Positions 1 through 64,000 of a DNA stretch of 64,000 nucleotides are shown here, piece by piece; positions within the stretch are counted from its first letter, which is position 1; each line of letters opens with the position of its first letter. The notes under the pieces were generated by a model. That model searched no databases. It was not told the DNA's origin and saw only the letters and a program-made list of their open reading frames with translations. A program made the position numbers and the translations under genes. The stretch is taken from contig NZ_PEIG01000002.1 of the NCBI RefSeq assembly GCF_002749975.1, positions 186,001 to 250,000 of the forward strand, read 5' to 3'. Origin of the DNA: Gloeocapsopsis sp. IPPAS B-1203. Lineage in GTDB: Bacteria; Cyanobacteriota; Cyanobacteriia; Cyanobacteriales; Chroococcidiopsidaceae.

Positions 1-239
1 CTACGCCTCACAGAACATCCGCATCAATGCCGTGTGTCCCGGAATTATTGACACCCCGATGATGGATCGCTGACCTCGGTGGCACTCCCGAAGGACCAGA
101 ACGAGTGATCTCGCAGGAGCCAATTGGCAGGATGGGTCAGCCCGAAGAGATTGCCAATGCCGTTGTCTGGCTGTGTTCGGATGCGTCCTCCTTCGCTGTC
201 GGGCACGCCTTGGTCATCGATGGCGGTCAAACCGTGTAG
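1..239 (+). pseudogene. SDR oxidoreductase C-terminus, frameshifted and cut by window edge
   Basis: The left edge encodes the C-terminal third of a classical short-chain dehydrogenase. The first frame reads YASQNIRINAVCPGIIDTPM, the usual segment after the catalytic Tyr-Lys, and stops at TGA 71-73. The reading continues one frame over from about 69 (GGTPEGPERV, then GRMGQPEEIANAVVWLCSD and the terminal GHALVIDGGQTV) to TAG 237-239. One indel near 68-74 therefore breaks a gene otherwise colinear with the glucose-1-dehydrogenase-like SDR family. The fragment looks more GC-rich than the core genes, hinting at acquisition. The N-terminal half lies outside the window. A sequencing error could mimic the frameshift. 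Confidence 0.8.
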
Positions 240-372
240 TGATGTCGGAGCAAAAGAACCTGACTCAGCAGAACTGGAGAGAGTAGGAGGAAATTATGTA
301 AAAAACTGAGACAACAATCCTTAATCCACACCTTTCAGACAAACGTAATTACTCAACAAACAGAGGAATCAG

Positions 373-1116
373 ATGATTAAAGACAAAGTTGTGATTATTA
401 CCGGCGCATCATCAGGGATTGGTGAAGCCACTGCGAAATTGCTGGCAAGCAAAGGCGCTAAAGTCGTCTTGGGCGCGCGACGTGAACACCAATTGAAACA
501 ACTAGTTGATGAAATTCAAAGCGCGGGCGGACAAGTAGTCTATCAAGTGATGGATGTGGTTAATCCATCTGATAACGCTGCGATCGTCCAGCTTGCCAAG
601 GAAACATTTGGAGGCGTCGATGTTATTTTCTTGAACGCCGGCATCATGCCAAATTCTCCACTTTCTGCATTGAAAACGGATGAATGGCATCAAACGGTGG
701 ATGTCAATATCAAGGGTGTACTAAATGGTATCGCTGCTGTGTTGCCAACGTTTATTAGCCAAAAGTCTGGGCATGTGATCGCAACTTCATCGGTTGCTGG
801 ATTAAAAGCTTATCCAGGTGGTGCGGTGTATGGTGGGACGAAATGGTTCGTGCGCGATTTCATGGAAGTTCTACGCATGGAGTCTGCTCAAGAGAGGACT
901 AACATTCGTACTGCGACAATTTATCCTGCTGCAATTAACACGGAGTTGTTAGATCAGATTACCAACCTAGATGTAGCTGAACAAATGACAGCGTTGTATG
1001 AGCAATATGGCATCTCACCTGATCGAGTAGCCAATGTTGTGGCGTTTGCGATTGACCAGCCAGAAGACACAAACGTGAACGAATTTACGATTGGTCCAAC
1101 TACGCAGCCTTGGTAA
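373..1116 (+). CDS. SDR family NAD(P)-dependent oxidoreductase
   Basis: A 247-residue classical SDR of full family length. The Rossmann glycine motif TGASSGIG is at residues 10-17, LNAG near 91-94, a catalytic Ser in ATSSVAG near 137-143, and YGGTK (Tyr and Lys of the YxxxK pair) near 153-157. It ends EFTIGPTTQPW, as in the YdfG/serine-dehydrogenase-like subgroup that reduces aldehydes or ketones or oxidises hydroxy acids. The substrate cannot be told from sequence. ATG 373 follows AGAGGAATCAG. It lies between two decayed dehydrogenase genes and is the only intact member of this group. Confidence 0.9.
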   Translation: MIKDKVVIITGASSGIGEATAKLLASKGAKVVLGARREHQLKQLVDEIQSAGGQVVYQVMDVVNPSDNAAIVQLAKETFGGVDVIFLNAGIMPNSPLSALKTDEWHQTVDVNIKGVLNGIAAVLPTFISQKSGHVIATSSVAGLKAYPGGAVYGGTKWFVRDFMEVLRMESAQERTNIRTATIYPAAINTELLDQITNLDVAEQMTALYEQYGISPDRVANVVAFAIDQPEDTNVNEFTIGPTTQPW

Positions 1117-1137
1117 GGATAGTGCTGGTGAGGCACT

Positions 1138-1476
1138 CGTGCGATCGCAGCGGTACAAGAGATGACCTAGGGCGGCGCAGAGTCCGTACTGGATGTGGGT
1201 AGTGAGTCTTCAATGGAAACAGCGATCAGGTATGTGGGTGTGCCACACGGCAGCAGTCACAATTTCAATTTGGGTCGTTTATTCATGCAAAACATCACCT
1301 TGCGAGGGGGTGCTGTCCCCGCCCGTGCCTACATTCCAGAACTACTAGCCGATACGGTGGCAGGCGCACTCGATGCTTCTGCGGTTCTCGATTTAACGGT
1401 TGATCTTGATAGTGTTCCGAAAGGATATGCAGCAATGGACAGTCGGGAAGCGATCAAAGTCATGGTAAGACCTTAG
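1138..1476 (+). pseudogene. Zinc-type alcohol dehydrogenase, C-terminal remnant
   Basis: In one frame the sequence reads AIAAVQEMT, an in-frame TAG at 1168-1170, then GGAESVLDVGSESSMETAIR and YVGVPHG, followed by NITLRGGAVPARAYIPELL and a tail ending REAIKVMVRP. This is the C-terminal part of a medium-chain Zn-dependent alcohol dehydrogenase (Tdh/AdhP type). The stop codon and small deletions, for example the missing RPGG segment before YVGVPHG, show decay. The catalytic N-terminal domain with the zinc ligands is absent. GTG 1195 could open a 93-residue ORF, but that would not be a functional enzyme. Confidence 0.8.
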
Positions 1477-1705
1477 AGAACCTAGCTCACTAAATCTGAA
1501 TGGGATATGAAGTAAAAAGCAAAGCCTAAATGGGAAACAGCGCATAGTCTTGAAATACGGTATGGACATTGCGGCGATAGGCGCTTATGCGGTTGACATA
1601 TTGATTGCTAATTCAGATTTTGCCGCTGTTAGGAATTTCAAAGCCGCCAATTAAACGTAGTAAAGTAGTTTTACCGCTTTGCTACTTATCGGGTGGGTAG
1701 ATGAA

Positions 1706-1963
1706 TTAACCTCCACTGACTGGCGGAATTAACACTACCTCATCACCATCATTTAGAGGAGTTTCTGGTTCGACAAATTGAAGGTTGATCCCAAACCGAG
1801 TGACATTAGCCCACTGGCTGAGTTCTGGATGTTCTTGAATGAGGCGATCGCGTACTTCAACAACTGACGTCCCTTGCGGAAATGCTAATATCAACTCTGA
1901 GGTGCCATAAGCTTCTTGGTATGCGGCAAATAGCTTTACTGTCACCTGAATCAATTTAGTCAT
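1706..1963 (-). CDS. moaD: MoaD, molybdopterin synthase small subunit
   Basis: An 85-residue ubiquitin-fold protein ending in the Gly-Gly tail (VVLIPPVSGG) that is adenylated by MoeB and thiocarboxylated to supply sulfur for molybdopterin. The length and the segment VTVKLFAAYQEAYG are typical of MoaD. The partner MoaE is encoded about 14.5 kb away at 16417-16920, also on the minus strand, so the two subunits are not in an operon here. The divergent upstream region leads to the decayed TPR gene. Confidence rests on the GG terminus, size and the presence of moaE. Confidence 0.88.
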   Translation of the reverse strand: MTKLIQVTVKLFAAYQEAYGTSELILAFPQGTSVVEVRDRLIQEHPELSQWANVTRFGINLQFVEPETPLNDGDEVVLIPPVSGG

Positions 1964-2069
1964 ATCAATCTTACTGAACGCACGTTTTCTGCTAATTAAT
2001 GGTTAATGGGTTGATAATCAACTATTAACAGCCCTTAAGTTACGTTTATTTCCACCCAATTACATCAGT

Positions 2070-3966
2070 TGCACGATCAAAAAATGTTACCATAGTGGGC
2101 TTTTAGGGAATAAGAATATAAACCCTGAAATCGCAAATAAGTCTATACTAACTTACTGGCGAGTACCATTATTATTCATTAGTGCTGTAACTATTATTAC
2201 AGGGCAACCGCACATTGTTGCAGCATTACCTGACTATAACTTCTATAGACTATTAAACCAGTCCTGTCGTGTTTCAACTCAGAGCGATCGCAAAACGCTT
2301 AATCTAGATTTGGAGAAGACTGATAAATTTATCAAACTTAATTCAGAGTATGCACCAGCTTGGGTAAGACGTGGTGAACTGCGCTTTGCTATGGGAAATA
2401 AAAAAGGTGCGCTAGAAGATTACACTCAAGCAATTCGCTTGAATCCTCAGTGTACTATGGCATACCATAATCGAGGTTTTGTGCGCTGGCAGCAAAAAGA
2501 CGCACAAGGAGCGCTCGCCGATTATAGCCAAGCAATTCATCTCGATTCTCGTCACGCTACAAGTATTTATCACAAATTGGGAAATTACCAAGCCGCACTT
2601 GCAGATTATAATGCCGCGATTCGGATTTCTCCTCACTCATCGTGCTATTGTCCGCGATCGCTTACGAGATCAACCTGGTGCGATCAGTGATTACAGCGAT
2701 CGCAGACTATACGCAAGCAATTCGCATTGACCCTAATTATACTGATACCGACTACGCTACAGCTTATGCTAATCGAGGTGTTGCTCACGCACAATTAAAC
2801 AAACACCAACTTGCTATACAAGACTATCAGGAAGCCTTACGGTTAAATCCTGGATATGCACAAGTCTATTATTATCGCGGTAACTTACGCTACTATTTTA
2901 CTGATTACTCAGGAGCCGTTCAAGACCATAGCACAGCGTTAATGCTCAATCCAGACCTCATTGAAGCATACTATGCTCGTGGTGACGCACACAGTGCTTC
3001 TCGCAAATATCAAGAGGCAGAAGCTGATTACAACGCATTTCTGCGCTTTTATCCAAAACACGCTACAGCACATTATAAACGTGGTAATGTTCGTTTGGAA
3101 CTGGCAAAATGTCCTGAAGCTGTTGCCGATTACAGTATATTCTTGCGATCGCAGCCTCTCCATGCTGAAGCTTACTATAAACGCGTTGATGCCCGCATTC
3201 AGTTAAAAGACAACCAAGGTGCGATTGAAGATTATAATTACTTTATTAGCTTGAAACCCAACTATGCCGAAGCTTACTACAAGCGGGGTATAGCGCGTGA
3301 AGATGTGGGAGATGTAGAAGGCGCAGCGGCAGATTATCGCCAAGCGTTGAACTCAATCCACAGCTTGTAAAACTCTACACTAATCGCGGAGTTGCGCGCA
3401 ATGACATGGCTTATTAGCCAGTCGGTTTAGCAGAATTTCCAATCCGCCTCAACCTGCCTTCACCTATCGCTTACAATAACCGAGGTGTGGCGCGTCGTCA
3501 ATCTCAAACACCAGGCGCACTTACAGATTATGATGTTGTTTTGAGTCGAGATTCGCTAGCAGTTGGTGAAACTGAAGACGTGAATAAAGTGCTGCGTCAC
3601 AATCTTGAAAGTGTTTTTTATAATAATCAAGGTGTAGCACGGTATCAAGCTGGAGATTTTGCAGAAGCACTGACGAATTACAATACTGCAATTCAGCTTG
3701 CGCCCAATTATGCGATCGCATATTATAATCGCGGGCTTGTCTATGAAGAATTACAAGATAACCAAAAGGCGATCTCAGAATATAATGAGGCACTGAAACT
3801 TAATCCAAACTATGCTGAAGCATACTATCGACGAGGTATATTACGCCATCAATTAGGTGAAGCGGATGCTTTGGATGATTTACACCAGGCTAAAGACTTG
3901 TTGGTTCAGCAAGGAAAGGTAGATTTATATCAGCAGACAGTTCAAGTTATCAAATCTATAGACTAA
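2070..3966 (+). pseudogene. Large TPR-repeat protein gene broken by multiple frameshifts
   Basis: About 1.9 kb encodes tetratricopeptide repeats with the signature AYYNRG...A..DY..AI.LNP in shifting frames. Frame from 2310: repeats to about 2630. A second frame carries HRAIVRDRLRDQPGAISDY to about 2695. A third frame runs to TGA/TAA near 3370. After that another frame gives ELNPQLVKLYTNRGVARNDMAY and a TAG near 3414. A final open stretch 3487-3966 (159 residues) ends the protein. Upstream of 2310 an open frame encodes a signal-peptide-like segment (LLFISAVTIITGQPHIVAA) but has no ATG or GTG. At least three frameshifts plus a stop mean the single exported TPR protein is no longer made whole; shorter pieces such as 2642-3370 might still be translated. 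Confidence 0.8.
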
Positions 3967-3974
3967 TACAGCAT

Positions 3975-3993
3975 CCCTCATTTTTATTGAGGG
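3975..3993. terminator. Hairpin between convergent TPR remnant and J-domain gene
   Basis: CCCTCA at 3975-3980 pairs with TGAGGG at 3988-3993 across a 7-base loop. It sits 9 bases after the TPR stop codon and 5 bases before the stop of the convergent J-domain gene. There is only a weak U-rich stretch after it (CTATTTATCT), so a terminator role is plausible but not certain. Confidence 0.5.
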
Positions 3994-3997
3994 CTAT

Positions 3998-4600
3998 TTA
4001 TCTAAAAATTCTTTCCATCCGGCGAAAATCGCGTTCGACTTCTGACCATAAAGAACGGTTATGCGGATCAGTTTTTAAGGCTTTTTTAAGATAAATTCTC
4101 GCGGTTTCAAGTTGGCGATCGCCGATCAATTGTCTTCCCCAACGTTGGTAGCTACTTGCTAGCCATGAGCTGACTTCAGGATCTTGTGGTAATTTTTGGA
4201 AGAGTGTTTCTGCAAGGGCGATCGCTTGCGTAAATCTTTTATGTTTCCACAACTTTTGCAATTCTCGGTAAGAATTCCACTTCACTTGAAATTCAAATGC
4301 CGATAGCGGTGGTATGTAAGGTGAGGTATTTTTGCGAGTAACTTTTGTGACGGAAGGCTTTTTTACTGATGGTTCAGTTTTATCTCGTTGTGGCGCTTGT
4401 GTTGATTGAACTGCATCAAGTAGTACTTTATAAGCCTCTGTAATTGCAATAAATTTATCCCTAGCTTGCCGATCTCCAGGGTTAAGATCAGGGTGATATT
4501 GCTGCACTAGCTTACGGTAAGCTGCTTTAATTTCCTCTAGCGTTGCTTCCGCTGTTAATCCTAATACTTGATAATAAGCTGTCATACTCATCATTATCAA
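3998..4600 (-). CDS. J-domain protein with C-terminal helical repeat region
   Basis: A 200-residue protein. Residues 6-62 form a J-domain ([23 protein letters not shown] with HPD at 36-38, then [13 protein letters not shown]), the motif that stimulates DnaK ATPase. A Lys/Thr-rich linker follows (about 70-95), then a TPR-like segment (about 105-190, with [20 protein letters not shown]). It lacks the Gly/Phe and zinc-finger regions of true DnaJ, so it is a type III J-protein. Several ATGs crowd the start; ATG at 4585 ([10 protein letters not shown]) is the alternative. It lies downstream of clpP3 on the same strand. Confidence 0.88.
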
Positions 4601-4649
4601 TAATTAGCCATTAGCCATTAGCAATAAGCTATCAACTAATGGCTAACTT

Positions 4650-5243
4650 CTACGGTCTTTCTTCAATAACCTGATCAATCAAACCGTACTGTTTTGCCTC
4701 TTCAGCCGACATGAAAAAGTCACGATCCATGTCTTTTTCTATTTTCTCGATTGGTTGACCAGTATTATCAGCATAAATTTGGTTCAACTGGTGACGAATT
4801 CGTAAGATTTCTCGTGCTTCAATTTCAATGTCAGTTGCTTGTCCACGAGTTCCACCAGAAGGTTGGTGAATCATAATTCGCGAATGAGGTAGTGCAAGTC
4901 TCTTCCCTTTGGTTCCCGCTGCTAACAAGAAAGAACCCATCGAAGCTGCTAAACCAACACAAATTGTTACCACATCTGATTTGATGTGTTGCATGGTGTC
5001 GTAGATTGCCATACCCGATGTTACCATACCACCAGGCGAGTTGATGTAAAGGTAAATATCCTTACCTGGATCTTCGGAATCCAGATACAACATCATGGCA
5101 ATGATTTGGTTAGCGATTTCGTCATCAACATCTCTCCCTAGAAAAATAATGCGTTCTAGAGAAAGACGAGTGTAAATGTTAATCCACTGAGTATAAGCAC
5201 CCCCAGGCATCCGATAGGGGACTTGAGGAACGCCAATTGGCAT
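4650..5243 (-). CDS. clpP3: ATP-dependent Clp protease proteolytic subunit (ClpP3-type)
   Basis: A 197-residue serine peptidase with an intact triad: Ser in [14 protein letters not shown], His in [12 protein letters not shown], and Asp in [20 protein letters not shown]. It lies 120 bp downstream of clpR on the same strand. In cyanobacteria ClpP3 and ClpR form the mixed heptameric rings of the essential ClpP3/R core that pairs with ClpC and ClpS, and the clpR-clpP3 order matches that arrangement. The paralogue name is inferred from this neighbour. The spacer upstream carries a TTTTGAG-repeat/palindrome element. Confidence 0.93.
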
Positions 5244-5272
5244 AGTAACACTCCAAGTGTAGTATAGATTTT

Positions 5273-5325
5273 GAGTTTTGAGTTTTGTTAGCGTAGCGGT
5301 GCCTTAGCACGTTTTGAGTTTTGAG
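5273..5325. repeat. TTTTGAG heptamer tract interrupted by a palindromic insert (copy 1)
   Basis: Tandem TTTTGAG units are split by GTTAGCGTAGCGG followed by the hairpin GTGC-CTTA-GCAC and then resume. A nearly identical arrangement is at 51734-51784. This copy lies in the clpR-clpP3 spacer. Confidence 0.8.
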
Positions 5326-5362
5326 CACTTAAAATTCAAAACTAACCACTAGCTACTAATTA

Positions 5363-6028
5363 CTAAATAACTCCTGCTGGTAGTTGAGGACTCGCGAGAT
5401 CTTCTTTTGTCAACACGCGATCAATTAAGCCATACTCCACAGCATCATGCGGAGATATGTAGAACAACCGATCCATGTCCTTTTCAATTTTTTCGCGGGT
5501 TTGACCAGTGGTACTTGATAAAATATCAAGCATGGCAACTTTATTTGCTAGCACTTCTTTAGCGCGAATTTGGATATCAGTAGCTTGACCTTGAGCATAG
5601 CTCTTAGGTTGATGCAGTACGATCGTCGCATGAGGTAAGCTAGCACGACAGCCTTTTGTACCAGCACTAAGTAACATTGCCGACATTCCCATCGCCATCC
5701 CAATACAGATTGTGTGAATAGGAGGCTTGATATACTTCATCGTGTCATAAATTGCGAAAGCTTCGGTTTCAAAACCGACAAGTTCGCCACTATAACCCGA
5801 AGTACCTGTTGAGTTAATGTAAACTCGAATGGGTTTTTCTGGATCTTCTGACTGTAAGTATAGTAATTCGGCAATGAGTAGTTCCGTTACCGCAGGTACT
5901 AAAGGCATCCCTAAGTAAACAATTCGTTCCTTAAGTATTAGGGATTGTAAGTCTGGTGGCGGTGTACGGTAGAAGTCATCGCCATAGTAGGGCGCTTGAA
6001 CAGCCTTGATGGGTGATTCCATAGACAA
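5363..6028 (-). CDS. clpR: ClpR, catalytically inactive ClpP-like subunit
   Basis: A 221-residue ClpP homologue. The catalytic Ser of the GxAASMGA motif is replaced by Gly (GMAMGMSAMLLSAG), and the catalytic Asp position is Leu (DMDRLFYIS instead of DxDRDFF), while the His in VLHQP remains. An extra loop (INSTGTSGYSGELVGFE) precedes helix B. Ser/Asp loss together with the extra loop defines cyanobacterial and plastid ClpR, which is incorporated into ClpP3/R rings without peptidase activity. It is the first gene of the clpR-clpP3 pair. ATG 6028 gives MSMESP. Confidence 0.95.
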   Translation of the reverse strand: MSMESPIKAVQAPYYGDDFYRTPPPDLQSLILKERIVYLGMPLVPAVTELLIAELLYLQSEDPEKPIRVYINSTGTSGYSGELVGFETEAFAIYDTMKYIKPPIHTICIGMAMGMSAMLLSAGTKGCRASLPHATIVLHQPKSYAQGQATDIQIRAKEVLANKVAMLDILSSTTGQTREKIEKDMDRLFYISPHDAVEYGLIDRVLTKEDLASPQLPAGVI

Positions 6029-6238
6029 TGAATTGCCTAAAATATAGCTTTTATCTTTAGTACATCCTAACGCGTGCTAAAACGAAGCAGGAGTACGGTT
6101 TACTCACTATTAAGTATACTTAAGCCTGCTGACCCAGCCGTAGGATATTCTGAGTATTAGTTATAACTGTTATGCGATCGCTTTTTACAACAACTCGTTA
6201 TCAACAATTTTTCCTCGCCTCGCTAGGAATTTAAGATT

Positions 6239-7489
6239 ATGAAGGTCTTTATCCAACCTGCACTGAATGATGCCAACGTAGATGCGACTCAATCCAACAC
6301 TCAACGTCAGTTAGCGATTTCGATTACTGCGGATACACAAACTGAATTTGATCGCAGCGTACCACTAAACCTCTGTCTGATTCTCGATCACAGTGGTTCG
6401 ATGAAAGGACATCCCCTCGAAACCGTAAAACAAGCAGCGAATGAACTTGTCGATCGCCTCACACCTGGAGTAGATCGCCTAAGTGTTGTTGTTTTCGATC
6501 ACCGTGCCAAAGTTTTGATTCCTAGTCAAATCGTTGACGATCCTGAAAGTATCAAACGGCAAATCAAGCGCCTCTCAGCGGCTGGAGGGACTGCAATCGA
6601 TGATGGAATGCGCTTAGGAATTGAAGAACTTGCTAAGGGCAAAAAAGAGTCAATTTCTCAAGCGTTTTTATTAACTGATGGTGAAAATGAACATGGCGAC
6701 AATCAACGCTGTCTCAAATTTGCAGAACTTGCGGCAAGTTACAATTTAACACTCAATGCTTTGGGTTTTGGAGATCACTGGAATCAAGATATTCTAGAGC
6801 AAATTGCAGATGTGGGTGGTGGCACTTTATCTTATATTGAGCAACCTGAACAAGCTGTTGATGAGTTTAGCCGTTTATTTAACCGCATCTCGACGGTAGG
6901 ACTCACTAATGCTTATTTGCTATTTTCACTGATGCCAAAGGTGCGCCTTGCAGAACTTAAGCCGATCGCTCAAGTTGCCCCAGATACAATTGAGTTACCG
7001 ATTCAACAAGAAGCTGATGGACGCTTTGCAGTTCGTTTAGGAGACTTGATGAAAGTACAGCGTGTTGTTTTGGCAAACTTGTATATCGGACAATTACCAG
7101 AAGGGAGAAGCGCGATCGCACAATTGCAAGTCCGCTACGACGATCCTGGTATGAATCGTACAGGATTACTTTCAGAAACGATCCCCGTTATCACTAACGT
7201 CACTCGCGCTTATCAACCCGCGATTAATTCACAAGTCCAAACTCATATCTTGGCATTAGCTAAATATCGCCAAACGCAACTTGCAGAGACAAAACTCCAA
7301 CAAGGCGATCGCGCCGGCGCAGCAACACTCCTGCAAACCGCCGCCAAAACCGCCCTACAAATGGGCGACAAAGGCGCAGCTACAGTATTACAAACTTCTG
7401 CGACTCAGCTACAAGCAGGAGAAGAACTCTCCCAAGGCGAGCGCAAGAAAACGCGGATTGTCTCTAAAACTGTCTTACAAGACTCGTAA
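6239..7489 (+). CDS. VWA-domain protein
   Basis: A 416-residue soluble protein. A von Willebrand factor A domain spans about residues 43-215 with an intact MIDAS metal site: LILDHSGSMKG (DxSGS), a Thr in GGTAIDDG, and LLTDGENEH. The C-terminal third (about 330-400) is Ala/Gln/Lys-rich and helical (QQGDRAGAATLLQTAAKTALQMGDK). There is no signal peptide or membrane segment, so it is cytoplasmic. Cyanobacterial relatives are usually of unknown function; a metal-dependent protein-binding role is inferred from the domain. It is 8 bp upstream of the VOC gene and may be co-transcribed with it. Confidence 0.88.
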   Translation: MKVFIQPALNDANVDATQSNTQRQLAISITADTQTEFDRSVPLNLCLILDHSGSMKGHPLETVKQAANELVDRLTPGVDRLSVVVFDHRAKVLIPSQIVDDPESIKRQIKRLSAAGGTAIDDGMRLGIEELAKGKKESISQAFLLTDGENEHGDNQRCLKFAELAASYNLTLNALGFGDHWNQDILEQIADVGGGTLSYIEQPEQAVDEFSRLFNRISTVGLTNAYLLFSLMPKVRLAELKPIAQVAPDTIELPIQQEADGRFAVRLGDLMKVQRVVLANLYIGQLPEGRSAIAQLQVRYDDPGMNRTGLLSETIPVITNVTRAYQPAINSQVQTHILALAKYRQTQLAETKLQQGDRAGAATLLQTAAKTALQMGDKGAATVLQTSATQLQAGEELSQGERKKTRIVSKTVLQDS

Positions 7490-7497
7490 TCGTCATT

Positions 7498-7881
7498 ATG
7501 CAAACTACGGGAATTCACCACGTCGCAATTATTTGTTCTGACTACGAACGCTCGAAAAAATTTTACATCGAAGTTTTAGGCTGTTCGGTCATCAATGAAA
7601 CTTTTCGGGCTGCCAGAAACTCTTACAAATTAGATTTAAGAATTGGTGAAGATCAAATCGAGTTATTTTCCTTCCCTCATCCTCCCACAAGACCGAGTAC
7701 ACCAGAGGCTTGTGGTTTAAGACATCTTGCGTTTGCTGTTGAAAACTTAGAAGAAACTGTACTCAAACTAGAGTCAAAAGGTGTAGAGGTAGAACCTATC
7801 CGAGTTGATGAAATAACAGGGAAACGATTTACTTTCTTTCAAGATCCTGACGCATTACCTTTGGAAATTTATCAGTCTTAG
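7498..7881 (+). CDS. VOC family protein (glyoxalase/dioxygenase-like)
   Basis: A 127-residue vicinal-oxygen-chelate protein of the YaeR/GloA2 type. Metal-ligand candidates are His7 (TGIHHVAIIC), Glu55-57 (DQIELFSFP), His75-76 (GLRHLAFAV) and Glu124 (DALPLEIYQ). The fold is two beta-alpha-beta-beta-beta units. Family members isomerise or cleave small ligands; the substrate is unknown here. It starts 8 bp after the VWA gene. Confidence 0.88.
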   Translation: MQTTGIHHVAIICSDYERSKKFYIEVLGCSVINETFRAARNSYKLDLRIGEDQIELFSFPHPPTRPSTPEACGLRHLAFAVENLEETVLKLESKGVEVEPIRVDEITGKRFTFFQDPDALPLEIYQS

Positions 7882-7886
7882 ATGGA

Positions 7887-7940
7887 GACGCCTAGCGACT
7901 AAAGTCGCAGCTAGACAAACAAAGTCCACCTCCGTGGAAC
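7887..7940. repeat. Dispersed two-hairpin repeat, copy 1
   Basis: First hairpin GCGACT-AA-AGTCGC (about 7895-7908), then a spacer, then AAAGTCCACCTCCGTGGA as a second hairpin. It lies between the convergent VOC and zinc-ribbon genes. Related copies are at 17650-17700 and 53288-53344. Confidence 0.85.
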
Positions 7941-7991
7941 AAGCAAAAATGTAGTCTAGATCCTTTGTGTCGAAATCACTTTGACTCCTGA

Positions 7992-8180
7992 CTAACCTTT
8001 CTTTCGTCGTGCTTTCCAAGTGCCACCATAAGTGTAATTCGGGTTATTCTGACTCAAAGGTAGCCAACATTCAGAACAAACAAAAATCCACGTCCCCAAT
8101 TCATCATACTGAATTCGATACAAAACCGGTGCAGGTTGTTTGCACCGGTTACAGAGTTTGAGTCGCGATCGCAACGTCAT
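7992..8180 (-). CDS. Small two-CxxC zinc-ribbon-like protein
   Basis: A 62-residue basic protein with CNRC at residues 10-13 and CSEC at 35-38, a spacing expected for a zinc ribbon. The tail GGTWKARRKKG is strongly basic, suggesting nucleic-acid contact. It lies 21 bp downstream of the PIN/TRAM gene on the same strand, so the two are probably co-transcribed and could act together on RNA; that link is inference. No named family is certain. Confidence 0.75.
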   Translation of the reverse strand: MTLRSRLKLCNRCKQPAPVLYRIQYDELGTWIFVCSECWLPLSQNNPNYTYGGTWKARRKKG

Positions 8181-8201
8181 AGTGGTGATTCAATCGTCTC
8201 C

Positions 8202-9281
8202 CTAAGCCAAAGCAGAAGCCTGGGGTTTCGCGAAAATCATGCGTCCCGCACTCGTCTGCAAAGCACTTGTCACAATCACACGCACTTCCCCACCAACGTA
8301 ACCAATCCCTTCTTCTACGACTACCATTGTGCCATCTTCGAGATAACCGACACCTTGACTTGGTTCTTTGCCTTCTTTGAGAACTTTCAAATCAATGCTA
8401 TCGCCAGGTAGGTAGGTAGGGCGTACTGCTTGCACCAAATCGTTGATATTTAATACTGGTACTTTTTGCACGCTGGCAACTTTAGACAAGTTGTAATCAT
8501 TTGTGACTAACGTACCACTAATTTCTTGGGCAAAGCGCACTAATTTAGCATCTACAGTAGGAATATCGTCATATTCCACAGGATGAATCAAAATGCGATC
8601 AGAGTAAGTTTCTTTTAGACGATTGAGAATTTCTAATCCTCGACGTCCCCGCATCCTTTTTAAGTCTTTAGCACCGTCTGCAAGTTGTTGTAGTTCTTGG
8701 AGCACAAATTGTGGTACTAAAATCTGCCCTTCTAGAAATCCTGTTTCTAGCAATGTTTCTAGGCGACCATCAATAATACAGCTTGTATCAACAACTTTCG
8801 TTGCTGCTGCTTTAAGGGTTCCTTCTGCTAGCAAGACAGACTCAACATTGTTGAAGTTAATCAGTCTGAGCAACGCTGGACCGTGAGTATCTGCTAAACT
8901 CACTCCAGAAAAGGCAAACATCACACTGCCCAACACTGCGATCAACGGCTTAATAAAGCTAAAATCAGCAGGAATTGGTAGTAAGAACAATGGTGCCAAC
9001 ATTAAATTGGCAATGAGTAAGCCTAGCACCAAGCCGATCGCCCGCGTCAAGATCACCTCAATGGGCATTTCCCTGACTTGTTTCTCGATCCGACGGTAGC
9101 TAATTTGAAAACTCAGTCCCGCAGCACCACCGATTAAGGCGGCGAAAGTGGCAAAAACCAAGCGCAAAGCTTCAATGTTAGTTACTTGCTGCTGCACATT
9201 TTCTGGCAGCAGTTCTGTACTGTAATAGCCGATGCCTGCGCCTGCTACAATGAATGAAATAATAATAATTGCGTCAAGCAT
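8202..9281 (-). CDS. Membrane-anchored PIN/TRAM-domain protein
   Basis: A 359-residue protein with the YacL layout. Four hydrophobic segments lie at about 1-22, 40-60, 78-102 and 108-130. A PIN nuclease-like domain follows (about 160-283) with acidic residues D165 (VVDTS), E196, D244 (TVDAKL) and D262 (VTND). A TRAM RNA-binding domain is at about 290-352 (GKEPSQGVGYLEDGTMVVVEEG). Members are widespread in cyanobacteria and Gram-positives. RNase activity is likely from the intact acidic set but untested. It precedes the small zinc-ribbon gene. Confidence 0.9.
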   Translation of the reverse strand: MLDAIIIISFIVAGAGIGYYSTELLPENVQQQVTNIEALRLVFATFAALIGGAAGLSFQISYRRIEKQVREMPIEVILTRAIGLVLGLLIANLMLAPLFLLPIPADFSFIKPLIAVLGSVMFAFSGVSLADTHGPALLRLINFNNVESVLLAEGTLKAAATKVVDTSCIIDGRLETLLETGFLEGQILVPQFVLQELQQLADGAKDLKRMRGRRGLEILNRLKETYSDRILIHPVEYDDIPTVDAKLVRFAQEISGTLVTNDYNLSKVASVQKVPVLNINDLVQAVRPTYLPGDSIDLKVLKEGKEPSQGVGYLEDGTMVVVEEGIGYVGGEVRVIVTSALQTSAGRMIFAKPQASALA

Positions 9282-9820
9282 TGTGCAAATCCAAGGTAGT
9301 TAAGTTGCAAGTCTGTTTTTTCAGGATGCAACAACTGAAATTTTGTTTCCTCAGCCATTTGGTTGAGTACTCCCATTATATCTTTAGTGTTCTTCACTGC
9401 AGATTTACAGTTGTTGGATGAAATCACTATTCATAATTCAACATTACGAGAATTAGTGACTTAGTTAACATACTGAGTAATAAATAAGTTTATTGCACTT
9501 CAATATTCCTCCGTTAGGTTCCTTTCAACAACAATATTCTGTAAGCTAGCACAGCTTCAGTAGCATGACTTTTACAAATTTTTATCTACTGTAGTTGTTT
9601 CTCATATTGAGTTAGATACAATAATCACACTTTGATTATTTAATTTTAATTATCTCGCTCAAATCTTTATTGCATGTCTATTTATTGCTTTAAGATATTT
9701 GTCTCCTTGCAACTTCAGACAGTAGAATAAAAATTAAATTAATCATTATCTGAGAAGAATTTACAAGAAAGATTTAATTTTTAGAAAAAGATTTTACACT
9801 TATTCACCATTATTTTAATC
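9282..9820. other. Gene-free AT-rich spacer
   Basis: About 540 bp between the divergent PIN/TRAM and hemW genes. It is strongly AT-rich with no convincing ORF and no RNA gene I can recognise. It must hold both promoters; I cannot place either with confidence. Confidence 0.6.
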
Positions 9821-11077
9821 TTGGTAGAAAAGCGCGTGTTAGCTAAGTTAAATTTAAGTACGAACATAATCAATTATAGTGAGCCGACCTCTGCCTATAT
9901 ACATATTCCTTTTTGTAGAAGGCGGTGCTACTACTGTGACTTTCCCGTATCGATTATGGGCGATCGCCTGCATGGCGAAAACTCTGGCACAATTTCGCAT
10001 TATGTAGACGCACTATGTCAAGAAATTACTCACACAAACACATCAAGCGAACTACTAAAAACTATTTTCTTTGGTGGTGGAACTCCTTCGTTGTTATCTG
10101 TCAATCAGCTACAAAAAATTATTGACACTCTCAAGCTGCAATTTGGGATCGTCAACGATGCTGAGATTTCTATCGAAATTGACCCAGGTACGTTTTCTTT
10201 AGAACAGTTACAGGGTTATTGTGTCGCCGGAGTGAATCGAGTTAGTCTTGGCGTTCAAGCCTTTCAATCAGAATTATTAAAGATTTGCGGGCGATCGCAC
10301 ACTATTGGAGATATCTACAGTGCTATCGAAATTATCCGCACTGTCAAAGTCCCTTCATTTAGCCTCGATTTGATTTCTGGTTTACCGCATCAAACCTTAG
10401 CGCAGTGGCAAGATAGTTTAGAACAAGTTGTCGCGATCGCCCCGAATCATATTTCAATTTACGATCTGCAGATTGAACCTGGCACAGCTTTTAATCGTTA
10501 CTATCAAGCTGGAGAACAGCCCTTACCAACTGATGATATGACAGCGCAGATGTATCGCACAGCACAGCAAGTTTTGACATCGGCTGGGTACGAACACTAC
10601 GAAATCTCTAACTATGCTCAACTTCAGCATCAGTGTCGTCATAACAGCGTCTATTGGCACAATCAACCATACTACGGCTTTGGTATGGGTGCTACTAGCT
10701 ACGTACAAGGACAACGATTCACTCGTCCGCGTAAAACACAAGAATATTATCAGTGGGTAAAAGACTACATTGCTGCTAATGGTGTGTTGAATTGCTTACA
10801 GACATCTTCCCATGAGGTTTTGTTAGAAACACTCATGCTAGGGTTACGCTTAAGCGAAGGTATTAGCCTTGCTATACTAGCGCAACAATTTGGCGTGGAG
10901 ACGGTGGCAAAAATTTGGCAGTGTTTACAACCCTACTATCAACAAGGTTGGGTGGAACTTGTGGGAACCGATCAACTGCGACTTACCGATCCCGAAGGAT
11001 TTTTGTTTTCCAACACAGTACTAGCAAGGCTATTTCATCAGCTAGGAAGTGAATTGGATAATACTGTTTCACTTTGA
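9821..11077 (+). CDS. hemW: HemW-type radical SAM haem chaperone
   Basis: A 418-residue radical SAM protein. The cluster motif is IPFCRRRCYYCDF (CxxxCxxC) near residues 29-41, FFGGGTPSLL follows near 82-91, then GVNRVSLGVQ and the HemN C-terminal domain. It is shorter than true HemN and lacks the extra N-terminal part, fitting HemW (formerly mis-called coproporphyrinogen oxidase), which hands haem to apoproteins. TTG 9821 is used because there is no ATG before the IHIPFC motif; GTG 9836 is the alternative. Confidence 0.88.
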   Translation: MVEKRVLAKLNLSTNIINYSEPTSAYIHIPFCRRRCYYCDFPVSIMGDRLHGENSGTISHYVDALCQEITHTNTSSELLKTIFFGGGTPSLLSVNQLQKIIDTLKLQFGIVNDAEISIEIDPGTFSLEQLQGYCVAGVNRVSLGVQAFQSELLKICGRSHTIGDIYSAIEIIRTVKVPSFSLDLISGLPHQTLAQWQDSLEQVVAIAPNHISIYDLQIEPGTAFNRYYQAGEQPLPTDDMTAQMYRTAQQVLTSAGYEHYEISNYAQLQHQCRHNSVYWHNQPYYGFGMGATSYVQGQRFTRPRKTQEYYQWVKDYIAANGVLNCLQTSSHEVLLETLMLGLRLSEGISLAILAQQFGVETVAKIWQCLQPYYQQGWVELVGTDQLRLTDPEGFLFSNTVLARLFHQLGSELDNTVSL

Positions 11078-11150
11078 AGTTGGGCTGAGTAAGTCGCAGA
11101 GGAGAAATTATTTGCATCTTTCTTTTGGTAAAACGATTCAGCTGATCGTC

Positions 11151-11465
11151 TCACTCCCAAACATTGATACGACGGTTATAGTAGCGTTCCTCCAGCCACA
11201 GAGAAACTTCTTGTGATGAGTTGAGTTGCAATGTGCGATCGCTTTGTGGGTCGTAAACTTTCCACTGCATCTTGCCATCAACAACGATTTCTTGAACTTG
11301 AGGTTCATTGCTAAACGCGAACAACTGCGAGAAATAACATCTCACACGATTGAAAAGCCCAGATAGTTGAATTCGCTGAGAATTCGATGCTGGCTTTGAC
11401 CGAGGAACTAGAAGTTCTTGTTCTTTATAATTAAGCCATTGTTGGTAGTTCATACACTCTCTCAC
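11151..11465 (-). CDS. Conserved-looking hypothetical protein, 104 aa
   Basis: A soluble 104-residue protein with no recognised domain. The C-terminal half is beta/Trp-rich (IVVDGKMQWKVYDPQSDRTL, then EEVSLWLEERYYNRR-like). It is divergent from the LacI-family gene and shares its 130-bp control region with two palindromes, so it may be a regulatory target. MNYQQW at 11453 is an alternative start after MREC. Confidence 0.55.
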   Translation of the reverse strand: MRECMNYQQWLNYKEQELLVPRSKPASNSQRIQLSGLFNRVRCYFSQLFAFSNEPQVQEIVVDGKMQWKVYDPQSDRTLQLNSSQEVSLWLEERYYNRRINVWE

Positions 11466-11481
11466 GAAGTTACTTACTGAT

Positions 11482-11503
11482 GCTTCTGAATCGATTCAGA
11501 AGC
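11482..11503. promoter_or_regulatory. 22-bp perfect palindrome, candidate LacI-family operator
   Basis: Half-site GCTTCTGAATC is followed immediately by its exact reverse complement, giving a central ATCGAT. LacI-family operators are palindromes with a central CG, as here. It lies 17 bp upstream of the divergent 104-aa gene and about 95 bp upstream of the LacI gene. Confidence 0.6.
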
Positions 11504-11530
11504 TTTACGTTAATCATTGTAACAATTTTT

Positions 11531-11544
11531 CTTGATCGATCAAG
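11531..11544. promoter_or_regulatory. 14-bp perfect palindrome, second candidate LacI operator
   Basis: CTTGATCGATCAAG is a perfect palindrome with the same central ATCGAT. It is 54 bp upstream of the LacI-family start codon, a position fitting autorepression. Confidence 0.5.
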
Positions 11545-11597
11545 TTAAAGTGTGTTTCAATTACAGGCATTTAGAGGAAGAGTAGCTCAAAAAATTC

Positions 11598-12671
11598 ATG
11601 GAACACGACAAAGCAAGAAAGTCCATCAAACTGCAGGATATTGCTCAAGCTGTCGGGGTTTCGCGAACAACGGTATCAAATGCTTTCAATCGACCAGATC
11701 AACTTTCGCCAGAACTGCGCGATAAGATTTTAGAAGCAGCGAAAGAAATGGGCTATCCAGGTCCCAACCCAATGGCGCGGATGCTGCGGACAGGACAAAC
11801 AGGTGCGATTGGTTTGGTATTTGGTGAATCGCTACCGTATGCATTCAATGACTTAGCTGCGATCGCTTTTTTAAGAGGAGTATCAAGAGTTTGCGAACGC
11901 GTGAAAGCAAGTTTACTGATTGTGCCAACACTAGAAAGCAATGCTGCGCAGAAGACAATTGAGCAAGCGACTGTAGACGGGTTTATTATTTACAATTTGC
12001 CTGATGACAGCGAAGCACTCGTGCGAGTCTTAGAACGTCAGCTACCAGTCGTCGCCGTCGATCAGCCTTCTTTAAAAGATGTACCCTCCGTTGGTATTGA
12101 CGATCGCCAAGCTGCACGAAAAGCTGCAACACACTTATTAAGCCTCCACCACAAACAAATCGCCATTATGGCAATGGAGTTGCAATCTGACTTGTATGTT
12201 GGCTTAGTTGATTCTCAAAGACTTGAACACTCTACGCATCAAATTACTAAACTACGGCTGCAAGGCTACCGAGATGCGATAGAAGAGGCAAGAATTGACT
12301 TTAGCCAAGTGCCGATTTACGAGTGTCGCAACGACGAGAATCATGCGCGAGAAGTAGCTATGACTTTGTTACAGCGCCATCCTAGACCAACGGCAATTTT
12401 AGCAATGAGCGATATTTTAGCCTTTGGTGCTTTGCGCAGTGCCCAGCAAATGAGTTTAAAAGTTCCAGAAGATTTATCAATCGTAGGCTTTGATGATATT
12501 CCAATAGCTTGGCAAATTCGACCAAGACTCACAACAGTTCAGCAACCACTGGTTGAAAAAGGAGTACTCGCAGCGGAATTATTACTCAGTAAATCTGTAA
12601 CGAAAACTTCTAAAGTTTTGGGGACAAGGCTTGTTGTGCGTGAATCGTCAGGAACTGCACCAGCTCTTTAG
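11598..12671 (+). CDS. LacI-family transcriptional regulator
   Basis: A 357-residue regulator. The N-terminal helix-turn-helix and hinge helix are at about 9-65 (IKLQDIAQAVGVSRTTVSNAFN, then LSPELRDKILEAAKEMGYPGPNP). A periplasmic-binding-protein-like sensor domain follows (about 70-345; typical VDGFIIYNLP, PVVAVDQP, SIVGFDDIPIAWQIRPRLTTV). The effector is unknown; sugar or purine ligands are usual in the family. Two palindromes with a central CG lie directly upstream, and the exported FAD oxidoreductase follows 220 bp downstream. Confidence 0.92.
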   Translation: MEHDKARKSIKLQDIAQAVGVSRTTVSNAFNRPDQLSPELRDKILEAAKEMGYPGPNPMARMLRTGQTGAIGLVFGESLPYAFNDLAAIAFLRGVSRVCERVKASLLIVPTLESNAAQKTIEQATVDGFIIYNLPDDSEALVRVLERQLPVVAVDQPSLKDVPSVGIDDRQAARKAATHLLSLHHKQIAIMAMELQSDLYVGLVDSQRLEHSTHQITKLRLQGYRDAIEEARIDFSQVPIYECRNDENHAREVAMTLLQRHPRPTAILAMSDILAFGALRSAQQMSLKVPEDLSIVGFDDIPIAWQIRPRLTTVQQPLVEKGVLAAELLLSKSVTKTSKVLGTRLVVRESSGTAPAL

Positions 12672-12894
12672 AGGAGTCACCAAAGTATTGTTGGCTTTAA
12701 ACTAACTGCTAAGTACAATTCTCTTCCATCGGATTTGTCGATTGATACCAATCAAAATAAATGGCTGCACCCCAGCCCCTCTGCTCTTTTCCTCAGTAGC
12801 ACGTATTCCATAACACAAAACGCTTGCGATGAACATTTTCGGAGTGCTAACGTCTAGGGGCTACTTAGACTTATGGAGCCAAGCTACCTGAAAT

Positions 12895-14961
12895 ATGAAG
12901 CGATCGCTTGTTAGTCTGACTTTACTTTCAACTTTCATCACCTCTTTTCCTCCAATTGCCTTGGCGACACCACCTCGAACTGTGGATCAAACAGTGGAGT
13001 GCGATCTATTAGTTGCTGGAGGGGGACTTGCTGGCGTGGCGACAGCCTATGAAGCCTTGCTAGCCGGAAGAACTGTTTGTGTAACCGAAATTACTGATTG
13101 GCTAGGAGGACAAATTTCCGCACAAGGAACCTCCGCACTTGACGAACGTGCCACTCAACGACAGCAGTTGTTTTACTCGCGTGGTTATTTAGAGTTACGT
13201 CGGCGTATTGAGCGTAAGTACGGCGAGTTAGATCCTGGTAACTGCTGGGTAAGTGAGTCTTGCTTTTTACCGCGTGATGGTCACGTTATCCTCTCAGAAA
13301 TGTTGCGTGATGCTGCCAGGAGAGGTCGAGGAGAGTTTAAATGGTTTCCTTCAACTGTCATCAAAGATTTACAAACAGCCCAAACGGTTGCTGAAAAACG
13401 CATTCAAAGTGCGAAAAGCTCTTCGAGCATAGCTTCGCTTACCGCAATTCAACACGAACGTGCCAAGGGTGCGCCAGCACTCAATACCTATCCGCTATCG
13501 CAAACAATTGCTGATGCTTATACTTACCAAAATTCGCGCTTGTTTACTAAAAATATTGTGCGATTTGTCCCTGCTATAAAAAGGGATGAGGGGCGAGGAG
13601 TGAGGGGTGAGTCTGCTCCCAACTGGTATGTAATTGATGCAACGGAAACGGGTGAACTGATTGCGTTGGCTGATGTTCCTTATCGCTTAGGTATCGATCC
13701 GCGTTCTTATCTTGAACCTTCTTCTTCTAGTGCAACGAACGATCCTTATTGCACTCAAGGTTTTACTTACACCTTTGCAATGGAGGCGACTCAACAGCCG
13801 CAAAGACACGTAGAACCACCATTCTATCAACAGTATGCAGCTTACTACAGTTATGAACTACCTCGACTTGCCAGCTTTCCTTTAGTCTTTACCTACCGTC
13901 GCATTTGGAGTCCTCGCCAAGGCGAAGATATGCGCTTTGGTGGAATTTCGTTTACTGCTCCTACTCCAGGCGATATTTCCATGCAAAACTGGACTTGGGG
14001 TAATGACTACCGCCCTGGTACGGCTGCGGATAACTTGATTTATACACGCAACCAACTACAAACTACAAAACAGCTACAACCTGGTGGTTGGATGGGTGGA
14101 CTGCGGGTAGAAACTTTGCGTAAAGGTGAAGAACACGCTAAAGGTTATTTTCATTGGCTTGTTGCGGGAACTACCGATTCACAACTCGGTGCTGGTGTCA
14201 AGGAACCGCACCCAAATAACCGCTACTTGGCAGGACTTGACTCGCCAATGGGAACGGCGCACGGATTATCTAAATATCCTTATATGCGCGAAGGACGGCG
14301 GATTATCGGACGACCGACTTTAGCCTATCCTCAAGGTTTTGCCATATCGGAAATTGATATTTCTCGCCGCGATTATAGTGATAGTTACTATCGCTTGGTT
14401 TTGTCACCACAAAATTATCGTAGTCTCAAAGCTGCCTTAGCTGGCTTGGAAGCTGCATCTGTGATTGCTGGAACTATTCCTCCAAGAGACGTCATGCGGC
14501 GTACGCGCTCCACGATTTATCCTGATGCTGTCGGCATTGGTCACTATGCAATCGATTTTCATCCTTGTATGCTCAAAAGTCCTGCGGAACTTCCTGGCAA
14601 TATTGAACGCCCTGGAGAACGTCTTGGGGCAGGTCAAGCGTATCCTTTTCAAATTCCCCTGCGGGCAATGATTCCCCAGCAAATTGATAACTTGCTTGTG
14701 TCTGGAAAAAGTATTGCTGTCAGCCATATTGCGGCGGCTGCTTATCGCGTCCATTCTTTTGAATGGTCTGCTGGTGCGGCTGCGGGTACTACCGCTGCTT
14801 TTGCACTAGAACGTGCGATCGCCCCCTATCAACTTGTAGCAAGATTACCTTTCCCTGAACCGCAACTTGAAGCCTTACAGCGCCGCCTAGCACAAAATAA
14901 CAATCCTACAGCCTTCCCTGATACTTCGATTTTTAATGAAGCTTGGGAGGATTGGCAGTAG
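12895..14961 (+). CDS. Exported FAD-dependent oxidoreductase
   Basis: A 688-residue protein with a signal peptide (MKRSLVSLTLLSTFITS..., cleavage near ALATPP, residue 25) and a flavin-binding Rossmann motif CDLLVAGGGLAGVATAYEAL at about 37-56. A later flavin-contact segment is IDNLLVSGKSIAVSHIAA near 598-615. It resembles the FAD-dependent oxidoreductase family PF12831. The substrate is unknown. Residues about 229-239 (RDEGRGVRGES) are encoded by a polypurine repeat inserted in frame (13581-13611) and are probably a surface loop. The preceding LacI gene may control it. Confidence 0.82.
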   Translation: MKRSLVSLTLLSTFITSFPPIALATPPRTVDQTVECDLLVAGGGLAGVATAYEALLAGRTVCVTEITDWLGGQISAQGTSALDERATQRQQLFYSRGYLELRRRIERKYGELDPGNCWVSESCFLPRDGHVILSEMLRDAARRGRGEFKWFPSTVIKDLQTAQTVAEKRIQSAKSSSSIASLTAIQHERAKGAPALNTYPLSQTIADAYTYQNSRLFTKNIVRFVPAIKRDEGRGVRGESAPNWYVIDATETGELIALADVPYRLGIDPRSYLEPSSSSATNDPYCTQGFTYTFAMEATQQPQRHVEPPFYQQYAAYYSYELPRLASFPLVFTYRRIWSPRQGEDMRFGGISFTAPTPGDISMQNWTWGNDYRPGTAADNLIYTRNQLQTTKQLQPGGWMGGLRVETLRKGEEHAKGYFHWLVAGTTDSQLGAGVKEPHPNNRYLAGLDSPMGTAHGLSKYPYMREGRRIIGRPTLAYPQGFAISEIDISRRDYSDSYYRLVLSPQNYRSLKAALAGLEAASVIAGTIPPRDVMRRTRSTIYPDAVGIGHYAIDFHPCMLKSPAELPGNIERPGERLGAGQAYPFQIPLRAMIPQQIDNLLVSGKSIAVSHIAAAAYRVHSFEWSAGAAAGTTAAFALERAIAPYQLVARLPFPEPQLEALQRRLAQNNNPTAFPDTSIFNEAWEDWQ
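13581..13611. repeat. GAGGGGCGAGGAGTGAGGGG polypurine repeat inside a gene
   Basis: A 31-bp run of GGGATGA/GGGGCGAG/GAGTGAG units inside the FAD oxidoreductase reading frame, kept in frame. Similar tracts lie at 25920-25944, 33322-33352 (complement), 50973-51004 and 51131-51172. Confidence 0.75.
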
Positions 14962-15225
14962 AAGTTTTAAAAGTAGTTCCCTCAATATTTACTTTTTGGG
15001 GACTTTCTGTTAATATATGTTTAGTATAATGGAGATATTAAAACTTTTTTGAAAACAGCAAAAATATCAATTATATAAGAAATATATCACAATCTAAACG
15101 TATTATTTTATTGCATAGAAATATTTGGTTCACTCAGAATTTTAGTTAAACTAGGTACTTAAAACGCACTTATTTAAAAATTCAGCTAGCTTATGACTAT
15201 GAGATTTATAACAGGTGTTTACGGC

Positions 15226-15519
15226 ATGGCAACCTCACCAACAGTAGCCCCTGAGAAATCGAGTCAAGTGGCTCCAAAGCTGTATCCCAACTACAAAATC
15301 ATTGTCTTGAATGACGACTTCAATACTTTTGGGCACGTAGCCGAGTGTCTTGCCAAATACATTCCTGGAATGACAAGCGATCGCGCGTGGGAACTCACAA
15401 ACCAAATTCATTACGAAGGTCAGGCGATCGTTTGGGTAGGTCCATTAGAACAGGCAGAACTTTATCACCAGCAATTACGACGTGCAGATTTAACAATGGC
15501 ACCACTAGAGGCAGCTTAA
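15226..15519 (+). CDS. clpS: ClpS, Clp protease adaptor
   Basis: ClpS fold of about 97 residues from ATG 15226 (MATSPTVAPEKSSQ), chosen over ATG 15193 because it matches cyanobacterial ClpS N-termini and has AGGTG upstream. The core YKIIVLNDDFNTFGHVAECLAK contains the NDD-F/T N-degron pocket residues, followed by the Val/Met wall (IPGMTSDRAWELTNQIHYEGQAIV). ClpS delivers N-end-rule substrates to ClpC with the ClpP3/R core encoded at 4.6-6 kb. The DUF2103 gene follows by 4 bp. Confidence 0.93.
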   Translation: MATSPTVAPEKSSQVAPKLYPNYKIIVLNDDFNTFGHVAECLAKYIPGMTSDRAWELTNQIHYEGQAIVWVGPLEQAELYHQQLRRADLTMAPLEAA

Positions 15520-15523
15520 CTTA

Positions 15524-15817
15524 ATGAATAATCCCGCTAGTGGCAGATTGGTATTAAACCATTCCACGCATATTCCTGGTTTAATTGCTGTTTTAGAACG
15601 CCTTACCAAAGTTGAAGGCATACAAACCATTACTCCAGGGGTTATTGGGCGGGTCAAAGGTCACATTCCCCGAATGCAACTGCGAATCTCTGTTCCCATT
15701 CGGGGAGGCTTTAAATTGATTGTTCGCCAAGGTAAAACTGTACAAGAAGTCTTTATCCTGACTACATTGAGCCAGGATAAGCTTGAAGATGCGATCGCGA
15801 TCGCTTTGAATAAATGA
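15524..15817 (+). CDS. DUF2103 family protein
   Basis: A 97-residue protein with RLVLNHSTHIPGLIAVLERL at the N-terminus and ITPGVIGRVKGH in the middle, hallmarks of the cyanobacterial DUF2103 family, described as possibly metal-binding. It starts 4 bp after clpS, so the genes are probably co-translated. The function is unknown; a link to N-degron proteolysis is suggested only by position. Confidence 0.8.
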   Translation: MNNPASGRLVLNHSTHIPGLIAVLERLTKVEGIQTITPGVIGRVKGHIPRMQLRISVPIRGGFKLIVRQGKTVQEVFILTTLSQDKLEDAIAIALNK

Positions 15818-15862
15818 TTTTATTATCGTTGTAATTAGACAGGATTTGTTTCGAGGGTTTAG

Positions 15863-16201
15863 CTATTCTTCAATTTGTCGTATTGCAACTCGATGCAATG
15901 GTAGACACACAATGCAAGCGAAAGTTAGAAAATATGACAATGCTGCGGTTAATTTGACACCAAGCGCTAAAACCTCCCAGTCTGGAAAAATAAACTTTTG
16001 TAAACCACAAGCAATACAATACACTAGCCAGTAAGCGAAACTCATTCTAAACAGAACGAATTCTGTTTCTTCTAACTCTTCAACTTGGGCTTGATTTGTC
16101 TTGGCTAGCAATACTAAACCAATGATACTAGCAAGGAAAGACAGCAATAAGATGACATCGTGCCAAACAGAGTGGAGTATCTGCATATAGTTGTATATCA
16201 A
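15863..16201 (-). CDS. Small membrane protein, hypothetical
   Basis: 112 residues with three hydrophobic helices: about 14-34 (VILLLSFLASIIGLVLLA), 52-68 (SFAYWLVYCIACGLQ) and 78-105 (LALGVKLTAALSYFLTFACIVCL). No domain recognised. Convergent with the DUF2103 gene. The start is ATG 16201; an internal ATG at 16183 is possible. Confidence 0.6.
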   Translation of the reverse strand: MIYNYMQILHSVWHDVILLLSFLASIIGLVLLAKTNQAQVEELEETEFVLFRMSFAYWLVYCIACGLQKFIFPDWEVLALGVKLTAALSYFLTFACIVCLPLHRVAIRQIEE

Positions 16202-16416
16202 TAATCCAATCGCAAATCAGTCTAAAGGATTAGTGTCTTGGTATACAAAAATAGTTACAAACCTCAACATTAGGAGTCAGGAGTTGGGAGCGAGAGGCGA
16301 GGAATAAAAATAAAGAGTAGGCATATTGTAGTTTGTTAACATGGAAAGGTTTGGAAGCGAATTACTACAAGCCTTACTAGTTACTAACCACTCGCTCCGG
16401 ACTTCGTCCCGCTGCG

Positions 16417-16920
16417 CTAACGCCCCACGCTCCTCGCCCCTTCTTCCGTTTCACATGCACCGATACTCACCCAGCTACTTGAACCATCTGGAGAGTGTTC
16501 TTTTTTCCATATAGGGGCATTGTGTTTTAGGGTATCAATGGCGTAACGACAAGCCTCAAATGCTTCTGAACGATGAGGACAACCAATCGCTACAAGCACA
16601 CTAATTTCGCCGATGTGTAAGCGTCCAACGCGGTGATGAATTACAACTCGATTAACATCAGACCAAGTTTTACGAATTTCGGCAGCAATTTGGCGGAATA
16701 CTTGCATCGCCATAGGTTCGTAGGCTTGGTACTCTAAAGATACAACTGGTTTGCCATCTGTTTGATTGCGCACCATCCCACTCATAACAACGATCGCCCC
16801 ATTAGCAGCGTCATCAGCAAGCGCATAAGCTTCTGCAAGTGATAAAGGCGCAAAGGTAATGGCAAAGCTATCTTCAGCTTTTTTAGGAATGGGGGCAGCA
16901 AATGAAGTCAATTGATTCAT
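16417..16920 (-). CDS. moaE: MoaE, molybdopterin synthase catalytic subunit
   Basis: 167 residues, with the family core GAIVVMSGMVRNQTDGKPVVSLEYQAYEPMA, VIHHRVGRLHIGEISVLVAIGCPHRSEAFEACRY, and catalytic Lys in LKHNAPIWKKE. MoaE converts precursor Z to molybdopterin using MoaD thiocarboxylate (moaD at 1706-1963). Its 3' end overlaps a CG-rich polypurine/pyrimidine tract (16395-16445), and the final residues TEEGARSVGR are encoded by that repeat, so the tail is probably recent. Confidence 0.92.
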   Translation of the reverse strand: MNQLTSFAAPIPKKAEDSFAITFAPLSLAEAYALADDAANGAIVVMSGMVRNQTDGKPVVSLEYQAYEPMAMQVFRQIAAEIRKTWSDVNRVVIHHRVGRLHIGEISVLVAIGCPHRSEAFEACRYAIDTLKHNAPIWKKEHSPDGSSSWVSIGACETEEGARSVGR

Positions 16921-17066
16921 AGTTGATCGCAGTTGAGCCTATTCACAGATTATGACTAACAAGCCGACTCCTCGACAATAAGCGATCGCCCCTAGCTTCC
17001 AATCTCATTTATCGTCACAATAATCAAAGTGTTTATTTGATTGATAAGAGCTGCTAGAAGACTTTT

Positions 17067-17636
17067 ATGACCTCAAAAGAAAGTAATTCTCCAGAATCTT
17101 TTTGGTTGCGAGCATGGCACAGCCAAAAGGAAAACTTGATTTTAATTTTAATTGCCTTAGTTTTAGCATTCTTGATCAGAACGTTTGTAGCAGAACCGCG
17201 CTACATTCCTTCAGATTCAATGCTACCTACATTAGACATGGGCGATCGCTTAGTTGTCGAAAAAGTCTCTTACTGGTTGCATCCCCCCATGACGGGCGAC
17301 ATTATCGTTTTTGAACCACCTCCAAAACTACAAACAATGGGTTATGCCAAAGATCAAGCGTTTATTAAACGTGTGATTGGTAAACCTGGCGATATCGTAG
17401 CTGTAGCTGATGGCAAGGTCTATATCAACAATCAACCCTTAACCGAAGATTACATTGCAGAGGCTCCTACCTATCAATGGGGACCCCAGCAAGTGGCGGA
17501 AAATGAGTTTTTTGTCATGGGAGACAACCGTAATGATAGTAACGATTCTCATGTTTGGGGCTTTTTACCGCAAGAAAACATTATTGGACACGCTTGTTTT
17601 CGCTTTTGGCCTTTAAAGCGCAGTGGATTTGTGTAA
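17067..17636 (+). CDS. lepB: Signal peptidase I
   Basis: 189 residues, type-I single-pass membrane peptidase. One N-terminal membrane helix (about 22-41), then catalytic Ser51 in IPSDSMLPTL and Lys101 in FIKRVIGKPGD, and the conserved box E (FVMGDNRNDSNDSHVWG). It removes Sec/Tat signal peptides outside the cytoplasmic or thylakoid membrane. Size and single anchor match cyanobacterial LepB1/2. A two-hairpin repeat follows the stop. Confidence 0.95.
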   Translation: MTSKESNSPESFWLRAWHSQKENLILILIALVLAFLIRTFVAEPRYIPSDSMLPTLDMGDRLVVEKVSYWLHPPMTGDIIVFEPPPKLQTMGYAKDQAFIKRVIGKPGDIVAVADGKVYINNQPLTEDYIAEAPTYQWGPQQVAENEFFVMGDNRNDSNDSHVWGFLPQENIIGHACFRFWPLKRSGFV

Positions 17637-17649
17637 GATTTGATCAAAT

Positions 17650-17700
17650 GCCTAGCGACTAAAGTCGCGGAATCAACAAAGTCCATCTTCGTGGACTAAA
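17650..17700. repeat. Dispersed two-hairpin repeat, copy 2
   Basis: GCGACT-AA-AGTCGC hairpin, then AAAGTCCATCTTCGTGGACTAAA hairpin, between convergent lepB and the HhH gene. Related to 7887-7940 and 53288-53344. Confidence 0.85.
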
Positions 17701-17733
17701 GAATAAGCTTTTTTGTGTTGAACTTTTGTATTA

Positions 17734-18252
17734 TCAAAAGCATAGATAGTGCATCAACTTGCTAATTGTTACTCCTGCTAGTGACAAACGCCGTTGCAAG
17801 TCAACCAAATTACGATATGGTCCAAGCGATGTGCGATTTTGTACTATGGCTGCTGCTAAAGTTCGATCGATAACTGGAATTTTTACTAATATTTCTATTG
17901 TTGCTGTATTAGGATTCACTAGCGGCTGTAGATAACATTCTTCGTCGTAGTAACAAAACTTCAGCACAACTTCCAAAGGTTTCAGTCGTTGTAACGGCAT
18001 ATTCAAGGCAGCGGCAATATCCTCAACGCAGTAGAACTGAACACCACTGCGGCGTAATTCTACGAGCGATCGCGCCTGATGAATTGAGATTCCTGGTAAT
18101 CTGAGCCAATCATCGACACTCGCTTGATTCACATCGATGCGGATACCTAACGCGGCGGCGATCGCAATTTCAGCTAGCGACTCCATGCGGTAGTATGGGT
18201 CATTGAGTAACTTAGTTCGGATTGTCTGAGACTGCAACCAGTTCTGAAGCAT
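17734..18252 (-). CDS. ComEA-like helix-hairpin-helix protein
   Basis: 172 residues with two HhH units: about 38-95 (IDVNQASVDDWLRLPGISIHQARSLVELR) and about 112-165 (VNPNTATIEILVKIPVIDRTLAAAIVQNRTSLGPYRNLVDLQRR). The pattern is that of ComEA-type DNA-binding repeats, but there is no signal peptide or membrane anchor, so uptake function is not implied. It probably binds DNA non-specifically. Confidence 0.75.
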   Translation of the reverse strand: MLQNWLQSQTIRTKLLNDPYYRMESLAEIAIAAALGIRIDVNQASVDDWLRLPGISIHQARSLVELRRSGVQFYCVEDIAAALNMPLQRLKPLEVVLKFCYYDEECYLQPLVNPNTATIEILVKIPVIDRTLAAAIVQNRTSLGPYRNLVDLQRRLSLAGVTISKLMHYLCF

Positions 18253-18293
18253 CGTGGAGTCAGGTTCTTCTTGCCTGTGAAGCGTGTTTCTAT

Positions 18294-18749
18294 TTAAACA
18301 ATTTTATTTAACAATTGGCGGCGTTTTTGTTCAAATTCATACTCAGAAATCAGTCCGTCTTGGCGTAAATCATCGAGTTGACGTAAAGCATCAGCGATCG
18401 CACTAACGTGATTAGGAGTTGCTGATTGATTTGGTGTCGCTGCAAAAACTTCTACGTTACCTTCAGCGCTATTAAAATTTCGGTCAAATTCTTCTGAGTC
18501 TTGAGCTAAATACCAAACTCCTTCAATTGCACTAGCAACTCGCGGAATCGGTGTCCAGGATAGAAGTAAATATATGACTCCCCACAGCGGTTGTCCTAGA
18601 TAGAACTTATGCAAACCGGCGATCGGTATTACTGTGCCAGTGAAAGCCAAAAGTGCGGCAACTTTTCTGCTTTTCAGTTTACTTAACATACTCAGTTTTA
18701 CTCCACTGTAGCCACACTCATTTTTTGAGAAGACACTAGAATGCTGCAT
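18294..18749 (-). CDS. TM2-domain protein with C-terminal SHOCT-like motif
   Basis: 151 residues. A TM2 domain at about 27-75 (KVAALLAFTGTVIPIAGLHKFYLG, then a second helix WGVIYLLLSWTPIPRVASAIEG). A short helical SHOCT-like motif is at the end (ALRQLDDLRQDGLISEYEFEQKRRQLL). Both motifs are common in small bacterial membrane proteins of unknown role. ATG 18692 (MLSKLK) is a likely alternative start, because the first 19 residues look unrelated. Confidence 0.78.
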   Translation of the reverse strand: MQHSSVFSKNECGYSGVKLSMLSKLKSRKVAALLAFTGTVIPIAGLHKFYLGQPLWGVIYLLLSWTPIPRVASAIEGVWYLAQDSEEFDRNFNSAEGNVEVFAATPNQSATPNHVSAIADALRQLDDLRQDGLISEYEFEQKRRQLLNKIV

Positions 18750-19027
18750 TCAAACAGTGCATCTGATCGCTTTCTTCTTTATGATAAATATTGATTGTTC
18801 TAACACACAAGTGAAGTTAGTTGCGATCGCCTTTACATAACTGTCAAGGTTCAAACTTTCGGCTCAAAATACCTTGAATTCAGCACTTAGTAGAAATTAG
18901 CTTTTTGTCAAGTCGTGAAATTTCGACAAAAATACGATCAAGTGTAGCCTTTGAGTCTAGACTAGAATGATACCAAATGCAACAATAAAGTCTCCTGAGC
19001 GAAAACACTCAGTTGAACATAAGTGCC

Positions 19028-19351
19028 ATGGGATTTTTTGACTCTGAGATAGTTCAACAAGAAGCTAGGCAGCTTTTTGAGGATTACCAAGCCTTAATCA
19101 AACTTGGTCAAAACTACGGCAAGTTTGACCGCGAAGGCAAAAAAATGTTTATTGACCAAATGGAAACTCTGATGGAGCGCTATCGAATTTTTATGAAGCG
19201 CTTTGAACTATCAGAAGACTTTATGGCTCAAATGACTGCACAGCAACTACAAACGCAGTTAGGACAGTTTGGCATGACTCCACAGCAGATGTTTGACCAA
19301 ATGAATTTAACGCTAGAACGCATGAAAGCGGAAGTTGATAAACAGCCGTAA
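19028..19351 (+). CDS. DUF1825 family protein
   Basis: A 107-residue all-helical soluble protein from ATG 19028 (MGFFDSEIVQQEARQLFEDY), chosen over 19013 because MGFFDS is the conserved N-terminus. The C-terminal motif MTPQQMFDQMNLTLERMKAE is typical. DUF1825 is near-universal in cyanobacteria and absent elsewhere; its function is not established. It is convergent with the PBP gene across a TTTTGAG-repeat spacer. Confidence 0.88.
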   Translation: MGFFDSEIVQQEARQLFEDYQALIKLGQNYGKFDREGKKMFIDQMETLMERYRIFMKRFELSEDFMAQMTAQQLQTQLGQFGMTPQQMFDQMNLTLERMKAEVDKQP

Positions 19352-19353
19352 TT

Positions 19354-19432
19354 TTGGGAGTTTTGAGTTTTGAGTTTTGAATTATCAAGAATTTTCTTAA
19401 CTCAACACTCAACATTCATCACTCAAAACTCT
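19354..19432. repeat. TTTTGAG/ACTCAAAA heptamer repeats
   Basis: Repeated TTTTGAG units on one side and ACTCAACA/ACTCAAAA units on the other form an imperfect inverted arrangement between two convergent genes. Similar tracts are at 45975-46042 and 51730-51790. Confidence 0.6.
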
Positions 19433-21355
19433 TTAGTTACTGCTAGGGCGCTGAAACTGGGAAGGAGAACGGAAATACTCAACTCGTTGGTCTTTTAAAG
19501 CTTTTTGCATAAAGTCGCGCCATACGGGTGCAACAAAACCACCGCCAGTCGATCCTTTACCTAAGGGTCGATAGTTATCGTTTCCTACCCACACCGCAGT
19601 TGCTAACTGAGGTACGTAACCGACAAACCAAATGTCGCGTTCTGAGGATGTTGTTCCTGTTTTACCAGCTGCTTGGCGGTCGAGTTGTGCTGCTCGACCA
19701 GTACCATTGTTAATAACTCCTTGCATCACACTATTAAGTGAAGCTGCTGCCCAAGGATCTAATACAAGTTGGGGCTTAGGTGTGTTGTCGAGTAACACAT
19801 TGCCACTACTGTCACTCACACGGACAATGACTGTTGGTGGCGAGTGCCAACCATAATTAGCAAAAGTTGCATATGCACTAGCCATTTCTAATGGTGTGAC
19901 ACCGATTGCTCCTAGGGGTAATGAAATCACTGGTTCCATTGGACTATTAATTCCCAGAACCCGACAAATTTCAATCACTTTATTCAGTCCAACAGCCCGC
20001 CCAATTTTAATTGCCGGAATGTTTCGCGAAACTTCTAAGGCTCTGCGAATCGACATTGGTCCTTGAAAGGAGCTATCGTAGTTCTTAGGTACATAGCGTT
20101 GAGCACTACCATCGTTATAGCTAACTGGAGTATCTTCCACAATTGAGTTAGGAGTATACTTTCCAGAGGCAAATGCTGCGTAGTACACAAATGGCTTAAA
20201 TGCTGAGCCAGGTTGACGATGTGCTTGAATAGCACGGTTGAACTCACTTTTACGCGGATCGACACCACCAACTAAGGCTTTGACAAACTGAGTTCGCGGA
20301 TCGACAGCAACCAATGCCATTTGATCGCCATTGACTCCTTGGGCACGAATTCTTTGATGCCAAGTTGTTACGGTTTCCTCTGCCATCCGCTGCATATCAG
20401 CATCTACAGTAGTTTGGACGCGCATTCCGCCTTTAAGCACTGCATCACGCCCAAAGCGCTGGGCTAACTCTTGTGCAGCTGCATTTGTCACATAAGGCAT
20501 TGCACTACCTTGAAATGAACGAATGCGACCTAGGTTGATTTCTGCTTCACGCGCAGCGGCTTCTTCTTCAGGTGTAATCCAACCTAATTGCAGCATTCGA
20601 TTGAGGACAACTCCCTGACGTTGTTTTGCCCGTTCCATATTGTTAAACGGGCTGTATTGTTCTGGGGCTTGAATCATTCCTGCCATCATTGCTGATTCAG
20701 CCAAGTTGAGATTTGCTGCTGATTTATTAAAGTAAGTACGGGCTGCAGTTTGGACGCCGTAATTATTGTGACCCCAATAAACTTGGTTGAGGTACAACTC
20801 TAAAATTTCTTCTTTACTCAGAACTTGCTCAAGGCGTACTGCTAAGACAGCTTCTGCAACCTTGCGACTAAATTTCCGTTCTTGCGACAAGAAAATATTT
20901 CTGGCCAACTGCATTGAGACTGTAGAACCACCCTCCGCAACCGCACCGCGTTGCCAGTTAACAAGTAATGCACGACCAACACTGCCAATGTTGATGCCCT
21001 GATGATAATAAAAGTGGCTATCTTCAATCGCCATAACAGCGCGTTTGAGGTCTGGCGAGATGCGATCTAACGGGACAACTTCGCGGTTAGCTTCACCATG
21101 AATACTCGCAAGTAGCCTACCTTTGATGTCGTAAATATAAGAAGTTTCTGAGGGAAAATAGTTACGTAAAGCTCTCACATCCGGTAGATTGCGGAAACTG
21201 GTTGCTAGCCCAATCAATCCCCCAGCTACAACAGCGCTAGTCAGCATAACCGTTGCCAACAGTGTGCCGCCAGTTACCTGACCGACGTCTTTGACAAACT
21301 GATAACTGGGTGAAGAGCCTCTTTGTTGTTTTTTCTGAACAATACTAGAAGACAC
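19433..21355 (-). CDS. Class A penicillin-binding protein (1A family)
   Basis: 640 residues. N-terminal membrane anchor (about 28-54). A GT51 glycosyltransferase domain (about 90-260) with catalytic Glu in AIEDSHFYYHQG and GGSTVSMQLARN. A transpeptidase domain (about 320-620) with SxxK in GSAFKPF, SRN, and KTGT in AGKTGTTSSERD. It polymerises and crosslinks peptidoglycan in the periplasm. The bifunctional layout and size match cyanobacterial class A PBPs. The divergent tyrS lies 108 bp away. Confidence 0.94.
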   Translation of the reverse strand: MSSSIVQKKQQRGSSPSYQFVKDVGQVTGGTLLATVMLTSAVVAGGLIGLATSFRNLPDVRALRNYFPSETSYIYDIKGRLLASIHGEANREVVPLDRISPDLKRAVMAIEDSHFYYHQGINIGSVGRALLVNWQRGAVAEGGSTVSMQLARNIFLSQERKFSRKVAEAVLAVRLEQVLSKEEILELYLNQVYWGHNNYGVQTAARTYFNKSAANLNLAESAMMAGMIQAPEQYSPFNNMERAKQRQGVVLNRMLQLGWITPEEEAAAREAEINLGRIRSFQGSAMPYVTNAAAQELAQRFGRDAVLKGGMRVQTTVDADMQRMAEETVTTWHQRIRAQGVNGDQMALVAVDPRTQFVKALVGGVDPRKSEFNRAIQAHRQPGSAFKPFVYYAAFASGKYTPNSIVEDTPVSYNDGSAQRYVPKNYDSSFQGPMSIRRALEVSRNIPAIKIGRAVGLNKVIEICRVLGINSPMEPVISLPLGAIGVTPLEMASAYATFANYGWHSPPTVIVRVSDSSGNVLLDNTPKPQLVLDPWAAASLNSVMQGVINNGTGRAAQLDRQAAGKTGTTSSERDIWFVGYVPQLATAVWVGNDNYRPLGKGSTGGGFVAPVWRDFMQKALKDQRVEYFRSPSQFQRPSSN

Positions 21356-21463
21356 GGCGGTTTAATTTCCTCACTTGTAGACTGGGGTTGAAATTGAATG
21401 ATGTAAAGACAACTAATTTTTGCAATTATAGTAATCTGACACCTGAGCTAATGAGAACAAAGT

Positions 21464-22765
21464 GTGATAACGAATCAATTATATGAAGACCAGTTGAGCT
21501 ATCAAGTTCCTAGTATGACGCAAAGCCCAGGAGAAACCAAAGTACAATCAACAACTGATAGTGTAGTAAAATTTACGTGGCTACGTCGTGGTGTCAGCGA
21601 GATTTTTCCTGACCAAGTTGCTGATAATTCGCCAGAAAACCTTGAAAAACGCTTGGCAAACACGCATCGACCTTTGCGTGTTAAATTGGGCATCGATCCT
21701 ACAAGTCCCGATATCCATTTGGGTCATAGCATTCCTTATAGAAAACTGAGAGCTTTTCAAGATGCGGGGCATACGGCGGTACTTATTATTGGCGATTTTA
21801 CTGCAAGAATCGGCGATCCAACAGGTAAATCAGAAGTTCGTCGCCAGTTGAATGAAGAAATGGTGGCACAAAATGCCAAAACATACTTGGAGCAGTTACG
21901 TCCTATCTTAGATTTTGACACGCCAGGTAGGTTAGAAGTTCGCTACAACTCCGAGTGGCTCTCAAAGTTGGATTTAGCAAAAATTTTAGAGTTACTCGCC
22001 ACAATGACTGTCGGGCAAATGTTAGCAAAAGAAGGCTTTGCTGAACGTTATACCCAAGAGAACCCGATTTACTTGCATGAGTTTTTATACCCAATTATGC
22101 AGGGATATGATTCTGTTGCGGTAGAAGCTGATGTGGAATTAGGTGGTACAGATCAAAAGTTTAATATTGCAGTAGGTCGAGATTTACAGCGTCATTTTGG
22201 CTTTCCTCCACAGTTCGGCGTACTGATGCCGATATTGATCGGAACTGACGGGGTACAGAAGATGTCTAAATCGCTGGGAAATTATGTCGGCTTATCTGAA
22301 GATCCACTGACAATGTATTCCAAATTAGAAAAAACTCCTGATCGTCTCCTGGAACAATACTTCGAGTTGTTGACGGATTTACCTTTGGATCGCCTACCAG
22401 AAAATCCTCGCGATCGCCAAAAACTTCTAGCACTAAATATTGTCTCTCAATATCACGGTCAAGAAGCCGCAGCTAAAGCCCAACAAACCGCAATGTCGCT
22501 GATTCAAGGAGCAACAACTGATACATCCACTGTCCCAGAATTTTCTTTATCACAGGTAGAGTTTCCGGCTAAGTTGTTTTATATTCTGAGTGCAAGTAAA
22601 TTGTGTAAAAGTAGTTCCGATGCCCGCAGGCAAATTCAAGGCGGTGCAGTAAGAATAGATGGCGATCGCATTACACAACTTGACTTAGCTTTTGAAAAAC
22701 CCGAACAACTGTACGATAAAGTTCTTCAAGTTGGCAAAAATAAGTTTGCGCGGCTTATACCATGA
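21464..22765 (+). CDS. tyrS: Tyrosyl-tRNA synthetase
   Basis: 433 residues, class I aminoacyl-tRNA synthetase. The HIGH-like motif is DIHLGHS, and the second signature is [12 protein letters not shown]. The KMSKS form (instead of KFGKT/S) places it in the TyrRS group sometimes called TyrZ. A C-terminal S4 RNA-binding domain occupies about 365-430 ([17 protein letters not shown]). GTG 21464 gives a 17-residue extension; ATG 21515 (MTQSPGETK) is a plausible shorter start with no better RBS. Confidence 0.95.
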
Positions 22766-22943
22766 TTAAATTGAGTGGCTAGTAGTTAGTGAAGGAGTAG
22801 GAGTGTGGGCGTGTAGGAGTGTTGGCGTAGTTGTAGAGATTGAAAGATTTAATTGCTATTTTTCCCTACCACCCAACTACCCTACCACCCGCCTGCCCGC
22901 TGCTCCCCTGACCCCCGACCTCTAACCTCTGACCCCTAGTTTT

Positions 22944-23657
22944 ATGTCTCCAGAACACATTATTGTGCCTTTAGATGTCGCTAGCGAAGCTGAAGCGATC
23001 GCATTGCTTGAAAGATTACCAGAAGTGACTTTCTGGAAAGTTGGTTTAGAACTTTTTGCCAGTAGTGGTCCAGGCATCTTAAAAATACTCAAAAACCAAC
23101 AAAAGCGAATTTTTTTGGATCTAAAGTTTCATGATATTCCGAACACAATGGCAGGTGCGTGTCGGGCAGTAGGGCGTTATGGAGTTGATTTACTAACAAT
23201 TCATGCTGCAGCAGGAAAAGAAGCGATCGCAGCAGCGCAGCAAGCAGTGCAAGAAGGTGCGGCATCAGCAGGTGTTGTACCTCCCAAAATGCTGGCGATT
23301 ACACTCCTGACAAGTATCTCAGCGCGACAACTTGCGTTTGATTTAAAGATTCCTCTAGAGTTACCTGAGTATGCGTTACAAATGGCGCTGTTGGCTCAAG
23401 AAGCGGGGGTAGATGGTGCTGTTTGTTCTCCTCAAGAAGTAGCACAGTTACGTCAAACGTGTGGTGACGACTTACTACTAGTTTGCCCTGGGGTACGACC
23501 CCTTTGGGCAGAAGGGGGAGATCAAAAGCGATCGCTAACTCCAGCACAAGCGTTAAAAGCTGGAGCCGATTACCTTGTTATTGGACGTCCAATTACTGCG
23601 GCTAAAGAGCCAAAACTTGCTTGGATGCGTATTTGTGACGAGTTAGCAGCGTCATGA
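22944..23657 (+). CDS. pyrF: Orotidine 5'-phosphate decarboxylase
   Basis: 237 residues, TIM barrel. It has the active-site segment [13 protein letters not shown] (the D-K-x-x-D catalytic network), KVGLELF, and the phosphate-binding loop [16 protein letters not shown], ending [11 protein letters not shown]. It makes UMP, the last de novo pyrimidine step; pyrD is 3 kb downstream. The stop overlaps the start of the next gene (ATGA), so those two are co-translated. Confidence 0.96.
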
Positions 23658-24259
23658 TAGCAGTAAGAAGGCTACAAATCTCAATTTGTACATACTTGCT
23701 TGCTTATAGCTTCAGCCTAGAACTTACAAAGACAAAGCCAGCCTATAGTACATATCTCCAACAATCTGTGAGATTTGTTCAGCGATCGCCGCAGTGTCAA
23801 ACCGAAGATGTGGAAATATTAACTTCACAACTTTTACCAGCTTTACCAGGCTATGCGAATCGAGTTAGCCAACGCACTCGTCGTCGCGATGCGATCGTTG
23901 ATATTTATACCTATGTGCTTATTGCGGGACGCCCTGAGTTTGTACCATTAACACTTGGTCCTGGCGAATATACTCCTGATCCGGAAACAGTAACCGCACA
24001 ACAGCCGCAACAAGTCTTTATTACAACACTCGAACGACAATATATCGATGGGAAACCCGTCGAACTACAACAATTTCACTGGCTGTTTTTTACTCGCGCA
24101 GAAGGTGGTTGGCGACTCGCAATGATGTTTTCCCGCACAGGTTCATATCCTTCTCAACGACCTGTAACACCTCCTAGGAATAGCAGTAATGGCATTATTG
24201 CTCAAGGAATTCGGACATGGTTACGTGATTGTCAAACTAATTTGCCAGTAAATAGGTGA
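23654..24259 (+). CDS. Exported hypothetical protein, pyrF-linked
   Basis: 201 residues, overlapping pyrF by 4 bp. A signal-like hydrophobic stretch ([15 protein letters not shown]) starts at about residue 9, after RRLQ. The mature part has two Cys (QCQTED about 49, and RDCQTN near the end) and an aromatic core ([22 protein letters not shown]). No family name is certain. An envelope role is inferred from the signal alone. Confidence 0.68.
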
Positions 24260-24276
24260 AAATAAACGTAAATAAA

Positions 24277-24365
24277 AGCTGGTAACTGGTAACTGGTCAA
24301 TGGTAATTGGTGATTGTAAACAATATTGAGCATCAATTACCCGTTACCCATTACCTATTACCCGA
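24277..24365. repeat. GGTAACTGGT/ATTACCC short tandem repeats
   Basis: GGTAACTGGTAACTGG and GGTAATTGG units on one side, ATTACCC/GTTACCC/ATTACCT units on the other, forming an imperfect large inverted repeat between convergent genes. It resembles the short tandemly repeated repetitive (STRR) sequences of cyanobacteria. Confidence 0.6.
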
Positions 24366-24400
24366 GATGAAATAAGGTATCCCTGCTTTACAAAAAAGAT

Positions 24401-25096
24401 CTAATGTAGCATCTCATCTAATTTAGTGCGTACTGCTTGAATATCTTGCCACATCAACCATTTTGGACTACCGCGTTCGCGAGAAGGGTTACGCAACAAA
24501 TATGCTGGATGAAGAATAGGCATACATAAACGTCCTTCCCACTCAATCCAGTTGCCTCGAATTTTTGTAATTCCGCGTTTTTCTCCTGTCAAACTTTTGA
24601 GTGCGGTTGCACCAGTAAACAAAATAACTTTTGGATTAACCAAACGAATTTGCTCTAGAAGATAAGGTTTACACGCGTTAATTTCATCAGTAGTAGGAAC
24701 GCGATTGTTTGGTGGACGGCACTTGATGACATTACAGATATAAATATCACTATCTGTATCCAGGTTTACCGAAGCCAAAATTTTATCAAGGAGTTGCCCA
24801 GCTTTACCGACAAAGGGTAATCCAGTTTCATCTTCATTTTGCCCTGGGGCTTCGCCAATGATCATAATCGGTGCTTGCAAATTCCCGCGTCCGACTACAG
24901 CATGAGTACGAGTTTCGCCAAGTCCGCACCGATGACACTCGTTACAATGCTGTGCGATTTCTGTCATTGCGGAATATGTGCCAGGAGGAATCGGAATTTT
25001 AGCGTCTGTTGGAATTAATTCAGGCTGTGCTAGTGCCGATGCTTCTGAATCAGTAGTATCTTGAAAAAGACTAAGTTGCTCTTCGCTGCTAGTCAT
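24401..25096 (-). CDS. Family 4-type uracil-DNA glycosylase
   Basis: 231 residues. Four Cys able to hold a [4Fe-4S] cluster: C54 and C57 (CHRCGLGETRT), C126 (KCRPPNNR) and C142 (ACKPYL). Catalytic motif GEAPGQNEDETGLPFVG at about 81-97 and motif HPAYLLRNPS near 202. This set defines UDG family 4 (UdgA), which removes uracil from DNA. An N-terminal 35-residue Glu/Asp/Pro-rich tail precedes the domain. Confidence 0.93.
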   Translation of the reverse strand: MTSSEEQLSLFQDTTDSEASALAQPELIPTDAKIPIPPGTYSAMTEIAQHCNECHRCGLGETRTHAVVGRGNLQAPIMIIGEAPGQNEDETGLPFVGKAGQLLDKILASVNLDTDSDIYICNVIKCRPPNNRVPTTDEINACKPYLLEQIRLVNPKVILFTGATALKSLTGEKRGITKIRGNWIEWEGRLCMPILHPAYLLRNPSRERGSPKWLMWQDIQAVRTKLDEMLH

Positions 25097-25241
25097 GATT
25101 GAAATAGCGTCAGTTTAAATGAAATGCATTGCGCTTGCGTAGCATCCTGGTTGCCCCTCAATTCTACTCTAGTGTGTTCAGTCTAAAAGTAGCTACATTG
25201 AACTAAAATCAGTCATCATAGAATGAAGACTGTCGCGCTTT

Positions 25242-25943
25242 ATGGTGTTAGGCGCACTCATGTCAGATTTTCCTCTTTTTCGCGATCGCATTGATGCTGG
25301 CGAACAGTTAGCACAAGCAATTTCTTTTGCTTTAACTCAGCCACCGTTATCTACAATAAATGCCCAACCAATTGTCTATGCCCTGCCACGCGGCGGCATA
25401 CCTGTAGGCTTGCCAGTAGCACAATTACTTCAGTGTCCGCTAAGTATCTTAGTTGCCAAAAAAATTAGCCATCCCAAGAATCCTGAATTAGCAATTGGTG
25501 CTGTTAGTGCCGATGGTAATGTGCTTTGGGCTGAAGAAACGCCATTTTATGTTCCTTATTCGCGTTTAGGAAAAAGCGCACTTGCTGAAGCCACAGCGAA
25601 AGCACAAGAACAACTTGCTCAACTGACACCTGCGTGTCCTAAAGTTGATGCTGAAGGTGCGATCGCCATTATTGTTGATGATGGTATTGCGACAGGAATG
25701 ACAATTGCTGTTGCCGCCCAAGCTCTAAAAGCCCAAAATCCCGCTGCAATATTATTATGTGCCCCATTAGCACCACGCGGGTTGATTTCTTGGCTCGAAC
25801 AATGGGGCAGTGTGATTGTTTTAGAAACACCGCAATCATTCATGAGTGTCAGTCGCTTCTATGCTGAATTTCCCCAAGTCGAAACTGAAGAAGCCTTTGC
25901 TTATTTACTGCAACACAGAGAAGGGATGAGGGGTGAGGGGTGA
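25242..25943 (+). CDS. Phosphoribosyltransferase family protein
   Basis: 233 residues, type I PRTase fold. Pyrophosphate loop ALPRGGIPVG at about 47-56, and PRPP motif AIIVDDGIATGMT near 141-153. Close to the family that lacks a clear purine/pyrimidine assignment. GTG or TTG could serve; ATG 25242 or ATG 25260 (MSDFPLFRDR) are both possible. The last residues HREGMRGEG are encoded by a polypurine repeat (25920-25944), so the true C-terminus was probably shorter. Confidence 0.85.
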   Translation: MVLGALMSDFPLFRDRIDAGEQLAQAISFALTQPPLSTINAQPIVYALPRGGIPVGLPVAQLLQCPLSILVAKKISHPKNPELAIGAVSADGNVLWAEETPFYVPYSRLGKSALAEATAKAQEQLAQLTPACPKVDAEGAIAIIVDDGIATGMTIAVAAQALKAQNPAAILLCAPLAPRGLISWLEQWGSVIVLETPQSFMSVSRFYAEFPQVETEEAFAYLLQHREGMRGEG

Positions 25944-25944
25944 G
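25920..25944. repeat. GAGGGGTGAGGGGTGAG polypurine repeat at gene end
   Basis: Repeated GGGGTGA units form the final codons and stop of the phosphoribosyltransferase gene. Confidence 0.65.
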
Positions 25945-25975
25945 TTAATTTGGAATATTCAAAGTTAGTAGTGAT

Positions 25976-26677
25976 ATGTCAATCAAACAATCTCGAAACG
26001 AAAATCAAGTGACACTACCAAGAATTCTGGAACCAGAAGTAATGGATAGTTGGGAAGAGGCAGTAGAGTACGACGCGATGGACTTTACTGAAGTTAATAC
26101 TGCATTTGCTAAAAGTGTTATTGAGTTAGGACCTAACTTTGAGGCAAATGTTCTTGATGTCGGTACGGGTACAGCACGAATTCCCATATTGATTGCTTCT
26201 CGGTGTCCTCAATGGCAGATTTGGGGCATTGATTTAGCCAAAAGTATGTTACAGCTTGGCATGCGGCACGTCAAAAACGCTGGCTTAGAACAACAGATTT
26301 TGCTGGAAACTGTTGATGCTAAAAAAATGCCTTATCCTGACGGGAAATTTCAGATGGTGATTTCTAATAGCTTAGTACATCATTTACCTGATCCTTTACT
26401 CTTTTTTCACGAAGTAGCACGAGTACTACAACCGCAAGGTGCTATATTCATTCGAGATTTGATTCGTCCTGCAAATGTTGAGATAATGGAGACTTTGGTC
26501 GCAAGCATTGGTGCAGAATACGACGAACAGCAAAAGAAACTCTTTCGCGATTCACTCAATGCCGCACTTACTTTGGATGAGGTTCATGATTTAATGAAGC
26601 AAGCCAACTTGAGTGATGTAAAAGTTTATCAATCTTCAGATCGACATTGGACAGTAGCAAGAGCGTGGCACTATTAA
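25976..26677 (+). CDS. Class I SAM-dependent methyltransferase
   Basis: 233 residues. SAM-binding motif [17 protein letters not shown] at about 60-75, acidic motif [11 protein letters not shown], then [30 protein letters not shown] typical of UbiE/MenG-like Methyltransf_11 proteins. The substrate is unknown. ATG 25976 follows GTAGTGAT. It ends 2 bp before the favoured pyrD start, so the genes are likely co-transcribed. Confidence 0.88.
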
Positions 26678-26679
26678 AC

Positions 26680-27828
26680 TTGAATTCACAACACGAGTGG
26701 GATCTATACAAACTCGTAATTCGACCTGTACTATTTACTGGATTAAAGAGCGATCCAGAATGGTTGTATCAAAGAACGATTACCACTCTTAGCTGGTTAG
26801 AGAATTCGCCACATCACCCAGTAACGAAATCAACGCAACGTTTACTACAAAAATCCTTGTGTTTGAGCGATGAACGCTTAGCACGACAACTTTGGGGAAT
26901 TCAATTTCCTAATCCTATAGGTTTAGCCGCAGGTTTTGATAAAGATGGTGTTGCGGCTAGTGTATGGACAAACTTTGGTTTTGGCTTTGCCGAAGTTGGT
27001 ACTGTGACATTTCACGCGCAACCAGGAAATCCCCTTCCACGCTTATTTCGTTTACCACAAGATAGTGCTGCTTTAAATCGGATGGGATTTAATAATTCTG
27101 GTGCAGCAATGATGGCAAAAAGATTACAAAGTGCTTCTCATTTAATACCGATTGGAGTTAATTTAGGAAAATCAAAAATTACTCCACTAGAAGCAGCAGC
27201 CTCTGATTATCTAGAAAGTTTTCGCTTACTTAAAGATTTAGGAGATTACTTTGTTGTCAATGTTTCTTCGCCAAATACACCAGGGCTGCGATCGCTGCAA
27301 AATACCGCAGAACTCAGTTCAATTCTGGATGCATTACAACAAGAAAATCAAGCTTCTAAGCCAATTTGTGTCAAAATAGCCCCTGACCTGGAATGGGAAG
27401 CGATCGCCGCCATTATTGAAATTGCCCAAACATACAAACTTGCGGGAATTATTGCGACAAACACAACAATAAGTCGCGATCGCATCACTACAAAAATATT
27501 GGCACAAACAGGAAAACCTGTTACAGAAGAAGCTGGCGGAATAAGTGGCTTACCAGTACGCGATCGCGCTACTGAAATTATCCGATTTATCTACCAACAA
27601 ACACAAGGTCAACTCCCAATTATTGGCGTCGGTGGGGTTTTTACTGCCCAAGATGCTTGGGAAAAAATTGTTGCAGGTGCAAGCCTCGTACAAGTTTATA
27701 CGGGTTGGATTTATGAAGGGCCATTGATGGTACGCCGGATTTTACAAGGATTACTCCTCAAACTAGAAGAACACAAACTCAATTCAATTGTCGATGCGGT
27801 AGGATTACAGTCAACAAAGAACTTATGA
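26680..27828 (+). CDS. pyrD: Dihydroorotate dehydrogenase, class 2 (quinone)
   Basis: About 382 residues. N-terminal membrane-association helices (about 1-40) precede the barrel. FMN and substrate motifs: [22 protein letters not shown], and [14 protein letters not shown] with the catalytic Ser typical of class 2, then [15 protein letters not shown]. It oxidises dihydroorotate using quinone. TTG 26680 ([12 protein letters not shown]) is preferred as it follows the upstream stop; TTG 26647 and GTG 26665 overlap the previous gene. The stop overlaps ureE (ATGA). Confidence 0.95.
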
Positions 27829-28256
27829 TTGCACTTACCCAACGTCAGCCACCTAATGCTGCGATCGCAGTGAGTTTGACCTTAGAACTTACTGCGGAAG
27901 AACGAACTCGAAGTCGCTATCGCATTGAAACTCAAGATGACATTATATTTCTACGCTTACCCAGAGGTACAGTACTTCACGACGGTGACTTACTGCAAGC
28001 AGAAGATACGAGTATTGTTGTGCGGGTAGTGGCTAAATCTGAACCTGTTCTTGTTGTTACAGCACCTTCAGTAGTATTGCTTAAAGCCGCATACCATCTA
28101 GGAAATCGTCATGTCCCTGTAGAAGTCACCCAAGACTATTTGCGATTATCGCCCGATCCAGTTTTACGTGCCATGCTAGAACAACTTGGAGCGCAGGTAC
28201 ACGAAGCGATATTACCATTTCAGCCAGAAAGAGGTGCGTATGGACATCATCATTAG
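27825..28256 (+). CDS. ureE: Urease accessory protein UreE
   Basis: 143 residues. N-terminal peptide-binding domain and C-terminal metal-binding domain, with [18 protein letters not shown] and a His-rich tail (YGHHH), the nickel-binding end of UreE. It delivers Ni2+ to UreG for urease activation. It overlaps pyrD by 4 bp and precedes ureF. No urease structural genes (ureABC) or ureD are in this window. Confidence 0.93.
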
Positions 28257-28274
28257 CAATGAGTGATAGATGAT

Positions 28275-28952
28275 ATGACAATTGAGCGTGTATTGTATCT
28301 TTTACAACTGGCAAGTCCAACTTTACCCGTGGGTGCTTATAGTTATTCTGAGGGACTTGAAGCACTTGTTGATGCGGGTACGATTAGCAATGAGCAAAGT
28401 TTGCAGCATTGGTTAGAACAAGAATTACATTATGGTGCAATTCGACTAGAAGCCGCAGTGATGGTTCGGACGTATCATGCAGTGCAAAATGGAGATATAG
28501 AAGCTTTAAGTTATTGGAATCATTGGCTGTCAGCAGCGCGAGAAACTGAAGAATTGCGATCTTCAAGTTGGCAAATGGGGCGATCGCTCATTAAGCTTCT
28601 CTTACAATTGCAACCGCAAGTATCGCCTTTAGCTGATGCTGTGGGGAATCCTTGTAATTATGCGATCGCGTTTGGAATTGCCGCAGCTTCCTGGAAAATA
28701 GAACCCTTGTCATCGGTTGTTTTGGGATATCTACACAGTTGGACAACGAATCTTGTGACTGCTGGGGTGAAATTGATTCCGCTAGGACAAACAGCAGGGC
28801 AACAAGTAATATTAAATTTATTTCCCGATCTCATGAATGCTGCGACAGAGATTCTGACCTTGAGTGATGATGACTTGTGTAGCTGTAGTTGGGGATTATC
28901 GCTGGCGAGTATGGCGCACGAAACTCTGTACACAAGATTATTTCGTAGTTAG
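28275..28952 (+). CDS. ureF: Urease accessory protein UreF
   Basis: About 225 residues, all-helical. Signature [27 protein letters not shown] at the start and [27 protein letters not shown] at the end. UreF is part of the UreF-UreD-UreG activation complex. ATG 28275 ([10 protein letters not shown]) is used; GTG 28263 is an alternative. It follows ureE by 18 bp. Confidence 0.93.
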
Positions 28953-29041
28953 ACTGTTCATATGCTCGGTGAGAGCTTAGCTGTATGGCAGTTAGTTAAT
29001 AATTCACAATCAAATTAGCTTTTAGGCAATCTGCAAAGCCA

Positions 29042-29725
29042 ATGCTTAATAAATTTAAGGTACTGCTGTTAGACATGAACGATACATTTATGTTTGATGC
29101 AGACCGTTTTGGCGCAGAACAGGATTACTCGATTGTGTACCGTTGGCTTGGAGGAACACTGCAATCAAATACAGTTAATGAGTTAATTCAAGCGGCTTAC
29201 ACTTATTTAGATAAACGCTATCCTGACGCGAATTATCGAGAGTCATTTCCCAGTCTTCGAGATGCGTTGCTTGCAGTTTCAGGACGAATTACAACTGATG
29301 ACGAGTTAGAAATCCTCATTCAAACTTTTAGTTATCACGAACTTGGAAGCGTGCCCGCCTTGTATTCGGAAGCATTGAGAAAACTAGCACAGCGTTTTTG
29401 TTTAGGATTAGTGGCAGACATCTGGGCACCGAAAACGCTATGGATTAACGAGCTAAATCGCAGTGATGTACTAAATTTGTTTGAGATAGCTACTTTTTCA
29501 TCTGACTCTGGCATCGTCAAACCATCACCGCTTGCTTTCTTAAATACACTCAAGCAAATGAAAGCTGACCCTGACAATGCATTAGTAATAGGTGATTCAG
29601 TGAGGCGTGATTTAGGCGGTGCTGTTGCTGCGGGGCTACCATGTTTGCTCGTCGGAGGCGCAACTCATCCATCTGCTTATGGTGCATCATCCAATTTACT
29701 TGAACTCGTCGATACCTATTGTTAA
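29042..29725 (+). CDS. HAD-like hydrolase
   Basis: 227 residues, HAD fold. Motif I is LLLDMNDTFMFDADRFG, so the first Asp is present but the usual second Asp of DxD is Asn. Motif III Lys lies in SGIVKPSPLAF, and motif IV is VIGDSVRRDLGG. The Asn suggests it is not a standard phosphatase. It lies between ureF and ureG and overlaps the peroxiredoxin gene by 7 bp. Confidence 0.82.
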   Translation: MLNKFKVLLLDMNDTFMFDADRFGAEQDYSIVYRWLGGTLQSNTVNELIQAAYTYLDKRYPDANYRESFPSLRDALLAVSGRITTDDELEILIQTFSYHELGSVPALYSEALRKLAQRFCLGLVADIWAPKTLWINELNRSDVLNLFEIATFSSDSGIVKPSPLAFLNTLKQMKADPDNALVIGDSVRRDLGGAVAAGLPCLLVGGATHPSAYGASSNLLELVDTYC

Positions 29726-30300
29726 AGAGGAAAATGTCGATGCAAAATCTCACTGAATTACCGCAAGATTTACCTATTCCACAATATGATGGTGGTTGCA
29801 ATCATTTGCTAGGAATGCGATTACCTCAAGTAAATCTTATTTCCACGCGCAGTAGAAAATTGGATTTGTCAAATATCAAAAGCAAGGTGGTGTTTTACTG
29901 TTACCCAATGACAGGTCAACCTAGCGTACCAATACCAGACGGCTGGGATCAAATTCCAGGAGCACGGGGCTGCACGCCTCAATCTTGTGCTTTTCGCGAT
30001 CATTATGCCGAACTTCAAGAGCTTGGCGTTGAAGTTTACGGTATAAGCACTCAAGATACCTCCTACCAGCAGGAAGCTGTTGAACGGCTTCATTTACCTT
30101 TTGAGCTTCTCAGTGATGCAGCATTTGAGTTTACTACATCTTTGCAATTACCGACATTTGAGGTAGATGGTAAGCGGCTGATCAAGCGGTTAACATTAAT
30201 TGCAGACGAGGGAAAAATAGCCAAAGTGTTTTATCCAGTTTTTCCACCTGACAAAAATGCTCAAGAGGTTATTAAGTGGCTTAAGCAGAACCTAGTATAA
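29719..30300 (+). CDS. Peroxiredoxin-like (AhpC/TSA, PrxQ-like) protein
   Basis: 193 residues, thioredoxin fold. Peroxidatic region GCTPQSCAFRDHYAELQELGVEVYGISTQD, with Cys at about 91 and a second Cys five residues later, as in PrxQ (GCTPEAC). VFYCYP precedes a slightly longer loop than usual (MTGQPSVPIPDGWDQIPGARG). It would reduce peroxides. It overlaps the HAD gene and precedes ureG by 59 bp. Confidence 0.85.
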   Translation: MLKRKMSMQNLTELPQDLPIPQYDGGCNHLLGMRLPQVNLISTRSRKLDLSNIKSKVVFYCYPMTGQPSVPIPDGWDQIPGARGCTPQSCAFRDHYAELQELGVEVYGISTQDTSYQQEAVERLHLPFELLSDAAFEFTTSLQLPTFEVDGKRLIKRLTLIADEGKIAKVFYPVFPPDKNAQEVIKWLKQNLV

Positions 30301-30359
30301 CCATAAAATATAAGGTTTAGAATAGTGGGCGAGTTCTTTGTAACTGCTAATTGCTAATT

Positions 30360-30962
30360 ATGAGTGCGTTTCGAGTTGGTGTTGCAGGCCCTGTCGGATC
30401 GGGGAAAACAGCTTTAGTTGATGCATTGTGTAAAGCGATGCGGCAACAATATCATCTTGCGGTGGTGACGAATGATATTTATACGCAAGAAGATGCACAA
30501 TATTTGGTGCGTTCTCAGGCGCTGAGTGGCGATCGCATTTTGGGTGTAGAAACTGGCGGATGTCCCCATACCGCAATTCGAGAAGATGCCTCGATGAATT
30601 TAGCAGCAATTGAACAATTAGAACAGCGATTTAGCAATCTTGATTTAGTTTTTCTAGAGAGTGGTGGCGATAATTTAGCAGCTACCTTTAGCCCTGAATT
30701 AGTTGATTTAACTATATACGTCATTGATGTTGCTGCTGGTGATAAAATTCCTCGTAAAGGTGGTCCAGGAATTACCAAGTCAGATTTATTAGTGATTAAT
30801 AAAATTGATTTAGCACCTTTTGTTGGGGCTGATCTTGAGGTCATGGAACGAGATGCTAAGCGAATGCGAGGTCATAAACCTTTTGTTTTTACTAACTTAA
30901 AAACTCATAAGGGACTGGCAACAGTTATTGATTTTGTGCGAATGAATTGCGAGGAATGTTGA
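30360..30962 (+). CDS. ureG: Urease accessory GTPase UreG
   Basis: 200 residues from ATG 30360 ([23 protein letters not shown]). P-loop GPVGSGKT at 9-16, metal motif CPH in [15 protein letters not shown], and [13 protein letters not shown] for guanine recognition. This is the complete UreG set. It uses GTP to drive Ni insertion into urease. It follows ureF after two unrelated genes. The stop overlaps the start of the hybrid kinase. Confidence 0.96.
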
Positions 30963-33900
30963 GTAACTTAAGAATTGGAACAAAAATTGGTGCAAGTTTT
31001 GCTTTAGCATTGACAATGCTGAGTACAATTGGTTTAGTTTCTTACCGCAATACAACACAGCTAATTGACAGTGCGCGCCAAGAAAATCATAGTTATCAAG
31101 TTATTACAGAGTTAGAAGACCTCAAGTCAAGAATTAAAGATGCTGAAACTGGACAACGAGGCTATCTGCTTACGGGAGATCAACGCTATCTTGAACCATA
31201 CAACTCGGCAATTACAGTCATAGAAAAAAACATCAATGACTTGCGTCAACTCACCTCGGATAATCCAAGTCAACAAAGTAGAATTGCCTCTTTAGAACCA
31301 TTAGTTAATCGACGAATAGCACTTATTCAACAAACACTAGCTCTACGAGAAACGCAAGGTTTTGATGCAGCATTACAGGTTGTCCTTACCAATGAAGGCA
31401 AAGATTTGATGGATCGCATTCGGTTAATATTAGCCGATATGGAGGTAGAAGAACGTGAATTATTACAACAGCGATCGCAACTTGCCCAAGCCGCAACTCA
31501 ACAAACAATTTATACTATCCTCTTTGGTATTCCTCTAGCTTTTGGCACACTAATTTTAATTGCTTATTTTCTGAGTAAAAATATCTCGCAACCTCTAGCT
31601 GAAGTTTCTGTGGTTGCAACAAAACTAGCAGCAGGAGATTTATTTGTCAGCGTACCAGAACAAAATCGTCAAGATGAAGTTGGTGTATTAACTCGTGCAT
31701 TTAATCAGATGATTGCGAGTCTACGAATAACAACGTTAAAAAACAATGAGCAAGCATGGTTAAAATCAAACTTAGCAAAGTTTGCTGTCATGCTTCAAGG
31801 GCAAAGAGACATAGAGAAAGTTGCTGAATCTGTTTTAGCCGAATTAGCTCCATCAGTAAATGCTCAACACGGCGTTTTTTATATTATGGATGCTAGTGAT
31901 GAAAAACCAGTACTGAGACTTTTAAGTAGCTATGCACATCAAGAACAAACACCACAACAATTTCAATTAGGTGAAGGTTTAGTTGGACAATGTGCTTTAA
32001 CACAGCAAAAAATATTACTAACTGAAGTACCAAGTAACTATATTCGGATTAGTTCGGGATTAGGAGAAGCAACTCCTCAATCTGTTATTGTTTTACCTAT
32101 TGTATTTAATTCCAAAATTACTGCTGTTATTGAATTAGCTTCCTTACAACAGTTGAGTGAACTTCAGTTGACGTTTCTAGAGCAAGCGAGTGATAACTTG
32201 GCAATTGTCCTCAACACGATCGCCTCTGACACGCGCACGCAACAATTACTACAGCGATCGCAGGCTTTAACAACAGAACTCCAAGCCCAGCAAGAAGAAC
32301 TGCGCAACAGCAATTATCGTCTTGAACAGCAGCAACAAGAGTTACAGCAGACAAACGAAGAATTACAGCAACTCAATGAAGAACTTGAGGAAAGATCTGA
32401 GTTACTCTCAGCACGAAATCAGGAAGTAGAGCGAAAAAATCAAGAGGTTGACCAAGCAAGACAGTCATTAGAGGCAAAAGCTACCGAATTAGAGCAAATT
32501 TCGCAATACAAGTCGCAGTTTCTCGCGAATATGTCGCATGAGTTGCGAACACCCCTTAATAGTTTGTTAATTTTAGCTAAATTACTGGCAGATAATACGG
32601 CAGGCAACTTAACTGATAAGCAAGTTGAATACAGCCGGACAATTTATGCTTCAGGAAAAGACTTACTTGGATTAATTAATGACATTCTCGATCTTGCCAA
32701 AATTGAATCGGGAACGATGTCAGTTGATATTAATCCCCTCACATTAACAGATATACGTGTTAATATTGAGCGAACTTTTGAGCAAGTTGCTCAAGATAAA
32801 GGGCTTGAGTTTAGCGTTGAGTTTGCTCGCGACAGATTACCAGATGTTATTTATACCGATGGTAAACGTTTACAGCAAGTTTTGAAAAATCTCTTAGCAA
32901 ACGCTTTCAAATTTACTGAACAGGGACAAGTTCGCTTTAAAATTGATATTGCAACTCAAGGATGGGATCTCAAACAAGAATCTTTGAATCGTGCAGATAC
33001 AGTAATAGCTTTTGCAGTAGAAGATACCGGAATTGGTATTGCTCAAGATAAGCACAAGTTGATTTTTGCGGCTTTTCAACAAGCAGATGGAACAACAAAT
33101 CGTAAATACGGCGGTACTGGATTAGGTTTATCCATTAGTCGCGAAATTGCCCGACTTTTAGGAGGAGACATTCAGCTTGTTAGCCGTTTAGGAGAAGGCA
33201 GTACGTTTACGCTTTATCTACCGCTCAATGATACGGGAATCAGAGATCAGAGGGCGCTGGCGCAGAGCTACGGTTCAGAGGCTAGGGAAAGACAAGAAGA
33301 TAAACGCAATGAGGAATTATTCCCTCGCTCCTCATCCCCCGCTCCTCGTCCCTTTCTCCAAGACGATCGCAACGCAATTCAACAAGGCGATCGCACGCTA
33401 TTAATCGTGGAAGACGATCTTAACTTTGCTCGGGTGTTACTCGATATGGTACAACAACACGGGTTTAAAGTTCTCTTGGCACAAAATTCAAATGATGGGT
33501 TACTACTAGCACAGCAGTTTCAGCCAAATGGCATTATGGTTGATATCAACTTACCCGATCTTGACAGTAGTGCCTTACTAGAGCGTTTACAGCAACATCC
33601 TCAAACCAAAAACGTTCCTGTACATACAATTTCTGGCAGAGAGTACTTTACTTATAGTTTGTCTCCTGGGGCGATCGCTTATGTGCAAAAGCCTGTTAAT
33701 AGTCAAGCCTTGGCAAAAGTTCTCGCTGACATTAAAGAAATTGCAGCGCATCAAGTGAAAAAATTGCTGATCGTCGAAGACAATGCTGCGCAACGTCAAA
33801 ATGTGATCGAGTTGATTGAGAACAAAGGTGTTAAAGTAACTGCTGTGGGTACAGGAGCAGAAGCATTAGTTGCTCTTCAACAGCATCACTTTGATTGTCT

Positions 33901-34573
33901 GATCCTTGATTTGGGGCTACCTGATATGAGCGGGTTTGAGCTAATTCAAGTGATTAAACAGCAGTATAGCAACGAACTTCCCATTATTATTTACACTGGT
34001 CAAGAACTAACACCCCAAGAAGAAACTGAACTGAAACGTATTGCACAAGCAATAGTCATTAAAGATCGACAACAAGGAAGCGTGCAACTGGGAGTATCAC
34101 TAGAACGGCTATTAGATGAAACCGCTTTGTTTTTGCACCGCGTGCAAGCAAATTTACCGACACCGCAACGCCATGAACCACCGACTCAAAGCGATCGCCT
34201 CCTGACGGGAAAACACGTTCTCATTGTCGATGATGATGTCCGCAATATTTTCGCATTAACAAGCGTACTAGAACGCTATCAGATGCAAGTTTTATTTGCA
34301 GAAAATGGTAAAGCAGGAATTGCTTTGTTAGAACAAACACCAATTGATATTGTCTTGATGGATGTGATGATGCCAGAAATGAACGGTTACGAGACAATGC
34401 AGGCGATTCGGGCAAAAGATCAGTTCCAATCTCTACCAATTATTGCTCTTACTGCTAAAGCTATGGTAGGCGATCGCGAAAAATGTATCGCCGCAGGTGC
34501 TTCAGATTACATTACCAAGCCTGTTGATATCGAACAACTGCTATCGCTAATGCGGGTTTGGCTGTATCAATGA
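30956..34573 (+). CDS. CHASE3-HAMP-GAF hybrid histidine kinase with three receivers
   Basis: About 1205 residues from ATG 30956, overlapping the ureG end. TM1 about 10-28, CHASE3 about 35-180 ([24 protein letters not shown]), TM2 about 185-206, HAMP about 208-262, GAF about 280-420, a Gln/Glu coiled coil 425-515, HisKA with His near 527 ([14 protein letters not shown]), HATPase about 625-755, then receivers REC1 ([17 protein letters not shown]), REC2 ([17 protein letters not shown]) and REC3 ([20 protein letters not shown]). All three keep their phospho-Asp. Linker residues about 780-800 ([12 protein letters not shown]) come from a polypyrimidine repeat inserted in frame (33322-33352). Confidence 0.93.
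33322..33352. repeat. CCTCGCTCCTCATCCCCCGCTCC polypyrimidine repeat inside a gene
   Basis: Complement of the GAGGAGCGAGG-type repeats elsewhere. It lies between the kinase core and REC1 of the hybrid kinase and stays in frame. Confidence 0.7.
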
Positions 34574-34586
34574 AGCTATTAGCTCC

Positions 34587-35405
34587 ATGAATGAACTGGA
34601 AGACATTGAAATTCGGCTACTGCTAGAGGGGATTTTTCATTACTATGGTTTTGATTTTCGTCGTTATGCCCCTGTTGCTATCAAGCGTCGCATTCAGAAT
34701 ATTTTATATTTGGAGCAGTTAGCAACTGTTTCAGCACTGCAAGAAAAAGTTTTACACGATCGTACTTTTCTAGAACAATTTCTGAACTACATGACAGTCA
34801 ATGTCACTGCAATGTTTAGAGATCCTCAGTTCTATCTCACTTTTAGACACAAAGTTATCCCTTTACTAAGAACTTATCCTTTTATTCGCGTTTGGTGTGC
34901 GGGATGTTCAACTGGGGAAGAAGTGTATTCGCTAGCAATTTTACTTTACGAAGAAAATCTTTATCACCGCTGTCGTATTTATGCAACCGACATTAATGAA
35001 ACTGTATTAAGAAATGCCCAAGCAGGAATCTTCCCTTTGAGACTGATGCAAGAATACACCCAGTCTTATTTACAAGCAGGAGGTAAACAGTCATTTTCAG
35101 AGTATTATACTGCAGCGTACGATCATGCAATTCTGCGTGCATTTCTCAAAGAGAACATTGTCTTTTCCCAACACAACTTAATATGCGATCGCTCTTTCAA
35201 CGAATTTAATGCAATTTTGTGCCGTAATGTGCTGATCTACTTTAATCAATCGCTACAACAGCAAGTCCACCAACTTCTGTATGATAGCTTATGCTTATTT
35301 GGTATTCTCGGATTGGGAAATCAAGAATCGCTCAATTTGAGTCACCAAGAAAGATACTATAAACAATTAGCGGGCCGAGAGCGACTTTATCAAAAAATTA
35401 GTTAG
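34587..35405 (+). CDS. CheR-type protein methyltransferase
   Basis: 272 residues. N-terminal helical part (about 1-75), then SAM domain with VWCAGCSTGEEVYSLAILLYE at about 107-127, ATDINETVLRNAQAGIFP, and NAILCRNVLIYFN. CheR methylates glutamates of chemoreceptors, but no MCP or CheB is near. It sits between two histidine kinase genes, a common cyanobacterial arrangement in which the substrate may be a kinase sensor; that is inference. Confidence 0.9.
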   Translation: MNELEDIEIRLLLEGIFHYYGFDFRRYAPVAIKRRIQNILYLEQLATVSALQEKVLHDRTFLEQFLNYMTVNVTAMFRDPQFYLTFRHKVIPLLRTYPFIRVWCAGCSTGEEVYSLAILLYEENLYHRCRIYATDINETVLRNAQAGIFPLRLMQEYTQSYLQAGGKQSFSEYYTAAYDHAILRAFLKENIVFSQHNLICDRSFNEFNAILCRNVLIYFNQSLQQQVHQLLYDSLCLFGILGLGNQESLNLSHQERYYKQLAGRERLYQKIS

Positions 35406-35525
35406 TAGCAATTCAGGTCATCATTTGCTAAAAAAAGATCATTGTTGAGTGAGAATTTAGTAACTTTTCTAGGGTATACGACAACAAAACCCCAAAGTCC
35501 CAAACTGACTACTCAAGGTGAAGCA

Positions 35526-37097
35526 ATGCCATCGGAACCGAAAGTTAATATTCTTATGGTAGACGACCATCCAGAGAATCTCTTGGCACTAGAGGCTATT
35601 TTAGAGGGATTGGGGCAAAATCTTGTCAAAGCCCATTCAGGGATGGAAGCACTGCGTTGCCTGTTGAATCAAGATTTTGCAGTGATTTTATTAGATGTCC
35701 AAATGCCAGATATGGACGGTTTTGAGACTGCTACACTCATTCGCCAAAGGGCGCGATCGCACTCTACGCCAATTATTTTCCTGACAGCATTTAGCACTAG
35801 CGACACGCTACAAATGCGGGGTTATTCGCTAGGAGCAGTAGATTATTTATTTAAACCAATTCAACCAGAAATCTTAACTTCTAAAGTTTCAGTATTTGTT
35901 GAACTGTACCAAAAAACTGCACAAATTGAACAGCAAGCTGCAGAACTTAAAAAAAGTGAAGAACGTTTTCGGCGTTTAAGTGCAAGTTCTCCAGTAGGCA
36001 TTTTTTTGTTGGATACCTCAGCACGCTGTACGTATATGAACTCGCGCTGTCAAGTCATTTGTGGATGTACTTTAGAACAAATCACTCAAAATTGGTGGCA
36101 AATTATTCATCCTGAAGAACGCGATCGTGTACTTGCTGAATGGTTAGCGTGTTTTCATGCTGGACAAGAATACGCAAACGAGTTGCGCATCCAAACTCAG
36201 GATACTTTACGTTGGGTACATTTACGCTCATCACCGATGCTTTGTGACAAAGGTGAAGTGATTGGTTATGTCGGGACTTTAGAAGACATTAGCGATCGCA
36301 AGCAAGCTGAAGCCGAACGCAGTAAACTCATCTACGAGCAAGCTGCACGTGCTGAAGCGGAAAGTGCTAACCGGATGAAAGATGAATTTTTAGCTGTGCT
36401 ATCACACGAACTCCGCACTCCGCTAAACTCTATCTTAGGCTGGGCAGGTCTTTTACGTACGCGCAAATTTGATGAAAAAACTGTTGCTAAAGCTCTAGAG
36501 ACCATCGAACGCAATGCCAAATCACAAGCTCAGTTGATCGAAGACATCCTTGATATTTCCCGAATTATTCAAGGTAAACTCCGCTTGCATCTTTGTCCAG
36601 TCAATTTAATCCCAATTATTGAAGCAGCAATCAACGCAGTACGTCCAGCGGCTGAAGCAAAAGCAATTCAACTTGAGGCTTGTTTTGATACACCAAAGTT
36701 TGTCTGTGCCGATCCAGAACGTTTGCAACAAGTGATCTGGAATTTACTCACAAATGCCATTAAATTTACTCCTGAACGAGGCATCGTTGAGGTTCGTCTG
36801 GAAAGTGTTGATGCCGCCTATACTCAAATTCATGTCCGAGACACTGGAATTGGAATTAACCCTGAGTTTCTTCCTTACGTATTCGATACCTTTCGCCAAG
36901 GAGATAGCACTACAACGCGCAGCCACGGTGGACTTGGCTTAGGATTAGGAATCGTGCGTCATTTAGTAGAACTACATCACGGTACGGTAGCTGTCAGTAG
37001 TGCTGGGGAAGGACAAGGTGCAACTTTCACCGTCAGGCTACCTGTACTAGAAAAAGTAGAAGGTGAGCCACTCAAATCACTACCATCACTTTCCTAA
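35526..37097 (+). CDS. REC-PAS histidine kinase
   Basis: About 523 residues from ATG 35526 (MPSEPKVNILMVDDHPENLLALEA), preferred to the TTG at 35442 because AAGGTGA precedes it and the receiver begins there. N-terminal REC (about 8-125, LLDVQMPDMDGF), PAS with PAC (about 145-265), HisKA with His near 293 ([19 protein letters not shown]) and HATPase (about 395-515, DTGIGINPEF, GGLGLGLGIV). No membrane segment: a cytoplasmic kinase whose input is a phospho-receiver. It may be switched by the upstream hybrid kinase. Confidence 0.92.
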   Translation: MPSEPKVNILMVDDHPENLLALEAILEGLGQNLVKAHSGMEALRCLLNQDFAVILLDVQMPDMDGFETATLIRQRARSHSTPIIFLTAFSTSDTLQMRGYSLGAVDYLFKPIQPEILTSKVSVFVELYQKTAQIEQQAAELKKSEERFRRLSASSPVGIFLLDTSARCTYMNSRCQVICGCTLEQITQNWWQIIHPEERDRVLAEWLACFHAGQEYANELRIQTQDTLRWVHLRSSPMLCDKGEVIGYVGTLEDISDRKQAEAERSKLIYEQAARAEAESANRMKDEFLAVLSHELRTPLNSILGWAGLLRTRKFDEKTVAKALETIERNAKSQAQLIEDILDISRIIQGKLRLHLCPVNLIPIIEAAINAVRPAAEAKAIQLEACFDTPKFVCADPERLQQVIWNLLTNAIKFTPERGIVEVRLESVDAAYTQIHVRDTGIGINPEFLPYVFDTFRQGDSTTTRSHGGLGLGLGIVRHLVELHHGTVAVSSAGEGQGATFTVRLPVLEKVEGEPLKSLPSLS

Positions 37098-37113
37098 AGT
37101 AGAGTGTGTTCAA

Positions 37114-37140
37114 TAAAAAAGCTAGCTGTATTAGCTAGCT
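37114..37140 (-). terminator. Rho-independent terminator of the sugar transferase
   Basis: AGCTAGCT at 37120-37127 pairs with the identical palindromic AGCTAGCT at 37133-37140 across a 5-base loop. On the minus strand the hairpin is followed by T6. It lies between convergent genes and serves the minus-strand sugar transferase. Confidence 0.75.
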
Positions 37141-37166
37141 AAGAACTCGATCCAAGGTGAATTTAT

Positions 37167-38627
37167 TTAATAAGCACCTTTCTTACCGACAATCACCATC
37201 ACAGTTTGCAGCAAGATTTGCATATCTAACCACAAAGACCAGTTTTCCATGTAAGTGACATCTAAGCGAATCACTTGTTCAAAGTCAGTAATATCTGACC
37301 TTCCAGAAACTTGCCATAATCCTGAAATTCCTGGTAGAACTTCTTGGCGAATAAAGTGGTGTTCTGAAAACTTCTCAACATCTCGCACTGGTAAAGGACG
37401 AGGACCAACTAAGCTCATTTCGCCAAACATCACATTAAACAGTTGTGGTAACTCATCTAAGCTGTAACGACGGAGAAACTTACCAACACTAGTAATCCGA
37501 GGATCGTCTTTAATCTTGAAAAGAATTCCATCTTTGTTTTCATTTCTTGCTTCAAGTTCCTTTTGCAACTTGTCTGCATTGACAACCATCGTCCGGAACT
37601 TCCAAACCTTGAATGGTTTACCATGTAGACCAATGCGAGTCTGCTTGTAGAAGATGGGACCAGGAGAATCTATTTTAATCAGTAACGCAATCAAAAGGTA
37701 AAGCGGTGATGCTAGTAAAACAAAGCTAGTTGCACAGACAAAGTCGAAGCAACGCTTCATTAAAAAGTCACTACCAGTAATTAATGGTGGAGATAGCTTA
37801 AGTGCTGGCAATCCTCCCACCATCTTGAGTTCTAAGTTTCTTTGAATTCCTTCTAAATCAACATCTATGGGCAAAATATGTAGGGTAATGCCTGCATTAC
37901 GTAGTTTCCAGTAGAGAAACATTCGGCTTTTGATCGATGCCCACGAGCAAACAAAGACTTCCGAGACTCCTAGACTACAAATCTGCTCGATTGTTGCATC
38001 TAAGTTCTCTTTGTCTGCTACCAAAGCACCTACATCCGCCCATCCCAAGATTTTGTAGCAATTTTCTCTGGCGATAAGTCGATTTGCCTTCTCTTTGTCT
38101 TCTGGTCGAGAAATGATAAACGTTCGATAGCAAACAGCACCTTGCTTGCGGACATACTCAACTGTGCTATCAAATGTAAAGCGAGCAATAAACGTCAGTG
38201 ATACGCTCAATGCCCACGACAAAATGAACGTAGAACGAGAAACAATACCACCAGGCTGGTAGAAAAATGCAACCAACAGTAGCAGTAAGTGTGAGATTGT
38301 TAATGCTTTGACAAGATTAAAGTAGTCGCGCCGCTCTTGCCTTGCATCATATAATTTTTTTGCTGCAATTAAACCAACTTCAGTTGCGAGGATCGGCAAG
38401 ATATAAAACGGATTGTATGCTGTACTCCAGGGTGAATCTGCTGGGGTGCCAAGCTTTTCCGCTAGATGCCACGCTGTATACAACATAGTGACATCGAGCG
38501 ACATCAATGTTATTACACGTAACCACCTAACACCTGTGCCGCGCCTTAGTCTAGTGAATACGGGAGCGCGTAAATCTAATTTATTCAGTGATAAGGAAGT
38601 CGTAGACGTCATTAGCTGCATCTCCAC
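37167..38627 (-). CDS. Polyprenyl-phosphate sugar-1-phosphate transferase (WcaJ/WbaP-like)
   Basis: 486 residues. Several membrane helices in the N-terminal half (about 35-60, 75-95, 105-145), a CoA-binding-like Rossmann region, then helix KRCFDFVCATSFVLLASPLYLLIALLIKIDSPGPIFYKQTRIG and the catalytic domain (VWKFRTM, LDELPQLFNVMFGEMSLVGPRP, GISGLWQVSGRSD). It starts exopolysaccharide units by transferring sugar-1-phosphate to undecaprenyl phosphate. No other polysaccharide genes are adjacent. Confidence 0.93.
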   Translation of the reverse strand: MEMQLMTSTTSLSLNKLDLRAPVFTRLRRGTGVRWLRVITLMSLDVTMLYTAWHLAEKLGTPADSPWSTAYNPFYILPILATEVGLIAAKKLYDARQERRDYFNLVKALTISHLLLLLVAFFYQPGGIVSRSTFILSWALSVSLTFIARFTFDSTVEYVRKQGAVCYRTFIISRPEDKEKANRLIARENCYKILGWADVGALVADKENLDATIEQICSLGVSEVFVCSWASIKSRMFLYWKLRNAGITLHILPIDVDLEGIQRNLELKMVGGLPALKLSPPLITGSDFLMKRCFDFVCATSFVLLASPLYLLIALLIKIDSPGPIFYKQTRIGLHGKPFKVWKFRTMVVNADKLQKELEARNENKDGILFKIKDDPRITSVGKFLRRYSLDELPQLFNVMFGEMSLVGPRPLPVRDVEKFSEHHFIRQEVLPGISGLWQVSGRSDITDFEQVIRLDVTYMENWSLWLDMQILLQTVMVIVGKKGAY

Positions 38628-39378
38628 CCTAGAACTTAGGAAAATTTGTTGTCGCCATTACACAAGAACTTAATCATACTTTGCGGTTTCCCCAGTAATA
38701 ATTCGGAATTGCAATCACTACAAGGTACATTTTTTTACAAACTTATTCAATATACTTTGAGAAAGATGTGCAATAAAGCAGATTTGCTGGGCGACGTTTA
38801 CCGGAACTTGGACTTGGTCTTTAAAAATAAGTTCCACAACCTAATTAACTTTTATGTTGCACATACATAACGAAACTACACATTTAGAAGACTTATATGT
38901 CTTTATTCGGCAGAAATCAGACTTTTTAGTTAATTTTAGTAAACATATTACCTCGGTTTAACGCCTCTGAGTAAATTTGCACGGTGGTTTTTTATTGTTA
39001 ATGAGTACTACACAACAGTTTAAGCATGACTTTTCTTATCAGAAATGAACCAAAATAGTGTGTATTTCAGGTTACACTTCACATAAATTTTATGAAGGTA
39101 AGTCACAAAAGTGGCAACTTTCCAGTATTCTTTACATATTCTTCATAAAGACAACTGAGTGATACTGAGAATTGCATATTAACCTGTTGGTAACTTTACC
39201 GAATCCTTCATGAAATTTCCCTAGAACAGCTACATCAAAAAAAACTCCAATCAATATTTTTTGCACCATCCTTAAGAGAGATTTAAGTGTAGTAAATCTG
39301 ATTAGTATAGAGAAAAACACACAGCTTTTAGCTGAGAACCTATCAAGGAGCTAGCAATGTACAGAACAATCTACTTTT
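38628..39378. other. Gene-free AT-rich spacer
   Basis: 750 bp between the start of the sugar transferase and the end of the PEP-utilising enzyme (both minus). It is AT-rich with frequent stops in all frames; a 74-codon ORF at 38646-38870 has no recognisable features. It probably holds a long leader and promoter for the sugar transferase, but nothing diagnostic is visible. Confidence 0.5.
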
Positions 39379-41697
39379 CTAATATTTCAGATTTTCCCCT
39401 ATATTTTCTGTAGCAAACTTGCTATTTTCTGGTTGTAATTGGTGACGAGCGTGTTCTAATAGCAAGCGTTGTTCGGCGCGGGCGATCGCATGATACGTTT
39501 GTTCAACAGCGTCTGCTTCTACAGAAATGGCAGTAATGCCCCAACGTACCAAAGAGTCAATGATTTCGGGATACAGTACAGGTGCTTGACCACAGATAGA
39601 GCAAGGAATGCGTGCTTGTTTTGCTTGGAGAATAATTTGGGCGATCGCCTGCATCACAACTGGATGGCGAGCATTAAATACAGTTGTTAATCCCAAGTCG
39701 CGATCAACTCCAAGTAGTAACTGAGTTAAATCATTTGTACCAATGGAAACCCCTTGGACGCCAGCTTTAACATATTCCGGAAGCAAAAACAACACTGATG
39801 GGACTTCTGCCATAATCCATAGCTGAAAATGTGGAGATTGAGTTAATCCAACTTGCTCAACGCGCTGACGACAAAAGACAAATTCCTCAACAGTACGGAT
39901 AAATGGCAAAATTAAGTGAACGTTATCGTAACCGGATTGGCGTACAGCCGCTAAAACGGTGAGTTCCAAATCAAATAGTGTTGGATCTTGCAAATAGCTC
40001 AAAATACGATTGCGACCAAACACAGAATTAGACAGTAATTGAAACTCTGGCGATCGCCAATCGAGCGAACGATAAAAAACAGGTTTAGGAGCAAACGCTT
40101 TGACAAATTGAGAAATGCATCCTTGCCAACGTTCGAGTAATTGTTGTTTATGCTGTGGCAACCATGCTTGTAAATGTTCTTTCTCTAGCATGTTCAGTAG
40201 CATCATCTCAGAACGTAATAAACCCAAGCCATCAACTGGTAGATTTGGCACTTTATCTAACAAATGCGGCTGACTGAAGTTGACGAGGATTTGAGTTGCA
40301 ATAGGCACTGTAGGAATATGAGAGGTATGCAGTGTTGGATTGATTGGTTGAGAAAATGCTTGATCGGGCTTGTTGCCAGACTGTCCTAAACGAATTTCAC
40401 CGCGCCTTCCATCTAAATCAATCAAGTCATTGGTTTGAATTATCTCAGTGGCATGAGATACACTCACGACTGCTGGAATTCCAAGCTCTCTTGCCAAAAT
40501 AGCACTATGCGAAGTTAAACCTCCGCGTTCAGTCACAAAGCCAGCAGCGTGTTGTAATAAAGGCAACCAATCAGGTGAGATTGTGGTGGCGACAATAATC
40601 ACTCCTGGGGGCAAGTATGACGGTTTTTGTTCAAGATTGCTGACAACATAGGCAGGTGCGATCAAGTGCCCTGGTGCTGCTGCTAGCCCTTGTAGCAATG
40701 AGGGAGAAGGTGATTGAGTTCCAATTGGAACATTGTGGCATTGTGTAATGACCAACTGTGGAGTATCGGTATCTCTGAACTCAAATGCCCACTCGTAAGC
40801 TATTGCTGCATGTGTTGTGCTTGATTCTTGCCCAAGACGAATGAGTTGTTGTAATTCCTGCTCTTGCAGCGCATATTGTTGTTTGTTGAGTAAATAGACT
40901 TGCAATTCATCTTGATGAGCAAAAGGGATAAGATGTGTGAATTGTGCAGGTAATGGTAAGTCAGCAATACCATAAGCAATTGTTTTATGACCCAATTGCG
41001 ATCGCACTGTGCCATCACCGACTAGATAAGAGTCGGGAATAACTTCTCCACGAGTAATTGCTAGCCCTAAACCATAAGTTGCTTGAATTTCTAACTGAGT
41101 AACTTGACACTTTAATACGCCTGATGCGAGCGCATTATGCAATGGTTGCACGAGAACAGCAATATCAAGTTGCCGTAATTCAATACCAAGATGCCGCCAA
41201 TAGAATAAATTTTTAGCACTGAATAGTTGACTCCACATTTGCAGCAATTTTTGGGCGATTGCTTCTGAATTATTACTACTGACTTGCGCTAGCAACACGT
41301 TTTGCTGATTTTGTAGTGTGTCTTCTGGCAACAAAACTTCAGGATAAAAAATTAGTACTGGTACGTGCCAACTATTCGCCGCTACTGCGATCGCCTCACT
41401 CAGATCAGTTACTGAGAATTTTTGAATTGCTTGACGTAATTTTTGTGCTACCTGCTGCAATTGCTGCCAATCATCAACATCAAGGTGAAAATAAGTATCA
41501 AACAGTTCAGTCATTTCAGATGAACTGAAAAGACGATCTGAAAATTCTCGCCCTACCTGAGTCACCACAAAACCTGGTTTGACTGGATAGCCACGTTGTA
41601 GTAACTGGCTAAGTTGTAACGCTTGAACGCCTACTAAAGTGTGTTCCGAATGAATTTGCTCCAGCCAGTATATTTTTTCCACATTTCTATAGTTCAA
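39379..41697 (-). CDS. PEP-utilising enzyme (PEP synthase-like)
   Basis: 772 residues. PPDK N-terminal ATP-grasp-like region (about 1-310), swivelling phospho-His domain (about 330-430) with catalytic His in GFVTERGGLTSHSAILARELGIPAVVSV, and C-terminal PEP barrel (about 455-745) with LLRSEMMLL, GVSIGTNDLTQLLLGVDRD and the catalytic Cys in CSICGQAP. This is the layout of PpsA. Compared with E. coli PpsA the ATP-binding part is divergent, so activity is less certain; ATP, PEP, pyruvate and Pi remain the likely reactants. Confidence 0.85.
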   Translation of the reverse strand: MNYRNVEKIYWLEQIHSEHTLVGVQALQLSQLLQRGYPVKPGFVVTQVGREFSDRLFSSSEMTELFDTYFHLDVDDWQQLQQVAQKLRQAIQKFSVTDLSEAIAVAANSWHVPVLIFYPEVLLPEDTLQNQQNVLLAQVSSNNSEAIAQKLLQMWSQLFSAKNLFYWRHLGIELRQLDIAVLVQPLHNALASGVLKCQVTQLEIQATYGLGLAITRGEVIPDSYLVGDGTVRSQLGHKTIAYGIADLPLPAQFTHLIPFAHQDELQVYLLNKQQYALQEQELQQLIRLGQESSTTHAAIAYEWAFEFRDTDTPQLVITQCHNVPIGTQSPSPSLLQGLAAAPGHLIAPAYVVSNLEQKPSYLPPGVIIVATTISPDWLPLLQHAAGFVTERGGLTSHSAILARELGIPAVVSVSHATEIIQTNDLIDLDGRRGEIRLGQSGNKPDQAFSQPINPTLHTSHIPTVPIATQILVNFSQPHLLDKVPNLPVDGLGLLRSEMMLLNMLEKEHLQAWLPQHKQQLLERWQGCISQFVKAFAPKPVFYRSLDWRSPEFQLLSNSVFGRNRILSYLQDPTLFDLELTVLAAVRQSGYDNVHLILPFIRTVEEFVFCRQRVEQVGLTQSPHFQLWIMAEVPSVLFLLPEYVKAGVQGVSIGTNDLTQLLLGVDRDLGLTTVFNARHPVVMQAIAQIILQAKQARIPCSICGQAPVLYPEIIDSLVRWGITAISVEADAVEQTYHAIARAEQRLLLEHARHQLQPENSKFATENIGENLKY

Positions 41698-41791
41698 GAA
41701 TTAGCAATTGCGCAAAAAAGTGACTATGGTTGCGATGCACCCCAAGTACTGCACTGTATATGTTATTGTCAGTGCTGAATAATACGAATAG

Positions 41792-44008
41792 TCAATGTAT
41801 TATTCTCCTTCGTGTTTGCTTAGGCGCTAACAGATCTTCTGTGATGACTTTTTTTTGAGGGCTATTCCACAAAGGTAGTTTGACAATGAAAGTTGCTCCG
41901 CGTCCAAATCCAGCACTACTAGCACGAACAGTACCACCATGCAATTCTACCAGTTGACGAACAATCGCGAGTCCTAGCCCTAAGCCACTGCTAGAGCGAG
42001 TCGTCGCCCTTTCAGCTTGTCGGAAGCGATCAAAGACATAGGGCAAAAACTCAGGGCTAATGCCAATTCCTGTGTCGCTGACTTGAATTTCAAGAAACTG
42101 ATCGATGCAATTCAGTTTGACTTCTACTTGACCACCATCAGGAGTAAATTTGACTGCATTTGATAGTAAATTCCAGATAATTTGTCGTAAGCGATCGCGA
42201 TCGCCCCAAACTATGCCAATCGCAGCAGCGATCGCGCTGTTAATCTGAATGTTCTTAGCTGCGGCAGCTGGTTGTACAGAGTCAATTGCCTCAGCAATCG
42301 CTTCTGCCATGTCTACAGGGCACATCTGTAAGTATAATTGACCACGCATTAAGCGAGAAGTATCTAATAAATCTTCAATAAGTTGTGTTTGCACTTTGGC
42401 ATTGCGCTCAATCACTTCTAAGGCTTTATCAGCCTTTGCTTCATCCATCCGGCGACTACGTAACAATTGTACCCAGCCGAGGATGGCATTTAAAGGCGTG
42501 CGGAGTTCGTGTGATACAACAGCTAAAAAGTCATCTTTCAAGCGGTTAGCTTCTGCAAGTTCTTCAGTTTGATGTCGTAAAGTATCTTCTAAGTGCTTAC
42601 GCTCTGTTAAATCCAACACAAAAGCAATACAAATATTTTGAGCGCCTTCGACTGTTGCACCACCTAGTAAAACAGGAATACGACTGCCATCTTTACGAAT
42701 ATATTCTTTTTCAAACGGATGACAAGCTCCCAGCGTCCTAATTTCTTGACTTGCGTGCTGATCTAAATGATGATATTCAGGCGGTGTCAATGTATCCCAG
42801 CGAAGTTCTTGCAGTTGATCGCGTTGGTATCCCACCATATTTAAAAAGGCGTCATTTGCTTCGATAATTTTGCCGTCTAAATCAGCAGTAATAATGCCAA
42901 TAATGTTAGCCTCTATTAAACAGCGAAAACGCGATTCACTCGTCCGCAGTGCTGCTTGCGATTGGTGCATTTGAGCAACAGCTGTTTCAGCTGCAACTTT
43001 AGCGCGGGCTTGCGATCGCGTTAGTCCGAATAGCACCATACTAACCGCGACTCCCCCACAGAAAATATATGGTACTAACCCTGCTTCTGAAGCACTAGCA
43101 AACTCAGGGCGTGTACTGAACACCAAACTCCAGGTTCGCCCAGCAATATTAATAGTTGTCGTTGTTGTTAAGCGCGATCGATAGTTATCGTTGTTGTCAT
43201 TCGAGCTATGCAGCAAATTTTGAGGAATAATTTTGGTTCCATCATAGACTTGAAAGTCTACATAAGAGTGTTGCTCTTCGCTAATCACATCGCGCAGCAA
43301 GTCTTCTACACGAAAAGGACTATAAACAAATCCCTCTAATGCGGTTTGCCTTTGCGCCACTGTTTCCAATTTAGAACCATTTCTATATATAGGAAAGTAA
43401 ATGAGAAAGCCTGCTTGTTTATAGTTATCAATTTCTTGTACAAGAGTTACTTTGCCTGATGCGGCTGCAGTACCAGTGTCACGCGCCCGTTCCATTGCTG
43501 CACGACGGACTTTTTCAGTAAACATATCAAACCCAATAGCCGCTTCGTTTCTTTGATCTAACGGTTCGAGGTAAATAATTGAGTGATACTCGCTACGCGG
43601 GTATTTGGGGCGAATGTTAATTTGTATTCCTTGTTGACGCAGTTGAGTAATGAGGGCATTCTGATCAGATGTCGTTTTAAGAGAAAAACCGATACCTTGA
43701 ATTCCTGGATAGCGATCGCGTAACTCTAACTGTTGTACATAAGCACGAAAATCCTCGCGAGTGACTTGATCGCTGGCTGCAAATAAACCGCTTCCACCCC
43801 TTAGCAGTGAAATATAAGTATCTAAACTATTTTTAATATCATCTTTGGTAAACTCAACTGCATTGTCAAAACGTAACTGATCTTTCGTTCTCGCTGTCAG
43901 TGCAACGTAAAAAGTCGCAATTGCAGTGAGTAACAAGGTTACTACCAAGACAAAATAAGGAATCCAAGTGCGACGCGGCTGGCGTGATGATGATAAATCC
44001 GGTTCCAT
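41792..44008 (-). CDS. CHASE-PAS sensor histidine kinase
   Basis: 738 residues. TM1 about 15-37, extracytoplasmic CHASE domain (about 75-250; SGLFAASDQVTREDFRAYV, GIQGIGFSLK), TM2 about 320-340, PAS (about 365-480), HisKA with His near 498 ([19 protein letters not shown]), HATPase (about 600-720; NLLSNAVKFTPDGG, DTGIGISPEF). CHASE domains bind small ligands, cytokinin-like in plants; the ligand here is unknown. The kinase core closely resembles that of the REC-PAS kinase at 35.5 kb, suggesting duplication. Confidence 0.93.
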   Translation of the reverse strand: MEPDLSSSRQPRRTWIPYFVLVVTLLLTAIATFYVALTARTKDQLRFDNAVEFTKDDIKNSLDTYISLLRGGSGLFAASDQVTREDFRAYVQQLELRDRYPGIQGIGFSLKTTSDQNALITQLRQQGIQINIRPKYPRSEYHSIIYLEPLDQRNEAAIGFDMFTEKVRRAAMERARDTGTAAASGKVTLVQEIDNYKQAGFLIYFPIYRNGSKLETVAQRQTALEGFVYSPFRVEDLLRDVISEEQHSYVDFQVYDGTKIIPQNLLHSSNDNNDNYRSRLTTTTTINIAGRTWSLVFSTRPEFASASEAGLVPYIFCGGVAVSMVLFGLTRSQARAKVAAETAVAQMHQSQAALRTSESRFRCLIEANIIGIITADLDGKIIEANDAFLNMVGYQRDQLQELRWDTLTPPEYHHLDQHASQEIRTLGACHPFEKEYIRKDGSRIPVLLGGATVEGAQNICIAFVLDLTERKHLEDTLRHQTEELAEANRLKDDFLAVVSHELRTPLNAILGWVQLLRSRRMDEAKADKALEVIERNAKVQTQLIEDLLDTSRLMRGQLYLQMCPVDMAEAIAEAIDSVQPAAAAKNIQINSAIAAAIGIVWGDRDRLRQIIWNLLSNAVKFTPDGGQVEVKLNCIDQFLEIQVSDTGIGISPEFLPYVFDRFRQAERATTRSSSGLGLGLAIVRQLVELHGGTVRASSAGFGRGATFIVKLPLWNSPQKKVITEDLLAPKQTRRRIIH

Positions 44009-44340
44009 GTAAAAATTTTACTTGCGCAATCCACCTCAGTGGAACTACTCATGACTCGCAAAATATATGCGGATGAGTTGAATTATGAGCCTAATACTTT
44101 AATAATATTCGTTATATGTAGATTAGCTAACTTGTGCCATAAATCAGCAACAACCAGTAAAAATACATTGCTAAAAACAAAAACACTCAAGACAGGATTT
44201 ACAAGCTAGCATACAGAATTTGCGATCGCGTACCCCTAACACTCAAACTTCTCCTATCGACATAGTTCTTTAGTCGTAAAAAAGTGATTCACTCTTATGT
44301 ATAAATTAAATTTGTAACTTTAGTTGAAATTAACAAGATA
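44009..44340. other. Spacer between divergent kinase and MgtC genes
   Basis: About 330 bp, AT-rich, with no ORF. It includes one HIP1 site near 44222 and presumably both promoters; no operator is recognised. Confidence 0.5.
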
Positions 44341-44802
44341 TTGACAAGTACTTACTTTGTTTCTCCTAATGACATACCGAGTGTTGTTTTTAGAGTATGT
44401 GTTGCGCTAATTGTAGGAGCAATCATTGGCTTAGAGCGTCAACTACGTAATAAACCAGCAGGTTTAAGAACTCATATGCTTGTGAGTTTTGGTTCTGCTT
44501 TATTTGTCCTAATTCCCCTACAAATGGGGGTACATTCAGATAGCCCTGATGCAGTTAGCCGTGTTATTCAAGGTGTTGCGGCTGGTATTGGTTTTCTTGG
44601 TGCTGGAGAGATTCTACGTGCGACGCGCGATCAAGATGGCGAACTTGCTAATATTCGCGGGTTAACTTCTGCTGCTGCGATTTGGGTTTCTGCGGCTTTA
44701 GGAGTTGTGTCTGGATGTGGATTGTGGCAATTGAGTTTAATTAGTGCGATTCTCGGTTTACTCGTGCTGAGGGTTTTTAAGCAAATTGAACGAAGACTTT
44801 AA
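44341..44802 (+). CDS. MgtC/SapB family membrane protein
   Basis: 153 residues with about four helices. Family core VGAIIGLERQLRNKPAGLRTHMLVSFGSALFVL at about 22-54 and GAGEILRATRDQDGELANIRGLTSAAAIWVSAALG. MgtC proteins support growth at low Mg2+ and modulate membrane ATPases. It starts at TTG 44341, as no ATG lies before the first helix. A Ca-type P-ATPase gene lies 1.2 kb away, but a link is only positional. Confidence 0.88.
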   Translation: MTSTYFVSPNDIPSVVFRVCVALIVGAIIGLERQLRNKPAGLRTHMLVSFGSALFVLIPLQMGVHSDSPDAVSRVIQGVAAGIGFLGAGEILRATRDQDGELANIRGLTSAAAIWVSAALGVVSGCGLWQLSLISAILGLLVLRVFKQIERRL

Positions 44803-44804
44803 AA

Positions 44805-44829
44805 AAGCAAAACTTTTGCTTATTTTGTC
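44805..44829 (+). terminator. Rho-independent-like terminator of mgtC
   Basis: AAGCAAAA at 44805-44812 pairs with TTTTGCTT at 44814-44821 and is followed by ATTTTGTC. It lies right after the MgtC stop codon and before the convergent recF end. Confidence 0.6.
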
Positions 44830-45941
44830 TAGCCACTCGTTATTCCTCCTGCTTGAACGTGCAGAATTTGAGATGCTTTGAGCCACTGAGCATCAAATGA
44901 GCCTAAGTGAGTAGTCGTAATCAAAGTTTGAAATCGATCTTGAATGGCATCAAGTAACTGATTTTGACGATGAAGATCGAGTTCAGCTAAAACGTCATCG
45001 AGTAGGAGTAGAGGTGATTCCCCAACCACTTCTTCAATTAATTTCAGTTCTGCGAGTTTAAGTGCGAGAACTAAAGTTCGTTGCTGTCCTTGAGAACCGT
45101 AGGCGCGTGCTGGTGTTTGATTAATTGTCAATTCTACTTCATCGCGATGAGGACCAACTAATGTTGTTCCTTGGTGTTGTTCGGCGATCGCTCTACTGGA
45201 AATCTTTTCGATAAATGCTTGCTGTAACTCATCGAAATGATCGTCTGTGACTACATTGGGTGCGTATTTAACCTGCAAAACTTCAGTGCTACCACTAATA
45301 CTTTCGTGCCAATTAGCCGCAACCGGAGCCAAAAGTGCGATCGCCCGCGATCGCCTTCTAATCACTCTAATACCTGCACTAACTAATTGCTCATTCCAGA
45401 CTGTTAGTTCTTCTAAACTCTGTCCATCTGAACTCTGAATTTTTTTTAATAAAGCATTGCGCTGTCGCAACACTTGATTATACTGTTGCAAGATATGCGC
45501 ATACACAGGCTCTAACTGAATCAACAATGTATCCAGCCAAGTGCGACGCTGATCGGGGCCACCACGAACTAAATCTAAATCAAGACTAGAAAACTGTACT
45601 GCATTGAGAATACCCAAAAAGTCCATCTGTCGCCTAATATTTTCGCTGTTGAGCGCAACAGTTCGTCTACCATTACGGCGGAGAGTGAGCGATAAGTCAG
45701 TGATACCAGTTTGACGCTCTAATGTGGCACTAACTTTACTCATCAATTCTCCTTCACGAACCAAATCGCGATCGCGTGTGCTGCGATGCGATCGCAATGT
45801 TGCCAGTAATTCTACCGCCTCTAATAAATTTGACTTACCTTGCGCGTTATTCCCTACCAAAATTGTTTTTGGAGCCAAAAAATTAACCCACTGCTCTTGA
45901 TAGTTACGAAATTGCTGTAGATGTAAGGTTTTTAGGTACAT
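44829..45941 (-). CDS. recF: RecF, DNA replication/repair ATPase
   Basis: 370 residues, SMC-like ABC ATPase. Walker [13 protein letters not shown] at about 30-41 (Walker-A type of RecF), signature [21 protein letters not shown], and Walker [14 protein letters not shown]. It starts [14 protein letters not shown], the classic RecF N-terminus. It loads RecA at gaps with RecO and RecR. As in most cyanobacteria it is not in a dnaA-dnaN operon. Confidence 0.95.
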
Positions 45942-45974
45942 AGTTATAAAAGAAGCAGGGAAGCAGGGGAGTTA

Positions 45975-46042
45975 TGAGTGTTGAGTTTTGAGTTAAAAAA
46001 ATTCTTGTAATTCAAAATTCAAAACTCAAAATTCAAAACTCG
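45975..46042. repeat. TTTTGAGT/ACTCAAAA heptamer repeats
   Basis: GAGTGTTGAGTTTTGAGTT on one side and AATTCAAAACTCAAAATTC on the other form an imperfect inverted repeat between recF and the P-ATPase gene (both minus). Confidence 0.6.
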
Positions 46043-46045
46043 CAA

Positions 46046-48862
46046 CTAGCGTCTTTTTACTACACGGAAGAATAACTTTTCTAATTCAACCCAGACAAAG
46101 AGTAAAGTACTAAAACCAAAGCAAATTGCGAGTTCTAGTGGACTGAGCCAGTATGTATCAAAAAATGCTCGTAGTGGTGGAACGTAAACAAGCATAAGTT
46201 GCAAGATTGCTGTTACAACAACAGCGGCTAGGAGATAATGGTTTGAGAAAGGATTTTGTTCGATTGTCAATCTTGTATTAGAACGAACGGCTATTGCATG
46301 ACCCATCTGTGCTAAACACAAGGTAGTAAACACCATAGTTCTCCATGTTCTAGGATCGCGCGGGTACTCTGGTGCATTGGTATGGTAATAAGCCCATACC
46401 ATCAAGGAGATTGAGATGATCGCAAAAACAATGCCAATGCGAATCATGTAAAAACCCAATCCTCTTGCAAAGATACTTTCACGCGGACTAAAAGGAGGAC
46501 GTTTCATCACGTCTGGCTCAGCGGGTTCTACTGCTAAAGCAAGTGCAGGTAAACCGTCAGTGACTAAATTCATCCACAAAATTTGTAGTGGACTTAAGGG
46601 TACACCACCCAACCCAATTAAGGGTGCAGCAGCAACAGTCAAAACTTCACCAATATTACTGCCAAGAATGTATTTAATAAATCGGCGAATATTTGTATAG
46701 ACAACTCGACCTTCTTCGGTAGCGGCGACAATTGTCGCAAAGTTGTCATCAAGCAGTACCATGTCGCTTGCTTCTTTACTGACATCAGTTCCGGTAATTC
46801 CCATCGCAATGCCGATATCGGCTTGTTTCAGTGCAGGTGCATCATTGACACCATCACCTGTCATTGCTACAAATCTGCCACGTTGTTGTAACGCCTGTAC
46901 AATGCGTAATTTGTGTTCTGGAGAAACTCGTGCGTAAATACTGACAAGATCAACTTGTTTTTCAAGTTCCGGTTGGCTAATGTGTTCTAATTGTTGACCA
47001 GTCAGAACGCGATCGCTTAACTGAGCAATGCCTAAATCGGCGGCGATCGCTTGTGCGGTTAATTGATGATCTCCAGTAATCATCATTGGGCGAATTCCAG
47101 CTTCTCGACAACGGGCAACAGCTTCGCGGACTTCGGGGCGTGGTGCGTCGAGCATTCCGACTAATCCTAGCCAAATTAATTCTCGCTCGGATGTGTCTTC
47201 GGAACCTTCTTCGGGTAATGCGGCAAGTGGTTTATAGGCAAAACCTAGTACTCTTAAACCTTTACCTGCCATTGCGTTGTTTTGTGCCAAAATCTCTTGT
47301 CGTTGGGCTTCAGAAAGTGGTGTGGAGCGATCGCCACAATGAATGCGCTGACAACGTGCTAGCGTTAATTCAGGAGAACCTTTAGTAAACATCAAATAAG
47401 GCGTTGCATTGCCCAAAGCCAGAGAATCGTTCTGTGCTTGATACTCGGCACTACAGATCACGCTCATTCGTTTGCGTTCCGAAGAAAAGGGAAACTCTGC
47501 CACGCGGGGTAATCGTGCATCCCACTGATCTTTTTCGATACCTGCTTTACCTGCAAGCGATAGGAGTGCGCCTTCTGTGGGATCTCCTAGAATCGTCCAC
47601 TGTTCTTGTTCTGGCTGCAAAATCGCATCATTACATAAAGCACAAGCGATGAGTAATGCTTGAAGTTCAGGATGTTCGTCAACTTCGATGTTTTGACTGT
47701 GTAATAGAAACTGTCCGTGGGGGGTATATCCTTCGCCAGTGACTTGAAAATTTTTATTGTGAACAGCAACTGCTTGCACCACCATCTTGTTTTGTGTCAA
47801 AGTTCCCGTTTTATCCGAGCAAATCGTTGTGACACTACCGAGAGTTTCAACGGCTGGTAGTTTACGAATCAATGCACGACGGCGTACCATCCTTTGTGTT
47901 CCAAGTGCTAAGGTAACAGTGATCACAGCAGGTAAACCCTCTGGTACAACAGCGACTGCCATACTCAAAGAAACTTCAAGCAATTCATCAAAGTTCCCAA
48001 AATTAAGGTTTGTTAAATCAAAGTTACTGTTTTGCAGTATTCCGCCAACAACTACTAAAGCAACTAAAATCAGCGAACCCCCGACGAGTACGTTTCCTAG
48101 TTGAGACATCCGCTGCTGTAGAGGTGTCGGTTCACTTTCTACCGACTGAATCATTGTTGCGATCCGCCCTAGTTCAGTCTGCATCCCAGTGCCAGTAACA
48201 ACCACTTTGGCACGTCCTTGCACAACTTCAGTGCCTTGAAACACCATGTTGACGCGATCGCCAATTCCAGTATCTTCTTCTAGTTGAATATCTGCTTGTT
48301 TTTCAGCCGCTTGAGCTTCTCCGGTAAGTGCTGCTTCGCGAACTTGTAAATTCTGTTCTTCAATCAAGCGCCCATCTGCGGCTAGCTGTACTCCTGCTTC
48401 CAAAAGCACAACATCTCCTGGCACAAGTTCTTTCGCCTCGACTTCCACAATTTTGCCGTCGCGGATTGTGCGGACTAATGGTGCAGAAAGACGTTTGAGT
48501 GCAGCTAAGGCTTTTTCAGCGCGACTTTCTTGTAAATAGCCGAGAATACCATTGAGAACGACAATTAAACCAATCGCGATCGCATCTTTGGGGAACTCAT
48601 TATCCTGTAAGTCTAAAAATGCTGAGATGACTGCGACAGCAATCAGCATCACCAACATAATGTTTTTGAACTGATCCAGAAAAATGACCCAAGAACTACG
48701 ACCACCCGTTTCTGTAAGTTCATTAAGTCCGTATTTGCGTAATCTCTGTTGAACCTCTTCTGAGGTTAAACCAGTACGATCGCTAGCTAATAGTTGTAAA
48801 GTCTTATCAACATCCAAGGTGTGCCATACAGGTGTTGAATCAGGCAAAGAATGTGCAGACAT
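46046..48862 (-). CDS. P-type cation ATPase (Ca2+/SERCA-like)
   Basis: 938 residues, P2-type ATPase. N-terminal cation-ATPase domain ([18 protein letters not shown]), TGEA in the actuator (AALTGEAQ), [15 protein letters not shown] in M4, phosphorylation motif [11 protein letters not shown] at Asp ~349, nucleotide domain with FTKGSPE, hinge [13 protein letters not shown], and about ten helices. The PEGLP motif and size match PacL/PMA1-type Ca2+-exporting pumps of cyanobacteria. The exact ion is not certain. Confidence 0.93.
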
Positions 48863-49316
48863 GAAACAGCTCTCGGCAAAGGAGTATAGACATTAATCAT
48901 AGATTAGCTACTACCTTTGAGCTATGTGTATCTAAACTCATCCTCCTATCTCATCTGAATTCGTTCTGTGGCAAGAAGCCAAGGGCTGCGATCGCGATCT
49001 AGTTTAGGTAAGCTAATAAAAATTAATACTTTAGGTAAGGTAAAAATAAATGTAACGTGAATGCTGGTAATTGGTAGCAATTAGCTGTTAGTAGTAGTTA
49101 GCGGTTAGCACCTGTTTAGCTAAATTGCCAAGTGCTAAAAGCTTTCCCATTACCTATCACCAATTACCCATTACCTAATATCTGTAGTGTTCCTGCTAAA
49201 CAGTCAAAATTTCTGCTACAGATTTAGGATTAGACTCAGTAGGGGTGTATTGTTCTACTCAAATCCTTGTCAATCAAAATATCCAGGCATTCAGCAAAGG
49301 CGTACTCATTGTGTCT
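48863..49316. other. Spacer with short tandem repeats
   Basis: About 450 bp between the divergent ATPase and transglutaminase genes. It includes GGTAATTGG, TTAGTAGTAGTTAGCGGTTAG and ATTACCTATCACCAATTACCC tracts, the same kind as at 24277-24365, and no convincing gene. An upstream GTG at 49245 could extend the transglutaminase by 24 residues. Confidence 0.6.
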
Positions 49317-50990
49317 ATGATTGCAACACCCACTTCTTCTACCAACTCTTTATGGCGCACAATCCGACCAATCGGTGCTGCGACACTGCATGGCATAGCG
49401 TTTGTAGATGGCAAAGTTATTGCTATCGATACGATCAAAGGTCATTTACTAGAAATTGATCCTGCTAATGACAATACAACAATTATTAATCCTCATGCTA
49501 CTGCTGAATTTTTAGATGCGACTGGAATAGCACTGTGGGAAAATACACTCTGGTTAACGCGGGAGAACACAGTTTACTGCTGTCAATTTGGTGAGTTTAA
49601 GTTGCAAGAATTCGTGACTTTACCATATCCTGCAAACGGTGTTGCTGTGTGGCAAGACACAGTTTATGTGACTTGTCAAAAGATGGGTGACATTCTGATT
49701 TTTGATCGGCAAACAAAAAGCCAAATTACCCAATTTTTCGCCCCAGGGGTTGGTGTAGAAAATATTACAGTTCGTGATGAAGAGTTATGGGTTTGCGATA
49801 CAACTGAACAAAGTGTTTATTGTCTTGACCGCGCTACCGGAGACATTAAATTTAGTGTATTAACTCCGTTTGCTTCTCCTACAGGTTTAGCATTTTATCG
49901 CGATCAGGGTAGTGAAACTCTTTATGTCGCCTATGCTGATGAAGAAGCTTATATTCGCGATAATCCGAATGCCGAACCATCTCACGAATTAACTTATCGC
50001 GATCGCACATTTATTCATCCTTTAGACTATCACTACAATCCTACTGAGCATTTTGCTGTCTCCAACGGCTACTTACTGGAGATGATTTATACTGAGGAAA
50101 TTGCCCCGCTAGAAGATGTTTCTGCTTTGCAGCAAGTAGAATGGCGCATTGCTTTACCAGCAGAAACTGATCGTCAAAAAGTCAAACACATTGAACCTGT
50201 CGGTTTACCCTTCACAGAAGAAGTTGTAGAAGGACAGCGAGTAGCAGTCTTTAAATTTGATAGTCTTCAACCCAGCGAAAGACATATCTTTGGCTGGAAA
50301 GCATTAGTCGAGGTACGCGGAATTAAGTATCGTTTAACTCCCAGAGATGTTGAAGATCTTCCCAACTTATCACTAGAGTTTCAATCCCGCTATTTAGTAG
50401 ATGATGATGAATTAGCGATGGATCAACTCGTTGTCCGTCGTGCAGCGAAAGAAGCTGTAGGAACAGAAACAAATCTTCTTCGTAAAGTTTATAAAATTCG
50501 TAACTATGTTTATGACGAACTATCCTACGGAATTAAACCACATATTGATACACCTGATGTCGTTTTAGATCGCGGTATTGGCTCGTGTGGCGAATATGTT
50601 GGTGTCTTACTTGCATTATTGCGTCTTAATGGTATCGCTTGCCGGACAATTGGTCGATACAAGTGTCCGCCGTATGCCGAACAGCAAGGGATTCCGCTGC
50701 AACCAGATTTTAACCATGTTTGGCTAGAGTTTTATGTACCAGGACTAGATAAGTGGCTACCTATGGAGTCTAATCCTGATGATGTGGGAGAAAATGGTCC
50801 TTATCCTTCACGCTTTTTTATGGGATTAGCTTGGTATCACATAGAAATTGGTAAAGGAATACCATTTGAAACAGTCACTAGCAAAGGTTTACCGCTAGAG
50901 GACATTTCGCTTGGTGATATTGCAATCAACCATATCCGTTTCACCATTGTTAAAGAGTTGCTACCTGATTCAAGAGGAGCGAGGGAGTAG
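49317..50990 (+). CDS. Transglutaminase-like protein with beta-propeller N-terminus
   Basis: About 557 residues from ATG 49317 (MIATPTSSTNSLW). The N-terminal half (about 20-230) has repeated WENTLWLTR/VWQDTVYVT/RDEELWVCD units of a beta-propeller. The C-terminal half is a transglutaminase-like cysteine peptidase domain: Cys near 424 (GIGSCGEYVGVLLALLRLNGI), His near 467 (FNHVWLEF) and an acidic residue in LPMESNPDD. It lacks a signal peptide. The role is probably proteolysis or amide exchange of unknown targets. The last residues SRGARE and the stop lie in a polypurine repeat. Confidence 0.85.
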   Translation: MIATPTSSTNSLWRTIRPIGAATLHGIAFVDGKVIAIDTIKGHLLEIDPANDNTTIINPHATAEFLDATGIALWENTLWLTRENTVYCCQFGEFKLQEFVTLPYPANGVAVWQDTVYVTCQKMGDILIFDRQTKSQITQFFAPGVGVENITVRDEELWVCDTTEQSVYCLDRATGDIKFSVLTPFASPTGLAFYRDQGSETLYVAYADEEAYIRDNPNAEPSHELTYRDRTFIHPLDYHYNPTEHFAVSNGYLLEMIYTEEIAPLEDVSALQQVEWRIALPAETDRQKVKHIEPVGLPFTEEVVEGQRVAVFKFDSLQPSERHIFGWKALVEVRGIKYRLTPRDVEDLPNLSLEFQSRYLVDDDELAMDQLVVRRAAKEAVGTETNLLRKVYKIRNYVYDELSYGIKPHIDTPDVVLDRGIGSCGEYVGVLLALLRLNGIACRTIGRYKCPPYAEQQGIPLQPDFNHVWLEFYVPGLDKWLPMESNPDDVGENGPYPSRFFMGLAWYHIEIGKGIPFETVTSKGLPLEDISLGDIAINHIRFTIVKELLPDSRGARE

Positions 50991-51172
50991 GGGCGAGGAG
51001 CGAGTCAAAGATTGAACCACAAGATTTCCCAGTTGATGTTTTTCCCCTCGTTCAAGAAGTCCCTGACTCCTCGCACCCTTTTGCCATCGGGGGCTTTATA
51101 CTGATTAACGGGGCTAGTTTTGTTGTATCTTCCCCTCGCGCTCCTACTCCCTCGCTCCTCGCCCCTTCTTCG
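50973..51172. repeat. MITE-like element with polypurine inverted repeats
   Basis: GAGGAGCGAGGGAGTAGG at 50974-50991 recurs as its reverse complement at 51143-51160, enclosing about 150 bp with no gene. It overlaps the end of the transglutaminase gene. It could be a small non-autonomous element, or simply two oppositely oriented copies of the polypurine repeat. Confidence 0.5.
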
Positions 51173-51301
51173 GTAGAGTACAGTGGCACTCAATTGTAAA
51201 TTTGAATTGCTCTTACCCCTTACTCCATACCCTTCACGCTAGATTTTGTGTTAAATTAGCAGCCGTGAGTCAGATTCGGTTGAAAGCTTTGTTTTTGACT
51301 A

Positions 51302-51346
51302 CAGAACGTTTTTTCTGGGTTGACAGGCATATCTCCGGAACTGGAG
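51302..51346 (+). promoter_or_regulatory. Structured 5' leader of the RNA-binding protein gene
   Basis: Two small hairpins: CAGAA with TTCTG (51302-51318), and CTCC-GGAACT-GGAG (51333-51346). They lie in the leader ending 34 bp before the start codon. Cold-induced rbp genes in cyanobacteria have long structured leaders; this assignment is by analogy. Confidence 0.4.
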
Positions 51347-51380
51347 CTTTACAACGAAATTGATTTTTTGGAGATATTGA

Positions 51381-51698
51381 ATGTCGATCTACGTAGGTAA
51401 TTTATCCTACCAAGTTACTCAAGAAGATATCCTTGCAGTTTTTGGAGAGTACGGTAACGTTAAACAAGTTCAAGTTCCTACTGACCGTGAAACAGGTCGT
51501 CCCCGTGGTTTTTGTTTTGTAGAAATGTCTTCTGAAGCAGAAGAAACCGCAGCGATTGATGCTTTAGATGGCGCTGAGTGGATGGGACGTAGCTTAAAGG
51601 TAAACAAAGCCAAACCCCGTGAAGACAGAGGTAATCGTTTCAGAGACAATCGTAGTGGCGGTGGTAATGGCAAATTTTCGCCGCGGGGACGCTATTAG
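51381..51698 (+). CDS. rbp: RRM-type RNA-binding protein (Rbp)
   Basis: 105 residues. One RNA recognition motif with RNP2 IYVGNLSYQ and RNP1 RGFCFVEMSS (about 2-80), then a Gly/Arg-rich tail (FRDNRSGGGNGKFSPRGRY). This is the cyanobacterial Rbp family, cold-inducible and RNA-binding. The S21 gene follows about 290 bp downstream, the known rbp-rpsU arrangement. A GGAG RBS lies 7 bp upstream. Confidence 0.95.
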   Translation: MSIYVGNLSYQVTQEDILAVFGEYGNVKQVQVPTDRETGRPRGFCFVEMSSEAEETAAIDALDGAEWMGRSLKVNKAKPREDRGNRFRDNRSGGGNGKFSPRGRY

Positions 51699-51733
51699 GA
51701 CGTGAGAGGTGAGGGGCAAGTGGTTAGTAATTA

Positions 51734-51784
51734 GTTTTGAGTTTTGTTAGCGTAGCGGTGCCTTAGCACGTTTTGAATTTTGAG
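51734..51784. repeat. TTTTGAG tract with the same palindromic insert (copy 2)
   Basis: The same GTTAGCGTAGCGG and GTGC-CTTA-GCAC insert inside TTTTGAG units as at 5273-5325. It lies in the rbp-rpsU spacer. Confidence 0.8.
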
Positions 51785-51987
51785 TTCTCAAGAGTGTTAG
51801 ATTTTGAATTTTGAATTAAAAGAAGTGTCTTAACTCATAACGAGTAACTCTCTTAACTCATAACTCCCCAGCTTCCTTTGCTTTCTCTGCTCTACAATTG
51901 ACCTCTGATCCATCTTTAAGCTGAACTTTTAGATCGACCTAAAGCAGCACTACAATTTAGATTAGTTGTATTCAAAAAGGAGCAATA

Positions 51988-52167
51988 ATGACCCAAGTGG
52001 TTTTAGGAGAAAATGAGGGTATTGACTCAGCTTTGCGGCGATTTAAACGCCAAGTTTCAAAAGCTGGCATTCTCGCAGATGTGAAATATCATCGGCATTT
52101 TGAAACACCCCAAGAAAAGCGCAAGCGTAAGGCAGTTGCAGCTCGACGTAAAAGACGTTTTAGATAA
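51988..52167 (+). CDS. rpsU: 30S ribosomal protein S21
   Basis: 59 residues beginning [19 protein letters not shown] and ending in a basic tail [16 protein letters not shown], as expected for S21. AAAAGGAG precedes ATG 51988. S21 promotes mRNA pairing with 16S rRNA. It follows the rbp gene, a linkage seen in many cyanobacteria. Confidence 0.93.
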
Positions 52168-52342
52168 GATTATTACCAGTTGTGCTTGACATCGTTCAGT
52201 TCGGCAAGTCACTGGAATAACATCAAAAGTATTTATTGATGTGAGCAAGCGGACTTTGTCATTGTACACAAGTCCGCTTTAGTTCTTGTTATGCTTCTAA
52301 GTTTCCTTTCCAACGCTCAAAATTGCTACAACAAGTCAGAAG

Positions 52343-53236
52343 TTAGTTAGTGACAACATAGGAACCTCTTGTTAATTCATCGACTAGAGAAGGGGCTTGA
52401 GGCTGCCAATTTAATATTTGTTGGGCTTTCGCTCCGCTTACATGTTGATCTAACACAAGTGCATCGGCGAAAGCTCCCATTACAGTCCTTGCCTCATCTA
52501 GCTGCCAAGACTTTACCTGACCTGGAATTCCTGCTGCATAGCTGACGAGTTGTGCGATTTCACCTAATTGCATCACTTGATCGTCCGCAGCAATAAATAT
52601 TGAGCCTGATTCAGCTTCTAACGCAGCTACATAGTAATGGGCTAAATCATCGACATGAATTAACGTCCAGCGATTCTCGCCTGTGCCAACGTACTGCACA
52701 ACACCATACTGACGCGCTGCTTCTACCATCATGCCGATAATTCCGCCACCTCGACCATAAACTAATGCGGGTCGGATAACGATCGCCCGAATGTTGCGAT
52801 CGCGAGCATTCAACACCAGCGACTCCAGATGCGATCGCCAAGCAATCAATGGAGTTGGATCGAGGGGGCTATCTTCAGTTGCCACTTGATTACCTGTATT
52901 GCCCAACAGCCAAATCCCAGTTGTGTAGATAAAAGTTTTCCCTGTACCGCTCAAAGCATCTAAAATCGTTTCTACTGCCAACTGTTCAATCTGTGGCATT
53001 TCTGCATCATTAGTAGATGCAGCATGAATCACAGCATCAACTTGTTGAAGTGCTTCAGCCATGCTTGTAGGGTTGCGTAAGTCTCCGCGCAATGCTTGAA
53101 TATTGCGATCTAGTTTGTGAACTGCATCATCTGAACGCGCTAATCCTATCACTTGATGTCCAGAGGCTTGTAAAGCTTCTGCTACAGCACTGCCAATGTA
53201 TCCAGTTGCGCCTGTTACGAGAACTTTCATTGTCAT
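52343..53236 (-). CDS. NAD-dependent epimerase/SDR extended protein
   Basis: 297 residues. Rossmann motif KVLVTGATGYIGSAVAEAL at about 4-22, TTGIWLLG, and FIAADDQVMQLGEIAQLV. The extended-SDR fold of the NmrA/UDP-sugar epimerase type; its canonical Tyr-Lys pair is not obvious, so it could be an NAD(P)-sensor-type or atypical reductase. Upstream, a TTGGTTG-N2-CAACCAA operator (53257-53272) suggests control by the adjacent TetR gene. Confidence 0.85.
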   Translation of the reverse strand: MTMKVLVTGATGYIGSAVAEALQASGHQVIGLARSDDAVHKLDRNIQALRGDLRNPTSMAEALQQVDAVIHAASTNDAEMPQIEQLAVETILDALSGTGKTFIYTTGIWLLGNTGNQVATEDSPLDPTPLIAWRSHLESLVLNARDRNIRAIVIRPALVYGRGGGIIGMMVEAARQYGVVQYVGTGENRWTLIHVDDLAHYYVAALEAESGSIFIAADDQVMQLGEIAQLVSYAAGIPGQVKSWQLDEARTVMGAFADALVLDQHVSGAKAQQILNWQPQAPSLVDELTRGSYVVTN

Positions 53237-53256
53237 TCTCCAATACTAAAACTTAG

Positions 53257-53272
53257 TTGGTTGACCAACCAA
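53257..53272. promoter_or_regulatory. TetR operator copy 1 (TTGGTTG-N2-CAACCAA)
   Basis: A perfect dyad TTGGTTG-AC-CAACCAA 20 bp upstream of the SDR start codon. The same dyad with a different 2-bp centre is at 54020-54035. Confidence 0.7.
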
Positions 53273-53287
53273 TAACTTGAAAATTAA

Positions 53288-53344
53288 GACGCCCTCTGAC
53301 TAAAGTCGGAGCTATCCAAGCAAAGTGTACCTTCGTACACTAAA
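53288..53344. repeat. Dispersed two-hairpin repeat, copy 3
   Basis: Degraded first hairpin (CTGACTAAAGTCGG) and second hairpin GTGTAC-CTTC-GTACAC, whose bases differ from the GTCCAC/GTGGAC stem of the other copies yet still pair. Confidence 0.8.
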
Positions 53345-53359
53345 ACAAGATGTCTATTA

Positions 53360-53395
53360 GTAAGTCCACCTCCGTGGACTTTGTTTGTTTAGCTG
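53360..53395. repeat. Partial hairpin of the same repeat family
   Basis: AGTCCACCTCCGTGGACT (53363-53380) with TTTGTTTGT following, the second hairpin of the dispersed repeat alone. Confidence 0.7.
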
Positions 53396-53418
53396 TGAAT
53401 TCGTTCGCAAGCACATTC

Positions 53419-54012
53419 TTATTGATTCTTCAGTTGAGCCACAAACATCTGCGTGAGAACCTGATAGGCACTGTCGAGATCGAATTGTGGATCTACCAGT
53501 TTTTGAAGTGCCAAACCATCAAAAGATGCAAGTAACACAGCGGCGACAGCTTCAGGATTGGCGATCGCGTCTCCAGCAATTTGCCGCACTAAGCGAGCAA
53601 TACATTGCCGCCCTGTGGAAAGCATCAGGCTAGTCGCATCATGGAAGTTAGAATTGCGTAAGCCAAGGGCAAACAACTCACATCGCAAACGAAACCACTC
53701 TGGTTCACTAGTAACGCGCTGTTTAGGCTCTATAAACGTGACTTCTTGCAACTGCTCTTTAGTTAATTCATTGCACCATCGCTCAACTTCCTTGACATAT
53801 CGTTCTCCAGCCTCAATTAAGACTTCCTGAAGCAGATGATCCTTACTCTCGAAGTAGTAGTGAATTAAACCTGGAGCAACACCAGCTACACCCGCAATTT
53901 CTTTCATCGTGGCTGAATCGTAGCCCTTTTCAGCCAAAAGTTGATATGCCGCTAAGACAATTTGAGCACGATTATCTTGATTCTTGAGAGTAGACTTCTT
54001 ATTCAGATACAG
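53419..54012 (-). CDS. TetR-family transcriptional regulator
   Basis: From the helix-turn-helix on (TTG 53937) it is 172 residues: ATMKEIAGVAGVAPGLIHYYFESKDHLLQEVL is a typical TetR HTH. The usual first helix is encoded just upstream in the same frame (KKSTLKNQDNRAQIVLAAYQLLAEKG), but no ATG, GTG or TTG opens it. In-frame TAA is at 54013-54015, so the only candidates are CTG 54012 or 54006. The frame is shown to CTG 54012. The conventional start would be TTG 53937 and would lose helix 1. A matching operator lies immediately upstream (54020-54035), so autoregulation is likely. The C-terminal ligand domain is not assignable. Confidence 0.8.
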   Translation of the reverse strand: MYLNKKSTLKNQDNRAQIVLAAYQLLAEKGYDSATMKEIAGVAGVAPGLIHYYFESKDHLLQEVLIEAGERYVKEVERWCNELTKEQLQEVTFIEPKQRVTSEPEWFRLRCELFALGLRNSNFHDATSLMLSTGRQCIARLVRQIAGDAIANPEAVAAVLLASFDGLALQKLVDPQFDLDSAYQVLTQMFVAQLKNQ

Positions 54013-54019
54013 TTATTGG

Positions 54020-54035
54020 TTGGTTGGACAACCAA
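54020..54035. promoter_or_regulatory. TetR operator copy 2 (TTGGTTG-N2-CAACCAA)
   Basis: A perfect dyad TTGGTTG-GA-CAACCAA directly upstream of the TetR frame. It is the same sequence as at 53257-53272 apart from the centre. Confidence 0.7.
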
Positions 54036-54122
54036 ATACTAACACTAATCTTATTTTTCTGCAACCCTCAAAGATTGTTACTAAAAACTTAATGTCAGTG
54101 TACTGATATATAGCGAGTCAGT

Positions 54123-54752
54123 CTAAGAATCTTTAGTAGCAACGACAGTGTTATAGCGATTCATGGCTTTTTCTACTCCCTGCTTCAAACACAGTTCAAC
54201 ACACTCAACTACTAACGGTAAAAGCTTAGTGACAACTTGATTTTCTGTTGGAGAGAATCGTCCTAAAACATGAGAAATTGTTTTACCATTGTTAGCAGCT
54301 TGTTCTGGCTTACCAATGCCAATCCGTAATCGGGAAAAGTTTTGCGTACCGAGGTGGGCGATCGCACTTTTCATGCCATTATGTCCCCCCGCCGAACCTG
54401 ATAGGCGCAACCGCATTTTTCCTACAGGTAAATCCATATCGTCATAAATGACTAAAATCGACTCTGGAGGCAGTTTATACCAATCAGTAACTGCACGGAT
54501 TGCCTGTCCTGAAAGATTCATGTAAGTCAGTGGTTTCAGTAAGCGAATTTTTTCACGGTTTGGGCTGATACCTTCGCCGAATTCTCCCTGAAACTTGCGA
54601 TTTTCTGATAAGGGGATATTCCAGGAACGTGCCAAAGCATCCACCGCCGCAAAGCCGATGTTGTGTCGAGTTTGTTCGTATTTAGGTTCTGGATTCCCCA
54701 ATCCGACAATTAGTTGAGGAACAACCACTGATTGTGCAGCAGCCTTTGTCAT
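54123..54752 (-). CDS. pth: Peptidyl-tRNA hydrolase
   Basis: About 209 residues from ATG 54752 (MTKAAAQSVVV). Signature LIVGLGNPEPKYEQTRHNIGF with catalytic His in TRHNIG, then LKPLTYMNLSGQAIR, ILVIYDDMDLPVG and GGHNGMKS. It recycles peptidyl-tRNA. An in-frame upstream TTG at 54785 would add 11 residues. It follows tatA by a few bases on the same strand. Confidence 0.96.
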   Translation of the reverse strand: MTKAAAQSVVVPQLIVGLGNPEPKYEQTRHNIGFAAVDALARSWNIPLSENRKFQGEFGEGISPNREKIRLLKPLTYMNLSGQAIRAVTDWYKLPPESILVIYDDMDLPVGKMRLRLSGSAGGHNGMKSAIAHLGTQNFSRLRIGIGKPEQAANNGKTISHVLGRFSPTENQVVTKLLPLVVECVELCLKQGVEKAMNRYNTVVATKDS

Positions 54753-54787
54753 GACTAGGTTATCTAATTCCTTCTCAACTCCCAAGC

Positions 54788-55060
54788 TTAGCTTTGTGAG
54801 GACGAAGTTGTATTATTTTCTGAAGCTTCAGCCGCTGCAATTTGCTTTGGTTCTAATTGTGCTGTTGTTTGTACAGCTTGCTCAATTTGTTCGGCTTCGC
54901 GTTTAAACTCATTTTCAAACTCTTTAGAAGCTTCTTGAAATCCACGCACTGCTTTACCCATGCTACGACCAATCTCTGGTAGCTTTTTAGGTCCAAAGAT
55001 TAACAGTGCCACAATCATAATCAAAGCCATTTCTGGTAAACCTATTCCAAAAATATTCAT
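54788..55060 (-). CDS. tatA: TatA/B/E-type twin-arginine translocase subunit
   Basis: 90 residues. One N-terminal helix (LPEMALIMIVALLIFGPKKLPE), the LIFGPKKLPEIGRSMG signature and an amphipathic helix, then an acidic/Gln-rich tail. TatA multimerises to form the Tat translocation pore for folded proteins, here probably of thylakoid and plasma membranes. It lies between psbH and pth as in many cyanobacteria. Confidence 0.93.
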   Translation of the reverse strand: MNIFGIGLPEMALIMIVALLIFGPKKLPEIGRSMGKAVRGFQEASKEFENEFKREAEQIEQAVQTTAQLEPKQIAAAEASENNTTSSSQS

Positions 55061-55145
55061 GCTTCAGTTCTCCTTTATTTAATCTGTATTTACTAATCAC
55101 TAGTCACTAGCCACTCACTACCCAGTCTCCAGTATAAAACCTCAT

Positions 55146-55168
55146 AAAAAAACCCCGTCAAGTCGGGG
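55146..55168 (-). terminator. Rho-independent terminator after psbH
   Basis: On the minus strand CCCCG-ACTTGA-CGGGG is followed by T7. It lies 40 bp after the psbH stop and separates psbH from tatA. Confidence 0.9.
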
Positions 55169-55207
55169 AAATAAAAAGGGTTATTCCAGCTTTGTTACCA
55201 AAAGAAA

Positions 55208-55417
55208 TTAACCACCCATGTTTGTCCAATCTGGAGAAATATCTGGTCTTTCAAAGAGCAGCGAGGAGTTGTAGATTTGTAGAATAATCAGCAGGAATAC
55301 GAAAAATAACACCATAAATACTGCCATCAATGGCGTTGTTCCCCAGCCACGGGTCACTTTACCATACTCAGAATTCAAGGGTTTGAGAATATCTCCCAAC
55401 CAAGTCCGTTGTGCCAT
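55208..55417 (-). CDS. psbH: Photosystem II protein PsbH
   Basis: 69 residues with [26 protein letters not shown] then one membrane helix ([21 protein letters not shown]) and a lumenal tail. This is PsbH, a PSII core subunit needed for electron transfer and stability. It has the usual cyanobacterial length without the plant phospho-Thr extension. psbN is divergent, 86 bp away. Confidence 0.97.
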
Positions 55418-55503
55418 GAGTCACCTTAAGATTCGTTGCAACAGCATTTTTTAATCTTCTGTAATATTCTATAGGAATAGCACTCATAATTTTAATCTAG
55501 CCC

Positions 55504-55635
55504 ATGGAACCCGCAACAGTTCTTAGCATTTCTCTCGCCGCCATTGTGATCGCGATTACAGCATTGTCTATCTATACCTCATTTGGTCCTCCTTCTAAGG
55601 AGTTGAGCGATCCTTTTGAAGATCATGAAGATTAA
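55504..55635 (+). CDS. psbN: Photosystem II assembly factor PsbN
   Basis: 43 residues, MEPATVLSISLAAIVIAITALSIY then FGPPSKELSDPFEDHED. The single helix and FGPPS.LxDPFxxHxD tail are diagnostic. PsbN is needed for PSII assembly rather than being a structural subunit. It is antisense-oriented to psbH as in chloroplasts. Confidence 0.97.
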   Translation: MEPATVLSISLAAIVIAITALSIYTSFGPPSKELSDPFEDHED

Positions 55636-55636
55636 G

Positions 55637-56338
55637 TCACGCTTGGTTTAGAGGACGTTTGAGCGCGAGTGTCAATCCATCAGCGATCGCTACTAAACTC
55701 AGTGCGACTCGCTGATCGCGATGCAGAAATTGATTCAACTCTCGAATTGCGATCGTACATGCATCATCATCAAAATCAGGATCGATGACTCTGCCACACC
55801 AAAGCACATTATCAATCGCGATCAATCCACCTGGACGGATGAGTTGCAGAGATTTCTCATAATAATCTTTGTACTCGACTTTATCAGCATCAATAAAGAC
55901 AAAATCAAAGGTTTCTGCCTGTCCATCCAATAGCAGTTGATTCAGAGTTTCGACCGCAGGTGCAATGTGCCAGTCAATTTTATGCGTGACACCTGCGGCT
56001 TGCCAGTAGCGACGCGCGATCGCGGTATCCTCTTCACTTATATCACAGGTAACTACGATGCCATCTTCGGGTAACGCCAGTGCCAACCACAGCGTGCTGT
56101 ATCCCGTGAATGTACCGATCTCCAGCGTTTTCTTGGCTCCAATAAGCTGCACCAGCAATGCCATAAACTGTCCTTGCTCAGGAGAAATCTGCATATCGCC
56201 TTCAGGATGTTGGGCGGTTTCTTGCCGTAGTTGGGACAAAATTTCGGTTTCGCGTAGGGAAACAGAGAGCAAGTAGTCGTAGAGATTAGGTTGGAGTTGT
56301 CCAGCAGCGTCGGTGAGATCTAGGGTTTTGTTTGACAT
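55637..56338 (-). CDS. Class I SAM-dependent O-methyltransferase
   Basis: 233 residues, O-methyltransferase family 3 (caffeoyl-CoA-like). Motif I TLEIGTFTGYSTLWLALALP near 75-95, acidic VVTCDISEE, and FDFVFIDADKVEYKDYYE with the divalent-metal ligands. It uses a catechol-type or similar hydroxyl substrate; the actual one is unknown. It is convergent with psbN by 1 bp. Confidence 0.9.
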   Translation of the reverse strand: MSNKTLDLTDAAGQLQPNLYDYLLSVSLRETEILSQLRQETAQHPEGDMQISPEQGQFMALLVQLIGAKKTLEIGTFTGYSTLWLALALPEDGIVVTCDISEEDTAIARRYWQAAGVTHKIDWHIAPAVETLNQLLLDGQAETFDFVFIDADKVEYKDYYEKSLQLIRPGGLIAIDNVLWCGRVIDPDFDDDACTIAIRELNQFLHRDQRVALSLVAIADGLTLALKRPLNQA

Positions 56339-56391
56339 AGTGGTGTGCTTTTACAATAAAATTACGAATTTTCTTAAGAGTGGTGTTGGTG

Positions 56392-56520
56392 ATGGTACAG
56401 TCTAATCGATGGCTTCACCTACCGAGCAGCGATGAGCTTCCCTGACGGCGATATTTGACATCCGAAGAACAGCTTGCCCGCTATCGCGAACGATTTGGTG
56501 AATTGCGATTACATCAGTGA
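56392..56520 (+). pseudogene. Uma2-like gene remnant
   Basis: A single frame reads MVQSNRWLHLPSSDELP, a stop at 56443-56445, then RRYLTSEEQLARYRERFGELRLHQ and TGA. The N-terminus resembles the start of Uma2/DUF820 endonuclease-like proteins. The middle is absent, so this is an internally deleted remnant. The family assignment is tentative. Confidence 0.45.
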
Positions 56521-56622
56521 ACAGTAAAATTGATAACTGATAGAGGAGTGCTTTTTTCTAAGATATTAAACTCATATGCAAAGATAAAAATACTACCCAT
56601 AATTGGGGTAATACATAGCTAT

Positions 56623-56904
56623 TTATTTTTTATAAATATCTCCTCTCGCACCAATTGCATAAATTTCGATATCTTTGGATTCAATATCGACTGTAAAAAT
56701 AATCCTATTTTTACCTATACGTAATCTGTAAAATCCCTCCCAATCACCTTTCATTTTTTTGATATCTAGTTCTGTAAAGGGGATAATTCCTTGTTCTTCG
56801 ATAGCAATAACAATTTTTTTGAGTTGTTCGCGAATATTTTCAACATCTTCGGGATTTGCTTTTTGTAAAAACTTAATTCCTTGCTTACGAAACTTTATTG
56901 CCAT
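56623..56904 (-). CDS. RelE/ParE-type toxin
   Basis: 93 residues. FRKQGIKFLQKANPEDVENIREQL, then MKGDWEGFYRLRIGKNRIIFTVDIESKDIEIYAIGARGDIYK. The GFYRLRIGKNRIIF core and the terminal strand are typical of RelE-superfamily mRNA interferases. It overlaps the antitoxin gene by 20 bp. It is intact. Confidence 0.85.
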   Translation of the reverse strand: MAIKFRKQGIKFLQKANPEDVENIREQLKKIVIAIEEQGIIPFTELDIKKMKGDWEGFYRLRIGKNRIIFTVDIESKDIEIYAIGARGDIYKK

Positions 56905-57097
56905 TTTTTAGCCAATCAGTCATATCAATTACTTCATCATCCGCATATAAAGAAGGTACACCGAATTCGGCTTCAAGTTCGCACTGTTCTTCATCGCTTA
57001 CGTAAGGTATTAGAATTTGACACAGGTGAAATCTTTCTTCTTTTAAAACTTCGCGCATAGTCTCTTTAATCAATGCTTTTAATTCTTGAATTTCCAC
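56885..57097 (-). CDS. Antitoxin of the RelE-type pair
   Basis: 70 residues, acidic, with MEIQELKALIKETMREVLKEE as a helical N-terminus and a Glu/Asp-rich C-terminal part. The antitoxin family is not certain. The 20-bp overlap with the toxin gene is the expected TA arrangement. Confidence 0.75.
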   Translation of the reverse strand: MEIQELKALIKETMREVLKEERFHLCQILIPYVSDEEQCELEAEFGVPSLYADDEVIDMTDWLKNGNKVS

Positions 57098-57401
57098 ACT
57101 TATACCTGTTAATCAAAGTTAAATTATATATTCATCGTACCTAACTTCAGTTTTTGATAGGGGAATTTGGGCAAAAATAGCAGACTATAATATTTCAGGA
57201 ATCTGTTTCCAAATTGCATTTCCTTTATTACTTTTGATATAAAGTTGTATAAAATCTATTAAGGCTGTAGCACTTTCTCAGTTGAGTGAAGCATTGTTGG
57301 ATTTTACGAGTGTGGATGATTTACAAGCTTGGTTGGAGAAAAGATCGCACTGATGGTATTGCATTGCCTCTTTGTTTACTCGTTTACCGCCTCACCTTTC
57401 C
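57098..57401. other. Spacer with a DUF4351-like remnant
   Basis: About 300 bp. Positions 57267-57353 encode VALSQLSEALLDFTSVDDLQAWLEKRSH and a stop, the tail of a DUF4351-like (Rpn/transposase-associated) protein, repeated at 59310-59397. The rest is AT-rich. Confidence 0.6.
57267..57353 (+). pseudogene. DUF4351-like C-terminal remnant, copy 1
   Basis: EALLDFTSVDDLQAWL matches the LxxxLLDFxxxxDLxxWL end of DUF4351 proteins. Only the 3' end is present. A copy at 59310-59397 shares about 50 bp of nearly identical DNA. Confidence 0.6.
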
Positions 57402-57761
57402 TCAGTAGTCTCCTAGCAACTTTTCGAGCAGCGTGTAGATGTCCTTTTTATCTTTATCCTTGCGCCGACCAATGCCAACCACTAAAACAAGCACTTGTGC
57501 CTGCTCAACTTTGTAGATGATGCGATAGCGCTACCCAACAGCCCGCACACTCCGAAATCCTGCAAGATTGTCTACCAGGGCTTTACCTTGCTTTTCTGGC
57601 TCAGTCTTAAGCTGGTCAATGCGTTCTGCTAGCTTCGCTTGTTCTCGCCGATCTTTAATCACAGCCAACATTTCTAGTGCCAGTGGTGTTAGTTGAATCT
57701 CATATTCAAGCGGATTGGACGATTCGCTCATAGTCCTAGCTGTGCTTTGGCACTCTGCCAA
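57402..57761 (-). pseudogene. RelE-type toxin with an in-frame nonsense codon
   Basis: MSESSNPLEYEIQLTPLALEML (ATG 57731; upstream in-frame ATG 57761) to NLAGFRSVRAVG, then TAG at 57531-57533 where relatives have Gln (GQRYRI), then RYRIIYKVEQAQVLVLVVGIGRRKDKDKKDIY to TGA at 57402-57404. It is full length apart from the CAG-to-TAG-type change, so the toxin loses its C-terminal catalytic strand. It overlaps the Phd-like antitoxin end, as in an intact TA operon. Confidence 0.88.
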
Positions 57762-57994
57762 GAAATCCTGTTGCCTTGTTCTAATTGCAAGATACTTTGG
57801 CGCAGTTGAGTGACAAACTCAGTATCGCTGAGGATGTCCAGTGTTTCCAACAGGGCTGTGAGATGGTTGTAACTAAGAGCAGCGATCGCAGGAACACCAT
57901 CTTGGGTAATAATGATGATGGGTTCTTCGGTCAGTTCATCAGCTAAAGTAGGGAGTTGCTGCTGAGCTTGGGCGATCGTGAGGCGTTTTGGCAT
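57728..57994 (-). CDS. Phd/YefM-type antitoxin
   Basis: 88 residues. MPKRLTIAQAQQQLPTLADEL, EPIIIITQDGVPAIAALSY is the Phd/YefM fold. It overlaps the toxin reading frame. With its toxin broken, this antitoxin is probably maintained only by chance, or as an orphan. Confidence 0.85.
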   Translation of the reverse strand: MPKRLTIAQAQQQLPTLADELTEEPIIIITQDGVPAIAALSYNHLTALLETLDILSDTEFVTQLRQSILQLEQGNRISWQSAKAQLGL

Positions 57995-58325
57995 AGGAAT
58001 AGGGCTTGGTGAGCATTGAATTTATTCTAATATTACGGGGCATTGAAGCGGATTTTACTACAAGGGAATTGACTTAATCTGTCGCCTGGGAGCGTCACCT
58101 CCTTAAATTTTGTCGTGAGAGAACGCGCTGAGTAGTGAGGAGGCGATCGCCTTAATGTTCTGGTCGTTTTTCTGATGGAGCAATTCTGCTATGGCCTATG
58201 GCCAGCAAGCAACGCAGAGGCTTCGCCAACGCCGGATTGGCAGATGAATAGGGTGTGTTTAAGCATGAGTTTAGGTCGCATGATACATTATGAATACTTA
58301 CTCTCAATGTGTATTCTTAATCGCA
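57995..58325. other. Spacer with remnant A
   Basis: About 330 bp of mixed repeats. At 58232-58266 (minus) lies a DUF1636-like gene start, MLKHTLFICQSG, and GGCTTCGCCAACGC-type repeat DNA. No intact gene. Confidence 0.6.
58232..58266 (-). pseudogene. DUF1636-like gene start, remnant A
   Basis: ATG 58266 reads MLKHTLFICQSG. Preceded by TAA and a 4-base spacer, as in copies C and D. The second Cys of the CxxC motif is Gly. Confidence 0.5.
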
Positions 58326-58574
58326 ATGGTCTATCGCCGAATTAATATCACACTCCCTACAGAAACGCTGCAAAAGATTGACAGTTTTGCCCCCAAGGGC
58401 GATCGCAGTCGATTTATCCATGCTGCAATCCAGGCTTACCTCGCTCAGGTTCAAACAGAGAAACTACGGCAACAGTTAAAAGAAGGGGCGATTTGTCGGG
58501 CTGAGCGCGACTGCCAGCTTGCTGAGGATTGGTTTTCCCTTGAGGAAGAGGCATGGCAGCAAAACGCAAATTAA
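58326..58574 (+). CDS. MazE-like antitoxin (ribbon-helix-helix)
   Basis: 82 residues from ATG 58326 (MVYRRINITLPTETLQKIDSF), preferred to ATG 58290. NITLPTETLQKIDSFA is a ribbon-helix-helix DNA-binding motif, followed by RSRFIHAAIQAYL and a C-terminal acidic tail that would neutralise the toxin. It overlaps mazF by 22 bp. Confidence 0.85.
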   Translation: MVYRRINITLPTETLQKIDSFAPKGDRSRFIHAAIQAYLAQVQTEKLRQQLKEGAICRAERDCQLAEDWFSLEEEAWQQNAN

Positions 58575-58924
58575 CCTATCCTACGCGGGGAGAGATCTAT
58601 CTGGTTAGCTTCGACCCAACGGTTGGGACTGAAATTCAAAAAACACGACCAGCCCTGGTTCTGCAAAACGATATTGCCAATGAATATAGTCCCATTACGA
58701 TCGTTGCTGCAATTACTTCCCAATTTGGTGATCCGCTGTATCCAACTGAAGTACTGGTTCGCTCACCAGAGGGTGGCTTAACTGTAGATTCGGTGGTTCT
58801 GCTCAACCAAATTCGCTCGATTGATAAACAGCGATTGGTCAAGCGCCTTGGCAAACTAACTGATGAAACAGTAGCGCTAGTCAATCAGGCAACGCAGATC
58901 AGTTTGGGATTGATTGAAATCTGA
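58553..58924 (+). CDS. MazF/PemK-type endoribonuclease toxin
   Basis: 123 residues. YPTRGEIYLVSFDPTVGTEIQKTRPALVLQND and TVDSVVLLNQIRSIDKQRL are the MazF/PemK signature. Sequence-specific mRNA interferase. It overlaps mazE. Intact, so the mazEF pair is likely functional. Confidence 0.93.
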   Translation: MAAKRKLTYPTRGEIYLVSFDPTVGTEIQKTRPALVLQNDIANEYSPITIVAAITSQFGDPLYPTEVLVRSPEGGLTVDSVVLLNQIRSIDKQRLVKRLGKLTDETVALVNQATQISLGLIEI

Positions 58925-59055
58925 GGACAAAGATTTTACGGCGATCGGTTTTGAGGTTTTGGGGACATAGCTGTATTCTCTTGCTGAGTAATTGCGTGAG
59001 GGTGGAGAGGTTGATCTCGATCGCCTTTGCAGATTGGTCTTCGGGGGAGCGAACG

Positions 59056-59089
59056 CAGATTTGCAGATAAAGCAGGTGTGTTTGGGCAT
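59056..59089 (-). pseudogene. DUF1636-like gene start, remnant B
   Basis: ATG 59089 reads MPKHTCFICKSA. The second Cys is Ala. Preceded by TAA and a 3-base spacer. Confidence 0.5.
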
Positions 59090-59309
59090 GAGTTATGGCG
59101 GAATGGTAGATGTTTCTGGGCGATCGTCAATTAAGCGTTGCGGTTGGCAGGAGAACTACAGGAGTGAATCTCTAAAGGCTGTTATTACTAAAATTAGATA
59201 AAGCTTTTAACAGTTTGCTCATGCTTCGTTTGGGCGCTGAATAGAGATTTTGTCGGAAGCGGTTGGGAGAATTCTCCTAGGAGATACGTGCGTCGGTTTC
59301 GGGTTTGCT

Positions 59310-59397
59310 ATTGTCTGCATTGGAATTGAGTGAGGCATTGTTGGATTTTACGAGTGTGGATGATTTACAAGCTTGGTTGGATGAAATATCGCACTGA
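59310..59397 (+). pseudogene. DUF4351-like C-terminal remnant, copy 2
   Basis: LLLSALELSEALLDFTSVDDLQAWLDEISH and stop. It shares GCATTGTTGGATTTTACGAG and following bases with 57283-57334. Confidence 0.6.
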
Positions 59398-59458
59398 TGA
59401 TGAGGTTGCATCGCCTTTTTGTCTACCTCTTTTCATATTTCCTCAACAGATTAGTCTT

Positions 59459-59507
59459 TGGAAGAAGGGTGACAGATTTTGCAAACAAACAAGATGTGTT
59501 TATGCAT
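59459..59507 (-). pseudogene. DUF1636-like gene start, remnant C
   Basis: ATG 59507 reads MHKHILFVCKICHPSSKD then stop. It keeps the CKIC (CxxC) pair, expected for the metal-binding start of DUF1636-type proteins. It is 4 bases after the stop of a FecB remnant. Confidence 0.55.
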
Positions 59508-59511
59508 AGGT

Positions 59512-59646
59512 TTATGGTGCGTTAACTAAATATTTGTACAAGTCATCAATCACTGCATCAGCTGCAGATGGATATCGTCCTCTCCAAACTACAGGGTCTA
59601 CATGATAAACACGATTTTGTTGAAATTGTAGGATTTGCAGATGAAT
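59512..59646 (-). pseudogene. FecB-like gene, 3' end remnant
   Basis: The frame reads LQFQQNRVYHVDPVVWRGRYPSAADAVIDDLYKYLVNAP and stop. It aligns with the intact FecB C-terminus VQKNQVYIVSEGAWRGYNILAANVVLDDIEKYLINMP. Its left edge fuses directly to remnant D. Confidence 0.75.
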
Positions 59647-59663
59647 AACGTGAGTTTGAACGT
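59632..59663 (-). pseudogene. DUF1636-like gene start, remnant D
   Basis: Reads [ACG]FKLTLFICKSY. The start codon is ACG instead of ATG and the second Cys is Tyr. It begins 4 bases after the intact fecB stop codon and runs into the second FecB remnant. Confidence 0.55.
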
Positions 59664-59667
59664 CGGT

Positions 59668-60684
59668 TTAGGGCATATTGATTAAGTATTTCTCAATGTC
59701 ATCTAGTACTACATTAGCAGCAAGTATATTGTATCCTCGCCAAGCTCCTTCACTAACAATATATACCTGATTTTTTTGAACTGCTCTCATCTGAGACCAT
59801 AGAGGTTTCTGCTGAAATTTCTTAAGGATTGATTCATTATCTCTTTCTGTTCCAATAAATAAAACATCACTATCAAGTTCCGGTAGGGCTTCTTCGGAAA
59901 TTGGGAGTTCATCAGAAATTGGGAGAGAATTCTGAGATAATGTATTAGATAGCGGAACTGGAGGAAACTGAAATCCAACATCACTCAATATTTCACCAGA
60001 AAAAGAATCTTTGCTAGAAAGAAATAATAAATAACCATCATAAACTTGGAGATATGAAGCATTAAGTTCACCGTGCTGATGATTCATTTTCTGTTTCAGT
60101 TCTTCAGCACGATGTCTGTACTCGTCTATTAGTTGATTGGCAATCTCTACTTTGTTAAGCATTGTTGCCGCCTGAATAAATTCTTGTTTCCAATCATATG
60201 AACCAGATGAAGTTTTTATCGTAGGTATTAATATTGTGGAAGAGATTTGTGATAGTAGCTTATAATTTTTTTGACTTATGTCTCTAGACCAACCAATAAT
60301 CAAGTCAGGGTTTAACAACAATATTTTTTCTAAATTTGGCTCGCGGTTAATGGTTGGAATCGCTTCAACTCCCTTTAGCCTATTCTTGATGTATGAAATA
60401 TCAAAGGAATCTTTACGTGCGAAGACTGCAATGGGTTTAACATTTAGTGCCAGGGCATAAGACAAAGCCTGACTATCTATGATGACAAGTCGTTGTGGAT
60501 TGAGAGGAATGCAAGTTTCTCCCATTGCGTGTTGCATCATTCGGCATTCATCTGCTGGAGGTTTGGCAGACTGAGGATTGGGAGAATGAGCAGTGTGACT
60601 GATGCAAGCAGTGGTTAATAAAGCTATCAGAATTCCCACTAGAAAAGACCGAAGTGAGGACAATCCAAAGCTACGTAACTTCAT
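59668..60684 (-). CDS. Iron-siderophore ABC transporter substrate-binding lipoprotein (FecB-like)
   Basis: 338 residues. Lipobox LLTTAC with Cys27, then a bilobed binding protein: RLVIIDSQALSYALALNVKPIAV, LEKILLLNPDLIIGWSRD and a long C-terminal helix (EGAWRGYNILAANVVLDDIEKYL). It captures ferric siderophore in the periplasm. The permease and ATPase genes are not in this window. It starts 38 bp after the TonB receptor on the same strand. Confidence 0.92.
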   Translation of the reverse strand: MKLRSFGLSSLRSFLVGILIALLTTACISHTAHSPNPQSAKPPADECRMMQHAMGETCIPLNPQRLVIIDSQALSYALALNVKPIAVFARKDSFDISYIKNRLKGVEAIPTINREPNLEKILLLNPDLIIGWSRDISQKNYKLLSQISSTILIPTIKTSSGSYDWKQEFIQAATMLNKVEIANQLIDEYRHRAEELKQKMNHQHGELNASYLQVYDGYLLFLSSKDSFSGEILSDVGFQFPPVPLSNTLSQNSLPISDELPISEEALPELDSDVLFIGTERDNESILKKFQQKPLWSQMRAVQKNQVYIVSEGAWRGYNILAANVVLDDIEKYLINMP

Positions 60685-60722
60685 AGCAGATGTTTCCTAC
60701 CGATTAATATCAACGATCAAGG

Positions 60723-63401
60723 TCAAAACTCCCAGGAAATAGTTCCTAGCACAGTGAATGGTCTACCAGGGATGACTTCAAATTCACCAGGACTTTCAAA
60801 ATAGTCCACATTGAATAAGTTCGTGAAGTTGAGCGCAGCACGAAATTGCTCTCGTTGGTAAAAAATTGCAGCATCAGTGCGCAGATAGCTTGGCAATTCA
60901 AAGGTATTATCTAAATTCGCTTGGCGATCGCTTATATAGAACAATCCCAAGCCGAAGCCGAAGCCTTGTAATCCACCTTGTTGAATTTGATAGGTTGTCC
61001 AGAGGTTGAATGAATTTTCTGGAACATTCGCCAAACGATTACCCACGGGAAAAAGGTTGTCCTTGGTGAGCCGAGCATCTGTATAGGCATAGCCTGCAAT
61101 GATATTCCATCCAGGTAAGATTTCACCCCCAACATTAAATTCAATGCCTCGGCTGCGCTGTTCACCCGTTTGAATCGAGAAGCCTATATTGTCTGGATCA
61201 TCCGTCGGAACATTAGAGCGGGTCAGATTATAGAAGGCAAGAGTTGCTGAAAGTTGGTCATTTAAATCTGCCTTAACGCCCACTTCATACTGAGTCCCTC
61301 GCTCTGGTTCAAATGGACTGCCATCAAATGCATTTCCAAACAAGCTTGGAGTAAAGGAACGAGCATAACTGGCATACAGTGAAATTGGTTCAATCGGCTG
61401 ATAGACGATACCGACCCGTGGAGAAAATGCACTATCAGACTGACTATATGTGAAATCATCAACTCGACTCCGATTGTTGTAATCCTGGGTATCGTAGCGC
61501 AAACCCAGTAACAATTTTAGATTCTCTGTCAGGCTGACTAGATCTTGGATATAAATTCCAAGCGAATTGGTTTCGTAAGCATTATTAGAGCGGATTACAA
61601 AAGGTTCGGTTTCTGGTTGATTATACACAGGGTTAAACGCATCAATTGAACTAATGCCTCTACGTCTTCGTAAGTATGTTGCATCATCTCTATTCCAATC
61701 AACTCCAACTAGCAGTTGATGTCCAATGGAGCCAGTCAAGAAATTACCAGTGAGGTTTGTTGCCAAAAGATAGTTTGTGCCATCACCTTCATCAGCTATA
61801 CGAAGACGATTGAGAGTTCGATTATCAGCTTCTATGCTAATAGGAATAGCAACGTCAGCATCGTATGTCGAAAATCTGACTCGAAAGGCATTGCGTAACG
61901 ACCAATTGTCACTGAGTTGATGTTCTAGTCTATATCCGATTCTACTGTTAGTTATTCGGGCAAAGTCACCAGGTTCGCTATAGTTAGAGTTGCGAGGAAT
62001 TTCACCATTCGGATTCGGGAGGACAGTACCGACACTAGGTAAACCAGGATAAAATCCAGTATCGATGCTGGCATACTCTCCCTCTACAAATAGTTCTGTG
62101 CGATCGCCGAGCCTGAAACTCACTATTGGTGAAATACTTAAGGATTCTTTATCAAAAAAATCGATGAAACTATCGGAGTTTTCATAACCTGCATTCAGTC
62201 TGTAGAGCACTGATCTGGAATCATCCAATGGTCCTGATAAATCAACGTTTCCTCTATAGAAGGCATAATTTCCGATTGTTGCGTCTACTCGGTAAAAGGG
62301 GTCTTGAAGCGGCTGTTTAGTGACCAGGTTAATCGTTCCACCTGGGTTGGCGGAACCATACAGCACTGAAGCTGGACCTAGAAGAACTTCTACTCTCTCA
62401 ATATTGAATAGCTCGGTTCCAACTGTTGAGCCACTAACACTACCCACCCCATCAAACAACCCATCTCTGAGAATGTTTCCTGAATTTCTAGTGCTAAAAC
62501 CACGAATTGTAAAATCACTTATCGACGAATAAGCTCCTCTTTCTTGAGTGACGCCAGGGACATTTCTGAGAGCATCCTCTACACGAGTCGCTTGCTGATC
62601 CCGAATGACCTGCTGCGGTACTACCTGAATTGATTGGGGAATGTCACGAAGTGGGGTATCCGTTCTAGTTGCAGTGCTGGCATTCGGTACGCGATATCCT
62701 GTATCCTGCTGTCCCGTGACCAGCAATTCAATCGGCTCATCGCCCTGCGCTGCTGGTATTTCCTGTGGTGTTTCACTCGTCGTCGGCTGCTCACCTTCAG
62801 GCTGCTGTGATGGTTGCATTGCTGCAGCAGCAGATGTCAAACCAAAAATCAATCCTTCATCACTGTCAAATAACTCAACTGTTGGCAATCCTGTTTCACC
62901 TGCTACTGTCACCCGAATAGTATTAGCATCAAGGTTTGTAACTGTTATCTCACTAATCCCCTCAATAGGGCTTTGAGAACTAAATATGAACGCCTCGCCA
63001 TTGGGTAAACGCAATTGAGCATTAGGTATATCTGCGATAAAGTTATTTCCGATACTGCGATCGCTAATTTGAAGTTGTTCGCCCTGAGTTGTCTGTAATA
63101 TCACCTCCACACCTTTTTCTGTGGGATTAGCTTGTACACTCGTCACTTGTATAACATCCCTCTGGACGGAAGAGGGGTTGGTTGGGGCTGGCGACTGCAC
63201 TAACATAATTGCGCTAGTGCTAGGACGCTCTCTTTCACTAATTTGAGGAATCTCTCTAATTAACTGAGATTTACGTAATACAGATGTAATAGTTTTATCA
63301 TGATCCGGCTTTGCTACTTCTTGAGCCGTTACGCTCATAGCACCCCACAGCCAAACAGAACTTGTTAGTAATAAAATTTGCAATAAATTCTTTGGTTTCA
63401 T
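60723..63401 (-). CDS. TonB-dependent siderophore receptor with AMIN domain
   Basis: 892 residues. Signal peptide (about 1-26, SSVWLWGAMSVTAQE). An AMIN domain (about 85-190, VTSVQANPTEKGVEVILQTTQGEQLQI), common in cyanobacterial siderophore receptors. A TonB-box-like PIELLVTGQ precedes the plug (about 240-370, DIPQSIQVVPQQVIRDQQATRVEDALRNVPGV, GGTINLVTK). The beta-barrel ends with VLGTISWEF and a terminal Phe. It imports ferric siderophore through the outer membrane; the ligand is unknown. Candidate operators lie about 130-210 bp upstream. Confidence 0.94.
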   Translation of the reverse strand: MKPKNLLQILLLTSSVWLWGAMSVTAQEVAKPDHDKTITSVLRKSQLIREIPQISERERPSTSAIMLVQSPAPTNPSSVQRDVIQVTSVQANPTEKGVEVILQTTQGEQLQISDRSIGNNFIADIPNAQLRLPNGEAFIFSSQSPIEGISEITVTNLDANTIRVTVAGETGLPTVELFDSDEGLIFGLTSAAAAMQPSQQPEGEQPTTSETPQEIPAAQGDEPIELLVTGQQDTGYRVPNASTATRTDTPLRDIPQSIQVVPQQVIRDQQATRVEDALRNVPGVTQERGAYSSISDFTIRGFSTRNSGNILRDGLFDGVGSVSGSTVGTELFNIERVEVLLGPASVLYGSANPGGTINLVTKQPLQDPFYRVDATIGNYAFYRGNVDLSGPLDDSRSVLYRLNAGYENSDSFIDFFDKESLSISPIVSFRLGDRTELFVEGEYASIDTGFYPGLPSVGTVLPNPNGEIPRNSNYSEPGDFARITNSRIGYRLEHQLSDNWSLRNAFRVRFSTYDADVAIPISIEADNRTLNRLRIADEGDGTNYLLATNLTGNFLTGSIGHQLLVGVDWNRDDATYLRRRRGISSIDAFNPVYNQPETEPFVIRSNNAYETNSLGIYIQDLVSLTENLKLLLGLRYDTQDYNNRSRVDDFTYSQSDSAFSPRVGIVYQPIEPISLYASYARSFTPSLFGNAFDGSPFEPERGTQYEVGVKADLNDQLSATLAFYNLTRSNVPTDDPDNIGFSIQTGEQRSRGIEFNVGGEILPGWNIIAGYAYTDARLTKDNLFPVGNRLANVPENSFNLWTTYQIQQGGLQGFGFGLGLFYISDRQANLDNTFELPSYLRTDAAIFYQREQFRAALNFTNLFNVDYFESPGEFEVIPGRPFTVLGTISWEF

Positions 63402-63527
63402 TAGATACTCTACACACCTGGCAATATTACGGAAACAATGTCGGAAATCGACAAGTCATCCGTGACTCGTCCCCACACATGTCCTCACACCACAATTTCA
63501 AATTGATTTAGCTTCTAATAAGAAAAC

Positions 63528-63546
63528 TTCTCAATAAAGCTGAGAA
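63528..63546. promoter_or_regulatory. TTCTCA-N7-TGAGAA dyad
   Basis: TTCTCA at 63528-63533 pairs with TGAGAA at 63541-63546, about 130 bp upstream of the receptor start. A possible Fur or other repressor operator; it does not match a canonical Fur box closely. Confidence 0.35.
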
Positions 63547-63580
63547 TACAAGATTTGAAGAAGGTATTGTTGCCGCAAAC

Positions 63581-63611
63581 GGATTTTTTTCTGCCCGATC
63601 GGGATTTTTTT
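63581..63611. promoter_or_regulatory. Direct repeat GGATTTTTTT with 21-bp period
   Basis: GGATTTTTTT at 63581-63590 recurs at 63602-63611, start to start 21 bp, two helical turns. This is the layout of AraC-family operators. It lies about 180-210 bp upstream of the TonB receptor gene. Confidence 0.55.
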
Positions 63612-63754
63612 AGTGATGGTGCAACAACAAAGGGCGATCAATCGCTCAAAAAGACGGTTGAGGTGGGATCAAAACTGCCACAAAATTGTTCCCTATGAAA
63701 AACCTGATATAGCGGTATAAGGTAAATATCAAGGTTCAGAGTGCTTTAGAGTAC

Positions 63755-64000
63755 ATAGATTTATTACGGTTTGAATGGGACAACCAAAAAGCTCAAAAAG
63801 CATGGGGTTTCTTTTGATGAGGCAGCAACTATTTTTTACGATCCACTCTATTTAGAGGATTATGATGAAGCGCACTCTGACCAAGAGGATCGGTTTAAGA
63901 TTATTGGTATGTCAAGCAATGGACGCTTGCTAGTTGCCGCCTATAGTCAGCGAGTTGATAGGATAGGGATCATTAGTTCCAGACTAGCGACTAAAAATGA
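63755..64000 (+). pseudogene. BrnT-type toxin, frameshifted and cut by window edge
   Basis: ATA-DLLRFEWDNQKAQK then a frameshift near 63796, then KLKKHGVSFDEAATIFYDPLYLEDYDEAHSDQEDRF and GRLLVAAYSQRVDRIGIISSRLATKNE. This is BrnT. The start codon is ATA, a short deletion breaks the FEWDxxKAxxNxKKHGVSF core, and RIRIIS has become RIGIIS. The end lies at or beyond the window. Confidence 0.75.

Follow-up and report, generated by a model that had tools for sequence, protein, structure and literature searches.

A REP-like double-hairpin dimer, widespread in an order of cyanobacteria, that in one clade probably travels in part as an IS5-type MITE

Introduction

A stretch of 64,000 nucleotides from Gloeocapsopsis sp. 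IPPAS B-1203 (contig NZ_PEIG01000002.1, positions 186,001 to 250,000; hereafter the window) carries at three places a short repeat with two hairpins, the stems of which differ between copies by paired changes. A first-pass annotation, made from the letters of the window, took these changes as a sign of selection for the folded form, as in a terminator or a small structured mobile element. The locus therefore raises the question of what kind of repeat this is, by what means it spreads and what its paired changes signify. We report that the 57-base two-hairpin unit is a family numbering hundreds in the host cyanobacterium and its relatives, usually arranged in mirror-image pairs, and we consider it quite probable that in this clade many of the resulting double-hairpin dimers lie inside an IS5-type MITE of about 165 bp that is moved in trans by a two-ORF transposase. 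A REP-like cyanobacterial palindrome would thereby be linked to a specific transposition system, of which the ends, the duplication and an autonomous partner have been located, and the spread of such repeats without a RAYT would gain an explanation open to testing.

Two-hairpin units in the window

The two-hairpin layout can be read directly in the sequence at all three window sites, and a covariance model built from 25 copies recovered four units, each at E < 1e-10 (Table 1), with the next full-length match at E = 0.35. The hairpin-1 motif GCGACTNNAGTCGC, with up to two mismatches allowed, occurs seven times in the window against 1.3 expected, a count reached by none of 100 shuffles, and no Rfam family matched in the window at the gathering score. 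The repeat described in the first-pass annotation is thus real, and the double change that it had reported for the inner stem of the third copy, from GTCCAC/GTGGAC to GTGTAC/GTACAC, is as claimed. Its account of the first stem, GCGACT-AA-AGTCGC in every copy, stands for unit 1 but not for the third copy, which has CTCTGAC/GTCGGAG instead. What it had called a half copy at 53360-53395 proves to be a complete unit in inverse orientation, additionally supported by an opposite-strand hairpin match at 53362-53380, which makes the third site a head-to-head dimer.

Table 1. Repeat units and associated features located in the window.
Feature	Position in window	Strand	Basis and remarks
Unit 1	7888-7944	+	Covariance model, E 7.5e-19; two hairpins; single in this genome
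Unit 1, outer hairpin GCGACT-AA-AGTCGC	7895-7908	+	Motif scan and fold
Unit 1, inner hairpin AGTCCAC-CTCC-GTGGAA	7923-7939	+	Sequence reading and fold; outermost pairs broken
Unit 2	17648-17701	+	Covariance model, E 8.4e-17
Empty target site	52341-52350	.	Comparison with a relative; G017 has a 209-bp end-bounded element here, the own genome none
Unit 3a, left half of head-to-head dimer, inner stem GTGTAC/GTACAC	53289-53345	+	Covariance model, E 9.5e-21; fold
Unit 3b, right half of dimer, inner stem GTCCAC/GTGGAC, inverted loop	53359-53414	-	Covariance model, E 1.2e-11
Terminator-like inner hairpin, then TGTTTGTTTA	53362-53391	+	Pattern scan

Orthologous sites in other genomes add to this picture. 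In two genomes belonging to another genus the site of unit 1 holds a full, intact dimer, its outer stem having GCGAAT with a matching partner arm as against GCGACT/AGTCGC here. At the site of unit 2, the nearest relative (G017) has a partner half and an inner loop inverted relative to that of the own genome, and in the relative G119 the unit is absent, but not as a precise excision.

Copy number and distribution of the family

Each unit comprises an outer hairpin, the conserved linker GCTANACAAACAAA and an inner hairpin with a CTNC loop. The covariance-model search reported at least 157 units in the 5.9-Mb draft of the own genome, and the 150 of these that were tabulated form 122 clusters: 25 +- pairs, no -+ pair, two ++, one -- and 94 single units, a share of singles that is overestimated because scoring covered only the best 150 candidates. 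A finer scan of selected loci revealed extra partner units beside apparent singles, and the most frequent spacing between paired units is a gap of 13 nt. The main inner stems in the own genome, GTCCAC (56) and GTGTAC (46), represent two half-unit lineages of the dimer, for which the predicted fold has the two linkers paired with each other (-39.0 kcal/mol on the + strand, z -4.7).

Of 148 genomes in the order, 77 gave at least one unit in a covariance-model search, in which the number of units counted for any one genome was limited to about 38. The linker, GCTAYACAAACAAA in other genomes, is nearly constant there and both stems are variable; linker and CTNC loop are conserved across genera. 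With a single 57-nt unit as query, BLAST matched one plasmid when E values up to 1 were admitted, none at 1e-5, and nothing in E. coli; since it returns almost nothing, BLAST is too blunt for a single unit. Carriage by phages or plasmids was considered and rejected, there being no phage hit and just one plasmid hit (Gloeocapsa sp. PCC 7428), and two patterns searched as exact matches in viral contigs were not found.

At three loci of the own genome (C6:190364, C4:402618 and C10:225157) units contain nested inserts: the spacer holds the palindrome GGGTAAGGCATGCCTTACCC, and further inserts resemble CCTGCGGGAAGCCGCTACGCGTCTAC; we take these to be reminiscent of cyanobacterial SDRs.

Terminal repeats, target duplications and an autonomous relative

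Many dimers are enclosed by a 17-bp terminal inverted repeat, AGACCTCCTGCATGAAT, in inverse orientation. An 18-mer end, with up to two mismatches, occurs at 74 places as against none for the reversed control, and both ends were found at 22 of 120 own clusters, one at 30 and none at 68, so that 52 have at least one. End-bounded elements are typically 164-168 bp long and consist of a GTGTAC-type half and a GTCCAC-type half, and copies that are 94-98% identical occur at unrelated sites. Across all loci analysed, an exact 3-bp target duplication flanks 59 of 76 end-bounded elements (flank shuffles gave a mean of 13.6 and a maximum of 23) and is absent from the other 17; its sequence is ANT in 50 of the 59, and other duplication lengths are rare (ten at 1 bp, four at 2 bp, none at 4-7 bp). 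A 3-bp ANT duplication is typical of the ISL2 group of the IS5 family. The TA target duplication of mariner/IS630-like elements is excluded, as both the flank statistics and the empty sites give 3 bp.

Empty sites were sought by searching the joined flanks of eight elements in four genomes. Those of L248 were uninterrupted in the relatives G119 and G102, where a single ATT remains, and, in a more divergent form, also in the own genome; L250 and L257 had uninterrupted joint matches in G119 and L251 in the own genome. The site of L249 is filled in the own genome as well, and for L262 none of the four genomes gave a spanning match. We left out of the count L247 (right end misassigned), L259 (insert within another unit) and C9:23157 in G119, where the deletion exceeds the element. 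The element that occupies the empty window site in G017 (Table 1) has no simple 3-bp duplication. Through the empty sites in relatives, the family thus displays the insertion polymorphism of a MITE.

Some of the 76 elements have unrelated bodies, so that several types of MITE share a single set of ends. The same ends surround an unrelated body, TGTCATTCTGAACGAA..., at L149 (C3:351426), L152 (C5:180249) and L161 (C1:27839). Leptolyngbya sp. FACHB-8, far from the host genus, has MITEs of 78-80 bp that show these ends as well as 3-bp duplications (L297, L315, L336 and others), and a 521-bp element with the same ends in G102 (L225) has its half-units split by a long inserted sequence.

Seven full-size elements of 903-960 bp with the same ends as the MITE were found in relatives and named genomes: three among 77 named-genome stretches with an exact 18-mer end, with end pairs 918-944 bp apart, and four more, of 903-960 bp, in relatives. 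Five of the seven are flanked by an exact 3-bp duplication. In the copy from Pseudanabaenaceae LEGE 13415, two overlapping ORFs match HTH_Tnp_4 and DDE_Tnp_4 (PF13613, PF13359) above cut-off; against the IS5 model NF033581 the halves, scored separately, reach 66.3 and 115.8 bits, the cut-off of 140 being one for the whole protein. The own genome contains a degraded IS copy adjoining one terminal end (C12:143633-143946) and one open ORF with no terminal repeat at the examined locus (C24:61605-62000), and no intact IS with the ends of the MITE was seen in it.

The earlier suggestion of a small structured mobile element accordingly holds for the family, given its terminal repeats, 3-bp duplications, empty sites and autonomous relative; around the four window units themselves no recognisable terminal repeats were found, and these end-less copies are probably decayed or separate family members. 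We infer that an IS5-type enzyme moves the MITE. In the mechanism that we propose, the dimer would sit in the element of about 165 bp, between its inverted ends and the ANT duplication, the two-ORF transposase encoded by the full-size element in relatives would act on it in trans, and the hairpin with its U-rich linker, by serving as a bidirectional terminator or 3'-end stabiliser, would make insertion behind genes tolerable. The terminal-repeat analysis took in a minority of the 77 unit-bearing genomes, so the units may also spread without the IS5-type MITE or predate it.

Stem covariation and its causes

A covariation check of genomic copies revealed covariation in excess of the shuffled background in both stems. 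Both sides of a pair had changed in 46 cells among 25 own copies (17.4 in shuffles; MAFFT alignment), in 90 cells among 45 copies taken at 29 loci in other genomes, two of them belonging to the host's genus (21.6 in shuffles), and in 307 cells among 141 distinct own copies (108.8 in shuffles), the two larger alignments having been fitted to the covariance model and hence favouring it. The covariation score was attained by none of 500 shuffles in any of the three alignments, and the signal is well above both shuffles and slid structures, other genera included. In the 45 foreign copies the inner helix is 100% paired; the 41 inner hairpins that could be parsed have 12 arm types, and 40 are perfect in six of six pairs.

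The first-pass reading of paired change as selection for the fold is therefore upheld as far as the excess over shuffles and slid structures goes, but the lineage split and the inverted loops weaken it. Because GTCCAC and GTGTAC stems mark the two lineages of dimer halves, double-changed cells within the own genome are not independent events, and most inner-stem covariation in this genome is the difference between these two old lineages. Moreover, of 130 inner hairpins parsed in the own genome, 6 have their loop inverted, reading GGAG or GAAG in place of CTNC. Such loops suggest that paired changes may also come from palindrome-dependent template switching or from exchange between copies. We hold it quite possible, if short of probable, that the paired changes are mainly mutational, quasi-palindrome template switching and copy exchange restoring the stems without selection. 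Beyond the inverted loops, this reading draws on a loop flip between L159 and L114, which are 94.6% identical, and another at the orthologous site 17648, and on close copies in which a clustered change has turned TGAAG of the outer hairpin into CCCTT. Against it, U-G wobble intermediates exist, as between L114 and L159, which are expected of stepwise change and argue for some of it, and the CTNC loop and linker remain conserved between genera. Template switching or exchange explains the loop flips and the stem swap at site 7888 as well as selection does. Stem covariation in dispersed palindromes may thus stem from such processes and is by itself no proof of selection on the fold.

Position relative to genes

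Each of the three window sites is no more than 12 bp from the 3' end of an ORF (taken as a plain open frame of at least about 100 codons), and two sit between convergent ORFs. Genome-wide mapping relative to convergent genes, which had been put forward as a check, gave the same tendency: 41 of 105 classified clusters are in convergent gaps, compared with 20 of the 111 junctions that lack a unit (Fisher p 0.0008). The orientation set used 113 of the 122 clusters, reduced to 105 by removal of five inside ORFs and three without two flanks; the control comprised all unit-free junctions in the window and in selected 9-10 kb loci, and an earlier control (gaps of at least 100 bp, 1 of 29 convergent) was discarded as biased. 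The median distance to gene 3' ends is 33 nt, and 80 of 136 distances are within 60 nt; for 5' ends the corresponding figure is 17 of 74.

In the outward direction, sequence resembling TTTGTTTG comes after every inner hairpin, and a pattern scan finds the intrinsic-terminator arrangement of a GC-rich hairpin and a T-rich tract at 53362-53381 plus tail. Judged from sequence and position, hairpin and U-rich linker could plausibly form a bidirectional terminator or 3'-end stabiliser; purifying selection against insertions in promoters would give the same 3'-end bias.

Alternative origins and related repeats

That the units are simple, non-mobile transcription terminators, multiplied with genes or arisen repeatedly, would account for their proximity to gene 3' ends and for the terminator-like score of the inner hairpin with its TGTTTGTTTA tail, but we regard it as very unlikely, because members with terminal repeats contradict it, through those repeats, their target duplications, the sites found empty in relatives and the near-identical copies at unrelated places; it may still apply to end-less members. 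A less improbable but still doubtful view makes the unit a GTAG-tagged REP or REPIN, moved by a RAYT (Y1 HUH transposase) acting on single-stranded hairpins, with the terminal repeats as a merely secondary host. Its head-to-head dimers (all 25 mirror-image pairs being +-), covarying stems and conserved unpaired linker are REP-like, 24 of 45 units of other genomes have GTAG just before the outer hairpin, and Di Nocera 2013 (PMC3733652), in its descriptions of the cyanobacterial REP families GTAG-12, -15 and -16, offers a close precedent in the GTAG-15 dimers of A. variabilis, which lie within long palindromes. Yet GTAG is found in only 41 of 148 own units, compared with more than 90% in most of the families described there (PMC3733652). 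The own genome has a single Y1 transposase gene (PF01797). Read by eye, its surroundings show no unit within 1.5 kb and the gene appears to be an ordinary IS605-type locus, so the search of that genome for a RAYT flanked by units found none. The unit is therefore REP-like in build yet here lacks both a regular GTAG tag and a RAYT in the genome.

It is also conceivable, though rather unlikely, that the dimer is a distinct order-wide element, folded into a cloverleaf-like shape by pairing of its two linkers, which is maintained because it acts as a portable bidirectional terminator or protects 3' ends, and which unrelated transposon ends have repeatedly captured, AGACCTCC here and TATAGGA palindromes in A. 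variabilis, where the description in PMC3733652 has such palindromes surrounding the GTAG-15 dimers. Our preferred reading remains that of a REP-like double-hairpin dimer, widespread in its order, part of which travels in this clade as an IS5-type MITE. As described in PMC3733652, the GTAG REPs of Anabaena, Nostoc and Cyanothece resemble it in being palindromic, dimeric and biased to gene ends; compared by build, tag and transposase, it differs from those descriptions in having two hairpins and a conserved linker per unit, a mostly degenerate GTAG and no RAYT in this genome.

With IS5-family insertion sequences and MITEs (two-ORF, NF033581) the element shares the 17-bp ends, the 3-bp duplication and, in its full-size form, the HTH_Tnp_4 and DDE_Tnp_4 halves; it differs in that its body is a double-hairpin dimer and not a deleted IS, and in that other bodies with the same ends exist. 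Nezha MITEs and SDR elements are, like this unit, short, dispersed and structured cyanobacterial repeats, and their sizes and ends appear to differ from those seen here. The type II MITEs of Anabaena sp. 90 are likewise structured, mostly intergenic and provided with several inverted repeats, but in the account given in PMC3542288 no IS with matching ends was found for them, whereas here one exists.

Two further repeats were noted in the window. A 74-nt direct repeat, 95% identical and possibly coding, occupies 57282-57355 and 59326-59399, and a different dispersed repeat of TTTTGAGTTTTGAG type, at 5256-5350 and 19358-19441, has dozens of 47-78-bp matches in relatives.

Follow-up and report, generated by a model that had tools for sequence, protein, structure and literature searches.

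Behind an intact TonB-dependent receptor (TBDT) gene and fecB, the window, by which we mean the whole 64-kb stretch of DNA analysed, holds what is very probably a graveyard of pseudogenes, in which several TBDT–fecB–DUF1636 units of different fecB lineages came to be neighbours, lost sequence through deletions and recombined at 74-bp ends of Rpn/DUF4351 genes. Four DUF1636 starts (remnants A–D), a second FecB end (FecB2) and a separate DUF1636 3′ end lie in the order and at the spacing of intact units elsewhere (Table 1). Their identity is established; the succession of deletions, an origin in tandem units and the cause of 5′ stub persistence are inferred. In kind, the phenomenon is ordinary gene loss, in which pseudogenes decayed and recombined; its novelty is modest and its documentation unusually good.

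Table 1. Genes and gene remnants of the receptor–fecB locus, with positions in the window.
Feature	Position	Strand	Description
TonB-dependent siderophore receptor gene	60723..63401	−	892 aa; opens the surviving unit
fecB1, intact	59668..60684	−	338-aa periplasmic siderophore-binding protein; C terminus DDIEKYLINMP
Remnant D, DUF1636 start	59663–59632	−	4 nt past the fecB1 stop; matrix 31.7 bits
FecB2 remnant	59512..59646	−	Last ~45 codons of a second fecB; frame still open
Remnant C, DUF1636 start	59507–59459	−	MHKHILFVCKICHPSSKD, then stop; 4 nt past the FecB2 stop; matrix 44.1 bits
Rpn-family (DUF4351) nuclease gene 3′ end	59248..59399	+	Antisense to fecB; holds the right D2 copy, 59326–59399
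Remnant B, DUF1636 start	59089–59056	−	MPKHTCFICKS; TAA 3 nt upstream; matrix 18.4 bits
Toxin–antitoxin (TA) module 1	58331..58924	+	Ribbon-helix-helix/HicB-like antitoxin and PemK/MazF toxin; between A and B
Remnant A, DUF1636 start	58266–58232	−	MLKHTLFICQS; TAA 4 nt upstream; matrix 21.6 bits
TA module 2	57531..57994	−	Phd/YefM antitoxin (PF02604, 2.2e-7) and putative ParE-like partner
Second Rpn/DUF4351 gene end	57282..57355	+	Left D2 copy; abuts the DUF1636 3′ end
DUF1636 gene remnant, 3′ third	57146..57286	−	About residues 74–125; two stops
TA module 3	56623..57097	−	ParE toxin (PF05016, 6.4e-5) and RelB-like antitoxin

The surviving unit is well defined. The receptor matches the Pfam families TonB_dep_Rec_b-barrel (2.6e-73), Plug and AMIN as well as NCBIfam TIGR01783 (4e-126), and fecB1 matches Peripla_BP_2 (4.9e-24), with an orthologue of 67–68% amino acid identity in the syntenic block of G014, a relative from another genus of the same family. 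An earlier sequence-only reading of this DNA had described one intact fecB with no intact partner, and locally fecB1 is indeed without an intact DUF1636 gene; the unit, which that reading had described as fecB–DUF1636, also includes the receptor gene upstream.

Several lines of evidence identify the remnants. First, the four related minus-strand gene starts that the sequence-only reading had reported are real, and DUF1636 (PF07845), the family it had named, is the right one. A position matrix was derived from 12 DUF1636 starts that lie outside the window, in this genome and in relatives. Over both strands of the 64 kb its four highest-scoring sites are C, D, A and B, each on the minus strand; the fifth reaches 6.0 bits. 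In 60 randomised windows the maximum score averages 8.6 bits and reaches 23.0 bits at the highest, which places A and B individually at the edge. Thus C and D are DUF1636 starts beyond doubt, and the identity of A and B, which are short segments, relies on their company, strand and context. Repeat detection groups the four, which share one orientation over a 1.4-kb span, into a single family (D1). When the extended segments are aligned with one another, a check that the same reading had proposed, all six pairs exceed 999 or 1000 of 1000 shuffles; the pairs with B score 43–52 against shuffle means of 20–21, and the pair of A with D scores 67 against a mean of 24, A being most like the fecB1–D junction. 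Searched against the whole 5.9-Mb genome, a consensus start returns A, B and D at E values from 7e-6 to 6e-4 and no further copy below E = 2, ruling out a dispersed DNA repeat.

Second, A–D are remnants and not members of DUF1636. They carry the N-terminal M-KHTLFVCKSC motif of intact relatives as judged by the start matrix (61–67% for C in tblastn), and the similarity ends after about 11–22 codons through a stop or loss of frame, leaving no complete open frame. D starts with ACG where the G014 orthologue has ATG, and some 11 codons later it gives way to the FecB2 end; A and B have lost the second cysteine of the CxxC pair. Scanning the translations of the four starts against Pfam, a check also proposed earlier, gave no DUF1636 match because the sequences are too short. 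Whereas DUF1636 genes beside siderophore uptake genes (L086, L107, L121 and L019) have the same start type and nearly the same spacing to fecB (2–5 nt) with the domain intact, here 11–22 5′ codons and one 3′ end are left, and the full domain is untranslatable.

Third, C and D keep the junctions of intact units. C and D each begin 4 nt after a FecB stop codon, as had been claimed, and both stops are TAA; intact pairs elsewhere have 2–5 nt in between, on the same strand. The TAA codons before A and B were absent from the sequence-only reading, as were the DUF1636 3′ end and the two Rpn/DUF4351 ends. The TAA of A is preceded by a possible fecB1-like end of about 40 bp (58267–58310), weak on its own, with 25 of 2000 shuffles reaching its score; upstream of the TAA of B, alignment revealed no recognisable FecB coding sequence. 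The DUF1636 3′ end contains the best PF07845 match in the window (57161–57286), at 26.8 bits under the curated cut-off of 31.6 bits, and reaches 54.8% in tblastn against an intact DUF1636 of the same genome and 81–84% in DNA against the downstream DUF1636 genes of the relatives G002 and G006. Remnant B is possibly the start of the gene that ends there.

Both the same genome, at other loci, and its relatives contain intact TBDT–fecB–DUF1636 units whose spacing is almost the same. Three of the four intact DUF1636 genes of this genome directly follow a fecB, and a further one, decayed and recognisable to about codon 67, stands after the fecB at C17 (L008). Intact fecB–DUF1636 neighbours, which the sequence-only reading had suggested seeking in related genomes, are found in G014, G001 and G002, with 3–5 nt between the genes. 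Across 79 fecB 3′ ends from seven related genomes, mostly from five of them, a DUF1636-type start lies within 22 nt in 24 cases (p < 0.001, compared with positions lying further downstream). Roughly 8 of these starts lead into a gene that is complete or nearly so, and some 16 are stubs, which can be recognised over as many as about 67 codons. Loss of DUF1636 behind fecB with retention of its first codons is therefore repeated in the family and not specific to the window. Further afield, a scan of named genomes with a FecB query found no relatives, whereas a receptor query did find units: Nostoc parmelioides (L178) has three TBDT–fecB pairs with DUF1636 after the last, Myxacorys almedinensis (L180) has TBDT–fecB–DUF1636–TBDT–fecB, and Goleter apudmare has a DUF1636 stub directly after fecB. 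The N. parmelioides and M. almedinensis arrays show the same TBDT–fecB–(DUF1636) order, head to tail, as the window, in which by contrast one unit is intact and the others are reduced to ends. The DUF1636 product is probably a thioredoxin-like Fe–S or metal-binding protein; its fold has been assigned previously (PMC4520260).

The two Rpn/DUF4351 gene ends in the window correspond to a 74-bp direct repeat (D2; 95% identity between the copies) that encodes the C terminus of an Rpn-family DUF4351 protein. D2 matches the DUF4351 profile (PF14261) at 3e-6 and 27.6 bits, above the cut-off of 25, and in a genome-wide profile search the window scores 41.6 bits at 59248–59379 and 33.1 bits at 57243–57335. 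Unlike the known genes of this recombination-promoting nuclease/putative transposase family (TIGR01784, with DUF4351), of which the D2 repeats are the C-terminal ends, the window keeps ends only. In four genomes, 15 of 36 DUF4351 loci are found no more than 2 kb past a fecB end, against 0.24 expected; all 15 are convergent with fecB, the Rpn genes lying 143–996 bp past it, and some of the 15 are orthologous, so not all are independent events. Loci with this placement include L153, L154, L155, L157, L159, L160, L167 and L168, as well as the window (59248–59399 and 57243–57355). Similarity among the Rpn genes is not correlated with that among their fecB neighbours (rho −0.09), which leaves co-amplification of Rpn and fecB as one unit unsupported. 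The block shared among Rpn loci is mostly the Rpn open reading frame alone, and a comparison of this conserved block across the loci showed no common termini. Similarity uncoupled from fecB, together with a shared block that is mostly the reading frame, suggests Rpn movement that was independent of fecB, a lead and not a demonstrated mechanism. In E. coli, work on Rpn concerns RecA-independent transfer (PMC5350276) and phage defence (PMC10327210), not insertion beside fecB.

Rpn/DUF4351 genes may, as a tentative possibility, be gene-sized mobile units that settle repeatedly and convergently at the 3′ end of fecB–DUF1636 in this cyanobacterial family, their insertion and recombination producing the partial duplications and truncations of DUF1636 here and elsewhere. 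If the Rpn–fecB link reflects a targeting preference, the unsettled mobility of the Rpn-family 'transposases' would become testable. We consider it unlikely that insertion of an Rpn/DUF4351 gene into a fecB–DUF1636 unit left a duplicated fecB stop and DUF1636 start on both sides. Such an insertion would fit the convergent placement and the fecB-independent similarity of the Rpn genes, and in the relative G006 two Rpn copies are flanked by a 133-bp repeat (88%), present in the stub and in the intact DUF1636 downstream and beginning at a TAA that directly precedes the start codon, a layout also seen in G002. However, at two loci of G002 (L155 and L159) a DUF1636 that is complete or nearly so precedes the Rpn gene and no flanking copy is present, loci L153, L157 and L160 are without any DUF1636, and the conserved block is the Rpn open reading frame without common termini.

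Reshuffling at the Rpn ends, as the preferred history has it, fits the junctions of relatives. In G014, a 14-kb syntenic locus (L075) covers window positions 50001–63960 and has D, FecB2, C, one D2 copy and the DUF1636 3′ end, whereas window 57356–59325 is absent. Stub C is present in L075 and also in G002 (L076), where a fuller state survives: a whole fecB, stub C, a full-length antisense Rpn gene and a DUF1636 with one frameshift. An intact tandem pair of units was not found in relatives at the exact locus. Of the flanks of the two D2 copies in the window, G014 has the outer ones only (DUF1636 3′ end–D2–C), and G001, at another locus, has the inner ones only: the Rpn body that flanks the right copy, then D2, then the sequence from 57356 onwards, at 97% identity over 840 bp. 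Given these reciprocal junctions, the D2 flanks in the window match exactly those expected from recombination between two D2 copies. For the 57356–59325 segment, gain here and loss in G014 both fit the three genomes compared. As the 2-kb stretch with A and B is bounded by two Rpn ends and absent from G014, recombination between different units, and not only tandem duplication, appears to have built the layers.

The second FecB end points the same way. D runs into a decayed FecB 3′ end, as the sequence-only reading had described, and this end is real (LQFQQNRVYHVDPVVWRGRYPSAADAVIDDLYKYLVNAP, followed by a stop). It closes with DDLYKYLVNAP, of the DDLYKYLVN type, whereas fecB1 is of the DDIEKYL type; in DNA, a 44-bp stretch is 93% identical to FecB of the relative G013, and 50 bp are 84% identical to the C2:554335 locus of the same genome. 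Because the FecB2 and fecB1 subtypes are not the same, D and C derive from separate units, and the A–D layers are not copies of one unit. The earlier proposal that a fecB–DUF1636 unit was duplicated several times and then decayed thus stands as to several decayed units and falls as to their being copies of one. Simple local tandem duplication of a single unit followed by decay would account for four same-orientation starts within 1.4 kb and for the best resemblance of A (score 67) being to the fecB1–D junction, and tandem units are known in other genomes, but the differing FecB2 subtype, its good matches to FecB at other loci and an A/B segment that is missing in G014 and flanked by Rpn ends make this history quite improbable.

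The layering of units from different fecB lineages probably unfolded in steps. Paralogous units would have come side by side, like the tandem arrays of other cyanobacteria; deletions would then have joined the DUF1636 of unit 1, at codon ~11 (D), to the 3′ terminus of fecB2 and truncated that of unit 2 (C) at codon ~18–22 against a convergent Rpn/DUF4351 gene; and recombination at the 74-bp Rpn end would then have joined the ~2-kb segment with A, B and two TA modules. The receptor and fecB presumably stay intact because they still serve siderophore uptake, and a DUF1636 partner may be expendable here, since the genome has intact copies at other loci. The 5′ stubs probably outlast the rest because they touch a selected fecB, so that longer deletions would be harmful; their apparent persistence probably also reflects the CxxC start being the easiest part to recognise. 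That the short starts are themselves functional, whether as a regulatory element on the 3′ side or as a CxxC peptide of ~20 aa retained after fecB, is very unlikely: stubs do recur behind many fecB genes, and between G014 and the window the stub region is 90–96% identical against 72–89% for fecB, but the start codon, cysteines and frame are broken differently between copies (ACG in D, second cysteine lost in A and B), and the high identity continues into plainly dead sequence and rises to 97.9% beyond it, as expected of a recent exchange tract.

The locus clearly illustrates how a little-understood partner gene was lost time after time beside expanded siderophore-binding genes, and suggests that many fecB loci can do without DUF1636. 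Its empty, donor-like and combined junctions are concrete material for studying how TA modules and Rpn genes accumulate at one type of site.

Some features of the surroundings merit description. This 5.9-Mb genome has about 28 fecB-like matches at E ≤ 1e-20, an unusually large expansion that is common to some members of the family (25 in G014) and absent from others. Within the syntenic block, fecB1 (59668–60684) is among the parts most diverged from G014, mostly at 72–86% DNA identity against at least 85% for most neighbours; diversifying selection or gene conversion may be the cause. By contrast, window 55291–57385 is mostly 94–100% identical to the G014 locus, with flanking genes at about 85%, and is likely a recent exchange tract that includes the ParE/RelB-like module. 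A GC-rich palindrome-like stretch at 58150–58225 (GGCGTTGGCGAAGCCTCTGC...GGCCATAGGCC) cuts A; we take it to resemble the small repeats common in cyanobacteria. The TA modules are assigned with varying strength. In module 1 the toxin matches PF02452 at 4.5e-32, and the HicB_lk/RHH matches of the antitoxin are weak; in module 2 the partner gene had no significant Pfam match, its ParE-like name coming from position only; in module 3 the RelB_like match of the antitoxin (0.0025) is below its cut-off. Together they place three different TA modules within 2.3 kb (56623–58924), amid dead gene ends.
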